Shown here: in pieces, positions 1 through 64,000 of the stretch
Position numbering within the stretch: position 1 is the stretch's first letter
Layout: each line of letters starts with the position of its first letter
NCBI RefSeq assembly: GCF_003363015.1
Contig: NZ_QRAP01000001.1
Coordinates: 729,162-793,161 of the forward strand
Length of the DNA stretch: 64,000 nucleotides
Direction of reading: 5' to 3'
DNA from: Enterobacillus tribolii
GTDB lineage: Bacteria > Pseudomonadota > Gammaproteobacteria > Enterobacterales > Enterobacteriaceae
Program-made: the position numbers and the translations under genes
The notes under the pieces: generated by a model
What the model saw: the letters and a program-made list of their open reading frames with translations, nothing else
What the model was told of the DNA's origin: nothing
Database searches by the model: none

Positions 1-481
1 TGCTCACGATAGCAAACGCCATGTCATCACGGTATTCCCACTCCTGCCCGACGGCGATCACATGCTCGCCGTCCGCCGACGCCAGCCAGACAATACGCCA
101 GGGATCATTACTGTCATCAATCAGGGCGTCGACAAAGCCATCATGCTGATAGTTAAAGATGAAATCGCGGCCGTTGTCGCCGTCGTTAAGCACCATATCG
201 CCGTTGCGGGTAAAGATGGCGAAGGCCAGCGCATCGTCATCCTGTTCACCCCGGAACTTACGCACCGTCTTTTTGGTTTCACGCAGTTGGCCTTCACCGC
301 GTAAATGGCCGGGATCGATAACGGAAAGGCGTTTGGCGAACACCATCTGCTGGGTGTCGAACAGTTCATTGATGTGGCTGCGTGTCTGATCCCAGGCCAG
401 AACGCTGGCGACGCACCAGGTCAGCAATGCCAGCAGGCCGAATGAGACGATCAGGCGGGCGCGGAGACTGGAACGTATCAT
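1..481 (-). CDS. qseC: QseC sensor histidine kinase, N-terminal part (cut by window edge)
   Basis: This is the sensor partner of the response regulator that overlaps it. The ATG lies at 481 and shares an ATGA overlap with the qseB stop, which implies translational coupling. About 160 residues are visible: one transmembrane helix near residues 9-30, then a periplasmic sensor region with the QseC signatures [21 protein letters not shown] and [12 protein letters not shown]. The second helix, HAMP, His-kinase and ATPase domains lie beyond the left edge. QseC is known to sense AI-3/catecholamines and to phosphorylate QseB. The assignment rests on these motifs and on ygiW being divergent, as in E. 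coli. Confidence 0.93.
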
Positions 482-1140
482 GCGCCGTCTCCCAGGATAT
501 AACCCACGCCGTGTACCGTACGGATGAAGCTGTTACCCAGCTTACGGCGCAGGTGGTGAATGTGAACTTCAACCGCGTTACTGCTGACCTCCTCGTCCCA
601 GTTATAGAGTTTTTCTTCAATCAGGGCGCGCGGCAGCACCCGGCCGGCATTCAGCAAAAACAGCTCAAGCAGCGCCAGCTCCCTGGGTTTCAGTATCAAA
701 GGCTGTTTACGTAAGGTAACGCTGCGCGAAGCCGGATCAAAGCAGACATCGCCATGACGCAGGGCCGGCGTTACCTGACCGTGACTGCGGCGAATCAGCG
801 CCTGCAGGCGTGCGGCAACCTCCGCCAGCGCGAACGGCTTGCACAAATAGTCATCCGCCCCCTGCTGCAAACCGGAAACCCGCTGCTCCAGCGCATCGCG
901 GGCCGTCAGGATCAGCACGGGCTCCTGATGCCCCCGTTTACGCCACTCCCGCAGAATATCCAGTCCGTCCAGGCCCGGCAGGCTGAGATCCAGCACCACG
1001 GCGTCATAAGGTGCGGCATCCAGCGCCTGTAGTCCGGTTTTTCCCTCGGTGAACCAGTCTACGCTGAACCCCAGTTTAATCAGTCCGGCTTTAATGCCGT
1101 CGCCGATCAGGGCGTCGTCTTCTATCAGTAAAATGCGCAT
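478..1140 (-). CDS. qseB: QseB response regulator (OmpR family)
   Basis: This is a 220-residue two-component response regulator with an N-terminal receiver domain (about 1-115) and a C-terminal OmpR-type winged helix that binds DNA. The acidic pair E7-D8-D9, the phospho-acceptor D51 in VVLDLSLPG, and the switch lysine in CKPF are present. The C-terminal segment [13 protein letters not shown] is the recognition helix typical of the QseB/PmrA subfamily. It is first in the operon and overlaps qseC by four bases. It is transcribed divergently from ygiW, and the shared intergenic region holds a QseB/PmrA-like box, which suggests autoregulation. Confidence 0.95.
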
Positions 1141-1267
1141 TTGCTGCTACCTTATCGCTTCATCCCGCCTGTAATGTAAGACGGGGCAAAAGCGCTTGTA
1201 CAGCACCAATCCGCTATTTCCCCTTCCCGATCATAATTTTGCACAAAACGGCTATTTCACGTTTTCC

Positions 1268-1284
1268 CTTAAGATTTCGTTAAT
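1268..1284. promoter_or_regulatory. Candidate QseB/PmrA box
   Basis: Two TTAA-type half sites, CTTAAG and GTTAAT, are separated by exactly five bases. This is the known spacing of PmrA and QseB boxes (YTTAAK-N5-YTTAAK). The box lies between divergent qseB and ygiW, about 85 bases upstream of the ygiW start, so it could serve both promoters. The first base of the second half differs from consensus. Binding is inferred, not shown. Confidence 0.6.
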
Positions 1285-1369
1285 AACTGTCTGCTTTAAT
1301 CTGTTGCAGATGACCGGTTACTTTTCTGGCTTACGCTAATGAGCCATTCAACAGATGAGAGAAAAGAAA

Positions 1370-1774
1370 ATGAAAAAGATGACGATTATGGTTTTGGCCG
1401 CCGCACTGATCGGCGCCCCGGCGCTGGCACAAAACGGTGGTTTTGTTGATCCGAATGCAACGACGACGCAAACCACGCAGAGCGCTCCCCGGGGAGGATT
1501 CGAGGGACCGGGCAGCAGCCTGACGACGGTGGAAAATGCAAAATCGCTCAATGACGACGCCTGGGTGATTCTGCGCGGGAATATTGAGCGCCGTATCAGC
1601 GAAGACACCTACATATTCCGCGATAAGTCCGGCACCATTAACGTTGAAATTGATCGTAAACGCTGGAACGGCCAAACCATTACCCCGCAGGACACCATTG
1701 AGATCCGCGGTAAAGTGGATAAAGACTGGAACTCCACGGAAATAGACGTAAAACAGGTGAATAAGATTAATTAA
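1370..1774 (+). CDS. ygiW: YgiW-family periplasmic OB-fold stress protein
   Basis: This is a small secreted protein of the YgiW/YdeI/NirD (BOF) family, which has an OB fold and is linked to tolerance of peroxide, cationic peptides and other envelope stress. A signal peptide with a hydrophobic core and an AxA-type site (PALAQ) occupies about residues 1-21. The body shows GGFEGPG, VILRGNIERRI, FRDKSGTINVEID and IRGKVDKDWNSTEIDV, all characteristic of the family. I chose the ATG at 1370 rather than the in-frame ATG at 1355 because a GAGAG run lies about eight bases upstream and the protein then starts MKKM, as usual. It is divergent from qseBC, as in E. coli. Confidence 0.9.
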   Translation: MKKMTIMVLAAALIGAPALAQNGGFVDPNATTTQTTQSAPRGGFEGPGSSLTTVENAKSLNDDAWVILRGNIERRISEDTYIFRDKSGTINVEIDRKRWNGQTITPQDTIEIRGKVDKDWNSTEIDVKQVNKIN

Positions 1775-1782
1775 CCCCCGGG

Positions 1783-1812
1783 CAGGAGAAGTACTTCACT
1801 TCTCCTGTTTTT
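1783..1812 (+). terminator. Rho-independent terminator of ygiW
   Basis: A perfect 10-bp stem (CAGGAGAAGT with its complement) and a 5-base loop are followed by TTTTT. It begins eight bases after the ygiW stop. Confidence 0.85.
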
Positions 1813-2139
1813 GCATGGGAAATATTTTACCCGCCATTGTTATTAAACCATTAAATTCACACCACATATGTAAATATTATGTTGTATTAACTCTTGGTGA
1901 CGCAGGATAAAAAACGGGGGATTTCCCTTAATCTGATTCCTCAGATTTCAAGCAGCGCAATCCCTCCTGATCAGACAAATCCAATATATTGTTTATCAAA
2001 GATAAATTTGAAATTTAAATTTTCTCTTTGCTATTTTTCATTAATTCCCATCAATTTCGGGGGATTAGTGTGTTTCAATTCGCATATTCTCACCCTGACA
2101 GAGTATGGGACTTATCACTTTCAGAAAAAGATGTTAAAA
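1813..2139. other. AT-rich region upstream of fnr
   Basis: This is about 330 bases of AT-rich DNA between the ygiW terminator and the FNR box. In-frame readings here lack ribosome sites and similarity to anything recognised. It probably holds fnr promoter and leader sequence. No further element can be supported. Confidence 0.4.
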
Positions 2140-2153
2140 TTGACCGATATCAA
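2140..2153. promoter_or_regulatory. FNR box upstream of fnr (autoregulation)
   Basis: TTGAC-CGAT-ATCAA matches the FNR consensus TTGAT-N4-ATCAA with one mismatch. It lies 21 bases before the fnr start codon. A site this close to the start is consistent with the known repression of fnr by its own product under anaerobiosis. Confidence 0.75.
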
Positions 2154-2174
2154 TATTGGCCTGGGCAAGAGTTT

Positions 2175-2930
2175 ATGATTCCGGAAAAACGCGTTATCCG
2201 CCGTATACAGTCTGGTGGTTGTGCGATCCACTGTCAGGATTGCAGCATCAGCCAGTTATGCATCCCTTTCACACTGAATGAGCATGAGTTGGACCAGCTC
2301 GATAATATCATTGAGCGCAAGAAACCCATTCAAAAAGGGCAGGCATTGTTCAAGGCGGGTGATGAGCTTAAATCGTTGTATGCCATCCGCTCCGGAACCA
2401 TTAAAAGCTACACCATCACTGAGCAAGGCGATGAGCAGATCACGGCTTTCCACCTGGCCGGCGACCTGGTGGGCTTTGACGCCATCGGCAACCAGCAGCA
2501 CCCCAGCTTTGCACAGGCGCTGGAAACGTCCATGGTGTGCGAAATTCCGTTCGAAACCCTTGACGATCTTTCCGGCAAGATGCCCAGTCTGCGCCAACAA
2601 ATGATGCGTTTGATGAGCGGAGAGATTAAAGGCGATCAGGATATGATCCTGCTGTTGTCGAAGAAAAACGCCGAAGAACGCCTGGCGGCCTTCATCTATA
2701 ATCTGTCGCGCCGTTTCGCCCAGCGCGGCTTCTCTCCGCGCGAGTTCCGCCTGACGATGACGCGCGGCGATATCGGTAACTATCTCGGCCTGACGGTGGA
2801 AACCATCAGCCGCTTGCTCGGTCGTTTCCAGAAAAGCGATATCCTCAGCGTCAAAGGGAAATACATCACCATTCAGGACGTTGACTCGCTGGCGCAGCTG
2901 GCCGGCACCCCGCGCAATCAGGTTGAGTAA
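2175..2930 (+). CDS. fnr: FNR, anaerobic global transcription regulator
   Basis: This 251-residue CRP/FNR-family regulator switches gene expression on loss of oxygen through a [4Fe-4S] cluster. The four cluster ligands are visible: C20, C23 and C29 in the N-terminal motif [14 protein letters not shown] and C122 in SMVCEIPF. C16 is also present. A cyclic-nucleotide-binding-like domain follows, then the helix-turn-helix with the recognition motif VETISRLLG. The sequence is nearly identical to E. coli FNR, and I start it at MIPEKR as there. Readings that begin further upstream are not supported. uspE follows, as in E. coli. Confidence 0.98.
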
Positions 2931-2959
2931 GCCGTTCTAATAAGCTGAATTTAATAATA

Positions 2960-3000
2960 AACCGGATCATTTATTTCTATAATAGTTGATCCGGTTCCCT
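2960..3000 (+). terminator. Terminator of fnr
   Basis: A perfect 10-bp inverted repeat (AACCGGATCA with its complement at 2987-2996) and a 17-base loop are followed by a pyrimidine-rich stretch CCCTTCTTT. The long loop and imperfect T tract make efficiency uncertain. Confidence 0.6.
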
Positions 3001-3054
3001 TCTTTCTCCTATCCTCTTCTTTCCCGATGGTTTACTCTTTAGGAGCAGACCACG

Positions 3055-3165
3055 ATGACAATGTCTGCGTCGTTTCTGCATTATGACACTGCCGGTATGA
3101 CTGTTTATGCAGCCGCAATGAGGAGGTCCAATGGTAAAGTATCAAAACCTGCTGGTGGCGATTGA
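3055..3165 (+). CDS. Candidate 36-residue upstream ORF overlapping the uspE start
   Basis: An ATG preceded by AGGAG at a nine-base distance opens a 36-codon frame that begins [10 protein letters not shown]. It runs past the uspE start codon in the +1 frame and stops 35 bases inside uspE. No similarity is recognised. It could be a leader that couples ribosome traffic to uspE, or chance. uspE has its own strong AGGAGG site. Confidence 0.3.
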
Positions 3166-4093
3166 CCCCAATCAGGACGATCAACCGGCGCTGCGCCGTG
3201 CGGTCTATCTGGTTAAGCGCAACGGCGGCCATATTACGGCTTTCTTATCGATTTACGATCTTTCCTACGAGATGACCACGCTGTTGTCGCCGGACGAACG
3301 CCACTCAATGCGTCAGGGCGTTATCAGCCAGCGTACCGCCTGGATTCAGGAGCAGTGCCGTTTTTACCTGGCAGAGGGTATCCCCATCGACATCAAGGTG
3401 GTGTGGCATAACCGCCCGTTTGAAGCCATCATCCAGGAAGTGGTCAGCGGCGGCTATGATTTGTTGCTGAAGATGGCGCATCAGCACGATCGTCTGGAGT
3501 CGGTTATCTTTACCCCTACCGACTGGCACTTGCTGCGTAAATGCCCCTGCCCGGTCTGGATGGTGAAAGATCAGCCCTGGCCGGTTGACGGCGTGGCGCT
3601 GGTGGCGGTCAACCTCTCCTCCGAAGAGCCTTATCACGATCCGCTGAATGAAAAATTAGTAAAAGAGACACTGGAACTGGCCGAACACGTCGACCAAACC
3701 GCCGTCCATTTGGTGGGCGCGTACCCGGTAACGCCGATCAATATCGCCATCGATCTGCCCGACTTCGATCCCAGCGTCTATAACGATGCGATTCGCGGCC
3801 AACACTTGTTGGCGATGAAGGCCCTGCGGCAAAAATTTGGCCTGCGGGAAGAGGTGACTCACGTCGAAAAAGGGTTGCCTGAAGAGGTATTACCGGATGT
3901 CGCCGAGCATTTAAACGCCGGTGTGGTGGTGCTCGGCACGCTGGGGCGTACCGGTATCTCCGCCGCCTTTATCGGTAATACGGCAGAGCATGTGATTGAT
4001 CATCTGAAGTGTGATTTATTGGCCATCAAACCTGACGGGTTTAATTGCCCGGTCGAAATTGCCGATGATGACGACGAACATGACGATGAATAA
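3131..4093 (+). CDS. uspE: UspE tandem universal stress protein
   Basis: This 320-residue cytoplasmic protein is made of two UspA-type domains (about 1-150 and 155-310). UspE is known to act in stress resistance, motility and cell aggregation. Both domains keep the family pattern; the second ends with [25 protein letters not shown], a nucleotide-binding-like G-x-x-G-R-x-G segment. The C-terminus is very acidic (DDDDEHDDE). An AGGAGG site sits four bases before the ATG. The gene follows fnr, as in E. coli. Confidence 0.96.
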
Positions 4094-4104
4094 ATCGTTA
4101 TCAG

Positions 4105-4132
4105 TGAACACCATCCGCTGAACACCATCCGC
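4105..4132. repeat. 14-bp tandem duplication after uspE
   Basis: The unit TGAACACCATCCGC occurs twice head to tail between the uspE stop and its terminator. It is probably a simple slippage duplication with no evident function. Confidence 0.7.
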
Positions 4133-4140
4133 TGAATAGA

Positions 4141-4172
4141 AAAAAGGCCGCATTATGCGGCCTTCTCTTTTC
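4141..4172. terminator. Bidirectional terminator between uspE and pntB
   Basis: An inverted repeat (AAGGCCGCAT with its complement) has A residues on the left and TTCTCTTTTC on the right. It can terminate uspE on the plus strand and pntB on the minus strand. Confidence 0.8.
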
Positions 4173-4181
4173 TCTGACGCA

Positions 4182-5573
4182 TCACAGCGCCCGCAAAATC
4201 GCCTCAACGCTGTCTTTGGCATCGCCAAACAGCATCTGGGTATTTTCTTTAAAGAACAGCGGGTTCTGCACGCCGGCATAACCGGTATTCATCGAACGCT
4301 TGAATACGATAACGTTCTGCGCTTTCCATACTTCCAGCACCGGCATTCCCGCAATCGGGCTGCGCGGATCTTCCAGCGCCGCCGGGTTGACCGTATCGTT
4401 GGCGCCAATCACCAGCACCGTATCGGTTTCCGGGAAATCTTCGTTGATTTCATCCATCTCCAGCACGATGTCGTAAGGCACTTTGGCCTCCGCCAGCAAC
4501 ACGTTCATATGACCGGGCAGGCGCCCCGCCACCGGGTGAATCCCGAAGCGCACGTTGATGCCGCGCGCGCGCAGTTTCGCCGTGATGTCATGCACCGGAT
4601 ACTGCGCCTGCGCCACCGCCATGCCGTAGCCCGGCGTGATGATGACGGAGGTGGAGTTTTTCAGCAGTTCCGCCACGTCTTCCGCACTCGCTTCACGGTA
4701 TTCGCCCATCTCCTGATCGTCGCCGGTCGAAGAGCCGTCAGTACCGAAACCACCGGCAATAACGCTGATGAATGAACGGTTCATGGCTTTACACATGATG
4801 TAAGACAGAATGGCACCAGAAGAACCGACCAGCGCACCGGTCACGATCAGCAGGTCGTTGCTGAGCATAAAGCCCGCCGCCGCCGCCGCCCAACCAGAAT
4901 AGGAGTTCAGCATAGATACCACGACCGGCATATCCGCACCGCCGATGGACGCCACCAGGTGCCAGCCGAAAGCCAGCGCGATGATGGTCATCAGCAACAG
5001 GGTGAAGACTTCCACGCCGATACTGTCGGTTTTCACAAACCAAACCATCAGCAGGAAGGACACCACCATCGCCGCCAGGTTCATCTTATGGCGATGCGGC
5101 AGCATCAGCGGCTTGGACGAAATAATGCCGCGCAGTTTACCGAATGCCACGATAGAGCCGGTGAAGGTTACCGCACCGATAAAGATGCCGAGGAAAACTT
5201 CCGTCAGGTGAATGTTTTCCATCACCTGCGGCATGCTTCCCGCGTCATGCCCGATAAAGCTGTTGAAGCCGACCAGCACGGCGGCCAGGCCGACGAAGCT
5301 GTGCAGAATGGCGACCAGCTCCGGCATTTCGGTCATTTCTACCTTCTTCGCCAGATAAACGCCGATCGCGCCGCCAATCACCATCGCGACGATGATCCAG
5401 CCAACGTTGCTGGAATCCGGCCCCAGGATAGTGGCGATCAGCGCGATCGCCATCCCGACGACGCCGAAAATGTTGCCCTGCTTGGACGTTTCGTGTTTGG
5501 ACAATCCGGCCAAACTGAAAATAAACAGAATAGCGGCAACAATGTATGCAGCTGTAACTAATCCTCCAGACAT
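4182..5573 (-). CDS. pntB: NAD(P) transhydrogenase subunit beta
   Basis: This 463-residue beta subunit belongs to the proton-translocating nicotinamide nucleotide transhydrogenase, which uses the proton gradient to reduce NADP+ with NADH at the inner membrane. About nine membrane helices fill residues 1-260. The C-terminal NADP(H)-binding domain III carries the fingerprint [13 protein letters not shown] near residue 310 and the end motif [16 protein letters not shown]. The length matches E. coli PntB (462). It lies ten bases after pntA and is surely co-transcribed with it. Confidence 0.98.
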
Positions 5574-5583
5574 ATGTTACCCC

Positions 5584-7781
<2,198 letters not shown>

Positions 7782-8732
7782 ATGAAGCTGAAAACCACAA
7801 TTATCGCGTCAGCGTTGTTTTCCCTTACCGCGATGTCCGTACAGGCAGCGCAGGAGCTGACGCCGGAAAAAGCCGCCGAGCTTAAACCTTCCGAACGCAT
7901 TACCCTGACCGGTCGCTTCAACGCCATCAATGAAGCCGCCAACGCCGTTTCACGCCGCGCCGATGAGCTGGGCGCCGCGTACTTTTATATCCAGGACATC
8001 AACAGCAATAACAACGGCGGCAACTGGCGCGTTACGGCGGATCTCTATGCTAAAGACGCCACTGAAGTTTCCAAAGAGACGCAATACCGCACGTTTAACG
8101 GCATAAAAGAACTCCCCAAGTCTGAAGCCCTGGTTCTGCAACCGTTCGACACCGTCAGCATCAGCGGTTTCTACCGCAGCCAGCCTGACGTGAACGACGC
8201 AATCTCCAAAGCCGCCAAAGACAAAGGCGCTGCTTCTTTCTATATCGTCCGTCAAATTGACGCCAACAGCGGCGGCAACCAATACATTACCGCATACGTC
8301 TACAAAGCCGACGCGGCCAAACGCCAGGTACAAAGCCCTGACGCCATTCCGGCAGATTCCGATGCCGGACGCGCGGCCCTGGCCGCCGGCGGTTCCGCTG
8401 CCGCCAACGTTGAAATCCCCGGCGTAGCTTCTTCCGGCACGCCGAGCGACAGCGTCGGGCGCTTCTTCGAAACGCAGTCTTCTACCGGCAAGCGTTACAC
8501 TGTCACGCTTTCTGACGGGACGAAAATTCAGGAAGTTAACAAAATCACCGCGGCGCAGATGGTGCCGTTTGACTCTGTTACCTTCACCGGTCACTACAAC
8601 AGCATGACCGATGTATCAGAAGAAGTCGCCAAACGCGCGGCGAAGAAAGGTGCGAAGTACTATCACATCACCCGCCAGTGGCAGAACAAGAGCGGCGGCA
8701 ACCTGACCGTCAGCGCTGACCTGTTCAAATAA
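7782..8732 (+). CDS. ydgH: YdgH, periplasmic DUF1471 protein
   Basis: This 316-residue exported protein is of the YdgH/BhsA/McbA family. A signal peptide with cleavage after VQA covers about residues 1-22. Three DUF1471-type repeats follow, each with a [ILV]TLTGRFN-like strand and a final AYFYI..., SFYIV... or KYYHITRQW... block ending in GGN. Shorter family members are induced by stress and affect biofilm; the role of YdgH itself is poorly known. An AAGGATT site precedes the ATG. The pntAB-ydgH-arcD order is that of E. coli. Confidence 0.92.
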   Translation: MKLKTTIIASALFSLTAMSVQAAQELTPEKAAELKPSERITLTGRFNAINEAANAVSRRADELGAAYFYIQDINSNNNGGNWRVTADLYAKDATEVSKETQYRTFNGIKELPKSEALVLQPFDTVSISGFYRSQPDVNDAISKAAKDKGAASFYIVRQIDANSGGNQYITAYVYKADAAKRQVQSPDAIPADSDAGRAALAAGGSAAANVEIPGVASSGTPSDSVGRFFETQSSTGKRYTVTLSDGTKIQEVNKITAAQMVPFDSVTFTGHYNSMTDVSEEVAKRAAKKGAKYYHITRQWQNKSGGNLTVSADLFK

Positions 8733-8749
8733 GGCCGGGGCAGATTCCG

Positions 8750-8772
8750 GGGCGGCGCTGCCGCCCTTTTTT
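8750..8772 (+). terminator. Terminator of ydgH
   Basis: GGGCGGC-GCT-GCCGCCC followed by six T residues, 18 bases after the ydgH stop. Confidence 0.88.
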
Positions 8773-8964
8773 ATACCTGCGATCCCGCCCCTGTCATGCA
8801 TAATTTTTTGTCCTTTGCGCATAATCATCCATTGCAACCCCTGCACACACTCCGTAAAATCTGCGCGGCTTCCATAGTCGGTTATCTCGTTGTCAGCCGG
8901 AATATTATTGCTTTACGCTGACACCATGTTATCCGTTAGTTAATTATGTTACCGGAACATCTCA

Positions 8965-10356
8965 TTGGAAAAGAAACTTGGACTTACCGCGCTGACCGCC
9001 CTGGTGCTCAGCTCCATGCTCGGCGCCGGCGTTTTTAGTCTGCCGCAAAATATGGCGGAAGCGGCAAGCCCGGCCGCGTTGCTGATCGGCTGGGGGATCA
9101 CCGGCGTCGGTATCCTGTTCCTGGCTTTCGCCATGCTGCTGTTAACCCGTCTGCGCCCCGATCTTGATGGCGGGATCTTCACCTACGCCCGCGAAGGATT
9201 CGGCGAACTGATTGGTTTCTGCTCCGCCTGGGGGTACTGGTTGTGCGCCGTGATCGCCAACGTGTCCTATCTGGTTATCGTGTTTGCCGCGCTGAGCTTT
9301 TTCACCGACTCGCCGCAACACGTTATTTTCGGCGACGGCAATACCTGGCAAGCGCTGTTAGGCGAGTCCCTGCTGCTTTGGATCGTTCACCTTCAGGTAT
9401 TACGCGGCGTTAAAACCGCTGCCGGCATTAATTTAGCCGCCACGCTGGCAAAGCTGCTGCCGCTCGGTCTGTTTATCATTCTTGCCGCCCTGGCCTTCAA
9501 GACCGAGGTATTCAAGCTGGACTTCACCGGCGTCGCGCTTGGCGTACCCGTTTGGGAACAGGTAAAAAACACCATGCTGTTCACCCTGTGGGTATTTATC
9601 GGCGTGGAAGGTGCGATTGTGGTTTCCGCCCGCGCGCGTGAGAAGAAAGACGTCGGGCGCGCAACGATGCTGGCCGTGGTTTCCGCGCTGGCAATTTATC
9701 TGCTGATTACCCTGCTTTCGCTCGGCGTAATGCCCCGCGCGGAGTTGGCTGAAGTGCGCAACCCATCGATGGCCGGTTTGATGGTCAACATGATCGGGCC
9801 GGTCGGTGAGATTATCATTGCGGCAGGATTGATTATTTCCGTATGCGGCGCTTACCTGAGCTGGACGATCATGGCCGCGGAGGTGCCCTACCTTGCCGCA
9901 CAGCACGGGGCGTTTCCGAAGATTTTCGGACGCCAGAATACCCGGGAAGCGCCGGCGTCCTCGCTGTGGCTGACCAACGGCGCGGTTCAGGTCACGCTGG
10001 TTATCATCTGGCTGACGGGCGCCAACTATAACAATCTGCTGACCGTCGCGTCAGAAATGATTCTGGTTCCTTATTTCCTGGTCGGCGCCTTCTTGTTTAA
10101 AGTCGCGAAGCGCAAGGGAGACACCCGTATTCTTATCGCCGCAACCGGCGCCTGCATATACGGCTTGTGGCTGCTGTATGCCTCCGGGTTAACGCATCTG
10201 CTGATGTCCGTCCTGTTATATGCGCCCGGGCTGCTGGTCTTTATGTATGCGCGCCGTAACGCCGCGGAAAGAGAAGCGCTCTCCCTGCTTGAACGTACGG
10301 GTATTTTTCTGCTGCTGGCGGCAACGCTGCCTGCGGGATGGTTTATGTTCGGCTGA
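8965..10356 (+). CDS. arcD: ArcD/YdgI-like basic amino acid antiporter
   Basis: This 463-residue inner-membrane protein of the APC superfamily has about 12 helices and is highly similar to E. coli YdgI/ArcD, a predicted arginine/ornithine antiporter. The first helix keeps the APC signature SSMLGAGVFSLPQNMA. Other landmarks are GGIFTYAREGFGELIGFCSAWGYW and WTIMAAEVPYLAA. The best start is TTG, giving MEKKLGL as in E. coli, with GGAA seven bases before it; the nearby ATG at 8946 is out of frame. No arc catabolic genes are adjacent, so the transported substrate is inferred from the family only. Confidence 0.9.
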   Translation: MEKKLGLTALTALVLSSMLGAGVFSLPQNMAEAASPAALLIGWGITGVGILFLAFAMLLLTRLRPDLDGGIFTYAREGFGELIGFCSAWGYWLCAVIANVSYLVIVFAALSFFTDSPQHVIFGDGNTWQALLGESLLLWIVHLQVLRGVKTAAGINLAATLAKLLPLGLFIILAALAFKTEVFKLDFTGVALGVPVWEQVKNTMLFTLWVFIGVEGAIVVSARAREKKDVGRATMLAVVSALAIYLLITLLSLGVMPRAELAEVRNPSMAGLMVNMIGPVGEIIIAAGLIISVCGAYLSWTIMAAEVPYLAAQHGAFPKIFGRQNTREAPASSLWLTNGAVQVTLVIIWLTGANYNNLLTVASEMILVPYFLVGAFLFKVAKRKGDTRILIAATGACIYGLWLLYASGLTHLLMSVLLYAPGLLVFMYARRNAAEREALSLLERTGIFLLLAATLPAGWFMFG

Positions 10357-10407
10357 GGATAAATGCCGGGCCGGATAACACAAGCCAGGTAACAGCAGCC
10401 AGATAAC

Positions 10408-10440
10408 AATCGGGGCGGATTAACCGCCCCGATTCCGTTT
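10408..10440 (+). terminator. Terminator of arcD
   Basis: A perfect 11-bp stem (AATCGGGGCGG with its complement) and a 5-base loop are followed by CCGTTT. The symmetry lets it also serve the minus-strand gene that ends at 10444. Confidence 0.75.
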
Positions 10441-10443
10441 GAC

Positions 10444-10842
10444 TCAGCCCGCCAGCTGGACCTTCAGGTGTTCGTTCTCCTGAGACAGGAAAACACGCAG
10501 GCCGCAACCGCGGACGATTGAAGTGAGTTGGGCGTCATCCAGCGCATAAGGCAACTGGATATCCAAGCCATCGAACCCTTGCTGCTGTGCAAGCTCAATC
10601 AACCGGATGATATTCGTTTCATCGCTGACCTGAGTCGATAACACCTGCAGTGCCAGTGATTTCAGCCGGCTGTTTTGATCGATTGCTTCCGCTTTTGTCC
10701 GTGTGACCATGCCAAATAACGGCATTACGCCATAAATTGCATCTACAAAACTCCAGTGCTTTTTGCATGATGCAGAAAGAAAATCCGTATAATCAAAGCA
10801 GACCCGTTCACTGTTCCTGATTGTAAGATGATCGCCAGACAT
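10444..10842 (-). CDS. Hypothetical protein, unrecognised
   Basis: This 132-residue cytoplasmic-looking protein has no signal peptide or membrane helix. I do not recognise it. The N-terminal half is aromatic (FDYTDFLSASCKKHW, IYGVMPLFG). The C-terminal half has an alternating pattern with NIIRLIELAQQQGFDGLDIQ that could form helix-strand units. I prefer the ATG at 10842 because AGAGGG lies nine bases upstream. The in-frame ATG at 10887 would add 15 residues but lacks a ribosome site. It stands between arcD and the porin on the opposite strand, beside very AT-rich DNA, and has no counterpart at this place in E. coli. Recent acquisition is possible. Confidence 0.6.
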   Translation of the reverse strand: MSGDHLTIRNSERVCFDYTDFLSASCKKHWSFVDAIYGVMPLFGMVTRTKAEAIDQNSRLKSLALQVLSTQVSDETNIIRLIELAQQQGFDGLDIQLPYALDDAQLTSIVRGCGLRVFLSQENEHLKVQLAG

Positions 10843-11437
10843 CTCCCTCAACCCTCTTTCCACAGTGTTGTTGTGATTAACAGGCATATATTCAGTTGGC
10901 TATCATGTCACCTTTTGATTAGAAAAACCACCATTCTGAATAAAACTAATTCTCAATATAAATCATATAATTAAGATAAGTTGATTGTTTCAAATTTGTG
11001 AATAACAGGATTGATCTCATTACTTTTGTGATACATTCCTGCATATTTATGCCTTGCAGTAATAAAAAGTCGTACAAAACACAACCAAATGTTTCTATTT
11101 ATTTCTCACAATAAGAAATAGCATAATTTCCATTCGCATGATTTTGAACATTTTTTTAATTTTTTATAAAGCCATCATTAACAATTATTTTGGCATTTCA
11201 AAAAAAGAAAAATTATGTTTGATGAGGCTCACAAATGCCAATACCAAATTCAATGAGAATAAAAATAAGGAATAAACAACCATTCACTATGAGAATATTA
11301 TAATCACGCACAGGAAAAATATCCTGAAATAAATGGCACGTTCGTCTTAATTCCTCCATTCCGTATGATAACGCTGCCACTGCAAGATATTATGCGCGTT
11401 ACATTACTTCATATATAACTCATAAAAGGGCCTCAAT
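10843..11437. other. AT-rich regulatory region upstream of the porin
   Basis: About 600 bases of strongly AT-rich DNA separate the minus-strand hypothetical gene from the porin. Runs such as ACATTTTTTTAATTTTTTAT suggest curved DNA that could bind H-NS or carry OmpR sites, but I could not define individual operators. No ORF worth reporting and no known sRNA was recognised. Confidence 0.45.
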
Positions 11438-12562
11438 ATGAGCAAAAAAGTATTAGCCATCGTTATTCCGGCCATTCTGGCGGCAGGAGCCACGCAGGCC
11501 GCAGAAATTTATAACAAAGATGGCAATAAGCTGGATTTATACGGAAAAGTAGATGGTCTGCATTATTTCTCAGATGATGCAGGCAAAGACGGCGATCAGT
11601 CCTATATTCGTATGGGGTTTAAAGGCGAAACCCAAATCACCGATCAGCTCACCGGGTATGGGCAATGGGAATATAACGTACAGGCCAACACCACAGAGGG
11701 TGAAAACCAAAGCTGGACGCGTCTCGGCTTTGCCGGCCTGAAGTTAGGCGACTATGGTTCTTTTGACTATGGCCGCAATTATGGCGTTCTGTACGATGTT
11801 GAAAGCTGGACGGATATGCTGCCGGAATTCGGCGGCGACACCTACACCCAGGCTGATAACTTCCTGACCGGGCGCGCTAACGGCGTAGCGACCTACCGCA
11901 ACAGCGGATTCTTCGGACTGGTGGATGGCCTGAACGTTGCCGTCCAATATCAGGGCAATAACGAATCGACGGGTAACGGCAATGAAGGCACCAATAATGG
12001 CCGCGACACCCGTTTTGAAAACGGCGATGGCTGGGGCCTTTCCACGACTTATGATCTGGGAATGGGCATCAGCGCCGGCGCGGCCTATACGTCGTCCGAT
12101 CGTACCAATGCCCAGGTCAACCACGGCGGCACTTATGCCGGCGGCGATAAAGCCGATGCCTGGACCGCGGGCCTGAAGTATGATGCCAACAACGTTTATC
12201 TGGCGACCATGTACTCAGAAACCCGCAATATGACGCCATACGGTAGCACCGACAGCCCGGAAGGCGGCGGTATTGCCAACAAAACGCAAAACTTTGAAGT
12301 CGTCGCGCAATATCAGTTCGATTTCGGCCTGCGCCCCTCGGTTGCTTATCTGCAATCAAAAGGCAAGGACCTCAACAGCGCCTATGGCGACGATCAGGAT
12401 CTGGTGAAATATGTTGAGGTAGGCGCTACTTACTATTTCAACAAAAACATGTCTACTTACGCAGATTATAAAATTAACCTGCTTGATGATAATGATTTTA
12501 CCCGGAACAATAATATCTCTACCGATGATATATTTGCCCTGGGTTTGGTTTATCAGTTCTGA
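11438..12562 (+). CDS. ompN: OmpN/OmpC-family general porin
   Basis: This 374-residue trimeric outer-membrane porin forms 16-stranded channels for small hydrophilic solutes. A signal peptide ends at [19 protein letters not shown], the standard porin N-terminus. Family landmarks are [15 protein letters not shown], the constriction-loop segment [16 protein letters not shown] and the C-terminal LGLVYQF, which ends in Phe as needed for Bam recognition. The loops and [24 protein letters not shown] are closest to E. coli OmpN, but OmpC, OmpF and OmpS share this fold, so the symbol is provisional. An AAAGGG site precedes the ATG. It interrupts the arcD-folM neighbourhood known from E. coli. Confidence 0.85.
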
Positions 12563-12579
12563 TAGCCTTTCTTAAATGT

Positions 12580-12607
12580 AAAAGCCCCGAAAATAATCGG
12601 GGCTTTT
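12580..12607 (+). terminator. Terminator of the porin gene
   Basis: AAAGCCCCGA, a short loop, and TCGGGGCTTTT: a GC-rich stem with a T tail 18 bases after the porin stop. Confidence 0.88.
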
Positions 12608-12758
12608 GTCTTTGTTCTTCCCATGTTCACCACACTCCGTGACTTTCTCCACCAGACACTGCACTATATACCGCTAAAATAAAATAGAAGATGGGTATAT
12701 CTCATTGATATGATATCCGGTGGAAAACAATGCGATTAACAAAACGGAAGCTTGTGCG

Positions 12759-13481
12759 ATGACAAATACCGCTCCCCAGCCGATTTTAATTACCGGAGGC
12801 GCACGGCGCATCGGTCTTGCCCTGGCGCATGCCCTGCTTTCACGGCATCAGCCGGTTATCGTCGCATACCGCAGCGAATACCCCGCCCTGGAGGGATTAC
12901 GGGCCGCCGGGGCGCATTGCTTACAGGGGGATTTCTCGGCACATGAAGGGATTTATGATTTTGCCCGCCGTGTCGCAGCGCTTACGCCGAAGCTGCGCGG
13001 TATTGTCCATAATGCCAGCGCCTGGCTGGCCGAGAACAGCGGGACGCCGCCGGAGCAAACGCTGCAAACCATGTTGCAGATCCATGTCTATACTCCGTAT
13101 TTACTCAATCAGCTACTTGAACCTCTGTTATGCGGCCAGGGGGAAGCCGGCGCGGATATTATTCATCTGACCGATTATGTGGTAGAGAAAGGGAGCGACA
13201 AGCATATCGCTTATGCCGCCAGTAAAGCAGCGCTGGATAATATGACCCGCTCTTTCGCCCGAAAACTGGCGCCGGAAGTCAAAGTTAACGCTATCGCGCC
13301 AGCGCTGATCATGTTCAACCCCGGTGATGACGAGCAATACCGGCGTCAGGCGCTGGACAAATCATTGATGAAGATCGCGCCGGGCGAACAAGAAATCGTC
13401 AACGCTATTGAGTTTCTGTTGAACAGCCGTTTTGTTACCGGGCGTACCATAGCAGTAGATGGCGGGCGCCCCCTGCGCTAG
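12759..13481 (+). CDS. folM: Dihydromonapterin reductase FolM
   Basis: This 240-residue short-chain dehydrogenase reduces dihydromonapterin to tetrahydromonapterin, and dihydrofolate weakly, with NADPH. It shows the SDR cofactor motif ITGGARRIG with the Arg pair typical of pteridine reductases, the NAS strand motif (HNASAWL), the active-site pattern Y-A-A-S-K, and the C-terminal VTGRTIAVDGGRPLR. I start at ATG 12759: GGAAG lies eight bases upstream and the length equals E. coli FolM (240). The open frame further upstream looks unrelated. rstAB follow; E. coli ydgC is missing between them. Confidence 0.94.
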   Translation: MTNTAPQPILITGGARRIGLALAHALLSRHQPVIVAYRSEYPALEGLRAAGAHCLQGDFSAHEGIYDFARRVAALTPKLRGIVHNASAWLAENSGTPPEQTLQTMLQIHVYTPYLLNQLLEPLLCGQGEAGADIIHLTDYVVEKGSDKHIAYAASKAALDNMTRSFARKLAPEVKVNAIAPALIMFNPGDDEQYRRQALDKSLMKIAPGEQEIVNAIEFLLNSRFVTGRTIAVDGGRPLR

Positions 13482-13518
13482 CCCGTCGCCCGATAAATGA
13501 CCTCATAAAGAAGACATG

Positions 13519-14238
13519 ATGAATACCATAGTGTTTGTTGAAGACGATCAGGATGTAGGTCAGTTAATTGCAGCGTATCTGGGTAAGCATGATATTACCG
13601 TGGTGATCGAACCCCGCGGCGATACGGCGCTGGAGACGATCCAGAACCTGAAGCCTGATCTGGTGATGCTGGACATCATGCTGCCGGGTAAAGACGGCAT
13701 GACGCTGTGCCGGGATTTACGCCCGCTCTACGATGGCCCGATTGTGCTGTTGACCTCGCTGGACAGCGACATGAACCATATTCTTGCCCTGGAGATGGGC
13801 GCCAGCGACTATATTCTGAAAACCACACCGCCCGCCGTGTTGCTGGCCCGGTTGCGTCTGCATCTGCGCCAACATCAGCCCCAGACGCAACCAGAAGAAA
13901 ACAACACCAAGAAAATCAACACCAATAACAGCATCCGCTTCGGGCAACTGAGCATCGATCCGGTAAACCGCGAGGTGATATTGAAAGAGGAAAATATCAG
14001 TCTTTCCACTTCCGATTTCGATCTGTTATGGGAACTGGCGACCCATGCGGGAAAAATCATGGACCGCGACGCCCTGCTGAAAACCCTGCGCGGCGTTAGC
14101 TATGACGGCATGGATCGCAGCATTGATGTTGCGGTTTCCCGCCTGCGCCGCAAGCTTGACGACAATGCCCTGGAACCATTCAGAATAAAAACCGTGCGCA
14201 ACAAAGGTTACCTGTTCGCCCCTAATGCCTGGGAATAG
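13519..14238 (+). CDS. rstA: RstA response regulator
   Basis: This 239-residue OmpR-family response regulator is the partner of RstB. The phospho-acceptor D52 lies in VMLDIMLPGKDGMTLCRDL, and ILKTTPPAVLLARLRLHLRQ marks the end of the receiver domain. The winged-helix domain ends in DVAVSRLRRKL and KTVRNKGYLFAPNAWE. The start at the second of two adjacent ATGs gives the E. coli length. RstA regulates acid-stress and envelope genes by binding TACATNTNGTTACA boxes. A near match to that box occurs in this window at 18583. Confidence 0.96.
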   Translation: MNTIVFVEDDQDVGQLIAAYLGKHDITVVIEPRGDTALETIQNLKPDLVMLDIMLPGKDGMTLCRDLRPLYDGPIVLLTSLDSDMNHILALEMGASDYILKTTPPAVLLARLRLHLRQHQPQTQPEENNTKKINTNNSIRFGQLSIDPVNREVILKEENISLSTSDFDLLWELATHAGKIMDRDALLKTLRGVSYDGMDRSIDVAVSRLRRKLDDNALEPFRIKTVRNKGYLFAPNAWE

Positions 14239-14243
14239 CGGCC

Positions 14244-15560
14244 ATGAAAAAGCTGTTCGTACAGTTCTACCTGTTGCTGTTCGTTTGCTTTCTGGTGATG
14301 GCGATGCTGGTCGGCCTGGTGTACAAGATCACGGCCGAACGTGCGGGGCGGGAGTCAATGGACGACCTGATGAAAAGTTCGCTCTACCTGATCCGCAGCG
14401 AACTGCGCGAAATCCCGCCGCGGGACTGGAACAAAACCATCAACAAACTGGACTGGAATCTCTCGTTTAAACTGCACATTGAACCACAGGGAAAACGGCA
14501 GCTAACGCCTGCTCAGGAAAAACGGTTACATAATGGCGAAATCGTCGCGCTGGACAGTGAGTACACCTTTATTCAGCGTATTCCACGCAGCCACTACGTA
14601 CTGGCCGTCGGTCCGATCCCCTATCTGTTTTACCTGCATGAAATGCGCCTGCTGGACTTTGCGCTGTTACTGTTCATCGGCCTTTCTCTCGCCCTGCCCG
14701 TTTTCCTCTGGATGCGCCCGCACTGGAAGGATCTGCTCAAGCTGGAAACCGCCGCGCAGCGGCTCGGTGAAGGGCACCTGAATGAACGAACCCATTTCGA
14801 CAGCACGTCCAGCCTGAGCCGGCTGGGCATCGCCTTTAACCAGATGGCAGACAACATCAACACCCTGATCGCCAGCAAAAAACAGCTGATTGACGGTATT
14901 GCCCATGAGCTGAGAACGCCGCTGGTCCGGCTGCGTTACCGCCTGGCGATGAGCGATAATCTGACCGAAAATGAACAGCAGGCGCTGAACCGCGATATCG
15001 GTCAGTTAGAGGCCTTAATTGATGAGCTGCTGACCTACGCCCGCCTCGATCGGCCCCAGGTTGCGATAAAAATGGAACAGATCGACCTGTCCGGCTGGCT
15101 ACAGGAAAAAGTCAGTGACATGCAACTGGTACATCCGGAACGCACCATCGGCCTGGACATCCCCCATCAGGGAAACTTTGGCGCCGTAGACTTACGCCTG
15201 ATGGAGCGGGTGCTGGATAATCTGGTCAACAACGCCCTGCGTTACAGCAACGAACGACTGCGCGTCGGGCTGTGGTTCAACGGCAACGATGCCTGCTTGC
15301 AGGTTGAAGACGACGGTCCGGGGATTCCTCCCGAAGAGCGTCAGCGCGTATTTGAACCTTTTGTACGCCTGGACCCAAGCCGCGACCGGGCAACCGGCGG
15401 ATGCGGGCTGGGGCTGGCTATCGTGCACAGTATCGCCCAGGCGTATCAGGGGCAGGTTTCTGTTGAAGGGAGCCCATTGGGCGGGGCTTGCTTTCGCTTC
15501 ACCTGGCCGCGCAAAATACTGATTCAGCAAGCCAACGCTCCCGTCGACTCAACGAATTGA
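14244..15560 (+). CDS. rstB: RstB sensor histidine kinase
   Basis: This 438-residue inner-membrane sensor kinase is controlled by PhoPQ in E. coli. It has a first helix at about 7-28, a periplasmic sensor to about 133, a second helix at about 136-158, HAMP, then the dimerisation domain with phospho-acceptor H221 in GIAHELRTPL. The ATPase domain has N box DNLVNNALRY, G1 VEDDGPGIP and G2 GCGLGLAIVHSI. It starts five bases after rstA. In E. coli tus follows; here an M32 carboxypeptidase does. Confidence 0.95.
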   Translation: MKKLFVQFYLLLFVCFLVMAMLVGLVYKITAERAGRESMDDLMKSSLYLIRSELREIPPRDWNKTINKLDWNLSFKLHIEPQGKRQLTPAQEKRLHNGEIVALDSEYTFIQRIPRSHYVLAVGPIPYLFYLHEMRLLDFALLLFIGLSLALPVFLWMRPHWKDLLKLETAAQRLGEGHLNERTHFDSTSSLSRLGIAFNQMADNINTLIASKKQLIDGIAHELRTPLVRLRYRLAMSDNLTENEQQALNRDIGQLEALIDELLTYARLDRPQVAIKMEQIDLSGWLQEKVSDMQLVHPERTIGLDIPHQGNFGAVDLRLMERVLDNLVNNALRYSNERLRVGLWFNGNDACLQVEDDGPGIPPEERQRVFEPFVRLDPSRDRATGGCGLGLAIVHSIAQAYQGQVSVEGSPLGGACFRFTWPRKILIQQANAPVDSTN

Positions 15561-15599
15561 CCGACCACTTCTCCTCTCCACAAAGGACCGCTACCGCTT

Positions 15600-17084
15600 A
15601 TGAGCAATGCTTACCAACGATTGTGCGAAACCTTTACCCGCCTTGCGCGTTTTTCCCATCTCGACGCCATTGCCGGATGGGATATGCAGACCTGTATGCC
15701 CTCCGGCGGCAGTGCCGCCAGAACTGAAGCGCTGACGGAATTACGCATCCTCAGCCATCAGATCCTGACCGATCCGCACGTCGGTGAGTTATTGCAGCAG
15801 GCGCAGCAAGAGCCACTCAGCGACGAGCAGCACGCCAGTCTGCGGGAAATGGCGCGTCGTTACGGCCATGCCGTCGTTCTGCCGGAATCATTGGTTTCCG
15901 CCCAGGCGCTGGCCGGGATGCATTGTGAGCATGCCTGGCGTGAGCAACGGCGCAACAATGACTGGCAGGGATTCCTGAAGAATTTCACCGAAGTGGTGCG
16001 CCTGAGCCGGGAAGAAGCGCAAATTCGCGCCCAAGCCAGCGGCCTCAGCCGTTATGATGCCTTGCTTGATCGCTATGAACCCGGTATGACCGCCGCCCGT
16101 CTTGATGCGATTTTTGCGCAGGTAAAGCAATGGCTTCCGTCATTGCTGCAACAAATCATCGAAAAACAGCGCAGCCAGACACTTACCGAATCTCAGGGGC
16201 CGTTCAGCGTTGAGCAACAGCGGGCGCTGGGCGTCGATGTGATGGGTCTGCTGGGGTTTGATTTTAACCACGGGCGCCTGGACGTCAGCGCCCATCCCTT
16301 CTGCGGCGGCGTCCCTGACGATGTACGCATCACGACGCGCTATAACGAGCAAGACTTTCTCGGCGCCTTACTGGGCATTATTCATGAAACCGGCCATGCC
16401 CGTTATGAGCAGAATCTGCCCCGTCAGTGGGCCGGACTGCCGATTGCCGAAGCCCGCTCAACGGCAATACACGAATCGCAAAGCTTGTTGTTTGAAATGC
16501 AGCTGGCGCGCGGAACTCCGTTCCTCAACGTACTACGCCCATATGTTCAAAAACATTTCGGCGATCAGAATGCGTTCCACGGCGAGAATTTTATCCGCAT
16601 CAACCACCGCGTTCAGCCGGGGTTCATCCGTATTGATGCGGATGAAGTCAGCTACCCCGCACATGTGATCCTGCGTTATGAAATTGAACGTGCGCTGATT
16701 GAGGGAGAGATTGAAGCCGGGGATATTCCGGAAATCTGGAATAAAAAGATGATGGACTACCTTGGATTAGACACCCGGGGTAACTACCGTGACGGCTGTA
16801 TGCAGGATATTCACTGGACCGATGGCGCTTTCGGCTACTTCCCGACCTATACCCTGGGAGCGATGTATGCCGCCCAGCTTTTCGCCGCTGTCCGCCGTTG
16901 CCATCCCTCGTTGGATGAAAACATTGCCCATGGCGATCTGTCCCTTTTGTTCACCTGGCTGCGGGAAAACATTTGGCAGCATGGTTCACGCTTTGACACG
17001 GATACCCTCATCCGTAACGCCACGGGAGAGACGCTGAATCCGGAGTGGTTCCGCCGTCATATTGAACAACGCTACCTCAGTTGA
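15600..17084 (+). CDS. M32-family zinc carboxypeptidase
   Basis: This 494-residue cytoplasmic metallopeptidase is of the thermostable carboxypeptidase Taq family. The catalytic zinc motif HEXXH is seen as H262-ETG-H266. The third ligand region is IHESQSL (E292), and the family blocks HPFCGGVPDDVRITTRY and YPTYTLGAMYAAQLF are present. Such enzymes remove C-terminal residues except near proline; the physiological substrate is unknown. It begins 40 bases after rstB and may be read from the same transcript, but has its own context. It occupies the place held by tus in E. coli. Confidence 0.93.
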   Translation: MSNAYQRLCETFTRLARFSHLDAIAGWDMQTCMPSGGSAARTEALTELRILSHQILTDPHVGELLQQAQQEPLSDEQHASLREMARRYGHAVVLPESLVSAQALAGMHCEHAWREQRRNNDWQGFLKNFTEVVRLSREEAQIRAQASGLSRYDALLDRYEPGMTAARLDAIFAQVKQWLPSLLQQIIEKQRSQTLTESQGPFSVEQQRALGVDVMGLLGFDFNHGRLDVSAHPFCGGVPDDVRITTRYNEQDFLGALLGIIHETGHARYEQNLPRQWAGLPIAEARSTAIHESQSLLFEMQLARGTPFLNVLRPYVQKHFGDQNAFHGENFIRINHRVQPGFIRIDADEVSYPAHVILRYEIERALIEGEIEAGDIPEIWNKKMMDYLGLDTRGNYRDGCMQDIHWTDGAFGYFPTYTLGAMYAAQLFAAVRRCHPSLDENIAHGDLSLLFTWLRENIWQHGSRFDTDTLIRNATGETLNPEWFRRHIEQRYLS

Positions 17085-17105
17085 TTTTCACTTCTGACAC
17101 AGACT

Positions 17106-17133
17106 TTAACGCCGGGTCAATGCCCGGCGTTAA
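17106..17133 (+). terminator. Terminator-like hairpin after the carboxypeptidase gene
   Basis: A perfect 11-bp stem (TTAACGCCGGG with its complement) and a 6-base loop, followed by TTTCC. It has a strong stem and a short T tract. Confidence 0.7.
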
Positions 17134-17353
17134 TTTCCGTTCCGCCGGTTTATGCCATGCCCGCACCGGGTTATATCTGGATGCATCAGGATAACCAGGG
17201 TTGGCACCGCACGTATCATGTTTGACATCATCCCGGACATCCAATACCACCGCCTCTGCCGGTATGACGCCCTCAGCAGCCATATTCACCGGGCGCATCG
17301 CACAGATACTTTATGGCACCTATAATTGCAGGGTAATGAACGGAGGTGTTTCT

Positions 17354-17530
17354 ATGAAATCCATCTTTATCGCCCTGGCGATCTGTGTCCTCTCAGGTTG
17401 TCTATCACCGGGAGGATCTCAGCCGTCTTCAGATGGCTCTGCTCCTCATGATAACTTACAAACCTGTGATGGTCCTGATAACGGAGCGGGTAACAGCTGT
17501 GCACAATCCGTGATGCCGGATACCTATTGA
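17354..17530 (+). CDS. Small predicted lipoprotein, unrecognised
   Basis: This 58-residue protein has a lipoprotein signal MKSIFIALAICVLSGC: the lipobox LSGC puts the lipidated Cys at residue 16. The mature part is short and polar (Ser/Gly/Asp-rich) with two more Cys. A strong GGAGGTG ribosome site lies six bases before the ATG. A perfect TATAAT at 17321-17326 is a plausible -10, though no good -35 is evident. Readings that begin further upstream have no support. It converges on the double-glycine peptide pair. A linked role such as immunity is possible but only suggested by position. Confidence 0.72.
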   Translation: MKSIFIALAICVLSGCLSPGGSQPSSDGSAPHDNLQTCDGPDNGAGNSCAQSVMPDTY

Positions 17531-17575
17531 TCTCTCTACCGGTATCAGCAGATTTAATTTAGCGCTGAATGACAG

Positions 17576-17602
17576 AAAGCCGCGATAATCTATCGCGGCT
17601 TT
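17576..17602. terminator. Terminator between the lipoprotein and peptide genes
   Basis: AAAGCCGCGATA and its complement form a 12-bp stem with a very small loop. T tails are weak on both sides. It probably ends the plus-strand lipoprotein gene and perhaps also the minus-strand peptide gene. Confidence 0.65.
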
Positions 17603-17671
17603 GAATATATAGACAGTCATTGAACTATCGGCTTATTGTATTTACCGACAGAACAATATCAGCACAATACG

Positions 17672-17866
17672 TTATTTGCAGTAGCTATAATCAACGGGTT
17701 TCCAGCTTGAAGATACCTGCCGGCCATGCTTATCATAGCATGAATCATCTTTTACACAGTTCGTTTTACCACCGGCAACGGCAGGCGAGCCAAAGTAATA
17801 GCGGGTATAACACGTATTACCACCGCCGACGACATTTTCAATATCCATAAGGGTTGTAAACTTCAT
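17672..17866 (-). CDS. Cys-rich double-glycine leader peptide A (microcin-like)
   Basis: This 64-residue precursor starts with a 15-residue leader, MKFTTLMDIENVVGG, matching the class II microcin/bacteriocin leader pattern (compare the microcin V leader, also 15 residues ending GG). The predicted core is about 49 residues with four Cys spaced C-x17-C-x5-C-x19-C and the motif C-Y-D-K-H-G-R. AAAGGAAA seven bases before the ATG is a good ribosome site. The same spacing and DKHG motif recur in the neighbouring peptide, so the two are paralogues. It may belong to the small enterobacterial DUF4762 group (from memory, unverified). No peptidase-containing exporter is visible in the window. Confidence 0.8.
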   Translation of the reverse strand: MKFTTLMDIENVVGGGNTCYTRYYFGSPAVAGGKTNCVKDDSCYDKHGRQVSSSWKPVDYSYCK

Positions 17867-17969
17867 AATAATTTCCTTTAACTATGGGGATAATAACTCA
17901 ATCATTGAATATAAATATACAAAGAGGGGGAAATAAAAAAGAGCGTAGCCTTTTTTATTTCATTTTTAC

Positions 17970-18158
17970 TCACTTGCCTTTACAGTAGCTATCACTGACG
18001 GCAGAATTGTAATTACCGCTTACCTTTCCATGCTTGTCTCTGCACTGGAACAGCTGCGTGCAACTACCATTGCTGGTCCTGCTATAGCCAATAACACTAC
18101 AGCTGGAACTGGCGCCACCGGTAACACGCGCAACGTCGTTCATTGAAGCCTGCTTCAT
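17970..18158 (-). CDS. Cys-rich double-glycine leader peptide B (microcin-like)
   Basis: This 62-residue precursor has a 15-residue leader MKQASMNDVARVTGG with the conserved N-[DE], V-x-G-G and GG at 14-15. The core of 47 residues has four Cys, C-x12-C-x5-C-x19-C, with C-R-D-K-H-G-K. The last two Cys spacings are identical to peptide A. A GGGAGTT site precedes the ATG by six bases. A weak A/T-flanked hairpin at about 17935-17960 may end its transcript before peptide A. The surrounding DNA is much more AT-rich than the core genome, which suggests transfer. An exported antimicrobial or signalling peptide is an inference from the leader. Confidence 0.8.
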   Translation of the reverse strand: MKQASMNDVARVTGGASSSCSVIGYSRTSNGSCTQLFQCRDKHGKVSGNYNSAVSDSYCKGK

Positions 18159-18556
18159 AATAACTCCCTTTTATTTTCATATGTTATATATAACGTCATT
18201 GTTTTCTCGTGAATAAACCACTTTAATATATTAATTAAAGAAATCGTTAATTAGAAACGCAAAGTTCATTCATCAGAGAACAAGCGCAATCTACCACACT
18301 TAATTTTATTTGCAAACAAGAGCGATTTAATTAATTAAAAATAACCGGATACGCCTAATTCATTTAATAATTAAGGCGCCATATGTTCATTAGGGAAATA
18401 TGTTTTATTCATTGGCAATACTTAATATACGACATGCATAAACCATAATAATATAGAGAGATAGGAGAGGAACTCCCCTTTGAATGCCCCTTCCCCCTTC
18501 TCGCCTGAAAGAAAAAACAAAGTGTACAGTGGTTAATGACGATACAGGAAAGCAAA
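18159..18556. other. AT-rich region upstream of the peptide genes
   Basis: About 400 bases of very AT-rich DNA. An imperfect hairpin lies at about 18352-18378 (CGCCTAATT with AATTAAGGCG). No gene is convincing here. It probably contains the promoter of peptide B. Confidence 0.4.
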
Positions 18557-18579
18557 CAAATGTATGTTGTAACTAAAAT
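18557..18579 (+). other. Ter site: Tus-binding replication fork barrier
   Basis: The 16-base core GTATGTTGTAACTAAA is identical to E. coli TerB, and 19 of the 23 positions match the full TerB site, including the G at position 6 that pairs with the locking C6. Read in this orientation, forks moving from low to high coordinates would meet the blocking face. In E. coli TerB lies beside tus, next to rstB. Here the site is 3 kb from rstB and no tus gene is in the window. Confidence 0.85.
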
Positions 18580-18582
18580 AAG

Positions 18583-18596
18583 TACATAACGTTACA
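18583..18596. promoter_or_regulatory. Candidate RstA box
   Basis: TACATAACGTTACA matches the RstA consensus TACATNTNGTTACA at 11 of 12 fixed positions. In E. coli an RstA box drives asr, which lies just upstream of ydgU and ydgD. Here the box lies 162 bases before ydgU with no asr between. It is three bases from the Ter site. Confidence 0.6.
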
Positions 18597-18757
18597 CGCC
18601 GAAACCAATGACTCACAGCACCGCACACCGTGCCTGCTTAACATAGCGCTATTCTTCCCGCAGCCGGGCATTGGCAAATGTATATCACCAGGTAACGCCA
18701 GCTACCGGAGCTCTCCATCGCCAGGATAACCTTTTGGCTTTCTGTCTGAGGAACCCT

Positions 18758-18838
18758 ATGATTCGTCGCCACCTGTTTGAGATTTTGCTGGTCTCGCTCA
18801 TCGTATGTGCTGTGATTATTGCGTGCTTCTACCTGTAA
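18758..18838 (+). CDS. ydgU: YdgU-like 26-residue membrane peptide
   Basis: This tiny inner-membrane peptide has a short basic N-terminus (MIRRH) and one hydrophobic helix ending in CFYL. It aligns without gaps over 21 residues to the E. coli small protein YdgU as I recall it, sharing FE, LI, CA, and the final FYL. The location just before ydgD is the same as in E. coli. GAGGAA four bases before the ATG is a strong ribosome site. In E. coli ydgU is linked to the acid-shock gene asr; asr is absent here. The alternative of a Hok-type toxin core is less likely because the cytosolic/periplasmic tail is missing. Confidence 0.72.
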   Translation: MIRRHLFEILLVSLIVCAVIIACFYL

Positions 18839-18955
18839 AACCGGGGTTCCACCCTCTTTACGGTTTAAGAAAGACTGCCGTTGCGAAAAAATTCGGTAGA
18901 TCACACGGATTTAGGTAGAATTCCTGTCAGAGGATATCCGTTATCAGGTCAACCT

Positions 18956-19804
18956 ATGCGAATACTGCGTTTGATTTTTTTGTGTCTTCCGGTCATCTGC
19001 TCCTCGTTATGGCTGACTTTCGCCTATGCCGACGACGACACCCTGTCGCCTGACGAGCAGTTGCGCTTGTTTTACGGTAAGGACGACCGCATCAAAATTA
19101 AAGACGTCGGCGACTGGCCCTGGCAGGCCATCGGGCAAATCGAGACGGAAAGCGGCAACCTGTGCACGGCTACGCTGATCGCGCCTCATCTGGTTCTTAC
19201 TGCCGGCCACTGCGTATTGGCCCCGCCGGGAAAGCTGGACCGCCCTGTCGCCCTGCGTTTTGTATCCCGCAATCACAAATGGCGTTATGAAATTACTCAG
19301 TTGAAAGCACTGGTCGATATGCGGCTCGGCAAACGTCTGAAGCCCGACGGAGAGGGTTGGGTCGTTCCCCCTTCCGCCGCCACGCAGGACTATGCGTTGA
19401 TCAGGATCGACAGCGACGACTTGCCACCGCTGCGTCCCATTCCGCTCTGGAAAGGCGATGTTTCTCAGCTAAACGAAGCCCTGAAGGCAACCGGCCGCCA
19501 TGTTACTCAGGCGGGCTACCCGCAGGATTTTCTCGACGACCTGTACAGCCATGAAAACTGCCTGATCACCGGTTGGGCGCAGAAAGGCGTATTCAACCAT
19601 CAATGCGACACCTTACCCGGCGACAGCGGCTCTCCATTATTGCTGAAAGATGCCTCTGGCCTCTGGAGCCTGGTCGCCATACAGAGTTCCGCCCCGGCGC
19701 CGGAAAACCGTTACCGGGCCGACAACCGTGCGGTTTCCGCTACCGCCTTCAATGACGAGCTAAAAGCCTTGCTGCAACAACCCGTCGATTCCGGCGAAAA
19801 ATAG
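18956..19804 (+). CDS. ydgD: YdgD, predicted secreted trypsin-like serine protease
   Basis: This 282-residue S1-family protease homologue is exported. The signal peptide covers about residues 1-23, cut near TFAYA-DD. The catalytic triad is visible: His in LTAGHC, Asp in QDYALIRID and Ser in LPGDSGSPLL. A Cys pair and the ENCLITGW segment fit the glutamyl-endopeptidase-like subgroup. I chose the ATG at 18956 because it gives a proper signal peptide and has AGG seven bases upstream; the frame stays open upstream without support. The substrate is unknown. It follows ydgU, as in E. coli. Confidence 0.87.
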   Translation: MRILRLIFLCLPVICSSLWLTFAYADDDTLSPDEQLRLFYGKDDRIKIKDVGDWPWQAIGQIETESGNLCTATLIAPHLVLTAGHCVLAPPGKLDRPVALRFVSRNHKWRYEITQLKALVDMRLGKRLKPDGEGWVVPPSAATQDYALIRIDSDDLPPLRPIPLWKGDVSQLNEALKATGRHVTQAGYPQDFLDDLYSHENCLITGWAQKGVFNHQCDTLPGDSGSPLLLKDASGLWSLVAIQSSAPAPENRYRADNRAVSATAFNDELKALLQQPVDSGEK

Positions 19805-19811
19805 CGTGACT

Positions 19812-19838
19812 TTCCGCCCCCAACAAACCGGGGCGGAA
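19812..19838. terminator. Hairpin between ydgD and hrpA
   Basis: TTCCGCCCC and its complement form a 9-bp GC-rich stem between the convergent ydgD and hrpA stops. There is no long T run on either side. Confidence 0.55.
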
Positions 19839-19842
19839 TGCA

Positions 19843-22800
19843 TCACCCTGCGATTTGATCGATCGCCTGCAGAATGCGCTTCTCCGACACCGGATAAGGC
19901 GTTCCCAATTGCTGGGCGAAGTAGCTGACGCGCAGTTCTTCAATCATCCAGCGTACGTCCTGCACCTCCGGCAGCACAGCTTTTTGCGGCGGGAGCTTGT
20001 TGACCATCTGTTGCCAGGCCTGCTGCATCTGCTCCACCTTCAGCATCTGTGCGCGATCGCGGTGCGGATCGATGGCAAGCTTATCCAGACGCCGCTCCAC
20101 GGCGTGAAGATAACGTTCGATATCCGCCAGACGATCGGCGCCGCTGGCCGTAACGAACCCGCGGTAAATCAAATGGTTCATCTGATTTTTGATGTCCGAA
20201 AGCGCCAGGGCCATGGTCATGTCCACCCGTCCCTTCAGCCGCTTATTGATGCCATTCGCGGTGGTCAGAATCCGCTCCACCTGGCGGGCGATAGCGACGA
20301 CCTCTTCATTCAGCTCCGCGCGAACTTTCTCATGCAGTTGCTCAAACCCCGCTTCCGTCCAGGCAGGGCCGCCGGCACGGGCGATCAACGCATCCACGCC
20401 GCAGGCAATGCAGTCGTCAATCAGCTCCAGCACTTTGCCGTATGGGTTGAAATAGAGCCCCAGTTTGGCCTTGTTGGGCAATTTTTCGTGCAGGTATTTA
20501 ATCGGCGAAGGAATGTTGAGCAACAACAGCCGGCGCGACCCCTGCCACATGGCCTGCTGCTGTTCCTGCTCGGTTTCAAACAGCTTAATCGCTACGCTGT
20601 CCTTTTCATCAACCAGCGCCGGGTAGGCCCGAACTTCGTAACCCCCCCGCTTTTGCTCATAACGTTCCGGCAGCGTGCCAAAGCTCCAGACGTGCAGGCC
20701 TTGCCGCTCCAGGCCATCATCGGCAACGGCGGAGAGCGTCTGCTGCACTTCCCCTTTCAGTTGATTTTTGAGCGCCTCAAGATCTTTCCCTTCCGCCAAC
20801 GTTTTGTTCTTCTCGCTGACCACGCGGAAGGTCATTTTCAGGTGATCGGGCACCAAATCCCATTGCCACTCATCAGGTGACACCGTCACGCCGGTCATGC
20901 GCCGCAGCTCCCGCTCCAGCGATTCAACCAATGGCATTGCCAGCGGCGTAGCCCTGGCCAGAAACGCCTCAGCGTAGTTTGGTGCGGGAACAAAGTTACG
21001 CCGCACCGGCTTGGGCAGTGATTTGATCAGAGCAATAATCAGATCGCGGCGAATTCCCGGAATTTGCCACTCAAATCCTACGTTTTCGATCTGGTTCAGT
21101 ATCGGCAGCGGAATATGCACCGTCACCCCGTCCGCATCAGCCCCCAGTTCGAACTGATAGGAAAGGCGCAGCTTAACGTTGCCCTGATGCCAGAAATTGG
21201 GGTAATCCAGCGTGCTCACGCCTTCCGCCCCCTCTTTGATCAACATCGATTTTTCGAAGTTAAGCAATTCGGGATCGGTGCGGCTTGCTTTACGCCACCA
21301 GCTGTCAAAATGACGCGAGGAAACCACGTCATGGCCGATACGCTGATCGTAGAATTCGAACAGGGTTTCGTCATCGACCAGAATATCGCGGCGGCGGGTG
21401 CGGTGTTCAAGCTCCTCCACTTCGTCGCGCAGTTTCTGGTTAGCACGGAAAAAAGCATGGCGGGTCTGCCAGTCGCCCTCCACCAGCGCGTGACGAATAA
21501 ACAACTCACGGCAGGTTTGCGGATCGATTTTACCGTAGTTCACCTTACGTGCAGCCACGATGGGCAAACCATAGAGCGTCACTTTCTCAACGGCCATCAC
21601 AGCGCCCTGGGACTTCTCCCAGTGCGGCTCGCTGTAACTGCGCTTAATCAGATGCTGCGCCAGCGGTTCAATCCACTCCGGCTCGATGCGCGCGGCAATA
21701 CGCCCCCACAGGCGGCTGGTTTCCACCAGCTCCGCCACCATGCCCCACTTAGGCGGCTTTTTAAACAGGCCTGACGCGGGGAAAATCGCGAAGCGCGCAT
21801 TACGTGCACCGGTATATTCCTGTTTGTCGTTGTCTTTCTGACCGACGTGCGACAACAGTCCGCTCAGCAGCGCGGTGTGAATACTGCGGTAGTCCGCATC
21901 AACCGAGTTCACGGCAAAACCGAGTTCTTTCACCACCTGACGCAGTTGCGTGTAAACATCCTGCCATTCCCGCACCCGCAGGTAGTTGAGATAATCGCTT
22001 TTGCACTGCTTGCGGAATTGATTGGACGACAGCGCCTTTTGCTGTTCTTTCAAATAATTCCACAGATTGACCAGCGCCATAAAGTCGCTTTCTTTATCGG
22101 CAAAGCGACGGTGCTTCTCATCCGATGCCTGCTGCTTCTCGGCGGGACGTTCGCGCGGGTCCTGAATCGACAGCCCTGAGGCAATGATCATCACCTCCCG
22201 GACGGCATTATTTTTCTGCGCTTCGATCACCATACGCGCCAAGCGCGGATCGATGGGCAACTGCGCCAGCTGTGCGCCCAGCGGCGTCAGGCGCTGATGT
22301 CCTTTTTCCGTGCTGTAAACCGCACCCAGTTCTTCCAGCAGGCGCACGCCGTCCTGAATATTGCGGTTGTCCGGCGCTTCCACGAACGGAAACGCGGCGA
22401 TATCCCCCAACCCCAGCGACGTCATCTGCAAAATAACCGATGCCAGGTTGGTGCGCAGAATTTCCGGATCGGTAAATTCAGGCCGTGACAGGAAATCCTG
22501 TTCGGAATACAGCCGGATGCAGATCCCTTCGGAAACACGGCCGCAGCGTCCTTTACGCTGATTCGCCGACGCCTGGGAAATCGGTTCAATCGGCAAACGC
22601 TGAACCTTGGTGCGGTAGCTGTAACGGCTGATGCGCGCAGTGCCCGGATCGATAACGTATTTGATCCCCGGTACGGTCAGCGACGTCTCCGCCACGTTGG
22701 TCGCCAGCACGATACGCCGCCCGGTATGGCTATGGAACACCCGGTTCTGCTCACCGGCGGACAGGCGGGCATACAGCGGCAAAATCTCGGTGTGCGGCAA

Positions 22801-23730
22801 ATTCTGCTTCATCAGCGCATCCGCCGTGTCGCGGATTTCCCGTTCCCCGCTCATAAAGACCAGGATGTCACCCGGCCCCTCGCGCTGAAGCTCATCCACG
22901 GCGTCAAAAATAGCCTGCAGCTGATCGCGGTCGCCGTCATCATCGTCATCCGCGATCGGGCGATAGCGCACCTCAACCGGATAAGTACGCCCCGAAACTT
23001 CAATGATCGGCGCATTGTTAAAATGGCGCGAGAAACGTTCAGGGTCGATGGTTGCCGATGTGATAATGACTTTCAGATCGGGGCGTTTCGGCAATAGCTG
23101 CCGCAGGTAGCCAAGAATGAAGTCGATATTCAGGCTGCGTTCATGCGCTTCATCGATGATCAGGGTGTCGTACTGCATCAGCAGGCGATCCTGCTGGATC
23201 TCCGCCAGCAGAATCCCGTCCGTCATGAGCTTGACCATGGTGGTGTCGCTGACCTGATCGCTGAAGCGAACCTTATAGCCCACGCTGGCTCCCAGCGTGG
23301 TATCCAGCTCGTGCGCGATGCGTTCGCCAACCGAGCGGGCAGCCAGGCGGCGCGGCTGCGTGTGCCCAATCAGGCCACGGACGCCGCGCCCAAGCTCAAG
23401 GCATATTTTGGGTAGCTGCGTCGTTTTTCCTGAGCCGGTTTCACCGGCGACGATCACCACCTGGTGATCGCGGATGGCCGCCATAATGTCGTCTTTCTTC
23501 TGACTGACGGGCAGGTTTTCCGGATAAGTAATCGCCGGACAGGCGGCACGACGGGCATCAACACGGACGCGCGCGGTCGCGATCTCCGCAGAAATCGCCT
23601 CGGCGATACCCTGCTGGGCCTGCGGATTATGCACTTTTTTGGCGCCCTGAATGCGGCGCATCAGGCGCTGACGGTCGCGCAGCATGAGGGTATCAAGCTG
23701 CGCCATCAGCGCGCTAAACGGGGATTTCAC
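19843..23730 (-). CDS. hrpA: HrpA, DEAH-box ATP-dependent RNA helicase
   Basis: This 1295-residue DEAH/RHA helicase is close in length to E. coli HrpA (1300). The N-terminal helicase core has Walker A GETGSGKTTQ, motif II DEAH, motif III SAT, and motif VI QRKGRCGR. The OB-fold/ratchet region and the long HrpA-specific C-terminal extension follow. HrpA is reported to process fimbrial mRNA and to rescue stalled ribosomes. A GTG start at 23730 is best: AAGGAA lies nine bases upstream and the product then aligns with E. coli HrpA near LDTLMLRD. The frame remains open 26 codons further upstream without similarity. Confidence 0.95.
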   Translation of the reverse strand: MKSPFSALMAQLDTLMLRDRQRLMRRIQGAKKVHNPQAQQGIAEAISAEIATARVRVDARRAACPAITYPENLPVSQKKDDIMAAIRDHQVVIVAGETGSGKTTQLPKICLELGRGVRGLIGHTQPRRLAARSVGERIAHELDTTLGASVGYKVRFSDQVSDTTMVKLMTDGILLAEIQQDRLLMQYDTLIIDEAHERSLNIDFILGYLRQLLPKRPDLKVIITSATIDPERFSRHFNNAPIIEVSGRTYPVEVRYRPIADDDDDGDRDQLQAIFDAVDELQREGPGDILVFMSGEREIRDTADALMKQNLPHTEILPLYARLSAGEQNRVFHSHTGRRIVLATNVAETSLTVPGIKYVIDPGTARISRYSYRTKVQRLPIEPISQASANQRKGRCGRVSEGICIRLYSEQDFLSRPEFTDPEILRTNLASVILQMTSLGLGDIAAFPFVEAPDNRNIQDGVRLLEELGAVYSTEKGHQRLTPLGAQLAQLPIDPRLARMVIEAQKNNAVREVMIIASGLSIQDPRERPAEKQQASDEKHRRFADKESDFMALVNLWNYLKEQQKALSSNQFRKQCKSDYLNYLRVREWQDVYTQLRQVVKELGFAVNSVDADYRSIHTALLSGLLSHVGQKDNDKQEYTGARNARFAIFPASGLFKKPPKWGMVAELVETSRLWGRIAARIEPEWIEPLAQHLIKRSYSEPHWEKSQGAVMAVEKVTLYGLPIVAARKVNYGKIDPQTCRELFIRHALVEGDWQTRHAFFRANQKLRDEVEELEHRTRRRDILVDDETLFEFYDQRIGHDVVSSRHFDSWWRKASRTDPELLNFEKSMLIKEGAEGVSTLDYPNFWHQGNVKLRLSYQFELGADADGVTVHIPLPILNQIENVGFEWQIPGIRRDLIIALIKSLPKPVRRNFVPAPNYAEAFLARATPLAMPLVESLERELRRMTGVTVSPDEWQWDLVPDHLKMTFRVVSEKNKTLAEGKDLEALKNQLKGEVQQTLSAVADDGLERQGLHVWSFGTLPERYEQKRGGYEVRAYPALVDEKDSVAIKLFETEQEQQQAMWQGSRRLLLLNIPSPIKYLHEKLPNKAKLGLYFNPYGKVLELIDDCIACGVDALIARAGGPAWTEAGFEQLHEKVRAELNEEVVAIARQVERILTTANGINKRLKGRVDMTMALALSDIKNQMNHLIYRGFVTASGADRLADIERYLHAVERRLDKLAIDPHRDRAQMLKVEQMQQAWQQMVNKLPPQKAVLPEVQDVRWMIEELRVSYFAQQLGTPYPVSEKRILQAIDQIAG

Positions 23731-23841
23731 GATGAAAAATTCCTTACTGCTTTTCGCGGATACCGGCCGGTCGCCGGTTTTATCATTCTGTTGGATTAAT
23801 GGTAACACAGCCTCAGCCCGTCACTCACTTTCCTCTGCCGG

Positions 23842-24620
<779 letters not shown>

Positions 24621-24643
24621 TAGCACCAACCGCATATGCAGAA

Positions 24644-24671
24644 AGAGCGCCGTAAGGCGCTCTTTTTTTTT
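24644..24671. terminator. Terminator of azoR, overlapping the end of the hydrolase gene
   Basis: AGAGCGCC-GTAA-GGCGCTCT followed by nine T residues: a strong plus-strand terminator. The stem can fold on both strands, but only the azoR direction has the long T tract. Confidence 0.9.
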
Positions 24672-25476
24672 ACAATACCGACGCCAAAAATTCCGCCAGT
24701 ACCTGATTCACCCGCTCTGGCTGTTCCAGCGTGGAAATGTGCCCCGCGCCGGCAATAACCTCCTGACGGCATCCCAGAATCTCCGCCATCAGATGCCCTT
24801 CCAGCGGCGGGCGCGGCTGATCCTGCTCACCGGTAATCACCAGCGCGGGCATCTTCAGCGTTTCCAGTTGCGGGCAACCATCGGCGCGGCCGAAAATCAT
24901 CCTTCCCAACGGGACAATCGTGTTCAGCAACGTTTCCTTCGGCATCGCCATCAGGCGCTCCGTCAGTACCCTGATCATGGCTTCGTCCGGGAAATCGCGC
25001 CGGAAGAACATCGCGGCAACCTGTTGGGCCATGGCCGGCGGCACCTGACCGCTCGCCTCAATGGCGTCCATAATGGCGAAGTACTTCTGATGACTGACTT
25101 CCGGCTCCAGGCCGACGAAGGTATCCATCAGCACCAGCGCCTTAACCCTTTCCGGCGCTTTCGCCGCCAGCGCCGCTCCCCACATGCCGCCGACGGAAAG
25201 ACCAATAACGGCGAATTCGGAAATATTCAGCGCATCCATCAGCGCCAGATAATCATCGGCGAGATCGTCCAGATCGCGGTGCCCGTCAGGCAACGCCTCC
25301 GAGTCGCCGTGCCCCCACAAATCCGGCACGATGAGCCGGTAATTCTGACTCAGCGCTTCAATCTGCGGCGCCCACATGGCGGCGTTAAACAGATAGCTGT
25401 GACCCAGCAACAAAGGAAATCCCTTGCCCTGATCCAAATAGTGCATCCGGCGCTGATGTAGTTGCAAAGTTGGCAT
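24670..25476 (-). CDS. Alpha/beta-fold hydrolase
   Basis: This 268-residue single-domain alpha/beta hydrolase has the oxyanion region LLLGHSYLF, the nucleophile elbow GLSVGG with catalytic Ser near residue 94, a likely acid in ITGEQDQP and the His in GAGHIS. It resembles 3-oxoadipate enol-lactonase-like and esterase subfamilies, but no substrate can be named. The ATG at 25476 (MPTLQ) has GGGAG five bases upstream; the GTG two codons earlier is less likely. It is followed at its 5' side by ptrB in the same direction, 54 bases away. Confidence 0.88.
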   Translation of the reverse strand: MPTLQLHQRRMHYLDQGKGFPLLLGHSYLFNAAMWAPQIEALSQNYRLIVPDLWGHGDSEALPDGHRDLDDLADDYLALMDALNISEFAVIGLSVGGMWGAALAAKAPERVKALVLMDTFVGLEPEVSHQKYFAIMDAIEASGQVPPAMAQQVAAMFFRRDFPDEAMIRVLTERLMAMPKETLLNTIVPLGRMIFGRADGCPQLETLKMPALVITGEQDQPRPPLEGHLMAEILGCRQEVIAGAGHISTLEQPERVNQVLAEFLASVL

Positions 25477-25530
25477 ACCCACTCCCGTTTGATTTAAAAC
25501 AATTTAAACCGTCGTACAACGACGGAAATG

Positions 25531-27567
25531 TCAGACCGTTGCCGACAACGTCAAAAGAAACGCATATTCCAGGGCAATATCTTCATACGCTTTAAAGCGT
25601 CCTGATTTTCCCCCGTGGCCTGCGTCCATGTCCGTGTAGAGCAACAGCAAATTGTCATTGGTTTTCAGCTCGCGCAGTTTCGCCACCCATTTGGCCGGCT
25701 CCCAATATTGCACCTGCGAGTCATGCAATCCGGTGGTGATCAACATATGGGGGTAATCCTGCGCCGTAACCCGATCATAAGGACTGTACTGCAGAATATA
25801 ATCGTAATAGCGCTTCTCTTCCGGATTCCCCCATTCATCGTACTCCCCGGTCGTCAGCGGAATAGAGGGGTCCAGCATGGTCGTCACAACGTCAACGAAT
25901 GGCACCTGCGCCACGATGCCGTAATACAATTCCGGAGCCTGATTGGCAATCGCCCCCATCAGCAGGCCGCCGGCGCTGCCGCCCATGGCAAAAACCCGCG
26001 TTTTATCGCCGTAGCGCCGGGCTACCAGTTCCCGGGTAACATCGATAAAATCACTGAAGGTATTTTGTTTATGCAGTAATTTCCCGTCATCGTACCACTG
26101 CTGCCCCAAATCGCCGCCGCCGCGGATATGCGCCAGAGCAAAAACGACGCCCCGGTCCAGCAGGCTGAGGCGGCTGATGCTGAACGCCGGGTCCATACTG
26201 CTGCCGTACGCGCCGTAACCGTAAACCAGCAACGGATTCCCCCCCTGCGTGAACAAATCCGCACGGTAAACCAGGGAAACCGGCACCTCAGCGCCATCAC
26301 GCGCCGGGATCCACACCCGCTCGCTGCGGTAATCCGCCGCATTAAAATTCTTCACTTCCTGCTGCTTCAGCAACTGCCGCTCGCCGCTGTCGAGATCGAT
26401 CTGATACACCGATGAGGGCGTGGTCATGGAAGAGTAGCCATAACGCAGCAATGAGGTTTCCGGCTCCGGATTAAACGAAAGCCAGGTCACGTAGGTGGGA
26501 TCATCGAAGGCGATCTGCCGGTCTTCGCCATTCTGCCAGTGAATCTGGCGCAGACGGGTTAACCCCCGCTCACGCTCTTCCACCACCAGCCAGTCGCGGA
26601 ACAGGCAGAATCCTTCCAGCATGACATCTTCACGCGGGGCTATCAGGGGCTGCCATGCCGATTCCGCTTTCTCATGCGTCTGATACAACGCAAAGTTTTT
26701 CCCCTCCCGGTTGGAGCGGATATAAAAGCAATCGCGGTAATGATCGAGCGCGTATTCATGGTCACGACGCCGCGGCAGGAATATTTCCGGCTGCGCCTGC
26801 TGATCGTCGGCATTCAGCAGCAGGATCTCCGAGGTCGTCGTACTGGAGAGATGGATGATGACGTAGCGGTTGGAGATGCTTTTCTCCAGCCCGACGTAAA
26901 ACGTGTCGTCCGTTTCCTCATAAATCAGTTCATCATCGGCAACCGCCGTTCCCAGACGATGACGATAAACCTGATAAGGCAGCAGTGTCTGAGGGTGTTT
27001 ACGCACGTAGTACAGCATCGCGGAATCATTGGTCCACTCAAACTGGCCGGCGGTATTTTCCAGCACCTCTTCCAGCCAGCCGTCATCCGCCAGCCGCTTG
27101 ACCCGGATGTCAAACTGCCGCCGGGAGAGAAAGTCCTCCGCCACCGCCAGCAGGCGGTTGTCCGGACTCACCTCCATCCCGCCCAGCGCATAGAATTCAT
27201 GCCCCTCGGCACGCAGGTTGCTGTCCAGAATGGTGCTCCAGGCTTCCCCGCCGTCCGCCTTGCAGCGGATATAGCTGGCATACTCCTGCCCCGGCGCGAA
27301 ACGGGTTTGGTAGCGATACCCGTTGCGGGTATAGGGAACCGATTCATCCTCCTGCGGGATACGGGCTACCATCTCATCGTACAGCGCGGCGCGTAGCGGC
27401 GCTTCGCCGCTCAGCATTTCATCGGTGTAGGCGTTTTCGGCATTCAGGTAATCCAGTACCGCCGGATCGCTGCGTTCGTCATCACGCAGCCAATAGTAGT
27501 CATCGATCCGGACATCACCGTGTTGGCGTAATTCATACGGGTGTTTTGCAGCGACGGGAGCTTTTTT
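25531..27567 (-). CDS. ptrB: Oligopeptidase B (protease II)
   Basis: This 678-residue S9A serine peptidase cleaves peptides after Arg/Lys in the cytoplasm. The N-terminal seven-bladed propeller carries [14 protein letters not shown] and SMTTPSS. The catalytic domain has the nucleophile motif [18 protein letters not shown], the acid region TTGLHDSQV and His in [11 protein letters not shown] start at ATG 27567 (MKKAPV), since the in-frame start at 27603 adds residues not found in E. coli PtrB. The ribosome site is weak for both. Confidence 0.95.
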
Positions 27568-27786
27568 CATCTGGGAACCTGTTGCGCCGTTCACGAACGG
27601 CAAAATGACAAGAAAACGATTCAGCCGGATACCCCGTTGCCAGAAGCCCCCGGCAGCGCGATATCTGCTTAGTATATGATAAGAAAAGTTAACGCTACGA
27701 AGGGAATTTGCGGGAAAGGCGATGTTTTTTTGGAAAGACCCCGTCAGATCGGGCCACCGCAGGGGTGACCCGGAGAGAACGTGGCG

Positions 27787-28143
27787 CTACTCCGGCAGGG
27801 AGTATTCCAGATCGCCCGCCTTGCAATCGACCTTCACCGTATAGGTACGGTCAACCTTGGTGCCGCGCACCTTCAGCGGAATCTGCCAGCTATCGCCGTT
27901 CTGCACGATCTGATCGTCCTGCACCCACACCACCGGCGTTGAGGTGCCCAGCAGTTTCTTATCATCCGCCCAGCGCGGCAGGCGATTTTGCAGGAAATCA
28001 TTTTTGATCATCGAAACCATCTGGGCCGGTTTCGCGCTTTCGCAACTGGCGATCTTGGCCGTGCGGGATTCCGTTTGCACCGCCTGTGCCAGGCCCGTAA
28101 CCAACATTGCAGCAACACCCAAACCTAATGCAATTTTGTTCAT
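27787..28143 (-). CDS. yebF: YebF-family exported protein
   Basis: This 118-residue secreted protein equals E. coli YebF in length. A signal peptide (MNKIALGLG... ending at AQA) is followed by a body with SMIKNDFLQNRLPRWADD, PVVWV, PLKVRG and YTVKVDCKAGDLEY, the characteristic YebF block, and two Cys for the disulfide. YebF crosses the outer membrane with help of porins; its fold resembles colicin M immunity protein. Of the paired ATGs I prefer the one at 28143, six bases after GAGAGGA. The neighbours ptrB and purT match E. coli, but yebE and yebG are missing. Confidence 0.9.
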   Translation of the reverse strand: MNKIALGLGVAAMLVTGLAQAVQTESRTAKIASCESAKPAQMVSMIKNDFLQNRLPRWADDKKLLGTSTPVVWVQDDQIVQNGDSWQIPLKVRGTKVDRTYTVKVDCKAGDLEYSLPE

Positions 28144-28426
28144 TTTCATTCCTCTCTTGTTGCCTCTTGTCCACGCATAGCAAACGTCTTCAGATGCAAT
28201 ACCTACCGTTCCTTCGGACAAACTGCCTGATTCCGCCCGGCTCCGGGGCCTGAAGCGTTGCCGTACCCTGCGTTGCCGTAACAAGCATTGCGGCGGATGA
28301 ACACGCCCAAAAACGGCAAAAAAGGTTGCTTTACGTTTCATAATAGATCCATATGCGTAAACGCCTTGTGAATCTTAACACTATGTTAACGCTTTTGATG
28401 ACAAAAATGCACCTGCCGTCTGCTTT

Positions 28427-28924
28427 TCAGAGGAAAGCCGCAAACATCGCTACCCGATGCTGCAATCCGTCTGCCCGTTCGGCGTCCAGCGCCTGTTTCA
28501 GAAGCGGATAATCCCGTTCATCCACGATGCGAAAACCACAACGGTGATAAAACGGCGCATTCCAGGGTAAATCTTCAAAGGTCGTCAGCCCCATGCCGCG
28601 ATAACCGCGATCGCGCGCGGCGGCAAGACAGTGTTCAACGAGCTGCCGCCCGATGCCGCGGCGGGAAAACGCCGGGAGAACGCCGATTTCAACCAGGTGC
28701 GCGAAGTCATGTTGGCTTTCCACCAGCGCGAACCCCACGACCGTTTCACCTGAGAGTGCGACCCACAGCAGCGACCGCTGCCGTCCTTCCTCTAACTGAC
28801 TGAGCGGCAGCGTATGCGTAAGGTACGCTTCCGGAAACCTTCCCGGCGGAAAGACTTTCACTGCCTCCAGCTCAATGCCGGCCAGCGAACTCAAATGGTG
28901 TTCCTGTGCTAACTGAATGTTCAT
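28427..28924 (-). CDS. GNAT-family N-acetyltransferase
   Basis: This 165-residue acetyltransferase has the acyl-CoA-binding motif A in IGVLPAFSRRGIGRQLVEH (R-R-G-I-G-R) and a motif B with LTTFEDLPWNAPFYHRCGF. The acceptor is unknown. An AGGAGG site lies nine bases before the ATG at 28924. A three-codon frame ATG-ACG-CCA-TGA sits between them, with its stop overlapping the start codon. Downstream of its stop comes the ptrB/yebF group in the same direction after a gap. Confidence 0.9.
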   Translation of the reverse strand: MNIQLAQEHHLSSLAGIELEAVKVFPPGRFPEAYLTHTLPLSQLEEGRQRSLLWVALSGETVVGFALVESQHDFAHLVEIGVLPAFSRRGIGRQLVEHCLAAARDRGYRGMGLTTFEDLPWNAPFYHRCGFRIVDERDYPLLKQALDAERADGLQHRVAMFAAFL

Positions 28925-28963
28925 GGCGTCATGCCTCCTTAATCGCGGTTCACAGCATACAGG

Positions 28964-28996
28964 AAAGAAAAAACCCGCACGAAGCGGGTTTTTTTC
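28964..28996. terminator. Terminator of the cold-shock gene (bidirectional)
   Basis: AACCCGC-ACGAA-GCGGGTT with A-rich sequence on the left and TTTTTTT on the right. On the minus strand it ends the cold-shock gene before the GNAT gene. Confidence 0.88.
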
Positions 28997-29018
28997 AGCA
29001 TGATAGACGCAGGCTGAA

Positions 29019-29228
29019 TTACAGTGCGACGACATCCGCCGCGGACGGGCCACGCGGGCTATCCTGAATAGAGAACTCAACCTGCTGGCCTTCAGCCAGG
29101 GTCTTAAACCCGTCAGACTGAATAGCGGAGAAATGGACGAAAACATCCTTGGAACCGTCGGTCGGGGTGATGAACCCAAATCCTTTGCTTTCGTTAAACC
29201 ATTTAACGTGACCAGTTTTCTTGCTCAT
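29019..29228 (-). CDS. cspE: CspE-like cold-shock protein
   Basis: This 69-residue single-domain nucleic-acid chaperone has both RNA-binding motifs: KGFGFI (RNP1) and VFVHF (RNP2). It keeps the family core [15 protein letters not shown] and [11 protein letters not shown]. The N-terminus [10 protein letters not shown] and the end [10 protein letters not shown] are nearer CspE than the CspC copy at 45279. Which paralogue it is remains uncertain. AAAGGAAAG precedes the ATG. The upstream leader looks long and AT-rich, as is usual for csp genes. Confidence 0.9.
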
Positions 29229-29934
29229 TGAACTTTCCTTTACTTTGGCTAACCTGCCCGCAGGGCATAAATATACACCGATAATTATCGCATGACGCCG
29301 CGATGATATAAAAACCATCTATGAAAGTGACAGAATCAGTATTGCGCCACCTAACATAAAATGCTTTTTATCGCATTCAGAACACACTCTATCAATTATC
29401 AGAGCGCAAGCATTAACGCACAGTTTAAGCATGGGCGCAAACCTTTCGTGATAAAAATGATAAATATGACGCGTATATTTTCATCAACATCCGGTAACGA
29501 TTCCAGACAATATGAAAAGCCATTAATACCAAATAAATCATGATGATAAAATGAACACATGCCATTAATCACCACGTAAGAAAATGCAAAAAATTTATTC
29601 AGAATAATCAGGCACAGATCACATTTATCCGCAATTCCGGCATGAAAAAAGACATAATTTATTTACCTGATTATATCATTGAAGAATATTTAATCAGAAT
29701 CAAAGTGTATATTAAGGTTGCCATAATGTTCATATCTATATCCGCAGCATATTCTTCAAATGACAGATCCTCTGAATAGGAAAAACTATAAACTCCCTTT
29801 ATGCCGAAATATAACGCATTCTTAACGCTCGTTTTTTCTCCCGTTACGTAGCCTGCGTTATTGATGAATTTTCCTACAGCAAGAGCGGCGATACTCACTT
29901 TTCAGACTGGCGGCAAACAAATCTCCTGCTGTGT
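29229..29934. other. AT-rich intergenic region upstream of purT
   Basis: About 700 bases, distinctly AT-rich between 29400 and 29900. It includes the leader of the cold-shock gene and one weak minus-strand ORF, listed separately. No repeats, RNA gene or mobile element were recognised. Confidence 0.4.
29671..29898 (-). CDS. Doubtful small ORF in AT-rich DNA
   Basis: This 75-codon frame begins with GTG (MSIAALAVGKF) and ends in a hydrophobic stretch (MATLIYTLILIKY) that could be one membrane helix. No family is recognised, and the ribosome site is poor. Biased amino-acid content could simply follow from AT-rich DNA. It could also be the remnant of a longer gene. Confidence 0.25.
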   Translation of the reverse strand: MSIAALAVGKFINNAGYVTGEKTSVKNALYFGIKGVYSFSYSEDLSFEEYAADIDMNIMATLIYTLILIKYSSMI

Positions 29935-29950
29935 ACGCAAACGTTTTCGT
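29935..29950. promoter_or_regulatory. PurR operator upstream of purT
   Basis: ACGCAAACGTTTTCGT matches the PurR palindrome ACGCAAACGTTTGCGT at 15 of 16 positions. It is placed about 90 bases before the purT start, next to a likely promoter (TATACT at 29951-29956). Repression of purT by PurR with hypoxanthine or guanine is known in E. coli. Confidence 0.85.
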
Positions 29951-29976
29951 ATATACTGTCAGCCTCTTCGGGAGCC

Positions 29977-30013
29977 ATGAAACCATCATTTTTGAAAAAC
30001 CATCATTTTTGAA
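29977..30013 (+). repeat. 17-bp tandem repeat with an 11-codon leader ORF in the purT 5' region
   Basis: AAACCATCATTTTTGAA is duplicated exactly at 29980-29996 and 29997-30013. An ATG at 29977, preceded by GGGAG, opens an 11-codon frame (MKPSFLKNHHF) through the repeat that stops 26 bases before purT. It may be a leader peptide or a chance effect of the duplication. Confidence 0.5.
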
Positions 30014-30038
30014 ACAATCGTTTTGACAGGGTGAGCAG

Positions 30039-31217
30039 ATGTTATCTATTGGAACCGCATTGTGCCCGCGCGCAACCCGCGTGATGTTATTAGGCTCCGG
30101 CGAGCTGGGGAAAGAAGTGGCAATTGAGTGCCAGCGGCTGGGAATCGAAGTTATCGCCGTCGATCGCTACGAGAACGCACCGGCCATGCAGGTCGCTCAC
30201 CGCAGCTACGTAATCAATATGCTTGACGGAGAAGCATTGCGGGACATCGTAGCACGCGAGGAGCCGGACTACATCGTGCCGGAAATCGAAGCGATTTCAA
30301 CGGAAACCCTGGTAGCCCTGGAACACGACGGGCAGAAAGTCGTGCCGTGCGCCGATGCGACACGCCTGACCATGAACCGTGAAGGCATCCGTCGCCTGGC
30401 GGCAGAAACGCTGGCGCTGCCGACCTCCCCTTACCGTTTCGCCGCCACGGAGCAAGAATTTACCGAGGCGGCGCACGCTATCGGTTTTCCCTGCATCGTT
30501 AAGCCGGTAATGAGTTCTTCCGGCAAGGGCCAAAGCCTGATCCGCGAACCCGCTGCCCTCGCCGCCGCCTGGGAATATGCCCAACAGGGCGGCCGCGCCG
30601 GTCACGGCAAGGTTATCGTCGAAGGATTGGTCAAATTTGACTTTGAGATCACACTGTTGACCATCAACGCGGTTGACGGCCTGCACTTCTGCGCGCCCGT
30701 CGGTCACCGTCAGCAGGACGGCGACTACCGGGAATCCTGGCAGCCACAGCACATGAGCGATCTGGCCCTGCAACGGGCGCAGGAAATTGCGGGTAACGTC
30801 GTTAAAGCGCTGGGTGGCTACGGCCTGTTCGGCGTGGAGCTGTTCGTGCGCGGCGATGACGTCATTTTCAGCGAAGTATCGCCCCGTCCGCATGACACCG
30901 GCATGGTAACGCTGATCTCCCAGGATCTGTCGGAATTCGCCCTGCATGTGCGCGCTTTCCTTGGTATGCCGATCGGCGTAATCCGCCAGTTCGGGCCGAG
31001 CGCCTCTGCCGTACTGCTGCCCAGCCTGCATAGCCACGACGTGGTGTTCAGACAACTCGACACCGCCCTGGCAGCGAAAACGCAGCTGCGGTTATTCGGT
31101 AAACCGGAAATTGAGGGAACCCGTCGTTTAGGCGTCGCGCTGGCCTACGGCGACAGCGTAGAAGAAGCGGTAGCGCTGGCGAAGAAAGTCAGCAGCGGCG
31201 TGGTTGCCGAAGGATAA
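30039..31217 (+). CDS. purT: Formate-dependent GAR transformylase PurT
   Basis: This 392-residue ATP-grasp enzyme makes formylglycinamide ribonucleotide from GAR, formate and ATP in purine synthesis. It shows [16 protein letters not shown] (N-terminal pre-ATP-grasp domain), [14 protein letters not shown] (ATP-binding loop), LYxx-like GLFGVELFV and [16 protein letters not shown] with metal ligands. The length equals E. coli PurT (392). AGGGTGAG precedes the ATG. The PurR box upstream supports purine control. Confidence 0.97.
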
Positions 31218-31223
31218 TCCCCG

Positions 31224-31256
31224 CACCCCGCCGCTGACGGCGGGGTGGTCGTTTTC
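31224..31256. terminator. Terminator between purT and yoaH
   Basis: CACCCCGCCG-CTGA-CGGCGGGGTG followed by GTCGTTTTC: a very stable stem with a short T tract, between convergent genes. Confidence 0.75.
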
Positions 31257-31264
31257 GGCGAGCG

Positions 31265-31450
31265 TTATTCCTCTTCGTCCTCGTCATCAAACCTTACGTG
31301 AACGGCGTTACCCTGGTGCCGTTCACGAATTTCCGCCGCAACCCGGGCAATGGCTTCGCCGCTGCTCAGCCCCTCTTCCATCAGTTGATGGATGCGCTCG
31401 GCGGCTTTCTGCTGTTCTTCATGAGATAAGGCAGGCATTCCGCTGCTCAT
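31265..31450 (-). CDS. yoaH: YoaH (UPF0181) small protein
   Basis: This 61-residue protein of unknown function has the YoaH pattern [28 protein letters not shown] and an acidic tail RFDDEDEEE. It is divergent from pabB, as in E. coli. The start at 31450 agrees with the family length (59 in E. coli); the longer frame upstream overlaps pabB and is not credible. Confidence 0.88.
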
Positions 31451-31550
31451 GGCGTACTCCTCAATGCTATCCGGCTGTGTCACAATAGAGAGCAGAATTA
31501 TACGGCAAAGCGGCCTTCCGGCCCAACGCCGATCCACCATCGCCGTTTGT

Positions 31551-32948
31551 ATGAGTGCCAAAACCGTGCCTGATTGCGCTTTTTCTCTTCGTGAACTCCC
31601 GTACACCCCTGATGCTGTCCTGAAGGCATTCGCGCCTTTTTCCTCAACGCCCTGGGCAATGCTGCTGCACTCCGGCTTTGCCCTCCATGCCCATAACCGC
31701 TTCGACATCATGACCGCCGGGCCGTTAGCCACCCTGACGACCCGCGGCAGCGAAACCCTGATAGGCCATGCTGACGGAACAACGACCCGCTCGGCCGGCG
31801 ATCCGCTGCAACTGCTTCAGGAACAACTGGATACGCTGTTGCCCGCACTGCCTGCGCCGGGTGATTTGCCGTTTTACGGCGGAGCCGTCGGGCTGTGGGG
31901 CTACGATCTGGGGCGACGCTTCGAACGTTTACCGGCACGCAGTGAAAGTGACATTGTCACACCTGATATGGCCGTTGGTATCTATGACTGGGCGTTAATT
32001 GCCGATCATCATGCGCAAAAACTGTTTTTACTCTGCCATGGCGATAGCAATGCCCGCCTGCGCTGGCTCGAAAATACACCGGCCTTCGCCGCTGATGCTT
32101 TCCGGCTCACCGGCCCCTGGCAGGCGAATATGACCCAGGCGCAATACCGGGAACGCTTTGAGCGCATCCAGCACTACATCCGCGCCGGCGACTGCTACCA
32201 AATCAACCTGACGCAGCGTTTCAGCGCGCCATACGAAGGCGATGAGTGGCAGGCTTTCATGCACCTGAGCCAGGCAAACCGGGCGCCGTTTTCCGCTTTC
32301 CTGCGTTTTCCCGATGCGGCGATCCTCAGCCTCTCGCCGGAGCGTTTCCTTGAACTGCGTCAGGGAGAAGTCGCCACCCGCCCGATAAAAGGCACCCTGC
32401 CGCGCTGCGCCGATCCGGATGAAGATGCCGCTCAGGCGGCCCGCCTGGCCGCGTCAGAAAAAGACCGTGCGGAAAACCTGATGATCGTCGACCTGATGCG
32501 TAACGACATCGGCCGCGTTGCCGCGCCGGGCAGCGTGCGCGTACCCGAACTTTTTACCGTTGAACCGTTTCCGGCGGTGCATCATTTGGTCAGCACGGTA
32601 ACCGCCCGGCTGAAGGAAGATCTGCATGCCACGGACCTGCTGCGCGCCTGTTTTCCCGGCGGTTCGATTACCGGCGCGCCTAAAATCCGGGCCATGGCGA
32701 TCATTGAAGAGCTGGAGCCGCAGCGGCGTAACGCCTACTGCGGCAGCATCGGCTATATCAGCCGCTGCGGAAATATGGATACCAGCATTACCATCCGCAC
32801 GCTGATTGCAGAACAAAACCGCCTTTACTGCTGGGCCGGCGGTGGTATCGTGGCTGACAGTCATTCCGATGCGGAATATCAGGAATCATTTGATAAACTG
32901 GCTAAAATATTACCCATCCTCAGTGAACCCAAGGCGCAGAACGTATGA
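31551..32948 (+). CDS. pabB: Aminodeoxychorismate synthase component I
   Basis: This 465-residue chorismate-using enzyme pairs with PabA to make 4-amino-4-deoxychorismate for folate. Key blocks are the tryptophan-binding-pocket region, SPERF, the signature PIKGTLPR (the Lys nucleophile region of ADCS), [27 protein letters not shown] and CGSIGYIS. The start is uncertain: the ATG at 31551 lacks a good ribosome site but gives a length near E. coli PabB (453). It overlaps nudL by four bases. Confidence 0.93.
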
Positions 32949-33514
32949 CATTTTCCCCGGAGCTGGAGCAGTTCATCACCCGCTTTCAGTTGCAGATGCC
33001 GGTTTGGCGTTCATCCGATCCGGGGCTGCGCCAGGCGGCCGTGCTCATCCCTATCATTAACCGCCCGGAACCCACTCTGCTGTTAACCCAGCGTTCCAGC
33101 CAGCTGCGCAAGCACGCCGGGCAGGTTGCCTTCCCCGGCGGTGCCGCCGATCCGGGCGACGGTTCGCCGATTTTCACCGCACTGCGGGAAGCACAGGAAG
33201 AAGTCGCCATCGCGCCGGAAAACGTCCATATCCTCGGCAGCCTCCCCGCGGAAAACAGCGTCACCGGCTTTCAGGTTACGCCGGTGCTGGGTATTCTTCC
33301 CGCAGATATCACGCTCAGCGCCAGCGACGACGAAGTCGCCGCCATGTTCGAAATGCCGCTGCGCGAAGCCCTGGCGCTGTCACGCTATCACCCGCTGGAC
33401 ATCCACCGCCGCGGCGGGCATCACCGCGTCTACCTTTCCTGGTATCAGCGTTTCTTCGTCTGGGGGCTGACCGCCGCCATTATCCGGCGTCTGGCCCAGC
33501 AAATCGCCGTCTGA
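32945..33514 (+). CDS. nudL: NudL, Nudix CoA pyrophosphatase
   Basis: This 189-residue Nudix hydrolase, homologous to YeaB/NudL, is predicted to split CoA into 3',5'-ADP and phosphopantetheine. The Nudix box is [25 protein letters not shown] with the REAxEE core. The UPF0035 motif [17 protein letters not shown] just before it marks CoA pyrophosphatases. It starts in an ATGA overlap with pabB, and sdaA follows in the same direction, as in E. coli. Confidence 0.93.
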
Positions 33515-34050
33515 TTTTTGCCTTACTTTAGCTAATGCGAGCGTTTTTCCCTGCCTTATTCTCCGCTGCCGGATAAAAAAACATACGGTTCCGCGATCGC
33601 GGTCACTCTCTTTTTCTCCGGATTCACTAAATCGGCGCTATCATACCTGGAGTAAACACTGCCAAATATGCCAACAGCAGCTTGATTTATCTGTATGACG
33701 CACCAATATCATAATAAGTCGCTGTGATGAATTTGGCTTACAGTCTCCCGCGCCGGCGGCATACGTCAGAAATGAGGCCTGACGCAATTTCCCGCCGGTG
33801 CAGGAGAAAAGCCAACATCATTTACGGGGGTAATCGGCCATTACCGGCATTTTCCCTCACCGGTTTGCGAATTGCGCGTGCGTCTGTGCCGGAGTTCGGT
33901 TATTGTTGGCGCGCCCCGGCGGCGGCTTCGCGTTAAAGATAAATTTTATTCATGCGAAGTCTGCGTTCCGGCCGGCGTCCGCGGCCCGGCGGTGGCCAAT
34001 CCGCCCGCCGCAATTTCAACACCGTTATTCGCCTCTAAGGAGTTTTCAGC
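33515..34050. other. Regulatory region upstream of sdaA
   Basis: This 536-base region contains the sdaA promoter. A short open frame at 33724-33936 has no ribosome site or recognised similarity and was not taken. The 3' part (33900-34020) is GC-rich with several CCGGCGG-type repeats able to fold. No defined riboswitch or operator was recognised. Confidence 0.4.
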
Positions 34051-35415
34051 GTGATTAGTGTTTTCGACATGTTCAAGATCGGCATCGGTCCTTCCAGTTC
34101 GCATACCGTGGGCCCGATGAAAGCCGGCAAACAGTTTGTCGACGATCTGACAGAAAAAGGGCTGATGCCTTCCGTCACGCGGGTGTCCGTTGATGTTTAC
34201 GGCTCTTTGGCCCTGACCGGCAAAGGGCACCACACCGACATCGCCATTATTATGGGACTGGCGGGCAACATGCCCGACAGCGTTGATATTGACGCCATTC
34301 CCGGCTTTATCCGCGATGTGGAGCAACGTCAGCGTCTGCTGCTGGCGAACGGATGCCATGAAGTCGATTTTCCGCACGCAGGCGGCATGAACTTCCATAA
34401 CGATAACCTGCCGCTGCATGAAAACGGGATGCGAATTCACGCTTTTGCCGGCGACCAGGAAGTTTACGCCCAAACCTACTACTCCATCGGCGGCGGTTTT
34501 ATCGTCGACGAAGATCACTTCGGGCAAGAGACCGCGAACAGCGTCAGCGTCCCCTATCCGTTCAAATCGGCGCAGGATCTGCTGAACCATTGCCATGAAA
34601 CCGGCCTTTCCCTCAGCGGGCTGGTGATGCAAAACGAACTGGCGCTGCACAGTAAAGAAGAGATATATGCTTACTTCACCGGCGTGTGGGACACGATGCA
34701 GGCCTGCATCGATCGCGGCCTGAACACCGAAGGCGTTCTGCCCGGCCCGCTGCGCGTTCCCCGCCGCGCTTCTGCGCTGCGCCGTATGCTGGTGACCAGC
34801 GACAAATATTCTCAGGATCCGATGAACGTGATTGACTGGGTCAACATGTTCGCCCTGGCGGTCAACGAAGAAAACGCCGCCGGCGGCCGCGTGGTAACCG
34901 CGCCGACCAACGGCGCCTGCGGCATCGTGCCCGCAGTGCTGGCCTACTACAACCACTTTATCGAGCCGGTTACGCCGGACATCTTCGTGCGCTACTTCTT
35001 TGCCTCCGGCGTTATCGGCGCGCTGTATAAGATGAACGCATCAATTTCCGGCGCGGAAGTCGGCTGCCAGGGCGAAGTCGGCGTGGCGTGCTCCATGGCC
35101 GCGGCCGGCCTGGCCGAACTGCTGGGCGGCAGCCCGGAGCAGGTCTGCGTGGCAGCGGAAATCGGCATGGAACACAACCTCGGCCTGACCTGCGACCCGG
35201 TTGCCGGACAGGTTCAGGTTCCCTGCATCGAACGTAACGCCATCGCCTCGGTCAAGGCGATCAACTCAGCGCGTATGGCGCTGCGCCGGACCTCCGAGCC
35301 GCGCGTATCGTTGGATAAAGTGATTGAAACCATGTACGAAACCGGTAAAGACATGAACGCCAAGTACCGTGAAACTTCCCGCGGCGGTCTGGCGATCAAG
35401 GTACAATGCACCTGA
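34051..35415 (+). CDS. sdaA: L-serine dehydratase SdaA
   Basis: This 454-residue [4Fe-4S] enzyme converts L-serine to pyruvate and ammonia. The N-terminal beta domain begins [22 protein letters not shown]. The C-terminal alpha domain has [31 protein letters not shown] and [22 protein letters not shown], which supply the cluster Cys residues. Start is GTG at 34051 with AAGGAG upstream, as in E. coli. The length is the E. coli length (454). Confidence 0.97.
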
Positions 35416-35441
35416 TCACGTGACTTCGCCGCACCTAACCT

Positions 35442-35470
35442 GCCGGATGCCACACGCATCCGGCTTTTTT
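35442..35470 (+). terminator. Terminator of sdaA
   Basis: GCCGGATGC-CACAC-GCATCCGGC followed by TTTTTT, 26 bases after the sdaA stop. Confidence 0.92.
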
Positions 35471-35598
35471 ATGCCTTTACATTTATCCCGGAAAGTTCGT
35501 ACATTTTTCCTAACCCTGCTGTCATAGCTACACTTAGTTCAGCAGATGATGGATAGTGACGGTATGAAATCACTCTTCCGGCAGAACAAAGGCGCCCA

Positions 35599-37173
35599 AT
35601 GCGTTTTACACAGCAAGCAATAAAAAAATACCGGTTACACCGTCTGTTGCTTGCGACAGGAGCGGCGACGTTGGCTTTTGTCATTTCCATCGGCAGCCGT
35701 TACTTCCAGGAAATCAATCTGGTGCATGACGCCCAGCGTCAGGCGGCATCCGACACCGTACAACGGCTCGACCGCATGCTTGCCAACGTGCAGCGGATAT
35801 CGCAGCAGCACCTTGATCTGGTCAACACGACGTGTCCGCTGGTTCAGCAACGCTTGCTCAATATTTCGGTGCAACTGCAGGTTACGCGCGCCGTTCTATT
35901 GGTCAAAAATAATGAAGTGTTTTGTTCCAGTCTGTTCGGCAAACGCGACTATGACTTCGCCAAAATGTTTCCCGATCTGACCCAATCAGGGCAAACCCTG
36001 ATGCTGAAAAGCGCCCTGATAGTAGACAAAGGCAGCCCGACGCTGATTTTCTGGGTTCCGGTGCCAGGCGCCCCGCGCAGCGGCATCGTCCATTCGTTGC
36101 ATATCACCATGCTGTCCGACTTCATCCTTGAGCCGCATCCTTACGTCGATCGCATGGCGCTGAACGTCGGTCATTCACGCCTGCTTTATGGCGAGCGCGC
36201 CATTCTGCCCTTCGGCGACGGCGTGAAGGACGATGCCTGTTACAGCCAGGCGTCGGTGCGTTTCCCCTATTCAGTGTCGATTTTCTCCGCGCCGGACTGG
36301 CAGTTGGCGATACGCTCATTACCCCAGCATATCCCCCTGTTCCTGCTGGTTTTCCTGCTGGCGTTCGGTATTGTTTATCTGGCTTCGGCCAACCGGTTGA
36401 ATCTGGCCTATCACATCTCCTCCGCCATTCAGCAAAAACGGTTTTTGCTCTATTGCCAGCCGATAATCGACACTCACAGCGGCGACTGCACCGGCGTGGA
36501 GATCCTGTTGCGCTGGCACGACGAGCGGCAGGGATGGATCTCTCCGGACGTATTCATTCCCCTGGCGGAACAGCACGGTCTGATCCAGTCGCTGACCCGT
36601 TACCTGCTGATCCAGCTGGTTCAGCGCCTTTACCTGTTTCCCCGTACCTGCGACTTTACCATCAGCATCAACATCGCCGCGGAGCATTTTACGCAGGGCC
36701 AGATTCTGGATGATTTGCAGACCCACTGGTTCCACCATTTACCGGCCCCGACACTGGTGCTGGAATTAACGGAAAGGACTGCCCTGGAACGGATCGACAA
36801 TCAACTGCTGACCCGCCTGCACCAGTTGGGCGCCAGGCTCGCCATTGATGATTTCGGCACGGGACACAGTTCCCTCAGCTATTTGCAGCAGTTGCAGCCG
36901 GACGTGTTGAAAATCGATCGCAGCTTCTGCGCCACAATCGGTACTGACGCCATTAACGCCAGGGTGCTGGACAGCATGATTTCGCTGGGTAAGGATTTGG
37001 GGCTGAAGCTGGTCGCGGAGGGGGTCGAAACGCAGGAGCAGGTCGATTACCTGAAGCAGCGCAACGTTGAATGCATACAGGGGTATTTTTTCTCTATGCC
37101 GATGCCGCTGGAAGATTTTCCCCAGTGGCTCAGCAACTATCGCCGCAGCCTTGCGGCGAAGTCGATGGCCTGA
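35599..37173 (+). CDS. pdeD: CSS-motif EAL-domain c-di-GMP phosphodiesterase (PdeD/YoaD-like)
   Basis: This 524-residue inner-membrane enzyme has a first helix at about 16-35, a periplasmic CSS domain with the redox-active C-S-S in NEVFCSSLFG, a second helix at about 245-265, and a cytoplasmic EAL domain. The catalytic set is present: ExL as EIL in GVEILLRW, N in SINIAAEHF, ELTER, DDFGTGHSSLSYL, KIDRSF, AEGVET and QGYFFSMPMP. It should be an active c-di-GMP hydrolase whose activity is tuned by periplasmic thiol state, as for CSS-type Pde proteins. The gene order sdaA-pdeD-yoaE is that of E. coli. Confidence 0.93.
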   Translation: MRFTQQAIKKYRLHRLLLATGAATLAFVISIGSRYFQEINLVHDAQRQAASDTVQRLDRMLANVQRISQQHLDLVNTTCPLVQQRLLNISVQLQVTRAVLLVKNNEVFCSSLFGKRDYDFAKMFPDLTQSGQTLMLKSALIVDKGSPTLIFWVPVPGAPRSGIVHSLHITMLSDFILEPHPYVDRMALNVGHSRLLYGERAILPFGDGVKDDACYSQASVRFPYSVSIFSAPDWQLAIRSLPQHIPLFLLVFLLAFGIVYLASANRLNLAYHISSAIQQKRFLLYCQPIIDTHSGDCTGVEILLRWHDERQGWISPDVFIPLAEQHGLIQSLTRYLLIQLVQRLYLFPRTCDFTISINIAAEHFTQGQILDDLQTHWFHHLPAPTLVLELTERTALERIDNQLLTRLHQLGARLAIDDFGTGHSSLSYLQQLQPDVLKIDRSFCATIGTDAINARVLDSMISLGKDLGLKLVAEGVETQEQVDYLKQRNVECIQGYFFSMPMPLEDFPQWLSNYRRSLAAKSMA

Positions 37174-37176
37174 TTT

Positions 37177-37205
37177 GCGGCGGGCATCAGCAGAATGCCC
37201 GCCGC
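37177..37205. terminator. Hairpin between pdeD and yoaE
   Basis: A perfect 11-bp stem (GCGGCGGGCAT with its complement) and 7-base loop lie between convergent stops. A T tract is lacking, so it may rather block 3' exonucleases. Confidence 0.55.
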
Positions 37206-37211
37206 CATCAT

Positions 37212-38768
37212 TTATGCGTCGTCGTGTTCTTCTTCCGAAATGATGCGCTCGATGCGCACCAGCTCTATCCGGTATTCATCGATCTCCATTACGCGGAAAC
37301 GCAGCCCGTTCAGCACCAGCGACTCGCCCGGTCGCGGCATCTGATCGAAATGCGCCAGCAGCAGCCCGGCCAGCGAAGCATAATCCCCGGATTCGCTGAT
37401 CAGGTTATCGCACGCCAGCGCCTGTTCCAGGGTATGCAAATCAGTACCGCCCTTCACCAGCCAGCCCTGATCGTCAACCAGGATATCCGGCGTTTCGTCT
37501 TCATCCGGGAATTCGCCGGCGATAGCCTCCAAAACGTCCAGCGGCGTTACCACGCCCTGCACGATACCGAATTCATCGCTCACCATCACCAAGCGCCCTT
37601 TCGCCTGACGCAGTTCATCAAGCACGTTGATAACGTCCAGGCTGTCGAGCACCACAATCGGCGGGTGCTGGGCGGCGTACTCTTCAATCGACTGCCCGGC
37701 ATCAAGCACCACCAGCAAATCTTTGGCCCTGACTACGCCGATCCACTGATCCAGTTCGCCGTCACACACCGGAAACAGGCTGTGCGGCGTGGAAAGCAGC
37801 TGGCTGCGGACTTCCTGCGGGGAACTGCGGCAGTCCACCCAGGAAATTTCGTTGCGCGGCGTCATGATCGTACGCAGCGAGCGGGAGGCCAGCGTCAGCA
37901 CGCCGCTGATCATATAGCGCTCTTCGGCGGCAAAAGTTTCATCGCGATCCGCGATGGTAAGCCGCTCCTCGCCCTGCGTGCCCGGTGCGGAACGATCGCC
38001 GCCCATCAGCTTAATGATGGCTTCGGCGGTACGCTGACGCATCGGGCGACGGCGTTCATTTTTCAGGAAGTTACGGCGCGCCACCTGGTTAAAGAATTCA
38101 ATGAGGATAGAGAACCCGATCGCCGCATACAGATACCCTTTCGGAATATGCAGGCCGAAACCTTCCGCCATCAGGCTCAGACCGATCATCAGCAGGAAGC
38201 TCAGGCAGAGCACCACAACCGTCGGATGGGCGTTGACGAAGTTGGTCAGCGGCTTTGAGGCCAGCAGCATAATGCCCATGGCAATCACCACGGCGCACAT
38301 CATTACCGCCAGGTTGTCGACCATCCCCACGGCGGTGATGACCGCATCGAGGGAGAAGACCGCGTCCAGCACCACAATCTGTACCACGACCGCCCAGAAA
38401 CTGGCATAGCCTTTCTGGTTAACCTCATGAGCCTGCCCTTCAAGCCGTTCATGCAGCTCCATCGTTGCCTTGAACAACAGGAAGATACCGCCTACCAGCA
38501 AGATAAGATCTCGTCCTGAAAACGAAAAATCAGCTACGCTAAACAACGGACGCGTTAAGGTCACCATCCACGAAATAACGGAAAGCAGCCCCAGGCGCAT
38601 CAATAACGCCAGAGAAAGGCCGATGATACGCGCTTTGTCGCGCTGCTTCGGCGGCAGCTTATCCGCCAGGATGGCAATAAAAACCAGGTTGTCGATACCC
38701 AGTACGATTTCCAGCACGACCAGCGTTAACAGGCCTGCCCATATTGAGGGGTCCATTAAAAATTCCAT
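37212..38768 (-). CDS. yoaE: YoaE, TerC-family membrane protein with CBS and CorC domains
   Basis: This 518-residue protein is identical in length to E. coli YoaE. An N-terminal TerC domain of about seven helices (1-225) carries [18 protein letters not shown] and [21 protein letters not shown] pair of CBS domains (about 305-425; [31 protein letters not shown]) and a C-terminal CorC/HlyC domain (about 435-515) follow. TerC proteins are tied to metal export and metalation of exoenzymes; the ion is not known here. I start at MEFLMDPS; four extra upstream codons are not conserved. Confidence 0.93.
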
Positions 38769-39164
38769 GTGCGGTTCCATCCTGAATCAGCTGGATTGCA
38801 ACGCGTCTGCACGGCGGCGTCCCGGTTTTGCATCGGTCCGGATGCGGGGAAACAGCGCCTGTGGCGGACAGCGGGTGAAAAACGTACTAATGAAGGGATG
38901 CCGCGGAGCTCAAAGCCGGGCAAAAGGCGGGCGTTCAGATTAAAGCCACATCGGTGACGGTCCATAAAGTTGGGATATACCCATTACCTCCTAATTACGA
39001 AAAGGATCCGTATGTTAACAAGAAATTCCCGCCCCAGACAGTACCGATATCACATGATTTTGTCATGTTTTGTAAGCTCATCATTAAGGTTATAAATCGC
39101 TCAAAGCGAGCTTTTGCATAAATCTTATAAATTACATGTGCTAATAGCTGAGGAAGGTCACAAA

Positions 39165-39192
39165 ATTTATTTTTTTACTAACTAAAATAAAT
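39165..39192. promoter_or_regulatory. Candidate NagC/Mlc-type operator upstream of manX
   Basis: A perfect inverted repeat with arms ATTTATTTT and AAAATAAAT around 10 bases resembles the A/T-armed sites of the ROK repressors NagC and Mlc, which control manXYZ in E. coli. It lies about 235 bases before the manX start. The centre lacks the usual G/C pair, so the match is incomplete. Confidence 0.45.
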
Positions 39193-39224
39193 CGCACCGA
39201 CGCATAAGCCCGGTAAGTTTTACT

Positions 39225-39236
39225 TGAATCGATTCA
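39225..39236. promoter_or_regulatory. Candidate Cra (FruR)-like operator upstream of manX
   Basis: TGAATCGATTCA is a perfect 12-bp palindrome that fits the Cra core TGAAWCSNTHHW; the two bases before it do not fit the consensus. It lies 190 bases before manX and 33 bases after the ROK-type repeat. Another LacI-family repressor is equally possible. Confidence 0.45.
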
Positions 39237-39425
39237 TGAAACTAACAGATTGATACTTATAGGCTATATTAGTATACATCGGTCAGATCCATGCGTTGGT
39301 TCATCAGGCGGTTGCTCTACAGGGATGTTGCTTACAACAAATATTTTACCTTTATGTCATGTTTTTTATCGATTTTTTTTATTGCGTAAATGCATGACGC
39401 GCAAGCAAGCAGAGAGGAGGTAGCA

Positions 39426-40385
39426 GTGAGTATTGCGATTATCATCGGCACTCACGGGGCAGCGGCGGAGCAGTTGCTCAAGACCGCAGAAATGCTACTG
39501 GGCGAACAGAGTAACGTCGCCTATATCGATTTCGTGCCCGGTGAAAATGCTGAAACGTTAATTGAAAAATACAACGAGCGCCTGACCCATCTGGATACCA
39601 GCGAAGGCGTGATCTTCCTGGTTGATACCTGGGGAGGCAGTCCGTTCAACGCCGCCAGCCGCATAGTGCTTGATAAAGAGCACTATGAGGTCATCACCGG
39701 CGTTAACGTACCGATGCTGGTTGAGACCTTTATGGCCCGCGACGACAACCCCGGTTTTGACGAACTGGTGGCGCACGCGCTGGAAACCGGCCGCGAAGGC
39801 GTTCGCGCCCTGCGCGCCAAAGAACCGGAGCCGGAGCCCGTTAAACCGAAGGCTAAAGCCCCCGCAGCGCCCCGTGCGCCGATGGGACCGGAAGACCACA
39901 TGAAGATCGGCCTGGCCCGTATCGATGACCGTCTGATCCACGGTCAGGTGGCAACCCGTTGGACCAAGGAAACCAACGTAGCACGCATCATCGTGGTCAG
40001 TGACGAAGTCGCCAAAGATCAGGTGCGCTCCACCCTGCTCAAGCAGGTTGCTCCTCCCGGCGTAACCGCCCACGTGGTGGACGTAGAGAAAATGATCCGC
40101 GTCTACAACAACCCGACATACGGTAATGACCGCGTCATGCTGTTGTTCACCAACCCGACCGACGTTGAGCGTCTGGTTGAGGCCGGTGTGAAAATCACCT
40201 CGGTCAACATCGGTGGCATGGCATTCCGTCAGGGTAAAACGCAGGTAAACAATGCGGTATCCGTTGATGAAAAAGACATCGAAGCATTCAAAAAGCTGAA
40301 TGCCCGCGGTATCGAACTGGAAGTCCGTAAGGTTTCCACCGATACCCGTCTGAACATGATGGACTTGATCAATAAAATGAACTAA
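39426..40385 (+). CDS. manX: Mannose PTS EIIAB subunit ManX
   Basis: This 319-residue cytoplasmic subunit takes phosphate from HPr and passes it to incoming mannose, glucose or glucosamine. The IIA domain (1-130) has the phospho-His in IIGTHGAAAEQL. A Pro/Ala/Lys linker near 135-158 joins the IIB domain with phospho-His in RIDDRLIHGQVATRW. The GTG start at 39426 is preceded by AGGAGG and gives the E. coli-like N-terminus; the upstream in-frame ATG lacks support. It is first of the manXYZ-yobD group. Confidence 0.96.
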   Translation: MSIAIIIGTHGAAAEQLLKTAEMLLGEQSNVAYIDFVPGENAETLIEKYNERLTHLDTSEGVIFLVDTWGGSPFNAASRIVLDKEHYEVITGVNVPMLVETFMARDDNPGFDELVAHALETGREGVRALRAKEPEPEPVKPKAKAPAAPRAPMGPEDHMKIGLARIDDRLIHGQVATRWTKETNVARIIVVSDEVAKDQVRSTLLKQVAPPGVTAHVVDVEKMIRVYNNPTYGNDRVMLLFTNPTDVERLVEAGVKITSVNIGGMAFRQGKTQVNNAVSVDEKDIEAFKKLNARGIELEVRKVSTDTRLNMMDLINKMN

Positions 40386-40452
40386 CGCCCGGCTGGCATT
40401 GTTGCATGGCTTGCGTTTTTTACTCGGCTCTTTGGTTTAGAGGAGAAGTACA

Positions 40453-41247
40453 ATGGAGATCACAACTCTTCAGATTGTGCTGATATTTATTATTGCCTGT
40501 ATCGCAGGGATGGGATCCATCCTTGATGAGTTTCAGTTCCACCGTCCGCTGGTCGCCTGTACCTTAATCGGTATCGTGCTGGGCGATATGAAAACCGGGA
40601 TCATCATCGGGGGTACTCTGGAGATGATCGCGCTGGGCTGGATGAACATCGGTGCGGCTGTCGCCCCTGATGCCGCCCTGGCCTCCATTATTTCTACCAT
40701 TCTGGTTATCGCCGGCGGCCAAAGCGTCGGCGCCGGTATCGCCCTGGCGATTCCGCTGGCGGCTGCCGGCCAGGTTCTGACCATCATCGTTCGTACCATC
40801 ACCGTGGGCTTCCAGCACGCGGCTGACGGCGCGGCCGAGCGCGGCGACCTGCGTTCCATCACCGTTCTGCACTGCTCCGCCCTGATCCTGCAGGCCATGC
40901 GTATCGCCATTCCGGCGGTGGTCGTTGCGGTATCCGTGGGTACTGACGCGGTTCACTCCATGCTGAACGCTATCCCTGAAGTGGTCACCACCGGTCTGGG
41001 TATCGCGGGCGGCATGATCGTGGTCGTCGGTTATGCGATGGTCATCAACATGATGCGCGCCGGCTACCTGATGCCGTTCTTCTATCTGGGCTTCGTTACC
41101 GCCGCATTCACCAACTTCAACCTGGTTGCCCTGGGTGTTCTGGGCCTGATGATGGCTATCCTGTATATCCAGCTCAGCCCGAAATACAACAAATCCCAGG
41201 TCGTTCAGGCTGCCGGCAATAGCGACCTCGATAACGAATTAGATTAA
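40453..41247 (+). CDS. manY: Mannose PTS EIIC subunit ManY
   Basis: This 264-residue membrane subunit of the mannose-family PTS helps form the sugar channel. It begins MEITTLQIVLIFIIACIAGMGSILDEFQFHRPLV and contains the IIC signature GGTLEMIALGWMNIGAAVAPDAALASI. An AGGAGAAG site precedes the ATG. It is co-transcribed with manX and manZ. Such IIC/IID pairs are also receptors for some class IIa bacteriocins and for lambda DNA entry. Confidence 0.97.
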   Translation: MEITTLQIVLIFIIACIAGMGSILDEFQFHRPLVACTLIGIVLGDMKTGIIIGGTLEMIALGWMNIGAAVAPDAALASIISTILVIAGGQSVGAGIALAIPLAAAGQVLTIIVRTITVGFQHAADGAAERGDLRSITVLHCSALILQAMRIAIPAVVVAVSVGTDAVHSMLNAIPEVVTTGLGIAGGMIVVVGYAMVINMMRAGYLMPFFYLGFVTAAFTNFNLVALGVLGLMMAILYIQLSPKYNKSQVVQAAGNSDLDNELD

Positions 41248-41260
41248 TAAGGTGAGCGAA

Positions 41261-42124
41261 ATGGTTGATACAACTTCATCTGTTGCCTCCGCCAAAGGTG
41301 AAAAGAAACTCACCGCGGGCGATCTGCGTGGCGTATTTCTCCGTTCGAACCTGTTTCAGGGTTCCTGGAACTTCGAACGTATGCAGGCGCTGGGCTTCTG
41401 CTTCTCCATGGTGCCGGTGATCCGTCGCCTGTATCCGGAAAACAACGAAGAACGCCGCCAGGCCATTAAACGTCACCTGGAATTCTTCAACACCCAGCCG
41501 TTCGTGGCCGCGCCTATCCTGGGCGTTACCGCGGCGATGGAAGAACAGCGTGCTAACGGCGCAGCGATTGACGATGCCGCCATCAACGGTATCAAAGTGG
41601 GCCTGATGGGACCGCTGGCCGGCGTGGGCGACCCGATTTTCTGGGGTACGGCCCGTCCGGTATTCGCCGCGCTGGGCGCCGGCATCGCCATGACCGGCAG
41701 CCTGCTCGGCCCGATCCTGTTCTTCGTGCTGTTTAACCTGGTGCGTCTGCTGGTACGTTACTACGGCGTCGCTTACGGCTATAAGAAAGGGATCGACATC
41801 GTCAGCGATATGGGCGGCGGCTTCCTGCAGAAACTGACGGAGGGGGCGTCAATTCTCGGTCTGTTTGTTATGGGGGCCTTGGTTAACAAGTGGACGCACG
41901 TTAATATTCCACTTGTGGTGTCAAAAATCACCGACCAGACCGGTGCCGAGCACGTAACCACCGTGCAGAGCATTCTCGATCAGCTGATGCCTGGCCTGGT
42001 GCCGTTGCTGCTGACCTTCGGCTGTATGTGGCTGCTGCGTAAGAAAGTTAACGCGCTGTGGATCATCATCGGCTTCTTCTTCATCGGTATCTTCGGTTAC
42101 TGGATCGGCCTGCTGGGTCAATAA
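41261..42124 (+). CDS. manZ: Mannose PTS EIID subunit ManZ
   Basis: This 287-residue IID subunit completes the mannose transporter. The family blocks [46 protein letters not shown] and [20 protein letters not shown] are intact. I use the ATG at 41261 (MVDTTS): AAGGTGA lies six bases upstream and E. coli ManZ starts MVDTT. The GTG at 41252 is inside that ribosome site. It follows manY by 13 bases. Confidence 0.96.
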
Positions 42125-42135
42125 TCCGTTCTCTG

Positions 42136-42168
42136 GCCGGGTGTTGCGCACGCACACCCGGCTTTTTT
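42136..42168 (+). terminator. Terminator after manZ
   Basis: GCCGGGTGT and its complement with a 9-base loop, followed by TTTTTT, 12 bases after the manZ stop. Some read-through into yobD is likely, since yobD begins 19 bases later. Confidence 0.88.
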
Positions 42169-42186
42169 ATTCTCCGCGGAGTTTTC

Positions 42187-42645
42187 ATGACATTAACCGA
42201 CGTCGCCCTGCTGGTTCTTATCTTTCTGTTTCTGCTCTATGCGGTTTACGATGAAATCATTATGTCCGCGCGTAATGGCAAAACGTTGCTGAGGGTGAAT
42301 CTGCGGCGCAGAAACAAGATCGACAGCCTGATTTTCGTCGCCCTGCTGGCCATCCTCGCTTACAAAAACATCACCGATCACGGTACGGCCTTCACCACCT
42401 GGCTGCTGTGTACCCTGGCGATTATCGTTATTTACGTCTTTTACATCCGCTGGCCTAAGCTGCTGTTTAAGGCCGAAGGGTTTTACTACGGCAACGTCTT
42501 TATTCTCTACAGCCGCATAAAAAACATGAATTTATCCGAAGATGGCTACCTGGTTATCGATCTGGAAAAGCGTCGTTTGCTAATTCAGGTTGCCCGTATG
42601 GACGATCTGGATGACATCCTGAAGTTTTTTGTGGAACACCAGTAA
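42187..42645 (+). CDS. yobD: YobD (DUF986) inner-membrane protein
   Basis: This 152-residue membrane protein is equal in length to E. coli YobD. It has three predicted helices near residues 5-22, 46-64 and 69-88 and a C-terminal cytoplasmic part with [20 protein letters not shown]. Function is unknown. The ATG at 42187 is preceded by GGAG. It follows manXYZ and precedes mntP, as in E. coli. Confidence 0.92.
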
Positions 42646-42729
42646 GACACATCGCGGTGGCATATGGACACCGCTCTTGCTTTGCCCACCCGTTTGTTAC
42701 TTGCTCATCCCGCCTCACCCCTGAATCGA

Positions 42730-42744
42730 TGATAATAATTATCA
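42730..42744. promoter_or_regulatory. Fur box upstream of mntP
   Basis: TGATAATAATTATCA is an exact match to the 7-1-7 Fur core TGATAATNATTATCA. It lies about 270 bases before the mntP start and 75 bases before the riboswitch, near where a promoter is expected. Iron-Fur control is inferred from the sequence only. Confidence 0.8.
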
Positions 42745-42815
42745 ATACTAACAACAACTTTGGTGATACTCTGCTATTGTCATCCCGTGGAAAATACCCT
42801 ATCATCGCCCCGTCA

Positions 42816-42945
42816 TTTGGGGAGTAGCCGGCTTGTGGTGACAGGATAATCCATCCGCCCATAAGCGCCCGTATCAACATACTCGTTCATACAGAACGTG
42901 GTGCGGGCAACCGAACGGTAGGCGAGACCATAGGCATGCAGCTCC
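42816..42945 (+). ncRNA. yybP-ykoY manganese riboswitch in the mntP leader
   Basis: The leader has the two conserved internal-loop elements of this class: TTTGGGGAGTAGCC at the 5' side (42816-42829) and GGCGAGACCATAGGC (42921-42935) at the 3' side, with hairpins such as CATACTCGTTCATACAGAACGTGGTG between. The 3' part (to 43000) contains alternative pairings near GGAGCTCCCGGCCGAGG, the probable ribosome-site switch. Mn2+ binding is known to turn on mntP translation in E. coli. The 3' limit given is approximate. Confidence 0.88.
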
Positions 42946-43000
42946 GTCGTTGGTTGGGGGTGGGTTGCGTGTATATGGAGCTCCCGGCCGAGGTTTTGGT

Positions 43001-43570
43001 ATGAACTTTTCCGCAACGATGATCCTTGCATTTGGCATGTCTATGGATGCCTTCGCCGCCTCCATCAGCAAAGGCGCCGTTCTGCATAAACCCCGTTTTC
43101 GTGAAGCCTTCCGTACCGGACTGATTTTCGGCGTGGTCGAAGCCATTACGCCGTTGATCGGCTGGGGCATCGGCCTGCTGGCCAGTCAGTACGTGATGGA
43201 ATGGGATCACTGGATCGCCTTCACCCTGCTGTTCGTGCTCGGCGCACGCATGATTTACGAAGGCCTCAAAGGCCGCGAGGATGATGCGCCCGCGATACGC
43301 CGCCACGGCTTCTGGCTGCTGGTCACCACCGCTGTCGCAACCAGCCTTGACGCAATGGCCGTCGGCGTCGGGCTGGCGTTCCTGCAGGTCAACATCCTGC
43401 ATACCGCGCTGGCTATCGGTTTCGCCACCATGCTGATGGCGACGGTGGGCATGATGATTGGCCGCTTTATTGGCCCCCTGTTGGGCAAACGCGCGGAGAT
43501 TCTGGGCGGCCTGGTGTTAATCGGCATCGGTTGCCTGATACTGAGTGAACACCTGAGCGGCGCGGCTTAA
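43001..43570 (+). CDS. mntP: Manganese efflux pump MntP
   Basis: This 189-residue inner-membrane exporter has six helices in two repeats. Each repeat has the acidic signature: [16 protein letters not shown] (N half) and [16 protein letters not shown] (C half). It protects from excess Mn2+. The ATG at 43001 gives MNFSATM as in E. coli; readings that start further upstream pass through the riboswitch. It ends in a 4-base convergent overlap with rlmA. Confidence 0.96.
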
Positions 43571-44382
43571 GGATTGCGCCTGTAGAGACGGATTGTGAAA
43601 TCCGTCTCGCAGGAAAACCGCTCAAGGGCCGCCAGCGACTGAAACACCGCCGGCGCGGCCCGCCAGGCAAAAGGCGTCATTTGCAACAAGTTCACCGCCT
43701 GCTCTCCCGGAAGTTCCAGCACATAAGACAGCGTCTCTTCACGCTCCAGCGCAAATCCCGGCAATATTTCCTCTTTCTGCGCATGCAGAACCACCTGCTC
43801 ATAAACCTGCGCCTTCAGTTGATACAGGTGGCGCGGACCGGGTGACACTGTCACTAAAATACCGCCGGCGCTGACAACCCGCGCCAGCTCTCCGGCACGG
43901 CATGGCGCATAAATACGCACAACGCCGTCCATTGAAGCATCGGCATACGGCAGACGATGGCTTGACGCCACACAAAAAGAAACCTGCGGATAACGTTTGG
44001 CGGCATAGCGCACGGCGACTTTGGCGATATCCAGGCCGAACGTTTTTATCGACCGGCTTTCCAGCGCTGAGGCAATCTGCGCGGTGTAATACCCTTCCCC
44101 ACAGCCAATATCCAGCACCTGCCCGGCCTGTGCGGGCAAAGCCTGATCCAGCAGCGTGCACACCGCCTGACGCAGCGGGTGATAGAATCCGCCGTCCAGA
44201 AAAGCCCGGCGCGCCTGCATCATGTCCGCATTATCACCCGGCTGACGGGAATGCTTGAACTGTACCGGCATCAGATTGACGTACCCTTCTTTGGCGCGAT
44301 CGAACTGATGGTTATTCACGCAGCGCCATTGGCGGTCGTGTTCATTCAGCGGGGTGTGACACAAGGGACACAGATAGGACAT
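43567..44382 (-). CDS. rlmA: 23S rRNA (guanine-745-N1)-methyltransferase RlmA
   Basis: This 271-residue SAM methyltransferase modifies G745 of 23S rRNA. An N-terminal zinc finger (CPLCHTPL...CVNNHQFD, C-x2-C and C-x3-H) is followed by [17 protein letters not shown]. The Rossmann domain has the SAM motif [12 protein letters not shown] and [23 protein letters not shown] start at MSYLCPLC, in line with E. coli; seven more in-frame codons upstream are unlikely. The gene order mntP-rlmA is conserved. Confidence 0.95.
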
Positions 44383-44498
44383 AGCGGAAATCCGGGCGGA
44401 CAAGGAAAGTCACACAGTCTAATTAAGGGATTACGGCGTTGCAACCGGCTCTGCTACACTCTTTGGTGATTATCATTCCCGCCACGAAGGAGCCATGC

Positions 44499-45203
44499 GT
44501 GAGCAGTATGTTTAGCCAGATTCCGGGGATCCGCTTTGGTTTCGGCCATAAAACCGCGCTGATGCCGGAGTCATTGCACCCTTTTCGCGCCTCCATGCCA
44601 GAGAAAAAACAGGTGCATGGCACCCGTATCTGTGACGTCACCGAAGCCGGCGAGCATTGTGGTGACGCAGATGCCCTCTATACCCGCCACTCCGGCATTC
44701 TGCTGACCGTATTAACCGCGGACTGCCTGCCGGTGCTGTTCAGCCGCCGGGACGGCCAGCGCATCGCTGTGGCGCACGCAGGCTGGCGCGGGCTTATTGA
44801 CGGCATCCTGGAGCGTACGGCCGCCTGTATCGCCCGTGACGACGATTTAGCGCACTGGCATGCCATCATCGGCCCTGCCGCCGCGCCCTGTTGCTACGAA
44901 GTCGATGAGGCGCTGTATGCGCGTTTCTGTCAGGAGCTGCCCTATGCGCAGTCGCTCATCGCGCCACGCCCGCGCTATCTTGACCTGGCCGCCATCGCCA
45001 GAGCCAAGTTGCTCGAAATGGGCTTTGCCAGCGCTGAAACCACCGGACAATGCACCATCTGCACGCCGGAAAGCGACAGCGCGGCGGTCAATCATTTTCG
45101 CTACACCAGCTTTCGCCGCAACACCCACCGCCGGGAACGCAACCCGTCTCACCCCGGCATCAAAGGCAGAAACCAATACTCCGGCTTAGTCATCCTGCCG
45201 TAG
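44499..45203 (+). CDS. PgeF/YfiH-type multicopper polyphenol oxidase family protein
   Basis: This 234-residue protein is of the DUF152 (Cu-oxidase_4) family, which includes PgeF, an enzyme that removes misincorporated L-Ser from peptidoglycan precursors, and laccase-like or purine-nucleoside-active members. Family motifs are QVHGT, DADALYT, LTADCLPVLF, VAHAGWRG, IGPAAAPCCYEV and GQCTICTPE with the metal-site His and Cys residues. GTG at 44499 is the best start: AAGGAG lies six bases upstream. It sits between rlmA and cspC, where E. coli has nothing; E. coli pgeF is elsewhere, beside clpB. It may therefore be a paralogue. Confidence 0.87.
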   Translation: MSSMFSQIPGIRFGFGHKTALMPESLHPFRASMPEKKQVHGTRICDVTEAGEHCGDADALYTRHSGILLTVLTADCLPVLFSRRDGQRIAVAHAGWRGLIDGILERTAACIARDDDLAHWHAIIGPAAAPCCYEVDEALYARFCQELPYAQSLIAPRPRYLDLAAIARAKLLEMGFASAETTGQCTICTPESDSAAVNHFRYTSFRRNTHRRERNPSHPGIKGRNQYSGLVILP

Positions 45204-45233
45204 CGCGCCACCCGGACGCCGAATCGCAGACAT

Positions 45234-45259
45234 AAAAAAACCCGCATTCGCGGGTTTTT
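45234..45259. terminator. Terminator of cspC and of the PgeF-like gene
   Basis: AACCCGC-ATTC-GCGGGTTTTT with seven A residues on the left and five T residues on the right; it works in both directions. Confidence 0.88.
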
Positions 45260-45278
45260 AGCAGCTGACGCTGTTTTA

Positions 45279-45488
45279 TCAGATGGCAGTTACGTTAACT
45301 GCAGACGGACCTTTCTGGCCGTCCTGGATTTCAAACTCAACCTGCTGACCTTCAGCCAGAGTTTTGAAACCGTTACCCTGAATTGCAGAGAAGTGTACGA
45401 ACACGTCTTTGCTGCCGTCAGCCGGAGTGATGAAACCGAAACCTTTAGCTTCGTTGAACCACTTAACTTGACCTTTAATCTTAGCCAT
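45279..45488 (-). CDS. cspC: Cold-shock-like protein CspC
   Basis: This 69-residue constitutive RNA chaperone is nearly identical to E. coli CspC, including [12 protein letters not shown], the RNP1 motif KGFGFI, RNP2 VFVHF, and the end [12 protein letters not shown]. It stabilises stress mRNAs, such as rpoS, in E. coli. yobF lies directly upstream in the same direction (41 bases), as in E. coli, where the two share a transcript. Confidence 0.96.
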
Positions 45489-45529
45489 CTTGAGTATTTC
45501 CTTTGGATTGTTTAACCCGCCCGAGGGCG

Positions 45530-45646
45530 TTACATAGACAAACTAGAGTCGTTACTGCTTGAGGCACTAAGATAAGGATCGGCAGAGAAGCGGTAGTCAA
45601 CGCAAACGTCTTTACTCAGGACTTCTTTACTGAAAATGCCACACAT
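45530..45646 (-). CDS. yobF: YobF small stress protein (DUF2527)
   Basis: This 38-residue protein begins [20 protein letters not shown], matching E. coli YobF (47 residues) nearly residue for residue over its first 25 positions, then continuing [12 protein letters not shown]. It ends about nine residues earlier than the E. coli protein. E. coli YobF is a heat- and stress-induced protein made from the yobF-cspC mRNA. It lies 41 bases before cspC. No strong ribosome site is seen, so translation may be regulated. Confidence 0.85.
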
Positions 45647-46422
45647 ATACAGAACTGTACCTCGTTTTACCCAAATGCGTTATCACACACTATTTATTCA
45701 ATGGCAAGCCATTTTTATCCAGTGAACGACACGTCGCACATAAATAAAACGGTCGACGGAAAACTGTGCGCGCTTATGCTAAAATTCCTTGATCCGAGTA
45801 ACATTTTCTGCTGCCGGGACTTTGGAACCTAACGGGCGTGACAACGTGTTCTCCATCTCTCCGTCCCTTTCTTTTTACGCTATTTTATCCCTCACGTCAT
45901 CCGTTAAAGCCATGAAATTAATTAATAGTCTGGACTCTTTTTTACCGTGATATGCATAAAATGTATTTAATGACCAAAAACCATGGGCATAAGCCAACAA
46001 GTTCGTTACATGAATGCGTTTTTCCCTGAAGGAAACCGGTTTCGCTGTACGGCAATTGCCTATATTCTTGCCATTTGTGGCATACGTTATGCCACATTGG
46101 CATAAATATGATTTTTAGATTATTAGCACACTGATTTATTTTGACTTTCAAAATAATAAAGACAAAACTTGACATTTCCCACGTTGTCACAGCCCGACTG
46201 CCCCCCTGCTTTCATTCCCCTATAAGAATCCGGGACATTTCTTATAATTAAAGAAAACCCGAAGTGTGGAGACGTTTACCCCTCATTCATATTGAGTCCG
46301 GTAGCATGTTGAACTAGGATTTATAAAGAATGGGACAAGGTAGTCTACCCACATTTAAATGTTCGTTTTTACCTTTGTTATATTTCAGTGATGTGACTAG
46401 CATATTGTTATTGAGACACTAA
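45647..46422. other. Intergenic region between yobF and pagP
   Basis: These 776 bases hold the divergent promoters of yobF-cspC and pagP. A marked operator-like palindrome lies at 46071-46103. E. coli has yebO-mgrB-yobH beyond yobF; I looked for an MgrB-like frame and found none. A minus-strand frame at 45942-46190 has no ribosome site or similarity and was not taken. Confidence 0.45.
46071..46103. promoter_or_regulatory. Four-half-site palindromic operator candidate
   Basis: A perfect 9-3-9 palindrome, TGTGGCATA-CGT-TATGCCACA (46076-46096), is flanked outward by TTGCCA on the left and TTGGCA on the right. This gives four TGGCA/TGCCA half sites in mirror order within 33 bases. It lies about 320 bases before pagP and 430 bases before yobF. 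No T tail follows, so a transcription terminator is less likely than a binding site. Confidence 0.5.
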
Positions 46423-47028
46423 ATGACACTGTTGAAGAAACACGGTCCGTTCTTTGGGATAATGTTAACCCTAAACGTGCATTACGCCATTGCGGCCACC
46501 GCGCCCGTTTCTGCTTCGTCAGGCGACCAGGGAGAACATACCGCCGCCGACACCGGCTTCTGGGCAAAAACAAAAGATCAAGTCCGCAAGACCTGGGAAG
46601 CGCCGGGGCGTGAGCTTTATGTTCCGCTGAACACCTGGCATAACCGTGCGATGTACGATAAATCCAAAACGGATAAATATAATGAACGCCCCTGGGGCAT
46701 CGGGTACGGCACGTATCGTTTTGATGAGAATGACAACTGGCACTCTATTTACGCCATGGCGTTCCTGGACTCACACAGCCACGTTGAACCCATCGCCGGC
46801 TATGGCTTCCAGTGGATGTGGATCCCCGGTGACAGGGACGGCTGGCGCTTCGGGGCTGGTTACACCGCCAGCATAACCGCACGATCCGACTATCTGTATA
46901 TACCGATTCCTATCGTATTGCCGTTGCTCTCGATTGAATACAACCGCGTCTCGGTGCAAACAACCTATATTCCCGGCACATACAATAACGGGAACGTATT
47001 ATTTACATGGCTGCGTTGGCAGTTTTAA
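46423..47028 (+). CDS. pagP: Lipid A palmitoyltransferase PagP
   Basis: This 201-residue outer-membrane enzyme moves palmitate from a phospholipid to lipid A, and raises resistance to cationic peptides. It has a signal peptide of about 24 residues (HYAIA-A), an amphipathic first helix (FWAKTKDQVRKTWEAPGRELYVPL), the catalytic His region NTWHNRAMYD, ERPWGIGYG, AFLDSHSH and FQWMW, and a beta-barrel end LFTWLRWQF. The role is sure from these motifs. A PhoP box was not found. It stands beside cysB, a different location from E. coli. Confidence 0.95.
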   Translation: MTLLKKHGPFFGIMLTLNVHYAIAATAPVSASSGDQGEHTAADTGFWAKTKDQVRKTWEAPGRELYVPLNTWHNRAMYDKSKTDKYNERPWGIGYGTYRFDENDNWHSIYAMAFLDSHSHVEPIAGYGFQWMWIPGDRDGWRFGAGYTASITARSDYLYIPIPIVLPLLSIEYNRVSVQTTYIPGTYNNGNVLFTWLRWQF

Positions 47029-47142
47029 CAACGGATAACCCGGAGTGATTAAATAATCTCCTGCACGATATTAATGAATAACAGAAATAATCGGGGAGAA
47101 TATTTTACGCCGAAGATGTAATTAGGATTACTCTGGAAAATA

Positions 47143-47174
47143 TGCCGCGGGGAAAAATAAACTTCACCGCGGCA
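47143..47174 (-). terminator. Terminator of cysB
   Basis: TGCCGCGG and its complement with a 16-base loop. On the minus strand it is followed by TATTTTCC. It lies just after the cysB stop. Confidence 0.6.
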
Positions 47175-47182
47175 ATATCGCC

Positions 47183-48160
<978 letters not shown>

Positions 48161-48420
48161 TTAGACCATCCTAGGTTGAAACACTGCTAACGGGCAGTTT
48201 GGTTTCGGTTATCACCTGACGATTTCCCCGCGTTCCGGGTTCAAGCGCCGCGCGGCCTCCGGGAGGAAGCTAATAACTGAAAAGTATTATTTGATTAAGC
48301 TTATAATCACTACATCATTTTACTTTCGGCTGCATAGCTCTGGTAACAATATCATAACTATTCATTCAATCTTAACGCAAATCTATCCAGAAAAAGAATA
48401 ACAAAGACTGTCTATAGACA

Positions 48421-48448
48421 AAAAAAGCGCCAAAGGGCGCTTTTTTAT
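48421..48448. terminator. Terminator of topA
   Basis: AAAAAAGCGCC-AAAG-GGCGCTTTTTT: a stem that carries its own A and T tracts, so it ends transcription on either strand. It lies 18 bases after the topA stop. Confidence 0.92.
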
Positions 48449-48465
48449 ACAATGTTACCCACGGG

Positions 48466-51060
48466 CTATTTCTTTGACTCGGTCCACTTACCATCGATGT
48501 AAAACGCCAACCAGCCGGTCGCTTTTCCATCCTTCTCCGAAGCCACATACTGCTGCTTGGTCTTACGGCTGAAGCGAACCATTGTCTTGTTGCCGTTCGG
48601 ATCCTGCTGCGGCGCATCCGCCAGATAACGCAGTTTCTCCGGCAGACGATCGCGGAAGCGAGCCAGTTCCTCAACCAGCGGAGCACGGGTCTCGCGGGAT
48701 TTGGGGAACGTATTCGCCGCCAGGAATACCCCGGCCGCACCGTCACGCAGAACGAAATAAGCATCCGACTTTTCGCACGGCAGCTCAGGCAACGGCACCG
48801 GATCTTCTTTCGGCGGCGCGACTTCACCGTTACGCAGGATCTTGCGCGTGTTCTTGCATTCGTCGTTGGTGCAGGCCATGTACTTACCAAAACGCCCCAT
48901 TTTCAGGTGCATCTCGGAGCCACACTTCTCACACTCCACCACCGGGCCGTCATAACCCTTGATGCGGAACTCGCCCTCTTCGATTTCGTAACCGTCACAG
49001 GCCGGGTTATTGCCGCAAACGTGGAGCTTACGATGGTTATCGATGAGATAACTGTCCATCGCGGTCCCGCACTTCGGGCAACGACGCTTGGCGCGCAGCG
49101 CGTTGGTTTCCGCATCATCGCCTTCCAGCACGTTGAGCACTTCCGCTTCCGGCACCAGGTTGATGGTGGTCTTGCAACGCTCTTTCGGCGGCAGCGCATA
49201 GCCGGAACAACCGAGGAACACGCCGGTGCTGGCGGTACGGATACCCATCTTACGGCCGCAGGTCGGGCAGTCGATGCTGGTCAGCACCATCTGGTTGGGG
49301 CGCATTCCCCCTTCTTCCGGCTCCTGCCCGGCAACGTCCAGCTGTTTGCTGAAATCGCTGAAGAAACCGTCAAGCACCGTTTTCCAGTCTTCTTTCGCAT
49401 TGGCGACCTGATCCAGCTCGTCTTCCATGCGGGCGGTAAAATCGTAGTTCATCAGATCGCGGAAGTTTTCCTCCAGGCGATCCGTAACGATTTCCCCCAT
49501 TTTTTCCGCATAGAAACGGCGGTTGTCTACCCGCACATAGCCACGATCCTGGATGGTGGAGATGATGGAGGCATAGGTTGACGGGCGCCCGATACCGCGT
49601 TTTTCCAGCTCTTTCACCAGCGACGCTTCGCTGAAGCGGGCCGGCGGTTTGGTAAAGTGCTGGCTCGGCAGTAACTGCTGCAAATCCAGCACGCTGCCGA
49701 CTTCCACCGCCGGGAGCGTGCGGTCTTCATCGCCCTTGCGCAGCTGCGGCATCACCTTGGTCCAGCCGTCGAAACGCAGGGTACGGCCGCGCGCTTTCAG
49801 CGTGAAGTCACCGGCCTGCACCGACAGCGTCGTCGAGTCATACTGCGCCGGCGTCATCTGGCAGGCAACGAACTGCCGCCAGATCAGCTGGTACAGCTTC
49901 TGGGCATCCGCTTCCATATCTTTTAACTGCTCGGACTGTACATTCACGTCGGAAGGACGGATCGCTTCGTGCGCTTCCTGTGAGTTGTCCTTGCTGGCAT
50001 ACACGTTAGCCTGCTTGGGCAGATAACGATCGCCGAACTGCTCACCGATATATCCCCGCACCATGTTCAGCGCGTCCTGGCTGAGGTTGGTGGAGTCGGT
50101 ACGCATATAGGTGATGTGCCCTGCTTCGTACAGGCGCTGGGCCATCATCATGGTTTTCTTTACGCCGTAGCCGAGACGGGTGCTGGCGGCCTGCTGCAGG
50201 GTCGAGGTGATAAACGGCGCCGACGGCTTGCTGCTGGTCGGTTTATCTTCCCGCTCCAGCACCGTATAGCGCGCTTTTTCCAGCAGCTTCACCGCCGCCT
50301 GCGTTTGCTCGCCGTTAACCGGACGGAACGGTTTATCATGCTGATGCGTCACCTGCATCTGCAACACGGCCATGTTCTTATCGTTCAGATCGGCGTGAAT
50401 TTCCCAGTATTCTTCCGGCACGAACGCCTTGATTTCGCGTTCACGCTCGACCACCAGGCGCACGGCCACGGACTGAACACGGCCGGCAGACAGGCCGCGC
50501 GCGATCTTTTTCCACAGCAGCGGCGACACCATATAGCCCACAACGCGGTCCATAAAACGACGCGCCTGTTGTGCGTTAACGCGGTCGACGTTCAGTTCGC
50601 CCGGCTGGTTAAACGCCTGCTGAATGGCATTCTTGGTGATTTCGTTAAATACCACGCGGCTATAGCGATTATCATCGCCGCCGATCACCTCCCGCAGGTG
50701 CCAGGCAATAGCTTCCCCTTCGCGGTCAAGGTCGGTTGCGAGATAAATGTGGTCGGCTTTTTCCGCCAGGCTTTTCAGTTCCGCCACGACTTTTTCTTTG
50801 CCCGGCAAAACTTCGTAATGCGCTTTCCAACCGTGATAAGGGTCTACCCCCATCCGGTTTACCAGGGCATCTCGCTCATTTTTCTTTACTTTCGGCTTGG
50901 TGGTTTTGTCCTCGGCGGCACTTTTTTTGCTGCCCGAGCCACTGGTCGGTAAGTCACGGATATGCCCCACGCTGGATTTAACCACGTAGTCACCGCCCAG
51001 ATACTTATTAATCGTTTTGGCTTTTGCCGGGGACTCAACTATAACGAGAGCTTTACCCAT
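48466..51060 (-). CDS. topA: DNA topoisomerase I
   Basis: This 864-residue type IA topoisomerase relaxes negative supercoils. The Toprim domain ([20 protein letters not shown] and [13 protein letters not shown] with the DxD acid set) is followed by the strand-passage domain and active-site region [13 protein letters not shown], containing the catalytic Tyr. The C-terminus has three C4 zinc ribbons (CPTC...C...C, CPKC...C...C, CEKC...C...C) and two zinc-less ribbons. The length is that of E. coli (865). It reads away from yciN and toward cysB, as in E. coli. Confidence 0.99.
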
Positions 51061-51478
51061 AATACCCTTTACCTGAATGAACTCCCCCGCTTCCGGGAGA
51101 CTTGGTGCGCCGTTATTCCGGGCGCTATTAAAAACTCTTTTTTTATATTGCGTCAGCGTGCCCGGAGATCAAGTTGTTTTTTTATAATCCGCATTCAACC
51201 GCTCGCATCGGACGCAATATACTGAAAATCGCCGTAAATTTTACTCGTACACCTTTGTACGAATGAAATTGTTAATGTTTTGTAAGCAAAAAGCAGGCCA
51301 AACGCCGGCCTCACAAAGGCACTCACTCTACCTGAATAAGAATGTCACGCAACTTAATTAGCACGGAATGGTCTTTTTTGCCAATAAGATACGCTCAGAC
51401 AGTTTTTTACACCTTTGTTTGCGAATGATTCATCCTGAACGGTAGAATATGTTATGTAACACCCAGTTGGAGAAAAAA
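51061..51478. other. Divergent promoter region topA/yciN
   Basis: These 418 bases between the topA and yciN starts must hold the supercoiling-sensitive topA promoters. The DNA is AT-rich near 51127-51250. No coding frame with a ribosome site and no distinct operator was recognised. Confidence 0.4.
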
Positions 51479-51730
51479 ATGTTTGGTAATACGACCCCAA
51501 TCGATCGCGAAACGCTGCTGGCGGAAGCCAATAAAATTATCCGTGAGCATGAAGATTTTATACATGGAATGGAAGCCACCGACGTAGAGCAAAAAGGCGA
51601 TGTCTTGGTATTCCGCGGCGAATATTTTCTCGATGAAGACGGCATTCCCACGCCGAAAACCACCGCGGTTTTTAATATGTTCAAACATCTGGCTGAAGTT
51701 TTGTCGGAAAAATACCATTTAGCCAAGTAA
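51479..51730 (+). CDS. yciN: YciN (DUF2498) small protein
   Basis: This 83-residue protein is equal in length to E. coli YciN. Shared blocks are [54 protein letters not shown]. Function is unknown. The ATG at 51479 follows TTGGAG and an A-rich spacer; ten further upstream codons are not conserved. It is divergent from topA and convergent with sohB, as in E. coli. Confidence 0.93.
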
Positions 51731-51739
51731 GCGCACGAA

Positions 51740-51770
51740 AAAACAAACCCCGCCATGGCGGCGGGGTTGG
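51740..51770. terminator. Terminator between sohB and yciN
   Basis: AACCCCGCC-ATGGC-GGCGGGGTT with GAAAAAAC on the left: a good minus-strand terminator for sohB, weaker for yciN. Confidence 0.8.
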
Positions 51771-51779
51771 ATTACGGCG

Positions 51780-52823
51780 TTACATTTCAGGTCGCACGCT
51801 TCTCTGCCACCAGCGTAGCATCAGGCGGTCGGCCCCCTCTGTCAGCCCGATGGCGAAACGATCCATTAAACGTTTACGCGGCGCAAAACGTACGCCGATA
51901 ACGTCATGATTCTCCATTTCAGCGATCAGCAGGTCATCGCTGGTGCCGATGGCGTCAACCAGCCCTTTGTCCTTCGCCTGCGCGCCATACCAGTGTTCTC
52001 CGGTCGCCACGCTGTCGACATCCAGCGAAGGGCGCTGCTGGGACACAAACTGCTTAAACAGTTGATGAGTCACATTCAGCTCCTCGCGAAACTTCTCCCG
52101 GCCCTGCTCCGTGTTTTCACCCAGCATCGTCAGCGTACGCTTGAACTCGCCGGCGGTATGCAGCTCCACATCCACGTCATTCTTTTTCAGCCAACGGTTA
52201 AAGTTGGGGATCTGCGCCACGACGCCGATAGAACCGATGATAGCAAACGGCGCCGCCACAATGCGATCGGCCACACACGCCATCATATATCCGCCGCTGG
52301 CGGCAACCTTATCAACGGCCACCGTCAGGCGGACGCCCGCCTGACGCAGACGTTGTAACTGCGAAGCGGCCAGGCCATAGCCATGCACCACGCCGCCGGG
52401 GCTTTCCAGCCGCAGCAACACTTCGTCACCGTTTTTCGCCACCGCCAGCACTGCGCTGATTTCTTCACGCAGCGCCCCGACCTCATGGGCATCCATACTG
52501 CCTTTGAAGTCAATCACATACAGGCAGGGTTTGATCTCGCCGCCGCCATTTTTGGCCGCGTCTTTCTGCCGTTTCGCTTTCTCTTTTTCTTCTTTCTTTT
52601 GCTGCTTTTGCCATGCTTTCAGCGCGGCATCATCCATGCGCGCTTCCTGCATACTGCGGCGCATGGCGCGGTACTCCTCTCCCAAATCGGAAAGCTGCAG
52701 CTCTCCTTTATATCCACCTTTTTTCTGGCGCAGTATAAAGATCAATAAAATCAGGGCGCCTATCGCCACAACGACGGTAGCCACTTTAGCCAGAAACAAC
52801 CCGTACACGGATAACCACTCCAC
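51780..52823 (-). CDS. sohB: SohB, inner-membrane S49 peptidase
   Basis: This 347-residue peptidase is of the signal peptide peptidase A family. It has an N-terminal membrane helix (about 8-30), a Lys-rich charged region (about 70-95), then the S49 domain with VDKVAASGGYMMACVADRIVA (catalytic Ser) and the catalytic-Lys region. High-copy sohB compensates for lack of DegP in E. coli. Length and motifs fit SohB (349 in E. coli). Confidence 0.95.
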   Translation of the reverse strand: MEWLSVYGLFLAKVATVVVAIGALILLIFILRQKKGGYKGELQLSDLGEEYRAMRRSMQEARMDDAALKAWQKQQKKEEKEKAKRQKDAAKNGGGEIKPCLYVIDFKGSMDAHEVGALREEISAVLAVAKNGDEVLLRLESPGGVVHGYGLAASQLQRLRQAGVRLTVAVDKVAASGGYMMACVADRIVAAPFAIIGSIGVVAQIPNFNRWLKKNDVDVELHTAGEFKRTLTMLGENTEQGREKFREELNVTHQLFKQFVSQQRPSLDVDSVATGEHWYGAQAKDKGLVDAIGTSDDLLIAEMENHDVIGVRFAPRKRLMDRFAIGLTEGADRLMLRWWQRSVRPEM

Positions 52824-53065
52824 AATTTACCGCCTTAAGATTCATTCAGTTACTGATCGCGACAGTGTAACCCAGGATGCGCGAATGCCGCACGGTTCAG
52901 AACAATACCGTTGAAATTTATATCAGAGTCAGGCATATATCACCTCTTTCTGCGGCAACAATTGAACATTTCCGCTATTGTTGTCCGGGGATGCCCGGGC
53001 TTTTATGCCGGCATTTCCCCCATGATGACTTCCGGTAATGCCGGACACGCCTGCGAGGATTACAC

Positions 53066-53827
53066 ATGCATTACCAACCGCAGCCCGCACTTCTGCAAAA
53101 CCGTATCATTTTGGTCACCGGCGCCGGTGACGGCATCGGGCGCGAAGCCGCCCTGACCTATGCACGCTTCGGCGCCCGCCTGCTGTTGCTCGGGCGTACG
53201 CCGGACAAGCTTGAGCAGGTCCGCCAGCAAATCGCCGATGAAGGCGGCCTTCCCGCACGTACGTATACGCTCGATCTGCTTACCGCCACGCCGGCGTCCT
53301 GCCACACGCTGGCAGAACGCATCGCGGCGGACTATCCGCATCTTGACGGCGTACTGCATAACGCCGGCCTGCTGGGCGAGATCACGCCGATGAGCGAGCT
53401 GGCCTACGACACCTGGCACGACGTCATGCAGGTTAACGTTAACGCCACCTTTATGCTGACGCAGGCGCTGCTCCCCCTGCTGCTGAAGTCTCCGTCTTCC
53501 TCCCTGATTTTCACCAGCTCCAGCGTCGGGCGTGCAGGCCGCTCCGGCTGGGGCGCTTATGCGGTGTCGAAGTTCGCCACCGAAGGCATGATGCAGGTGC
53601 TGGCCGAGGAGTATCAGCATACTCCGCTGCGGGTCAACTGCATCAACCCCGGCGGCACCCGTACCGGCATGCGCGCCAGCGCCTTCCCACTGGAGGATCC
53701 GGACAAGCTGAAAACACCGGCGGACATCATGCCGATTTATCTTTACCTGATGGGCGACGACAGCCGGCGTAAAACCGGCATCAGCTTTGACGCCCAACCG
53801 GGCCGTAAACCGGGGCCGGCGGAATGA
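53066..53827 (+). CDS. yciK: YciK, short-chain dehydrogenase
   Basis: This 253-residue SDR-family oxidoreductase of unknown substrate has the cofactor motif VTGAGDGIGREAALTYA, HNAGLLG, the Ser in FTSSSVGRAGRSGWGAYAVSKF with the Y-x3-K pair, and NCINPGGTRTGMRASAFPLEDP. It overlaps btuR by four bases (ATGA), so the two are probably translationally coupled, as in E. coli. Confidence 0.94.
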   Translation: MHYQPQPALLQNRIILVTGAGDGIGREAALTYARFGARLLLLGRTPDKLEQVRQQIADEGGLPARTYTLDLLTATPASCHTLAERIAADYPHLDGVLHNAGLLGEITPMSELAYDTWHDVMQVNVNATFMLTQALLPLLLKSPSSSLIFTSSSVGRAGRSGWGAYAVSKFATEGMMQVLAEEYQHTPLRVNCINPGGTRTGMRASAFPLEDPDKLKTPADIMPIYLYLMGDDSRRKTGISFDAQPGRKPGPAE

Positions 53828-54420
53828 GCGATTCAGAACAGCGTCATCAACAACGGCAGCAGCGCCTGAAAGAACAGGTGGAAGCGCGCGTCGCCGCCGC
53901 ACAACAAACCCGCGGCATTCTGATTGTGTTCACCGGCAACGGTAAGGGCAAAACCACCGCCGCATTCGGCACCGTCACCCGCGCCGTCGGGCATGGCATG
54001 AAAGCCGGCGTGATCCAGTTCATTAAAGGCACCTGGGACAACGGCGAGCGTAACCTGCTGGAGCCGCACGGCGTGGAGTTTCAGGTGATGGCGACCGGCT
54101 TTACCTGGGACACGCAAAACCGCGAAACCGACACCCTCGCCGCGCGCGAAGTATGGCAGCACGCCCGGCGTATGCTGGCCGATCCGACGCTGGATGTGGT
54201 GCTGCTGGATGAGCTGACGTACATGGTCAGCTATCACTACCTGCCGCTGGAGGAGGTTATGCAGGCGCTGCAACAACGGCCTGCGCACCAGACGGTGATC
54301 GTCACCGGCCGGGGCTGCCACCGCGAGCTACTGGAAATGGCCGACACCGTCAGCGAGCTGCGCCCGGTTAAGCATGCGTTTGACGCCGGCATCCAGGCGC
54401 AGCGCGGCATTGACTGGTAG
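53824..54420 (+). CDS. btuR: Corrinoid adenosyltransferase BtuR/CobO
   Basis: This 198-residue enzyme transfers the adenosyl group of ATP to reduced cobalamin, giving adenosylcobalamin. The variant P-loop is FTGNGKGKTTAAFG, followed by VIQFIKGTW, the Walker-B-like DVVLLDELTYMVSY and VTGRGCHRELLEMADTVSELRPVKHAFDAGI. The length is near E. coli BtuR (196). It is coupled to yciK. Confidence 0.97.
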   Translation: MSDSEQRHQQRQQRLKEQVEARVAAAQQTRGILIVFTGNGKGKTTAAFGTVTRAVGHGMKAGVIQFIKGTWDNGERNLLEPHGVEFQVMATGFTWDTQNRETDTLAAREVWQHARRMLADPTLDVVLLDELTYMVSYHYLPLEEVMQALQQRPAHQTVIVTGRGCHRELLEMADTVSELRPVKHAFDAGIQAQRGIDW

Positions 54421-54434
54421 GATTCACGGCATAA

Positions 54435-54470
54435 AAAAACCGCAGCAAAGATAACCCCGCTGCGGTTTTT
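54435..54470. terminator. Terminator between btuR and rluB
   Basis: AAAAACCGCAGC and its complement, with a loop of 12 bases; A and T tracts make it bidirectional between convergent genes. Confidence 0.88.
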
Positions 54471-54490
54471 AGTGTTCCGGATAGTGCGAC

Positions 54491-55381
54491 TTATCCCTTC
54501 TTCGCGCCTTTACCCGTGCTGTTATTACGCCGGGCGGCGCCGGATACCTGCTGGCCATGACGCTTCACGGCACGGCGAATCTGGTTCGCCTTCATCCGGC
54601 GGCGTTCACGCTCAACCGGCACTTTACTGGCCGTCTCTTCCGACAGCGCTACCAGCCCACGCAGATAATTGACGTCCTTCAGCGCCAGCTCGGTCCAGCC
54701 GCCGCGCGGCAGACCTTTGGGCAACGGCAGATCGCCGTAACGCACGCGAATAAGGCGACTGACCTGCACGCCGACGGCTTCCCACAGCCGGCGTACTTCG
54801 CGGTTGCGGCCTTCCGTCAGCGTAACGTTATACCACTGGTTAATCCCTTCACCGCCCTGAAAGCTGATGGTTTTAAACGCGGCCGGGCCGTCTTCCAACT
54901 GCACGCCCTTCCTCAGTTGGTTGAGCTTTTCATCGTCAACCTGACCGAAGACACGCACCGCATACTCACGCTCTACTTCATGGCTCGGATGCATCAGTCG
55001 ATTCGCCAGTTCACCGTCGGTAGTGAACAGCAACAGCCCGGAGGTATTGATATCCAGACGCCCAACCGCGATCCAGCGCGAACCGCGCATTTTCGGCAAA
55101 CGATCGAACACCGTCGGGCGGCCTTCCGGATCGTGGCGCGTACACAGCTCACCCTCCGGTTTGTAATAAGCCAGAACGCGGCAGATGGTTTCCGCAGACT
55201 CACGAATGGAAACAACATGACCATCAATACGAATTTTCATTGCCGGCGTCACGTCAACGCGATCGCCCAGCGTAGCCAGCTTGCCGTCGACGCTGACGCG
55301 CCCCTGCTGGATCATCCCTTCGATTTCACGACGGGAACCGTAGCCGGCGCGGGCCAGCACTTTCTGTAATTTTTCGCTCAT
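54491..55381 (-). CDS. rluB: 23S rRNA pseudouridine(2605) synthase RluB
   Basis: This 296-residue pseudouridine synthase of the RsuA family has an N-terminal S4 domain ([31 protein letters not shown]), then the catalytic domain with the Asp motif [19 protein letters not shown], and [15 protein letters not shown]. The basic tail ([20 protein letters not shown]) is usual for RluB and probably binds rRNA. The assignment over RluE/RluF rests on these blocks and the tail. Confidence 0.95.
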
Positions 55382-55556
55382 TGAGCAACCTCTGATGCCG
55401 CCTTCACAGGCGTCGGAAAGAATTCGATAACCTCAAATAAATCAATAAGTTAACCTATTTGAGATTCGCTATTATACCCTGTTTTACCCACACTGTAACT
55501 ACCTTTATTATTTACGCCCCAGCCCCATGGCGCTCCGGGGCAAAGCAAGCCGGCGG

Positions 55557-56105
55557 CTAATTCTGTTCCGCGACCAGAATCGCCATCGTATCCGGCTCCA
55601 ACGCTTTGAAAATATGCGACTGATCCGCCGGGTAACAGATATAGTCTCCCGCTTCCAGCTCTTCCGGCCCCTCGGTGAGGCCGATCAGCGCCCGCCCCTG
55701 CGTCACAATAATGTGCTCTACGGAGCCAGGGGAATGCGGTTCTGATATACGGTCTGCGCCCGGCTGGGCCGTCAGTAAATAAATATCGCGGCGTGCGCCC
55801 GGCGGGCAGGCGGCTAACAATACCGCCTGATAATGCGCCTGTTCGGCGACGACTTTCGTCCCCTCGCCGCGCCGTATCACCTGCGTGCTGTTTGCCACCG
55901 GTTCAAGAAGCTTAGCAAACGGAATGTTTAATGTGACGCATAATGCCCAGAGTGTTTCCAGGCTGGGGTTGCCGTTCCCGGCTTCCAGTTGCGATAACGT
56001 GGATTTGGCAATATTGGCGCGTTTTGCGACCTCTGTCAGTGACAAACCAACCCTGGTACGCTCACGGACAAGGCTTTTCGCAATCACGTCGATCGGCTGT
56101 GTCAT
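55557..56105 (-). CDS. XRE-family regulator with C-terminal cupin domain
   Basis: This 182-residue repressor-like protein has an HTH_3 domain at about 10-65 (RERTRVGLSLTEVAKRANIAKSTLSQLEAGNGNPSLETLW) and a cupin-2 domain at about 100-180 (EPHSPGSVEHIIVTQG, EELEAGDYICYPADQSH). It is divergent from azlCD. The shared region carries a cluster of ATGTTC repeats, so it most likely controls azlCD and itself. I start at MTQPIDV; 23 additional in-frame codons upstream would run through the repeat cluster. The ligand is unknown; amino acids are a guess from the AzlCD link. Confidence 0.88.
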   Translation of the reverse strand: MTQPIDVIAKSLVRERTRVGLSLTEVAKRANIAKSTLSQLEAGNGNPSLETLWALCVTLNIPFAKLLEPVANSTQVIRRGEGTKVVAEQAHYQAVLLAACPPGARRDIYLLTAQPGADRISEPHSPGSVEHIIVTQGRALIGLTEGPEELEAGDYICYPADQSHIFKALEPDTMAILVAEQN

Positions 56106-56109
56106 AACA

Positions 56110-56193
56110 ATGTTCTCAATGTTCGATAAAATGAACATAATGTTCGTCTTGAACTGTAGCGTAGTTATGTTCATTATAATAGACCAAATGTTC
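56110..56193. promoter_or_regulatory. ATGTTC-repeat operator cluster between the XRE-cupin gene and azlC
   Basis: Five plus-strand ATGTTC elements occur at 56110, 56119, 56140, 56167 and 56188, and an inverted copy GAACAT at 56133. The pair 56119/56133 makes an inverted repeat with eight bases between, and 56140 pairs with GAAC at 56151. A further copy overlaps the azlC start codon at 56210. The cluster covers the whole divergent promoter region, as expected for an autoregulated repressor. Confidence 0.65.
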
Positions 56194-56209
56194 GATAGAT
56201 AGGTAACGC

Positions 56210-56872
56210 ATGTTCACCCAACGTTTTTCTTGCCTGAACGGAGACGCCAAAAAAGCCATTTTCTTTGTTTGCCTGGCCGTCGGCGTTGTTGGGGTTTCCT
56301 ACGGCTCTTTGGCTACGGCCTATGGATTTCCGCTGTGGGTGCCGCTGTTCTCATCGTTTTTCGTCCTGGCCGGCGCGTCAGAGTTTATGTTTATCGCCAT
56401 TGTCGCCGGCGGCGGTCATCCCCTTGCCGGCGCGCTGGCCGGGCTGCTGGTCAACGCCCGCCATTTTCCGTTCGGCGTCGCCGTCCGCAACCTGGTCGGC
56501 ACCCGTTTCAACGCGCTGCTGGGCAGCCATATCATGAATGACGAGAGCGTGGCCTTCGGCCTGTCGCAGCCCACGGCAGAAAAACGTAAAGCGGCCTACT
56601 GGCTGTGCGGTATCGGCGTCGCGGTTTTCTGGCCTGTCGGCACGCTGGTGGGATGCGTGATCGGTAAAGTTTTGCCGAGCACCGAACTTATCGGGCTGGA
56701 CGCCGTATTCCCGGCCATTCTGCTGGCCCTGGTGATCCCGGCGTTTAAAAACAGAACGACGTTAATCCGGGCCTCCGCCGGTGCGATTATTTCGCTGGCG
56801 GCGGTTCCCTTCACGCCGGTCGGGCTGCCCGCCCTGCTGTCTATGTTCGGTTTGCTGGCGAGGAAGAAATGA
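56210..56872 (+). CDS. azlC: AzlC-family amino acid exporter, large subunit
   Basis: This 220-residue inner-membrane protein of the LIV-E (AzlC/YgaZ) family has about five helices. Landmarks are the helix GVSYGSLATAYGFPLWVPLFSSFFVLAGASEFMF and the family motif LLVNARHFPFGVAV. With AzlD-type partners these proteins export branched-chain amino acids or methionine. The start overlaps an ATGTTC repeat. It overlaps the AzlD-like gene at ATGATG. Substrate not deducible. Confidence 0.9.
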   Translation: MFTQRFSCLNGDAKKAIFFVCLAVGVVGVSYGSLATAYGFPLWVPLFSSFFVLAGASEFMFIAIVAGGGHPLAGALAGLLVNARHFPFGVAVRNLVGTRFNALLGSHIMNDESVAFGLSQPTAEKRKAAYWLCGIGVAVFWPVGTLVGCVIGKVLPSTELIGLDAVFPAILLALVIPAFKNRTTLIRASAGAIISLAAVPFTPVGLPALLSMFGLLARKK

Positions 56873-57195
56873 TGGCCGACACGCTTATGATCGTTATCGG
56901 CATTGCCGTTTTGTCACTCGGCACCTATCTGATGCGCTTTGGCGGCGCGAAGCTCGGAAACCGTCTGACCTTCACCGAACGCTCGCAGGCGTTGCTTTCC
57001 GACGCGGCCACCACGCTGCTGTTTGCCGTCGCGTTGGTCACAACCTTTTATGAAGGGGGGCATTTCTCCGGCATCGCCCGCGTTTCCGGCGTCGCCGTCG
57101 CCGTTTTTCTTACCTGGCGGAAAGTACCGCTGATCGTGGTGATACTGGCTGCCGCGCTGGTCACCGCCCTGCTGCGTTACGCCGGTATTCATTAA
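56869..57195 (+). CDS. azlD: AzlD-family amino acid exporter, small subunit
   Basis: This 108-residue membrane protein with about four helices has the AzlD/YgaH pattern: LSLGTYLMRFGGAKLG, followed by FAVALVTTFYEGG and a final helix pair with VVILAAALVTALLRY. It overlaps azlC by four bases and forms a two-gene transport unit with it. Its stop overlaps the convergent MBL gene by four bases. Confidence 0.88.
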   Translation: MMADTLMIVIGIAVLSLGTYLMRFGGAKLGNRLTFTERSQALLSDAATTLLFAVALVTTFYEGGHFSGIARVSGVAVAVFLTWRKVPLIVVILAAALVTALLRYAGIH

Positions 57196-58184
57196 CCGGC
57201 AGACATGGCGACGAACCCGCCGATGGGTAGCGCGCTGAACTGCGCATCCGGAATACCCGCGGCGGCCAGGGCTTCCTGCAGCAGCCGCGGCGGTTCGTCC
57301 AGCGGCTCATCCCCCAGCTCAAACACGCCCCAGTGCATAGCGAAAGCCTGCCGGCAGGCCAGCTCCTGAAACAGACGCACCGTCAGCTCCGGCGCAATAT
57401 GATTCTCCGCCATAAACCAGCGCGGCGCGTAGGCGCCAATGGGTAATGCGGCAAGATCGATGGTTCCCAGGCGGCGGGATATTTCGCCCAGACTGGCGGA
57501 ATATCCGGTATCGCCCGAGAAGTAAAAGCGACCGCCCGCGCCCGCTATCACCCAACCGCCCCACAGGCTGCGGTTACGATCCCACGGCGTGCGCATACTC
57601 CAGTGACGGGCGGGAACCAGATGCACCTCCAGCCCGCCGAAAGCCTGCAAATCCCACCAGTCCAGCTCGCTGACGTTCCGGAACCCGCAACGCAGCAGGC
57701 GGCGCTTCAGGCCGAGCGGCACCATGCAATGCATGTCAGGGAAGCGGCGCAACAGCGCTGTCAGGGAGGGAGTGTCCAGATGGTCGTAATGATTGTGGGA
57801 TATCAGCACCAGATCGATGGGCGGCAGTGCGTCCGGCAACACCGGCGGCGGCGTCTTGCGCCGCGGACCATAAAAACTGACCGGGGAGACTCGCTCGGAA
57901 AACACCGGGTCCAGCAAAATATGCCGGCCGCCGCTGCGCAGCAGCACCCCGGCATGGCCCAGCCACCAGGCGCCGTCGCCGGTGTGGCTGAAATCACAAG
58001 GCTGCCACCAACGGCGGCAGAACGCCTCATACCCCATGGCCGGCGGATGAGGCAAACCCGCCTGCTTGCGTTCCTTATGCCAGCGCTCAACGTCCCCCTG
58101 ACGCCGCTGCGATGGCTCCGGGTTGCGGAACCCGCGCGGCGTATGGTGGGCACGACTGGCATCGTAGTAAGGATTTTTTTTCAC
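57192..58184 (-). CDS. MBL-fold metallohydrolase (RomA/NAPE-PLD-like)
   Basis: This 330-residue metallo-beta-lactamase-fold protein has the zinc motif SHNHYDHLD (H-x-H-x-D-H), a later GDTGYS with the bridging Asp, and AMHWGVFELGDEPLDEP with a final His ligand. The N-terminal NPEPSQRR and WWLGHAGVLLRSGG blocks are typical of the RomA/UlaG-like L-ascorbate-lactonase and NAPE-PLD group. Substrate is unknown. The GTG start at 58184 has GGGAG five bases upstream. Confidence 0.88.
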   Translation of the reverse strand: MKKNPYYDASRAHHTPRGFRNPEPSQRRQGDVERWHKERKQAGLPHPPAMGYEAFCRRWWQPCDFSHTGDGAWWLGHAGVLLRSGGRHILLDPVFSERVSPVSFYGPRRKTPPPVLPDALPPIDLVLISHNHYDHLDTPSLTALLRRFPDMHCMVPLGLKRRLLRCGFRNVSELDWWDLQAFGGLEVHLVPARHWSMRTPWDRNRSLWGGWVIAGAGGRFYFSGDTGYSASLGEISRRLGTIDLAALPIGAYAPRWFMAENHIAPELTVRLFQELACRQAFAMHWGVFELGDEPLDEPPRLLQEALAAAGIPDAQFSALPIGGFVAMSAG

Positions 58185-58266
58185 ATCAGCTCCCGGCAGT
58201 CAGATTCAGGAAACATAACAGTTTCCCCGCGATTACGCCGCCGGCAAGACCGAACTTTACATTAAC

Positions 58267-59172
58267 TCAAACGGCCCAGAACACCAGAATGGCGATACCG
58301 CCGAATAATGCCCATTTGATGGCGTAATACAGCGCTTTGTTAAATTTCTTCAGCCGTTTACCCACCTTACGCACCGCATAAATATATTTAAACATCCGGT
58401 TGATGCCGCCGGTACGATCGCCTTCATCATTCGGCGCCGACGCCGCACTCAGTAAATGACGCCCGAACCAGTGGTTCACCCGCTGCGCCCAGCGGTATTT
58501 CATCGGGCGCTCCACGTCGCAAAACAGGATCAGACGATCGCGCCCGCTGGCGTTCTCCGCATAATGAATATAGGTTTCATCAAACATCACGCCCTCGCCA
58601 TCGCGCCAACTGTAATGCACGCCGTCAACGTCGATAAAACAGCGGTCGTCATTGGGCGTGAGCAGCCCCAGATGATAACGCAGCGACCCTGCATAGGGAT
58701 CGCGGTGGCGCGGCAGGCGACTGCCGTCCGGCAATTCCGCAAACATCGCCGCTTTTACCGACGGAATGGCGCGCAGCAACGCGGTGGTTTCCGGGCACAG
58801 CGTCATCGCGGAAGGATGATTGTCTTCATACCACTTCAGATAAAAACGCTTCCAGCCGGTTTTGAAAAAGGAGTTAAATCCGGCGTCATCATATTTATCA
58901 GACGCCGAGATTTTCTGAATCTCCATCAGCTTCTGCCCCTCGGCGCGAATCGTTTCCCAATTCTCCTGCAACGGCCGCAGCTCAGGGAAATCAGCCAGAT
59001 TCAGATAAGGCTGGTTAGCCGGCACCCGGGAAAACAGGTACATGAATACGTTGATCGGGGATACAAACGTTGAATGATCGGAAAGCTGCCGCCAGAACGG
59101 ATAACGCACTTTCCCCCTGCGATGAACATAAACCACGCACAATATCAGCAAAAGCAACACTACATATTTCAT
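58267..59172 (-). CDS. lpxO: LpxO, Fe(II)/2-oxoglutarate-dependent lipid A hydroxylase
   Basis: This 301-residue membrane-anchored dioxygenase of the aspartyl/asparaginyl beta-hydroxylase family has an N-terminal helix (KYVVLLLLILCVVYVH) and a C-terminal hydrophobic helix. The iron ligands fall in RLPRHRDPYAGSLRYHLGL and EGVMFDETYIHYAENAS; R in SGRDRLILFCDVERP should bind 2-oxoglutarate. LpxO puts the 2-hydroxy group on the secondary acyl chain of lipid A, in the presence of oxygen. E. coli K-12 lacks it. With pagP it makes two lipid A modification genes in this window. Confidence 0.92.
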   Translation of the reverse strand: MKYVVLLLLILCVVYVHRRGKVRYPFWRQLSDHSTFVSPINVFMYLFSRVPANQPYLNLADFPELRPLQENWETIRAEGQKLMEIQKISASDKYDDAGFNSFFKTGWKRFYLKWYEDNHPSAMTLCPETTALLRAIPSVKAAMFAELPDGSRLPRHRDPYAGSLRYHLGLLTPNDDRCFIDVDGVHYSWRDGEGVMFDETYIHYAENASGRDRLILFCDVERPMKYRWAQRVNHWFGRHLLSAASAPNDEGDRTGGINRMFKYIYAVRKVGKRLKKFNKALYYAIKWALFGGIAILVFWAV

Positions 59173-59421
59173 GAAACCAGTCCGCTGCTTATAAAAACCA
59201 CATGATCATCCACTGACGAATGACCGCCACAACACCACCAGCTTGGTTAAGTATCTGTAAAAATACCCCATAAAAGATAAATAAAAAGTAGCAAAAATGT
59301 ACATTCCACTAAAAGAAAAGCCGGATGACGTCAAACTGCCGCCGCCGGCAAGCGCTTGCGTGATACGGGGATGCCAGCAACGGGAAATTCTGGAATAATG
59401 GCGCGGTTTACAGGAGGCAAT

Positions 59422-59649
59422 ATGAGCATCAATCTGGCAACGCTTTCACAAGAAGAGATGGACAAAGTCAACGTCGACCTGGCCGCATCCGGCGTTTCAT
59501 ACAAAGAACGCTACAACATGCCGGTCGTCGCGGAGCTGGTGGAAAAGGAGCAACCGCAGGCGCTCCGGGCTTACTTTCGCGAAAGACTGACGTATTACCG
59601 GACGCTGCAACTGCCGACAATGCCGTATGAACCCAAGCAGGGGAAATAA
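59422..59649 (+). CDS. holE: DNA polymerase III theta subunit HolE
   Basis: This 75-residue protein stabilises the epsilon proofreading subunit. The conserved HolE block [35 protein letters not shown] is nearly identical to E. coli, as is the end MPYEPK. AGGAGG six bases upstream fixes the ATG at 59422; 22 further in-frame codons upstream are not conserved. Confidence 0.95.
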
Positions 59650-59778
59650 ACGGAGCGCAGCGGTCAGGCCAGTGAGGCGGGATACACCTTATTCAGCGGG
59701 TAATATGCCGCTCCAGGTAATCCCGCACCAACGGCCGCTCATGACAATCAACAAGAAGCCACAAACGCACGTTTCCGC

Positions 59779-60393
59779 TTAACGGAGCGGCAAACGCTGC
59801 TGAAAGGCATAGCCCAGCGAAGCGATAAAAATCAGCGTGTAGCCGAACAGTTCCGTACCTTCCTCTACGGCGTTCTTCACGATACGGAGATACCCTTCCT
59901 GTAAGATATGCTCCCACAGCACTTGCATCCCGAACACGCGGGAGACAATCAATACGCACATCAGCCCGGCGAGCAGCATTGCATACCCCCGCCAGGAGAC
60001 GACGTCCACCAGCCCGCGCAGCGTCGTGCGGGGGTGTATTACGGCATATGTCACGCAAATCAGCGTGGCGGCGATAGCGAACCAGAACCAGCTTCCGTGG
60101 GAGATCAGATCAAACAAAACGTCAAGCTCGCGGATAAACATACAGAATAAAAATCCGCCGACCAAAATTAACCCGCCGCGCACCTCAGGCCGCTTACGCG
60201 CACCGCGAAAGAACAACAAGGCGCTGCTCAGCAAGAATAATTCCTGCACCAGCTCAACCAGAGAAAATTCGCTGATGCCGTTGTGCAATATATTGATATC
60301 GATATATGGCAACAGGCAGACGAATCCTGTTATTCCTGCGACGATCAGAAATTCAGCACAAGCACGCAAGAAAATTTTTAAATCACTATTCAT
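59779..60393 (-). CDS. Predicted inner-membrane protein, unrecognised
   Basis: This 204-residue protein has six probable helices (about 8-28, 42-60, 72-90, 98-115, 130-150, 178-196). Notable segments are GFLFCMFIRELDVLFDLISHGSWFW and EEGTELFGYTLIFIASLGYAFQ, with conserved-looking acidic and His residues inside helices. I do not know the family; it has the look of a small conserved proteobacterial membrane protein. The ATG at 60393 is preferred to the in-frame TTG at 60405. It is alone on its strand between holE and the AraC-type gene. Confidence 0.75.
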   Translation of the reverse strand: MNSDLKIFLRACAEFLIVAGITGFVCLLPYIDINILHNGISEFSLVELVQELFLLSSALLFFRGARKRPEVRGGLILVGGFLFCMFIRELDVLFDLISHGSWFWFAIAATLICVTYAVIHPRTTLRGLVDVVSWRGYAMLLAGLMCVLIVSRVFGMQVLWEHILQEGYLRIVKNAVEEGTELFGYTLIFIASLGYAFQQRLPLR

Positions 60394-60575
60394 AACAAAA
60401 TCCAACGGTTAGCTTTCCCCCATCCTATCAATTAGATTGGATTCGTCTTATTTTTTGATGCGGTTGGTGCATTCTTTTATGATCCGTACGTGCCCCAGGG
60501 TCCGCCGCCGGTTTGCATAGCAGTAGGGGATCGGTAAAATGTGTAAAATGAGAATCGCTACCAACGGGATACCGT

Positions 60576-60965
60576 ATGACACAAAATGAACGCAACGTTG
60601 CCCTGGTATGCGCCCTGAGCGAATGGATAGAACAACATCTGGGCAGGGATATTTATCTGGATGAGCTGGCCCGTTATTCCGGCTACTCTCTGTGGCATAT
60701 GCAGAAAATTTTCCGTGAAACCACGGGCATGTCGTTGGGGCGCTATATTCGTGAACGCAAACTCTCCGGCGCGGCTAACCGCCTGCGTCATACCGAAGAT
60801 TCCATTATCGACATCGCGGTATTCTACGGTTTTGCCTCCCAGTCGCATTTTACCTATATGTTCCGTAAACATTTCGGTATCACGCCGACCAACTACCGGC
60901 TGCAACACGATCTGCAACTTTCCACGCTTCAACCGCTGCACGTGCTGTTACGTGAGAGTGCCTGA
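60576..60965 (+). CDS. Small AraC-family regulator (MarA/SoxS/Rob-like)
   Basis: This 129-residue protein is a bare AraC DNA-binding domain with two HTH motifs: DIYLDELARYSGYSLWHMQKIFRETTGMSLGRYIRERKL and SIIDIAVFYGFASQSHFTYMFRKHFGITPTNYR. Size and sequence are like MarA, SoxS and RamA, which switch on efflux and drug-resistance genes, but with no effector domain. It is clearly not marA itself, as marR/marB neighbours are missing. ybiR begins 25 bases after its stop, so the two may be co-transcribed. Confidence 0.88.
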   Translation: MTQNERNVALVCALSEWIEQHLGRDIYLDELARYSGYSLWHMQKIFRETTGMSLGRYIRERKLSGAANRLRHTEDSIIDIAVFYGFASQSHFTYMFRKHFGITPTNYRLQHDLQLSTLQPLHVLLRESA

Positions 60966-60990
60966 CAGCCCTTCTTTGGTCGCCTGAAAC

Positions 60991-62112
60991 ATGCCTTCAC
61001 CGCTTACTGCCCTGTTGAAACCCTTTTTGCGCGACCGGTTGCTGCATATTCTGCTGGTTGCCGGCATTGTGCTGACCCTGTATCAGCCGGCCGCTGTTTC
61101 TTCATTTCCGCGTTGGATCGACTGGCCGACCATCGTCACCCTGATCGGTCTGATGCTGCTGACCAAAAGCGTGGAACTGAGCGGTTATTTTGTCTGGCTG
61201 GGCCGCCGGCTGACGCTGCGCATGCGTAACGAGCGAACGCTGGCCCTGTTTCTGGTTTCCACCTCCGCCCTGCTGTCCACCTTTCTGACCAACGACGTGG
61301 CGCTGTTTATCGTCGTGCCGCTGACGGTCACGCTCAAGAAGCTGGTCGGCATTCCGGTGCGCCGGCTGATTATCTTTGAAGCGCTGGCGGTCAACGTCGG
61401 CTCGTTACTGACGCCCATCGGCAACCCGCAAAACATCCTGCTGTGGAACCGCAGCGGCGTCGGGTTCCTGACGTTTATTCAGTCTATGCTGCCGCTGGCC
61501 GCCGTGCTGATGGTGCTGTTATGGCTTGCTGTCTGGCTGTTTTTCCCCTCCCGGACCATCCGCCCGGCCACGGCCGATGCCGAAGCGACGGGAAAGCGGA
61601 CGTTGCTGTGGGCCTGTTTACTGCTGTATGTCGCGTTCATCGTGCTGGTCGACCTGAAAATGGCGTTCCCCGGCCTGTTGCTGGTCGCCATCGCCCTTCT
61701 GTTTCTCGACCGCCGGGTGCTGCTGGCCATCGACTGGCCGCTGATTCTGGTGTTTATCGCCATGTTCATCGACGTCAAACTGCTCAGCCAGTTACCTTTC
61801 CTGCAGCCGGTCGCGGCGCAGGCCGCCGCCCTGCATGACGGCGGCCTCTACCTGACCGGTATTTTGCTTTCCCAGGTCATCAGCAACGTTCCGGCGACCA
61901 TCATGATGCTCAACTTCGTGCCTTCCGGCGTCACGCTGGCCTACGCGGTCAACATCGGCGGATTCGGCTTCGCGCTGGGCTCGATGGCCAACCTGATCGC
62001 CCTGCGTCTGGCCAATGAAAGCCGGATCTGGCTGCGCTTTCACGCCTTTTCCATTCCCGCGCTGTTGTTGGCCGCGCTGCTCGGCTGGCTGCTGTTGCCG
62101 GCGTCAGGGTAA
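60991..62112 (+). CDS. ybiR: YbiR-family anion transporter
   Basis: This 373-residue membrane protein of the ArsB/NhaD (CitM) superfamily has about 10-11 helices. It shares with E. coli YbiR the blocks LIGLMLLTKSVELSGYF, LLSTFLTNDVALFIVVPLTVTLKKL, RLIIFEALAVNVGSLLTPIGNPQNILLWNRSG and LSQVISNVPATIMMLNFVP. The substrate is not known. It is close behind the MarA-like gene. Confidence 0.9.
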   Translation: MPSPLTALLKPFLRDRLLHILLVAGIVLTLYQPAAVSSFPRWIDWPTIVTLIGLMLLTKSVELSGYFVWLGRRLTLRMRNERTLALFLVSTSALLSTFLTNDVALFIVVPLTVTLKKLVGIPVRRLIIFEALAVNVGSLLTPIGNPQNILLWNRSGVGFLTFIQSMLPLAAVLMVLLWLAVWLFFPSRTIRPATADAEATGKRTLLWACLLLYVAFIVLVDLKMAFPGLLLVAIALLFLDRRVLLAIDWPLILVFIAMFIDVKLLSQLPFLQPVAAQAAALHDGGLYLTGILLSQVISNVPATIMMLNFVPSGVTLAYAVNIGGFGFALGSMANLIALRLANESRIWLRFHAFSIPALLLAALLGWLLLPASG

Positions 62113-62321
62113 ATATTTGCATTTCATGATGGCGTAGCTATGGTTGATGCATGTCCTTTTAACCCTCATTCGCACCGGATGCGTTCAGCGCGTTATTCTT
62201 TTTTAATCTAAATAAGCGCAGAATGTGATTTAGTGCGGCGTGAATTTTGGTTTAGCTTCATCATCCATAACGGTGCGAAATCAAACGCACACCTCTTCGA
62301 CAGTAAGACACTGGGATACCT

Positions 62322-63092
62322 ATGAAAAAAATCACCTTAGCGCTGCTCGCCACTTCCCTGTTCGCCACCACCGCACTGGTTCAGGCGGCGGATGATTTTG
62401 CGGCCATCAAGTCTGACGGCGTCATAAAATTCGGAACGGAAGGCACCTACGCGCCTTATACCTATCATGATCAGAGCGGCAAACTGGTTGGGTTTGACGT
62501 TGATGTCGCCCGCGCCGTCGCAGAAAAAATGGGTGTGAAAGCCGAGTTCATCGAAGGCCGCTGGGACGGCCTGATCGCCGGGCTGAGCGCCAAACGTTAC
62601 GACGCCGTCATCAACCAGGTCGGCATTACCGACGAGCGTAAGGCCAAATTCGATTTTTCCGAGCCTTATATTGGTTCCAAAGCCGTACTGATCGTCCGTA
62701 ATGATAACGACACGATTAAAAGCTTCGCCGATCTGAAAGGCCAGAAGTCCGCCCAGAGCCTGACCAGCAACTATTCTAAGCTGGCGACCAAATACGGCGC
62801 CGATCTGGTACCGACCGATGGGTTTAACCAATCGCTGGATTTGGTATTAAGTGGTCGCGCTGCGGCAACGTTGAATGATAACCTCTCCTTCCTCGACTTT
62901 AAGAAGCACAAGCCGGACGCCAAGGTAAAAGTGGTGGCCGCCGATGAGAACACGGAAAACTCCGCGATTCTGGTGCGTAAAGATCAGCCGGCGCTGGTCA
63001 GCGCCCTGAACAAAGCGCTGAATGAGATTAAAGCCGACGGGACATACAAAGAAATTTCCGTCCGCTACTTCGGTCAGGACGTTTCCAAGTAA
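62322..63092 (+). CDS. Periplasmic amino-acid-binding protein of an ABC importer
   Basis: This 256-residue family-3 solute-binding protein has a signal peptide cut at VQAADDF. The body has FGTEGTYAPYTYHDQSGKLVGFDVDVARAVAEKMG (family signature) and DFSEPYIGSKAVLIV. Similarity is to the cystine/polar amino acid binding proteins (TcyJ/FliY type), but specificity cannot be read from sequence alone. A permease gene follows after a strong intercistronic hairpin. Confidence 0.9.
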   Translation: MKKITLALLATSLFATTALVQAADDFAAIKSDGVIKFGTEGTYAPYTYHDQSGKLVGFDVDVARAVAEKMGVKAEFIEGRWDGLIAGLSAKRYDAVINQVGITDERKAKFDFSEPYIGSKAVLIVRNDNDTIKSFADLKGQKSAQSLTSNYSKLATKYGADLVPTDGFNQSLDLVLSGRAAATLNDNLSFLDFKKHKPDAKVKVVAADENTENSAILVRKDQPALVSALNKALNEIKADGTYKEISVRYFGQDVSK

Positions 63093-63115
63093 CAGCCTTG
63101 TTTTTCAGTTAGAGA

Positions 63116-63142
63116 GCCTGCCCCGGTAACGCCGGGGCAGGC
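63116..63142 (+). promoter_or_regulatory. Intercistronic hairpin between binding protein and permease
   Basis: A perfect 11-bp GC-rich stem (GCCTGCCCCGG with its complement) and 5-base loop, followed by TTATGTTTT. Such hairpins protect the upstream message and give more binding protein than permease; partial termination is also possible. Confidence 0.7.
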
Positions 63143-63168
63143 TTATGTTTTATCAGGAGTAAGCACCA

Positions 63169-63867
63169 ATGCCTCTTTGGCTACAGCATCCCCTCGACTA
63201 CGCCGCCGGTATTCCCTGGCTCCAACTGATGATCGATTCGTTCTGGAGCCTGTTCTCCGCCGGATTGACCTTTACCGTGCCGCTGGCGATCCTGTCGTTC
63301 ATCGGCGGGCTGATCGTCGGGTTTATCACCGCGCTGGCGCGCCTGTATGCGCCGAAGCCCGTCAAGTGGCTGTTCGATTTTTACGTTTGGGTGATCCGCG
63401 GTACGCCGCTGCTGGTGCAGCTGTTCCTGATTTTTTACGGCCTGCCCAGCGCAGGAATTACGCTGGACGCCTTCCCCGCCGCGTTGATTGGTTTTACCGT
63501 CAGCGTGGGCGCCTATACATCGGAAATTATTCGCGGCGCGATTATGTCCGTCCCGAAAGGTCAGTGGGAAGCCGCCTACTCCATCGGCATGAGCAGTTCC
63601 CAGGCGATGCGCCGGGTGATCCTGCCGCAGTCGGTTTTCGTTTCCCTGCCGCCGCTCTCCAACTCATTCATTTCATTAATCAAAGATACCTCGCTGGCGG
63701 CAGTCATCACGGTGCCGGAGATGTTCCTGGCAGCGCAACGTATCGTTTCCGTGACCTATGAGCCTTTGGTGCTCTACGTTGAAGCCGCGCTGATTTACCT
63801 GCTGTTCAGCACCGTACTGAGCAAACTGCAAACCCGCCTGGAAGTTTACTACCGTCGTTACGAGTAA
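63169..63867 (+). CDS. ABC amino acid permease (HisM family)
   Basis: This 232-residue inner-membrane permease has about five helices. The N-terminal part is FTVPLAILSFIGGLIVGFITALARLY. The ATPase-contact EAA loop is GQWEAAYSIGMSSSQAMRRVILPQ, and VIRGTPLLVQLFLIFYGLP is the standard permease signature. It forms an operon with the binding protein. No ATPase gene follows in the remaining 130 bases. Confidence 0.93.
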   Translation: MPLWLQHPLDYAAGIPWLQLMIDSFWSLFSAGLTFTVPLAILSFIGGLIVGFITALARLYAPKPVKWLFDFYVWVIRGTPLLVQLFLIFYGLPSAGITLDAFPAALIGFTVSVGAYTSEIIRGAIMSVPKGQWEAAYSIGMSSSQAMRRVILPQSVFVSLPPLSNSFISLIKDTSLAAVITVPEMFLAAQRIVSVTYEPLVLYVEAALIYLLFSTVLSKLQTRLEVYYRRYE

Positions 63868-63873
63868 CCGGTT

Positions 63874-63901
63874 GATGTCCCTGACGCTTTTCAGGGGCAT
63901 C
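63874..63901 (+). terminator. Hairpin after the permease gene
   Basis: GATGTCCCTGA and TCAGGGGCATC form an 11-bp stem with one G-T pair, followed by TTCTCCC. It is a moderate terminator for the transport operon. Confidence 0.6.
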
Positions 63902-63911
63902 TTCTCCCGGC

Positions 63912-63945
63912 GCAGAAAAGAAAAAACCCGCTACGATGAGCGGGT
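63912..63945 (-). terminator. Terminator of a minus-strand gene beyond the right edge
   Basis: ACCCGCT-ACGATG-AGCGGGT with an A-rich tract (AAAAGAAAAAA) on the left. Read on the minus strand this is a stem followed by TTTTTTCTTTT, so it should end a gene coming from the right, outside the window. Confidence 0.75.
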
Positions 63946-64000
63946 GCAAATGCAATGAGAAACTCTATGTCGAAGTTATTCAACAAAGTTAGAATATCAC

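What the first reader, a model, noticed from the sequence alone, without database searches (positions are those of the whole stretch)
17672..18158. Tandem pair of Cys-rich peptides with microcin-V-type double-glycine leaders
Two neighbouring minus-strand genes encode 64- and 62-residue precursors. Each has a 15-residue leader ending V-x-G-G, the length and pattern of the microcin V leader. Each core has four Cys with identical last spacings (C-x5-C-x19-C) and a shared C-x-D-K-H-G motif. Both have good ribosome sites and lie in AT-rich DNA. This looks like a diversified family of exported, probably disulfide-bonded or modified peptides. No exporter or modifying enzyme is in the window, so they may use an exporter encoded elsewhere, or a domestic one. 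A possible relation to the DUF4762 group is from memory.
Basis: partly seen in the sequence, partly recalled or inferred. Interest (0 to 1): 0.75.

Follow-up and report, generated by a model that had tools for sequence, protein, structure and literature searches.

The report
Satellite precursors of a lipopeptide-like export system
Two small genes encode cysteine-rich peptides that belong to an apparently undescribed enterobacterial system which seems to trim, disulfide-bond, probably fat-tag and export ribosomally made peptides; the machinery is encoded elsewhere in the same genome.

Summary
In detail: two minus-strand genes encode 64- and 62-residue precursors with 15-residue double-glycine leaders and four-Cys cores. 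This genome has seven such precursors. Two of them head an 11-gene cluster: precursor, DsbA-like oxidase, LpxL-like acyltransferase, C39-ABC exporter, MacA, MacB, TolC, FabF, MaoC dehydratase, acyl carrier protein, FabG. In 392 genomes of the family the precursor occurs in 46, the acyltransferase in 47, both in 45. Of 62 precursor loci examined (40 of the 46 genomes), 41 lie in such a cluster. In 70 distinct precursors GG, K-x-G and the second Cys never vary; the first and third Cys are missing only in the two of these 41 clusters without the DsbA gene. The window pair are therefore satellite precursors, probably processed in trans. Best reading: a ribosomal, disulfide-bonded, probably Lys-acylated exported peptide. 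Acylation is inferred, not shown. No recurring immunity gene was found, and 20 of 41 clusters have fimbrial genes nearby, so a surface role is at least as likely as a bacteriocin. Ten searches of a partial library found no description.

The parts
17672..17866 (-). precursor W1, 64 aa, with stop codon
   Evidence: family match in own genome
17822..17866 (-). 15-residue double-glycine leader of W1 (MKFTTLMDIENVVGG)
   Evidence: GG in 70/70 family members
17729..17731 (-). codon of Lys46 of W1, the invariant Lys of K-x-G and candidate acylation site (inferred)
   Evidence: K in 70/70; in the turn between strands 2 and 3 of a low-confidence model (mean pLDDT 65)
17970..18158 (-). precursor W2, 62 aa, with stop codon
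   Evidence: family match
18114..18158 (-). 15-residue double-glycine leader of W2 (MKQASMNDVARVTGG)
18033..18035 (-). codon of Lys42 of W2, the equivalent invariant Lys
17931..17960 (-). perfect 11-base inverted repeat after W2 (A/T-rich arms, T-run in the second arm), possible terminator between the two genes
   Evidence: not listed by the terminator scan
17576..17602 (.). G+C-rich hairpin after W1, possible terminator shared with the convergent small ORF
   Evidence: read; not listed by the scan

Best explanation
The tandem pair are satellite precursor genes of a conserved exported-peptide system whose machinery lies elsewhere in the same genome (two full copies). Proposed order of events: (1) the precursor is made with a 15-residue GG leader; (2) an LpxL-like acyltransferase transfers a fatty acyl chain, made by the cluster's own FabF, MaoC, ACP and FabG, to a side chain, most likely the invariant Lys of K-x-G, in the cytoplasm while the leader still blocks the N-terminus; (3) the C39-ABC exporter cuts after GG and moves the core to the periplasm; (4) the dedicated DsbA-like protein forms two disulfides, probably C1-C3 and C2-C4; (5) MacA-MacB with the cluster's TolC-type channel moves the product to the cell surface or outside. 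Shown here by sequence: membership of the pair in the family, genetic linkage and co-occurrence of precursor and machinery, conservation of likely catalytic residues, and joint absence of two Cys and the DsbA gene. Inferred: processing of the window pair in trans, acylation of the peptide and its site, the disulfide pairing, the order of steps. I lean slightly to a surface or adhesion-linked role over killing, without proof.
For: Cluster anatomy in G000. Context: 41 of 62 precursor loci examined lie in the cluster (60 loci; the window pair and the C5 orphan are the other two). Among the 41, C39, MacA, MacB, TolC and KS matches were found in 41, ACYL in 40, DSB in 39; 37 have the order precursor-DSB-ACYL-C39-MacA-MacB, with TolC-KS following in the same stretch in 35 and in the adjoining stretch for L018 and L019. 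Co-occurrence in 392 genomes: precursor 46, ACYL 47, both 45 (Fisher p 1.6e-55, not corrected for kinship). Invariant residues: GG, C2, K, G in 70/70. Clusters with DSB have at least four core Cys in 39/39; clusters without DSB have two in 2/2. Two further clusters without DSB have a different two-Cys GG peptide. In the sequences over that script's score limits: C39 Cys18, His91, Asn107 in 44/44; ACYL His139 and Asp143 in 44/44; each Cys of DSB C-x2-C in 38/39. On three of the four cluster plasmids searched, a precursor lies elsewhere on the plasmid, so distance from the cluster is not unusual. Among the seven of this genome, the leaders of W1 and W2 are closest to that of the cluster-1 precursor (7/15 and 8/15 identical; next best 6/15).
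Against: No acylated product, cleavage or export has been seen. ACYL matches Lip_A_acyltrans weakly: 10 of 16 members at E<=0.01, not the cluster-1 copy, and there is no PDB relative. The whole-peptide tree does not place W1 or W2 with the cluster-1 precursor. No shared upstream motif above shuffles. G309 keeps 4-Cys precursors although the DSB gene was not found in its cluster. Two ACYL genomes lack the family (G290, G293). Lys invariance could be partly enforced by the profile used to find members. MaoC, ACP and FabG were read only in a few clusters, because the fetched stretches mostly end at the ketosynthase. No other species of the genus is held, so selection on the window pair could not be tested.
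Confidence: 0.58

Rival explanations
1. The peptide is exported and disulfide-bonded by the cluster, but the acyltransferase and the fatty-acid genes make a separate lipid (for example a changed lipid A or glycolipid that protects the producer or anchors the product); the peptide itself carries no acyl chain.
For: ACYL resembles lipid A acyltransferases. Cell-envelope sugar genes lie near some clusters: beyond FabG of cluster 1 of this genome comes a DNA polymerase theta-like ORF on the other strand and then a heptosyltransferase-family ORF (PF01075); on E. coli plasmid p1 of strain Br_190_kylling and on a TUM9812 chromosome remnant, polysaccharide deacetylase, glycosyltransferase and CptA genes (lpxM too on the remnant) follow the fatty-acid genes.
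Against: In 37 of 41 clusters ACYL lies between the thiol oxidase and the peptide exporter. An invariant Lys in otherwise variable cores asks for a reason. In cluster 2 of this genome I read no such sugar gene just after FabG.
Confidence: 0.24
2. They are antibacterial class II microcins in the ordinary sense, exported by the C39 exporters L023 or L024 of this genome, without acylation.
For: GG leaders; two further C39-ABC exporters with an adjacent fusion-protein-like ORF and a Cys-His-Asp triad exist in the genome. Class II microcins are widespread in Enterobacterales (title and passages of PMC9746304).
Against: Members of this family sit beside a different exporter type in 41 of 62 loci. 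No recurring immunity-like small gene was seen beside precursors.
Confidence: 0.12
3. The window pair are stranded copies left by duplication or transfer and are not expressed or processed now.
For: AT-rich island, no partner genes read nearby, divergent from every other member, promoter-like sites no more than in shuffles.
Against: Both frames, ribosome sites, GG, four Cys and K-x-G are intact. 19 further orphan loci keep GG and K-x-G too; one of these, L106, is at a contig end.
Confidence: 0.12

Closest known systems
Pfam DUF4762 (PF15959)
   Same: Same family by profile: two paralogues of this genome are over the cut-off (38.5 and 34.6 bits).
   Different: The window pair are under the cut-off. 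The Pfam model itself finds only 5 of 60 relatives. Its name says unknown function, and no paper of the library names it.
Class II microcins (MccV type)
   Same: GG leader; C39-ABC exporter, membrane fusion protein and TolC-type channel; Cys in the core as in class IIa (passages of PMC13174018).
   Different: Dedicated DsbA, acyltransferase and fatty-acid genes; MacA-MacB; Cys-His-Asn triad, which the published cinful filter (Cys, His and Asp required; passages of PMC9746304) would drop; no recurring immunity gene seen.
Fatty-acylated RiPPs: lipolanthines, goadvionins, selidamides, nostolysamides
   Same: Ribosomal peptide with leader plus an acyl transfer; in nostolysamides the acyl goes to a Lys side chain (passages of PMC13060382).
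   Different: Those are lanthipeptides acylated by GNAT enzymes. Here an LpxL-like enzyme, probable disulfides instead of lanthionines, and a dedicated set of separate fatty-acid enzymes.
Aat system of CexE/dispersin
   Same: Acyltransferase coupled to a TolC-type channel and a Lol-like ABC pump, putting an acylated small protein on the surface (abstract and one section of PMC7943197).
   Different: AatD is Lnt-like and acylates an N-terminal Gly of a Sec-exported substrate; here a GG leader, a C39 exporter and an LpxL-like enzyme.

Membership tests
Pfam DUF4762 | score over the gathering cut-off of 27 bits | tested here: not met
   W1 15.9, W2 12.2 bits; two paralogues over the cut-off
The precursor family defined here (profiles A1, A4) | GG leader of 15 aa, C2-x5-C3, K-x-G, final Cys | tested here: met
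   note that W1 and W2 are among the seeds
Class II microcins | precursor with double-glycine leader | tested here: met
Class II microcins | C39 peptidase-ABC exporter with Cys-His-Asp triad in the genome | tested here: inconclusive
   the cluster exporters have Asn as third residue, 44/44; two other exporters of the genome have Asp
Class II microcins | cognate immunity protein beside the precursor | tested here: inconclusive
   no recurring immunity-like small gene within 3 kb of precursors in 60 loci (one search showed only its 14 largest groups); an immunity gene found in fewer than three genomes would escape this test
Class II microcins | antibacterial activity | not testable with these tools
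   bench test needed
Fatty-acylated RiPPs (GNAT type) | GNAT acyltransferase and lanthipeptide synthetase in the cluster | tested here: not met
   the Pfam and NCBIfam lists shown for the cluster-1 products and some E. coli cluster products have neither; an LpxL-like enzyme is present instead
Ribosomal lipopeptide (wide sense) | fatty acyl chain on the mature peptide | not testable with these tools
   inferred from ACYL and the fatty-acid genes only
Aat secretion system | AatD of the C-N hydrolase family and a Sec-exported substrate | tested here: not met
   ACYL members match PF03279 and no other Pfam family at E<=0.01; the substrate has a GG leader

The most novel reading that the evidence does not exclude
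A new class of ribosomal lipopeptides in Enterobacteriaceae: a cluster-own dissociated fatty-acid synthase feeds an LpxL-type acyltransferase that modifies an invariant Lys at the tip of a hairpin of a disulfide-bonded peptide, which is cut by a Cys-His-Asn C39 exporter and sent out by MacAB-TolC, with one set of machinery serving scattered satellite precursors such as the window pair; the products coat the cell and act with fimbriae rather than kill.
Probability: 0.35. Interest if true: 0.9.

Novelty: new variant of a known kind. Interest (0 to 1): 0.75.

Why it matters
If right, about one in eight or nine enterobacterial genomes sampled (46 or 47 of 392, in 24 to 26 of 154 genera), and some conjugative plasmids of E. 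coli and Salmonella, carry an undescribed route to exported, disulfide-bonded and probably fat-tagged peptides, with an enzyme type that none of my paper searches showed in peptide acylation. It gives a function to test for DUF4762, explains orphan precursors far from any exporter, and may have been missed by microcin surveys because of the Asn in its peptidase triad. A single expression experiment with mass spectrometry would decide the main point.

Tried and rejected
Looked for a curated name: Pfam gives only sub-cut-off DUF4762, NCBIfam nothing. PF15959 at E<=10 also rings in 9 of 14 control genomes, none over the cut-off, so weak hits of that model were not used as evidence. The one genome-contig scan, with the cluster-1 C39 exporter, gave a single 29%-identical Brachyspira locus and no named relatives. 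tblastn of one precursor against plasmids found nothing, although profile A4 later found precursors on three of the four plasmids searched: single-sequence searches miss this family. PDB sequence searches with ACYL and with precursor profile A1 found nothing. The structure model of W1 is of low confidence (mean pLDDT 65, two sequences), and Foldseek gave no match at E<=0.001, so no fold is claimed. A shared upstream motif of the seven precursors of the genome was not above shuffles. Recurring neighbours: one search printed only its 14 largest groups, so I repeated the test without ORFs that overlap known genes. Groups in three or more genomes then were a fimbrial-type ORF (15 genomes), frames that I read as antisense or as shared chromosomal neighbours (for example CheY-like in L098, L101, L103), and none that reads like an immunity gene. 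The tree of 73 precursors has long branches; W1 groups with a G309 orphan (0.87) and W2 with a mixed clade (0.62), which does not support the leader-based link to cluster 1. Considered and dropped: lipoprotein by the usual signal (I read no lipobox in W1 or W2).

Limits: context was fetched for 40 of the 46 genomes with a match (G064, G222, G251, G297, G319 and G401 were left out by my choice). That gave 60 of the 62 loci in the scripts; the window pair and the C5:272131 orphan were read separately. The script counted 70 precursors (67 plus W1, W2 and the C5 orphan) with two starts set by hand; the six unfetched ones were not counted. That searches drew the same 392 genomes is taken from their equal size and matching handles. 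The class-wide search used the ACYL alignment, not the precursors (1 of 369, the own genome). The E. coli count is by megablast and misses divergent copies. Some clusters (L075, L094) appear in fragments.

Full report
What is in the window. The two ORFs are as described: 17672..17866 (-) with 64 residues and 17970..18158 (-) with 62 residues. Each has a 15-residue leader ending in GG, a core with four Cys, C-x5-C-x19-C and C-x-D-K-H-G. A perfect 11-base inverted repeat with A/T-rich arms lies between the genes (17931..17960), so they may be separate transcripts; the terminator scan does not list it. Neighbours are ordinary: a histidine kinase, a carboxypeptidase M32 and a trypsin-like protease, and a large minus-strand helicase with DUF3418, as in HrpA (the name HrpA is recalled).

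The family in this genome. A search of the window's own assembly with W1 found five places including the pair. The profiles A1 (12 seeds) and A4 (45 rows) each find seven precursors. Two of the five others lie at the head of a gene cluster: at C1:863171 (L018, about 116 kb from the window pair on the same contig) and at C5:392441 (L019). The other three, like the window pair, have no such cluster in the stretches read (L020, L021, L022).

The cluster. In L018 and L070 the order is: precursor; DsbA-like protein (PF01323, 44 bits); a 316-residue protein, ACYL; C39 peptidase-ABC exporter (PF03412, 76 bits); MacA-like; MacB-like; TolC-type channel (PF02321); FabF-type ketosynthase; MaoC-type dehydratase (PF01575, 32 bits against 27); acyl carrier protein; FabG-type reductase. 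L019 and L071 have the same order by reading and by match. ACYL of L018 has no hit over the Pfam cut-off; that of L019 reaches 22.7 bits against 22.3, and that of an E. coli plasmid 32.3, for Lip_A_acyltrans. Over 16 members, 10 match that family at E<=0.01. So the name LpxL-like acyltransferase is moderately supported.

Spread and linkage. In 392 genomes of the family (drawn evenly by the tool) 46 have a precursor at E<=0.001 and 47 have ACYL at E<=1e-10; 45 have both, one has only the precursor (G339, 73% complete), two have only a distant ACYL (G290, G293), 344 have neither. The Fisher value, 1.6e-55, ignores kinship, but the matches fall in 24 and 26 of 154 genera. A class-wide search with ACYL found only the own genome among 369. 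I fetched context for 40 of the 46 genomes. Of 60 loci with a precursor in the scripts, 41 are clusters and 19 are orphans; with the window pair and the C5 orphan that makes 41 of 62. Of the 41, all have matches to C39, MacA, MacB, TolC and ketosynthase, 40 have ACYL (the other, L094, is in fragments), 39 have DSB. 37 have the order precursor, DSB, ACYL, C39, MacA, MacB; in one the precursor sits between ACYL and C39 (L117). 38 of the 40 genomes have at least one cluster beside a precursor; the exceptions are G309 (cluster without adjacent precursor) and G339 (precursor at a contig end).

What does not vary. In 70 distinct precursors GG is present in 70, the second Cys in 70, K and G of K-x-G in 70, the third Cys in 68, while the residue after GG is free (T 27, A 9, C 7, N 6 and nine other kinds). 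My reading of the alignment rows gives a last Cys in all 70 and a first Cys in 68. The two precursors that lack the first and third Cys (L126 of G035, L127 of G402, one genus) belong to the only two of the 41 clusters without a DSB gene; 39 of 39 clusters with DSB have at least four Cys. This is probably one evolutionary event, but it points to C1-C3 and C2-C4 pairs and to DSB acting on the peptide. A second case: G290 and G293 have rearranged clusters in which no DSB was found, and a different GG peptide with two Cys and a K-D-G (good ribosome site in L131). Against this: in G309 the precursors have four Cys although DSB was not found in its cluster, and the plasmid cluster of Chimaeribacter arupi has, by my reading of the translation, a DSB with most of its middle missing and no precursor on the plasmid.

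Enzyme residues. In the 44 C39 sequences over the script's score limit Cys18, His91 and Asn107 are invariant. Alignment with two CvaB-like exporters of the same genome shows that Asn stands where they have Asp. In 44 ACYL sequences His139 and Asp143 are invariant; the H-x4-D/E motif of lipid A acyltransferases is recalled, and the spacing here is one shorter. DSB keeps C-x2-C (38 of 39 at each Cys) and a T-P pair (38 and 39 of 39) that I take for the cis-Pro loop.

Why acylation of the peptide, and why Lys. The simplest reason for a ketosynthase (41 of 41) and an acyltransferase (40 of 41) in a peptide-export cluster, with dehydratase, ACP and reductase where I could read on (the two clusters of this genome, four plasmids, and in part G309, G290, G293), is to make and transfer an acyl chain. 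Enzymes of the LpxL type use acyl-ACP on the cytoplasmic face (recalled), where the leader still covers the future N-terminus, so a side chain is more likely. The only invariant nucleophiles of the core are Cys and one Lys. This is inference. In the low-confidence model that Lys is in the turn between strands two and three.

Orphan precursors. Precursors away from the cluster are common in this system: 21 of 62 loci here (one of them, L106, at a contig end), and on three of the four plasmids searched the precursor lies 3 to 45 kb from the cluster. So the lack of an exporter in the window is no argument against function. The leaders of W1 and W2 are closest to that of the cluster-1 precursor (7/15 and 8/15, next best 6/15), but the tree does not confirm it.

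What it may do. No recurring immunity-like gene was found beside precursors. 20 of 41 clusters have chaperone and usher matches in the fetched stretch and 17 have a LuxR-type regulator; among 19 orphan loci three have an usher match, one of which is L106 at a contig end. Kinship explains much of this, since 17 share one arrangement, but L083/L090 and L081 differ, and each of the three plasmid precursors lies near adhesin genes: an HMW-type adhesin, an F4-type usher, or an adhesin regulator. 21 of 41 clusters show no such match, and neither does the window. In E. coli the cluster is on plasmids of 9 of 5,426 complete genomes, by megablast. GG peptides need not be antibiotics: in Synechococcus they serve biofilm formation (abstract of PMC4997328). 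I therefore rate a surface role about as likely as a bacteriocin, or slightly more.

What is in print. DUF4762: 0 papers. Lipidated or acylated microcin or bacteriocin, six phrasings: 0 papers. Searches combining C39, MacB, DsbA, acyl carrier protein, ketosynthase, LpxL-like and RiPP terms listed nothing that describes this cluster in the titles and abstract starts shown (one search was for Aat). The survey of class II microcins (PMC9746304, passages) kept only exporters with Cys, His and Asp, and its main text has 0 occurrences of DsbA, MacB or acyl. The library lacks most subscription journals, so prior description cannot be excluded.

Noticed in passing
L131:18528-18755 (-) and L132:18276-18542 (-): A second type of GG-leader precursor (two Cys, K-D-G) in rearranged clusters of G290 and G293 in which no DsbA gene was found; no Pfam match.
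   Followed up: partly
L065:6850-7044 (+), plasmid NZ_CP119396.1 of Chimaeribacter arupi: Apparent internal deletion of the DsbA-like gene in an otherwise largely complete cluster, by reading the 64-residue product.
   Followed up: partly
L023 and L024 (G000 C3:316304 and C2:574484): Two further C39-ABC exporters with adjacent fusion-protein-like ORFs in the same genome; near L023 lie a radical SAM/SPASM ORF and a sulfatase ORF. Their peptide substrates were not sought.
   Followed up: partly
L018:3297-3854 (+) and L070:6635-7729 (+): Cluster 1 sits downstream of a DsbB gene (PF02600) and upstream, after a theta-like ORF, of a heptosyltransferase-family ORF (PF01075).
   Followed up: partly
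window 17327-17530 (+): Small ORF convergent with W1; from its inner Met it reads like a short lipoprotein (L-S-G-C) with three Cys in all; no Pfam match.
   Followed up: partly
window 18881-19804 (+): Trypsin-like serine protease (PF00089, E 7.7e-13) beside the peptide genes.
   Followed up: partly
L137 and L136: On an E. coli plasmid and a chromosome remnant the fatty-acid genes are followed by polysaccharide deacetylase, glycosyltransferase and CptA genes (lpxM too on the remnant), which might be self-protection.
   Followed up: no
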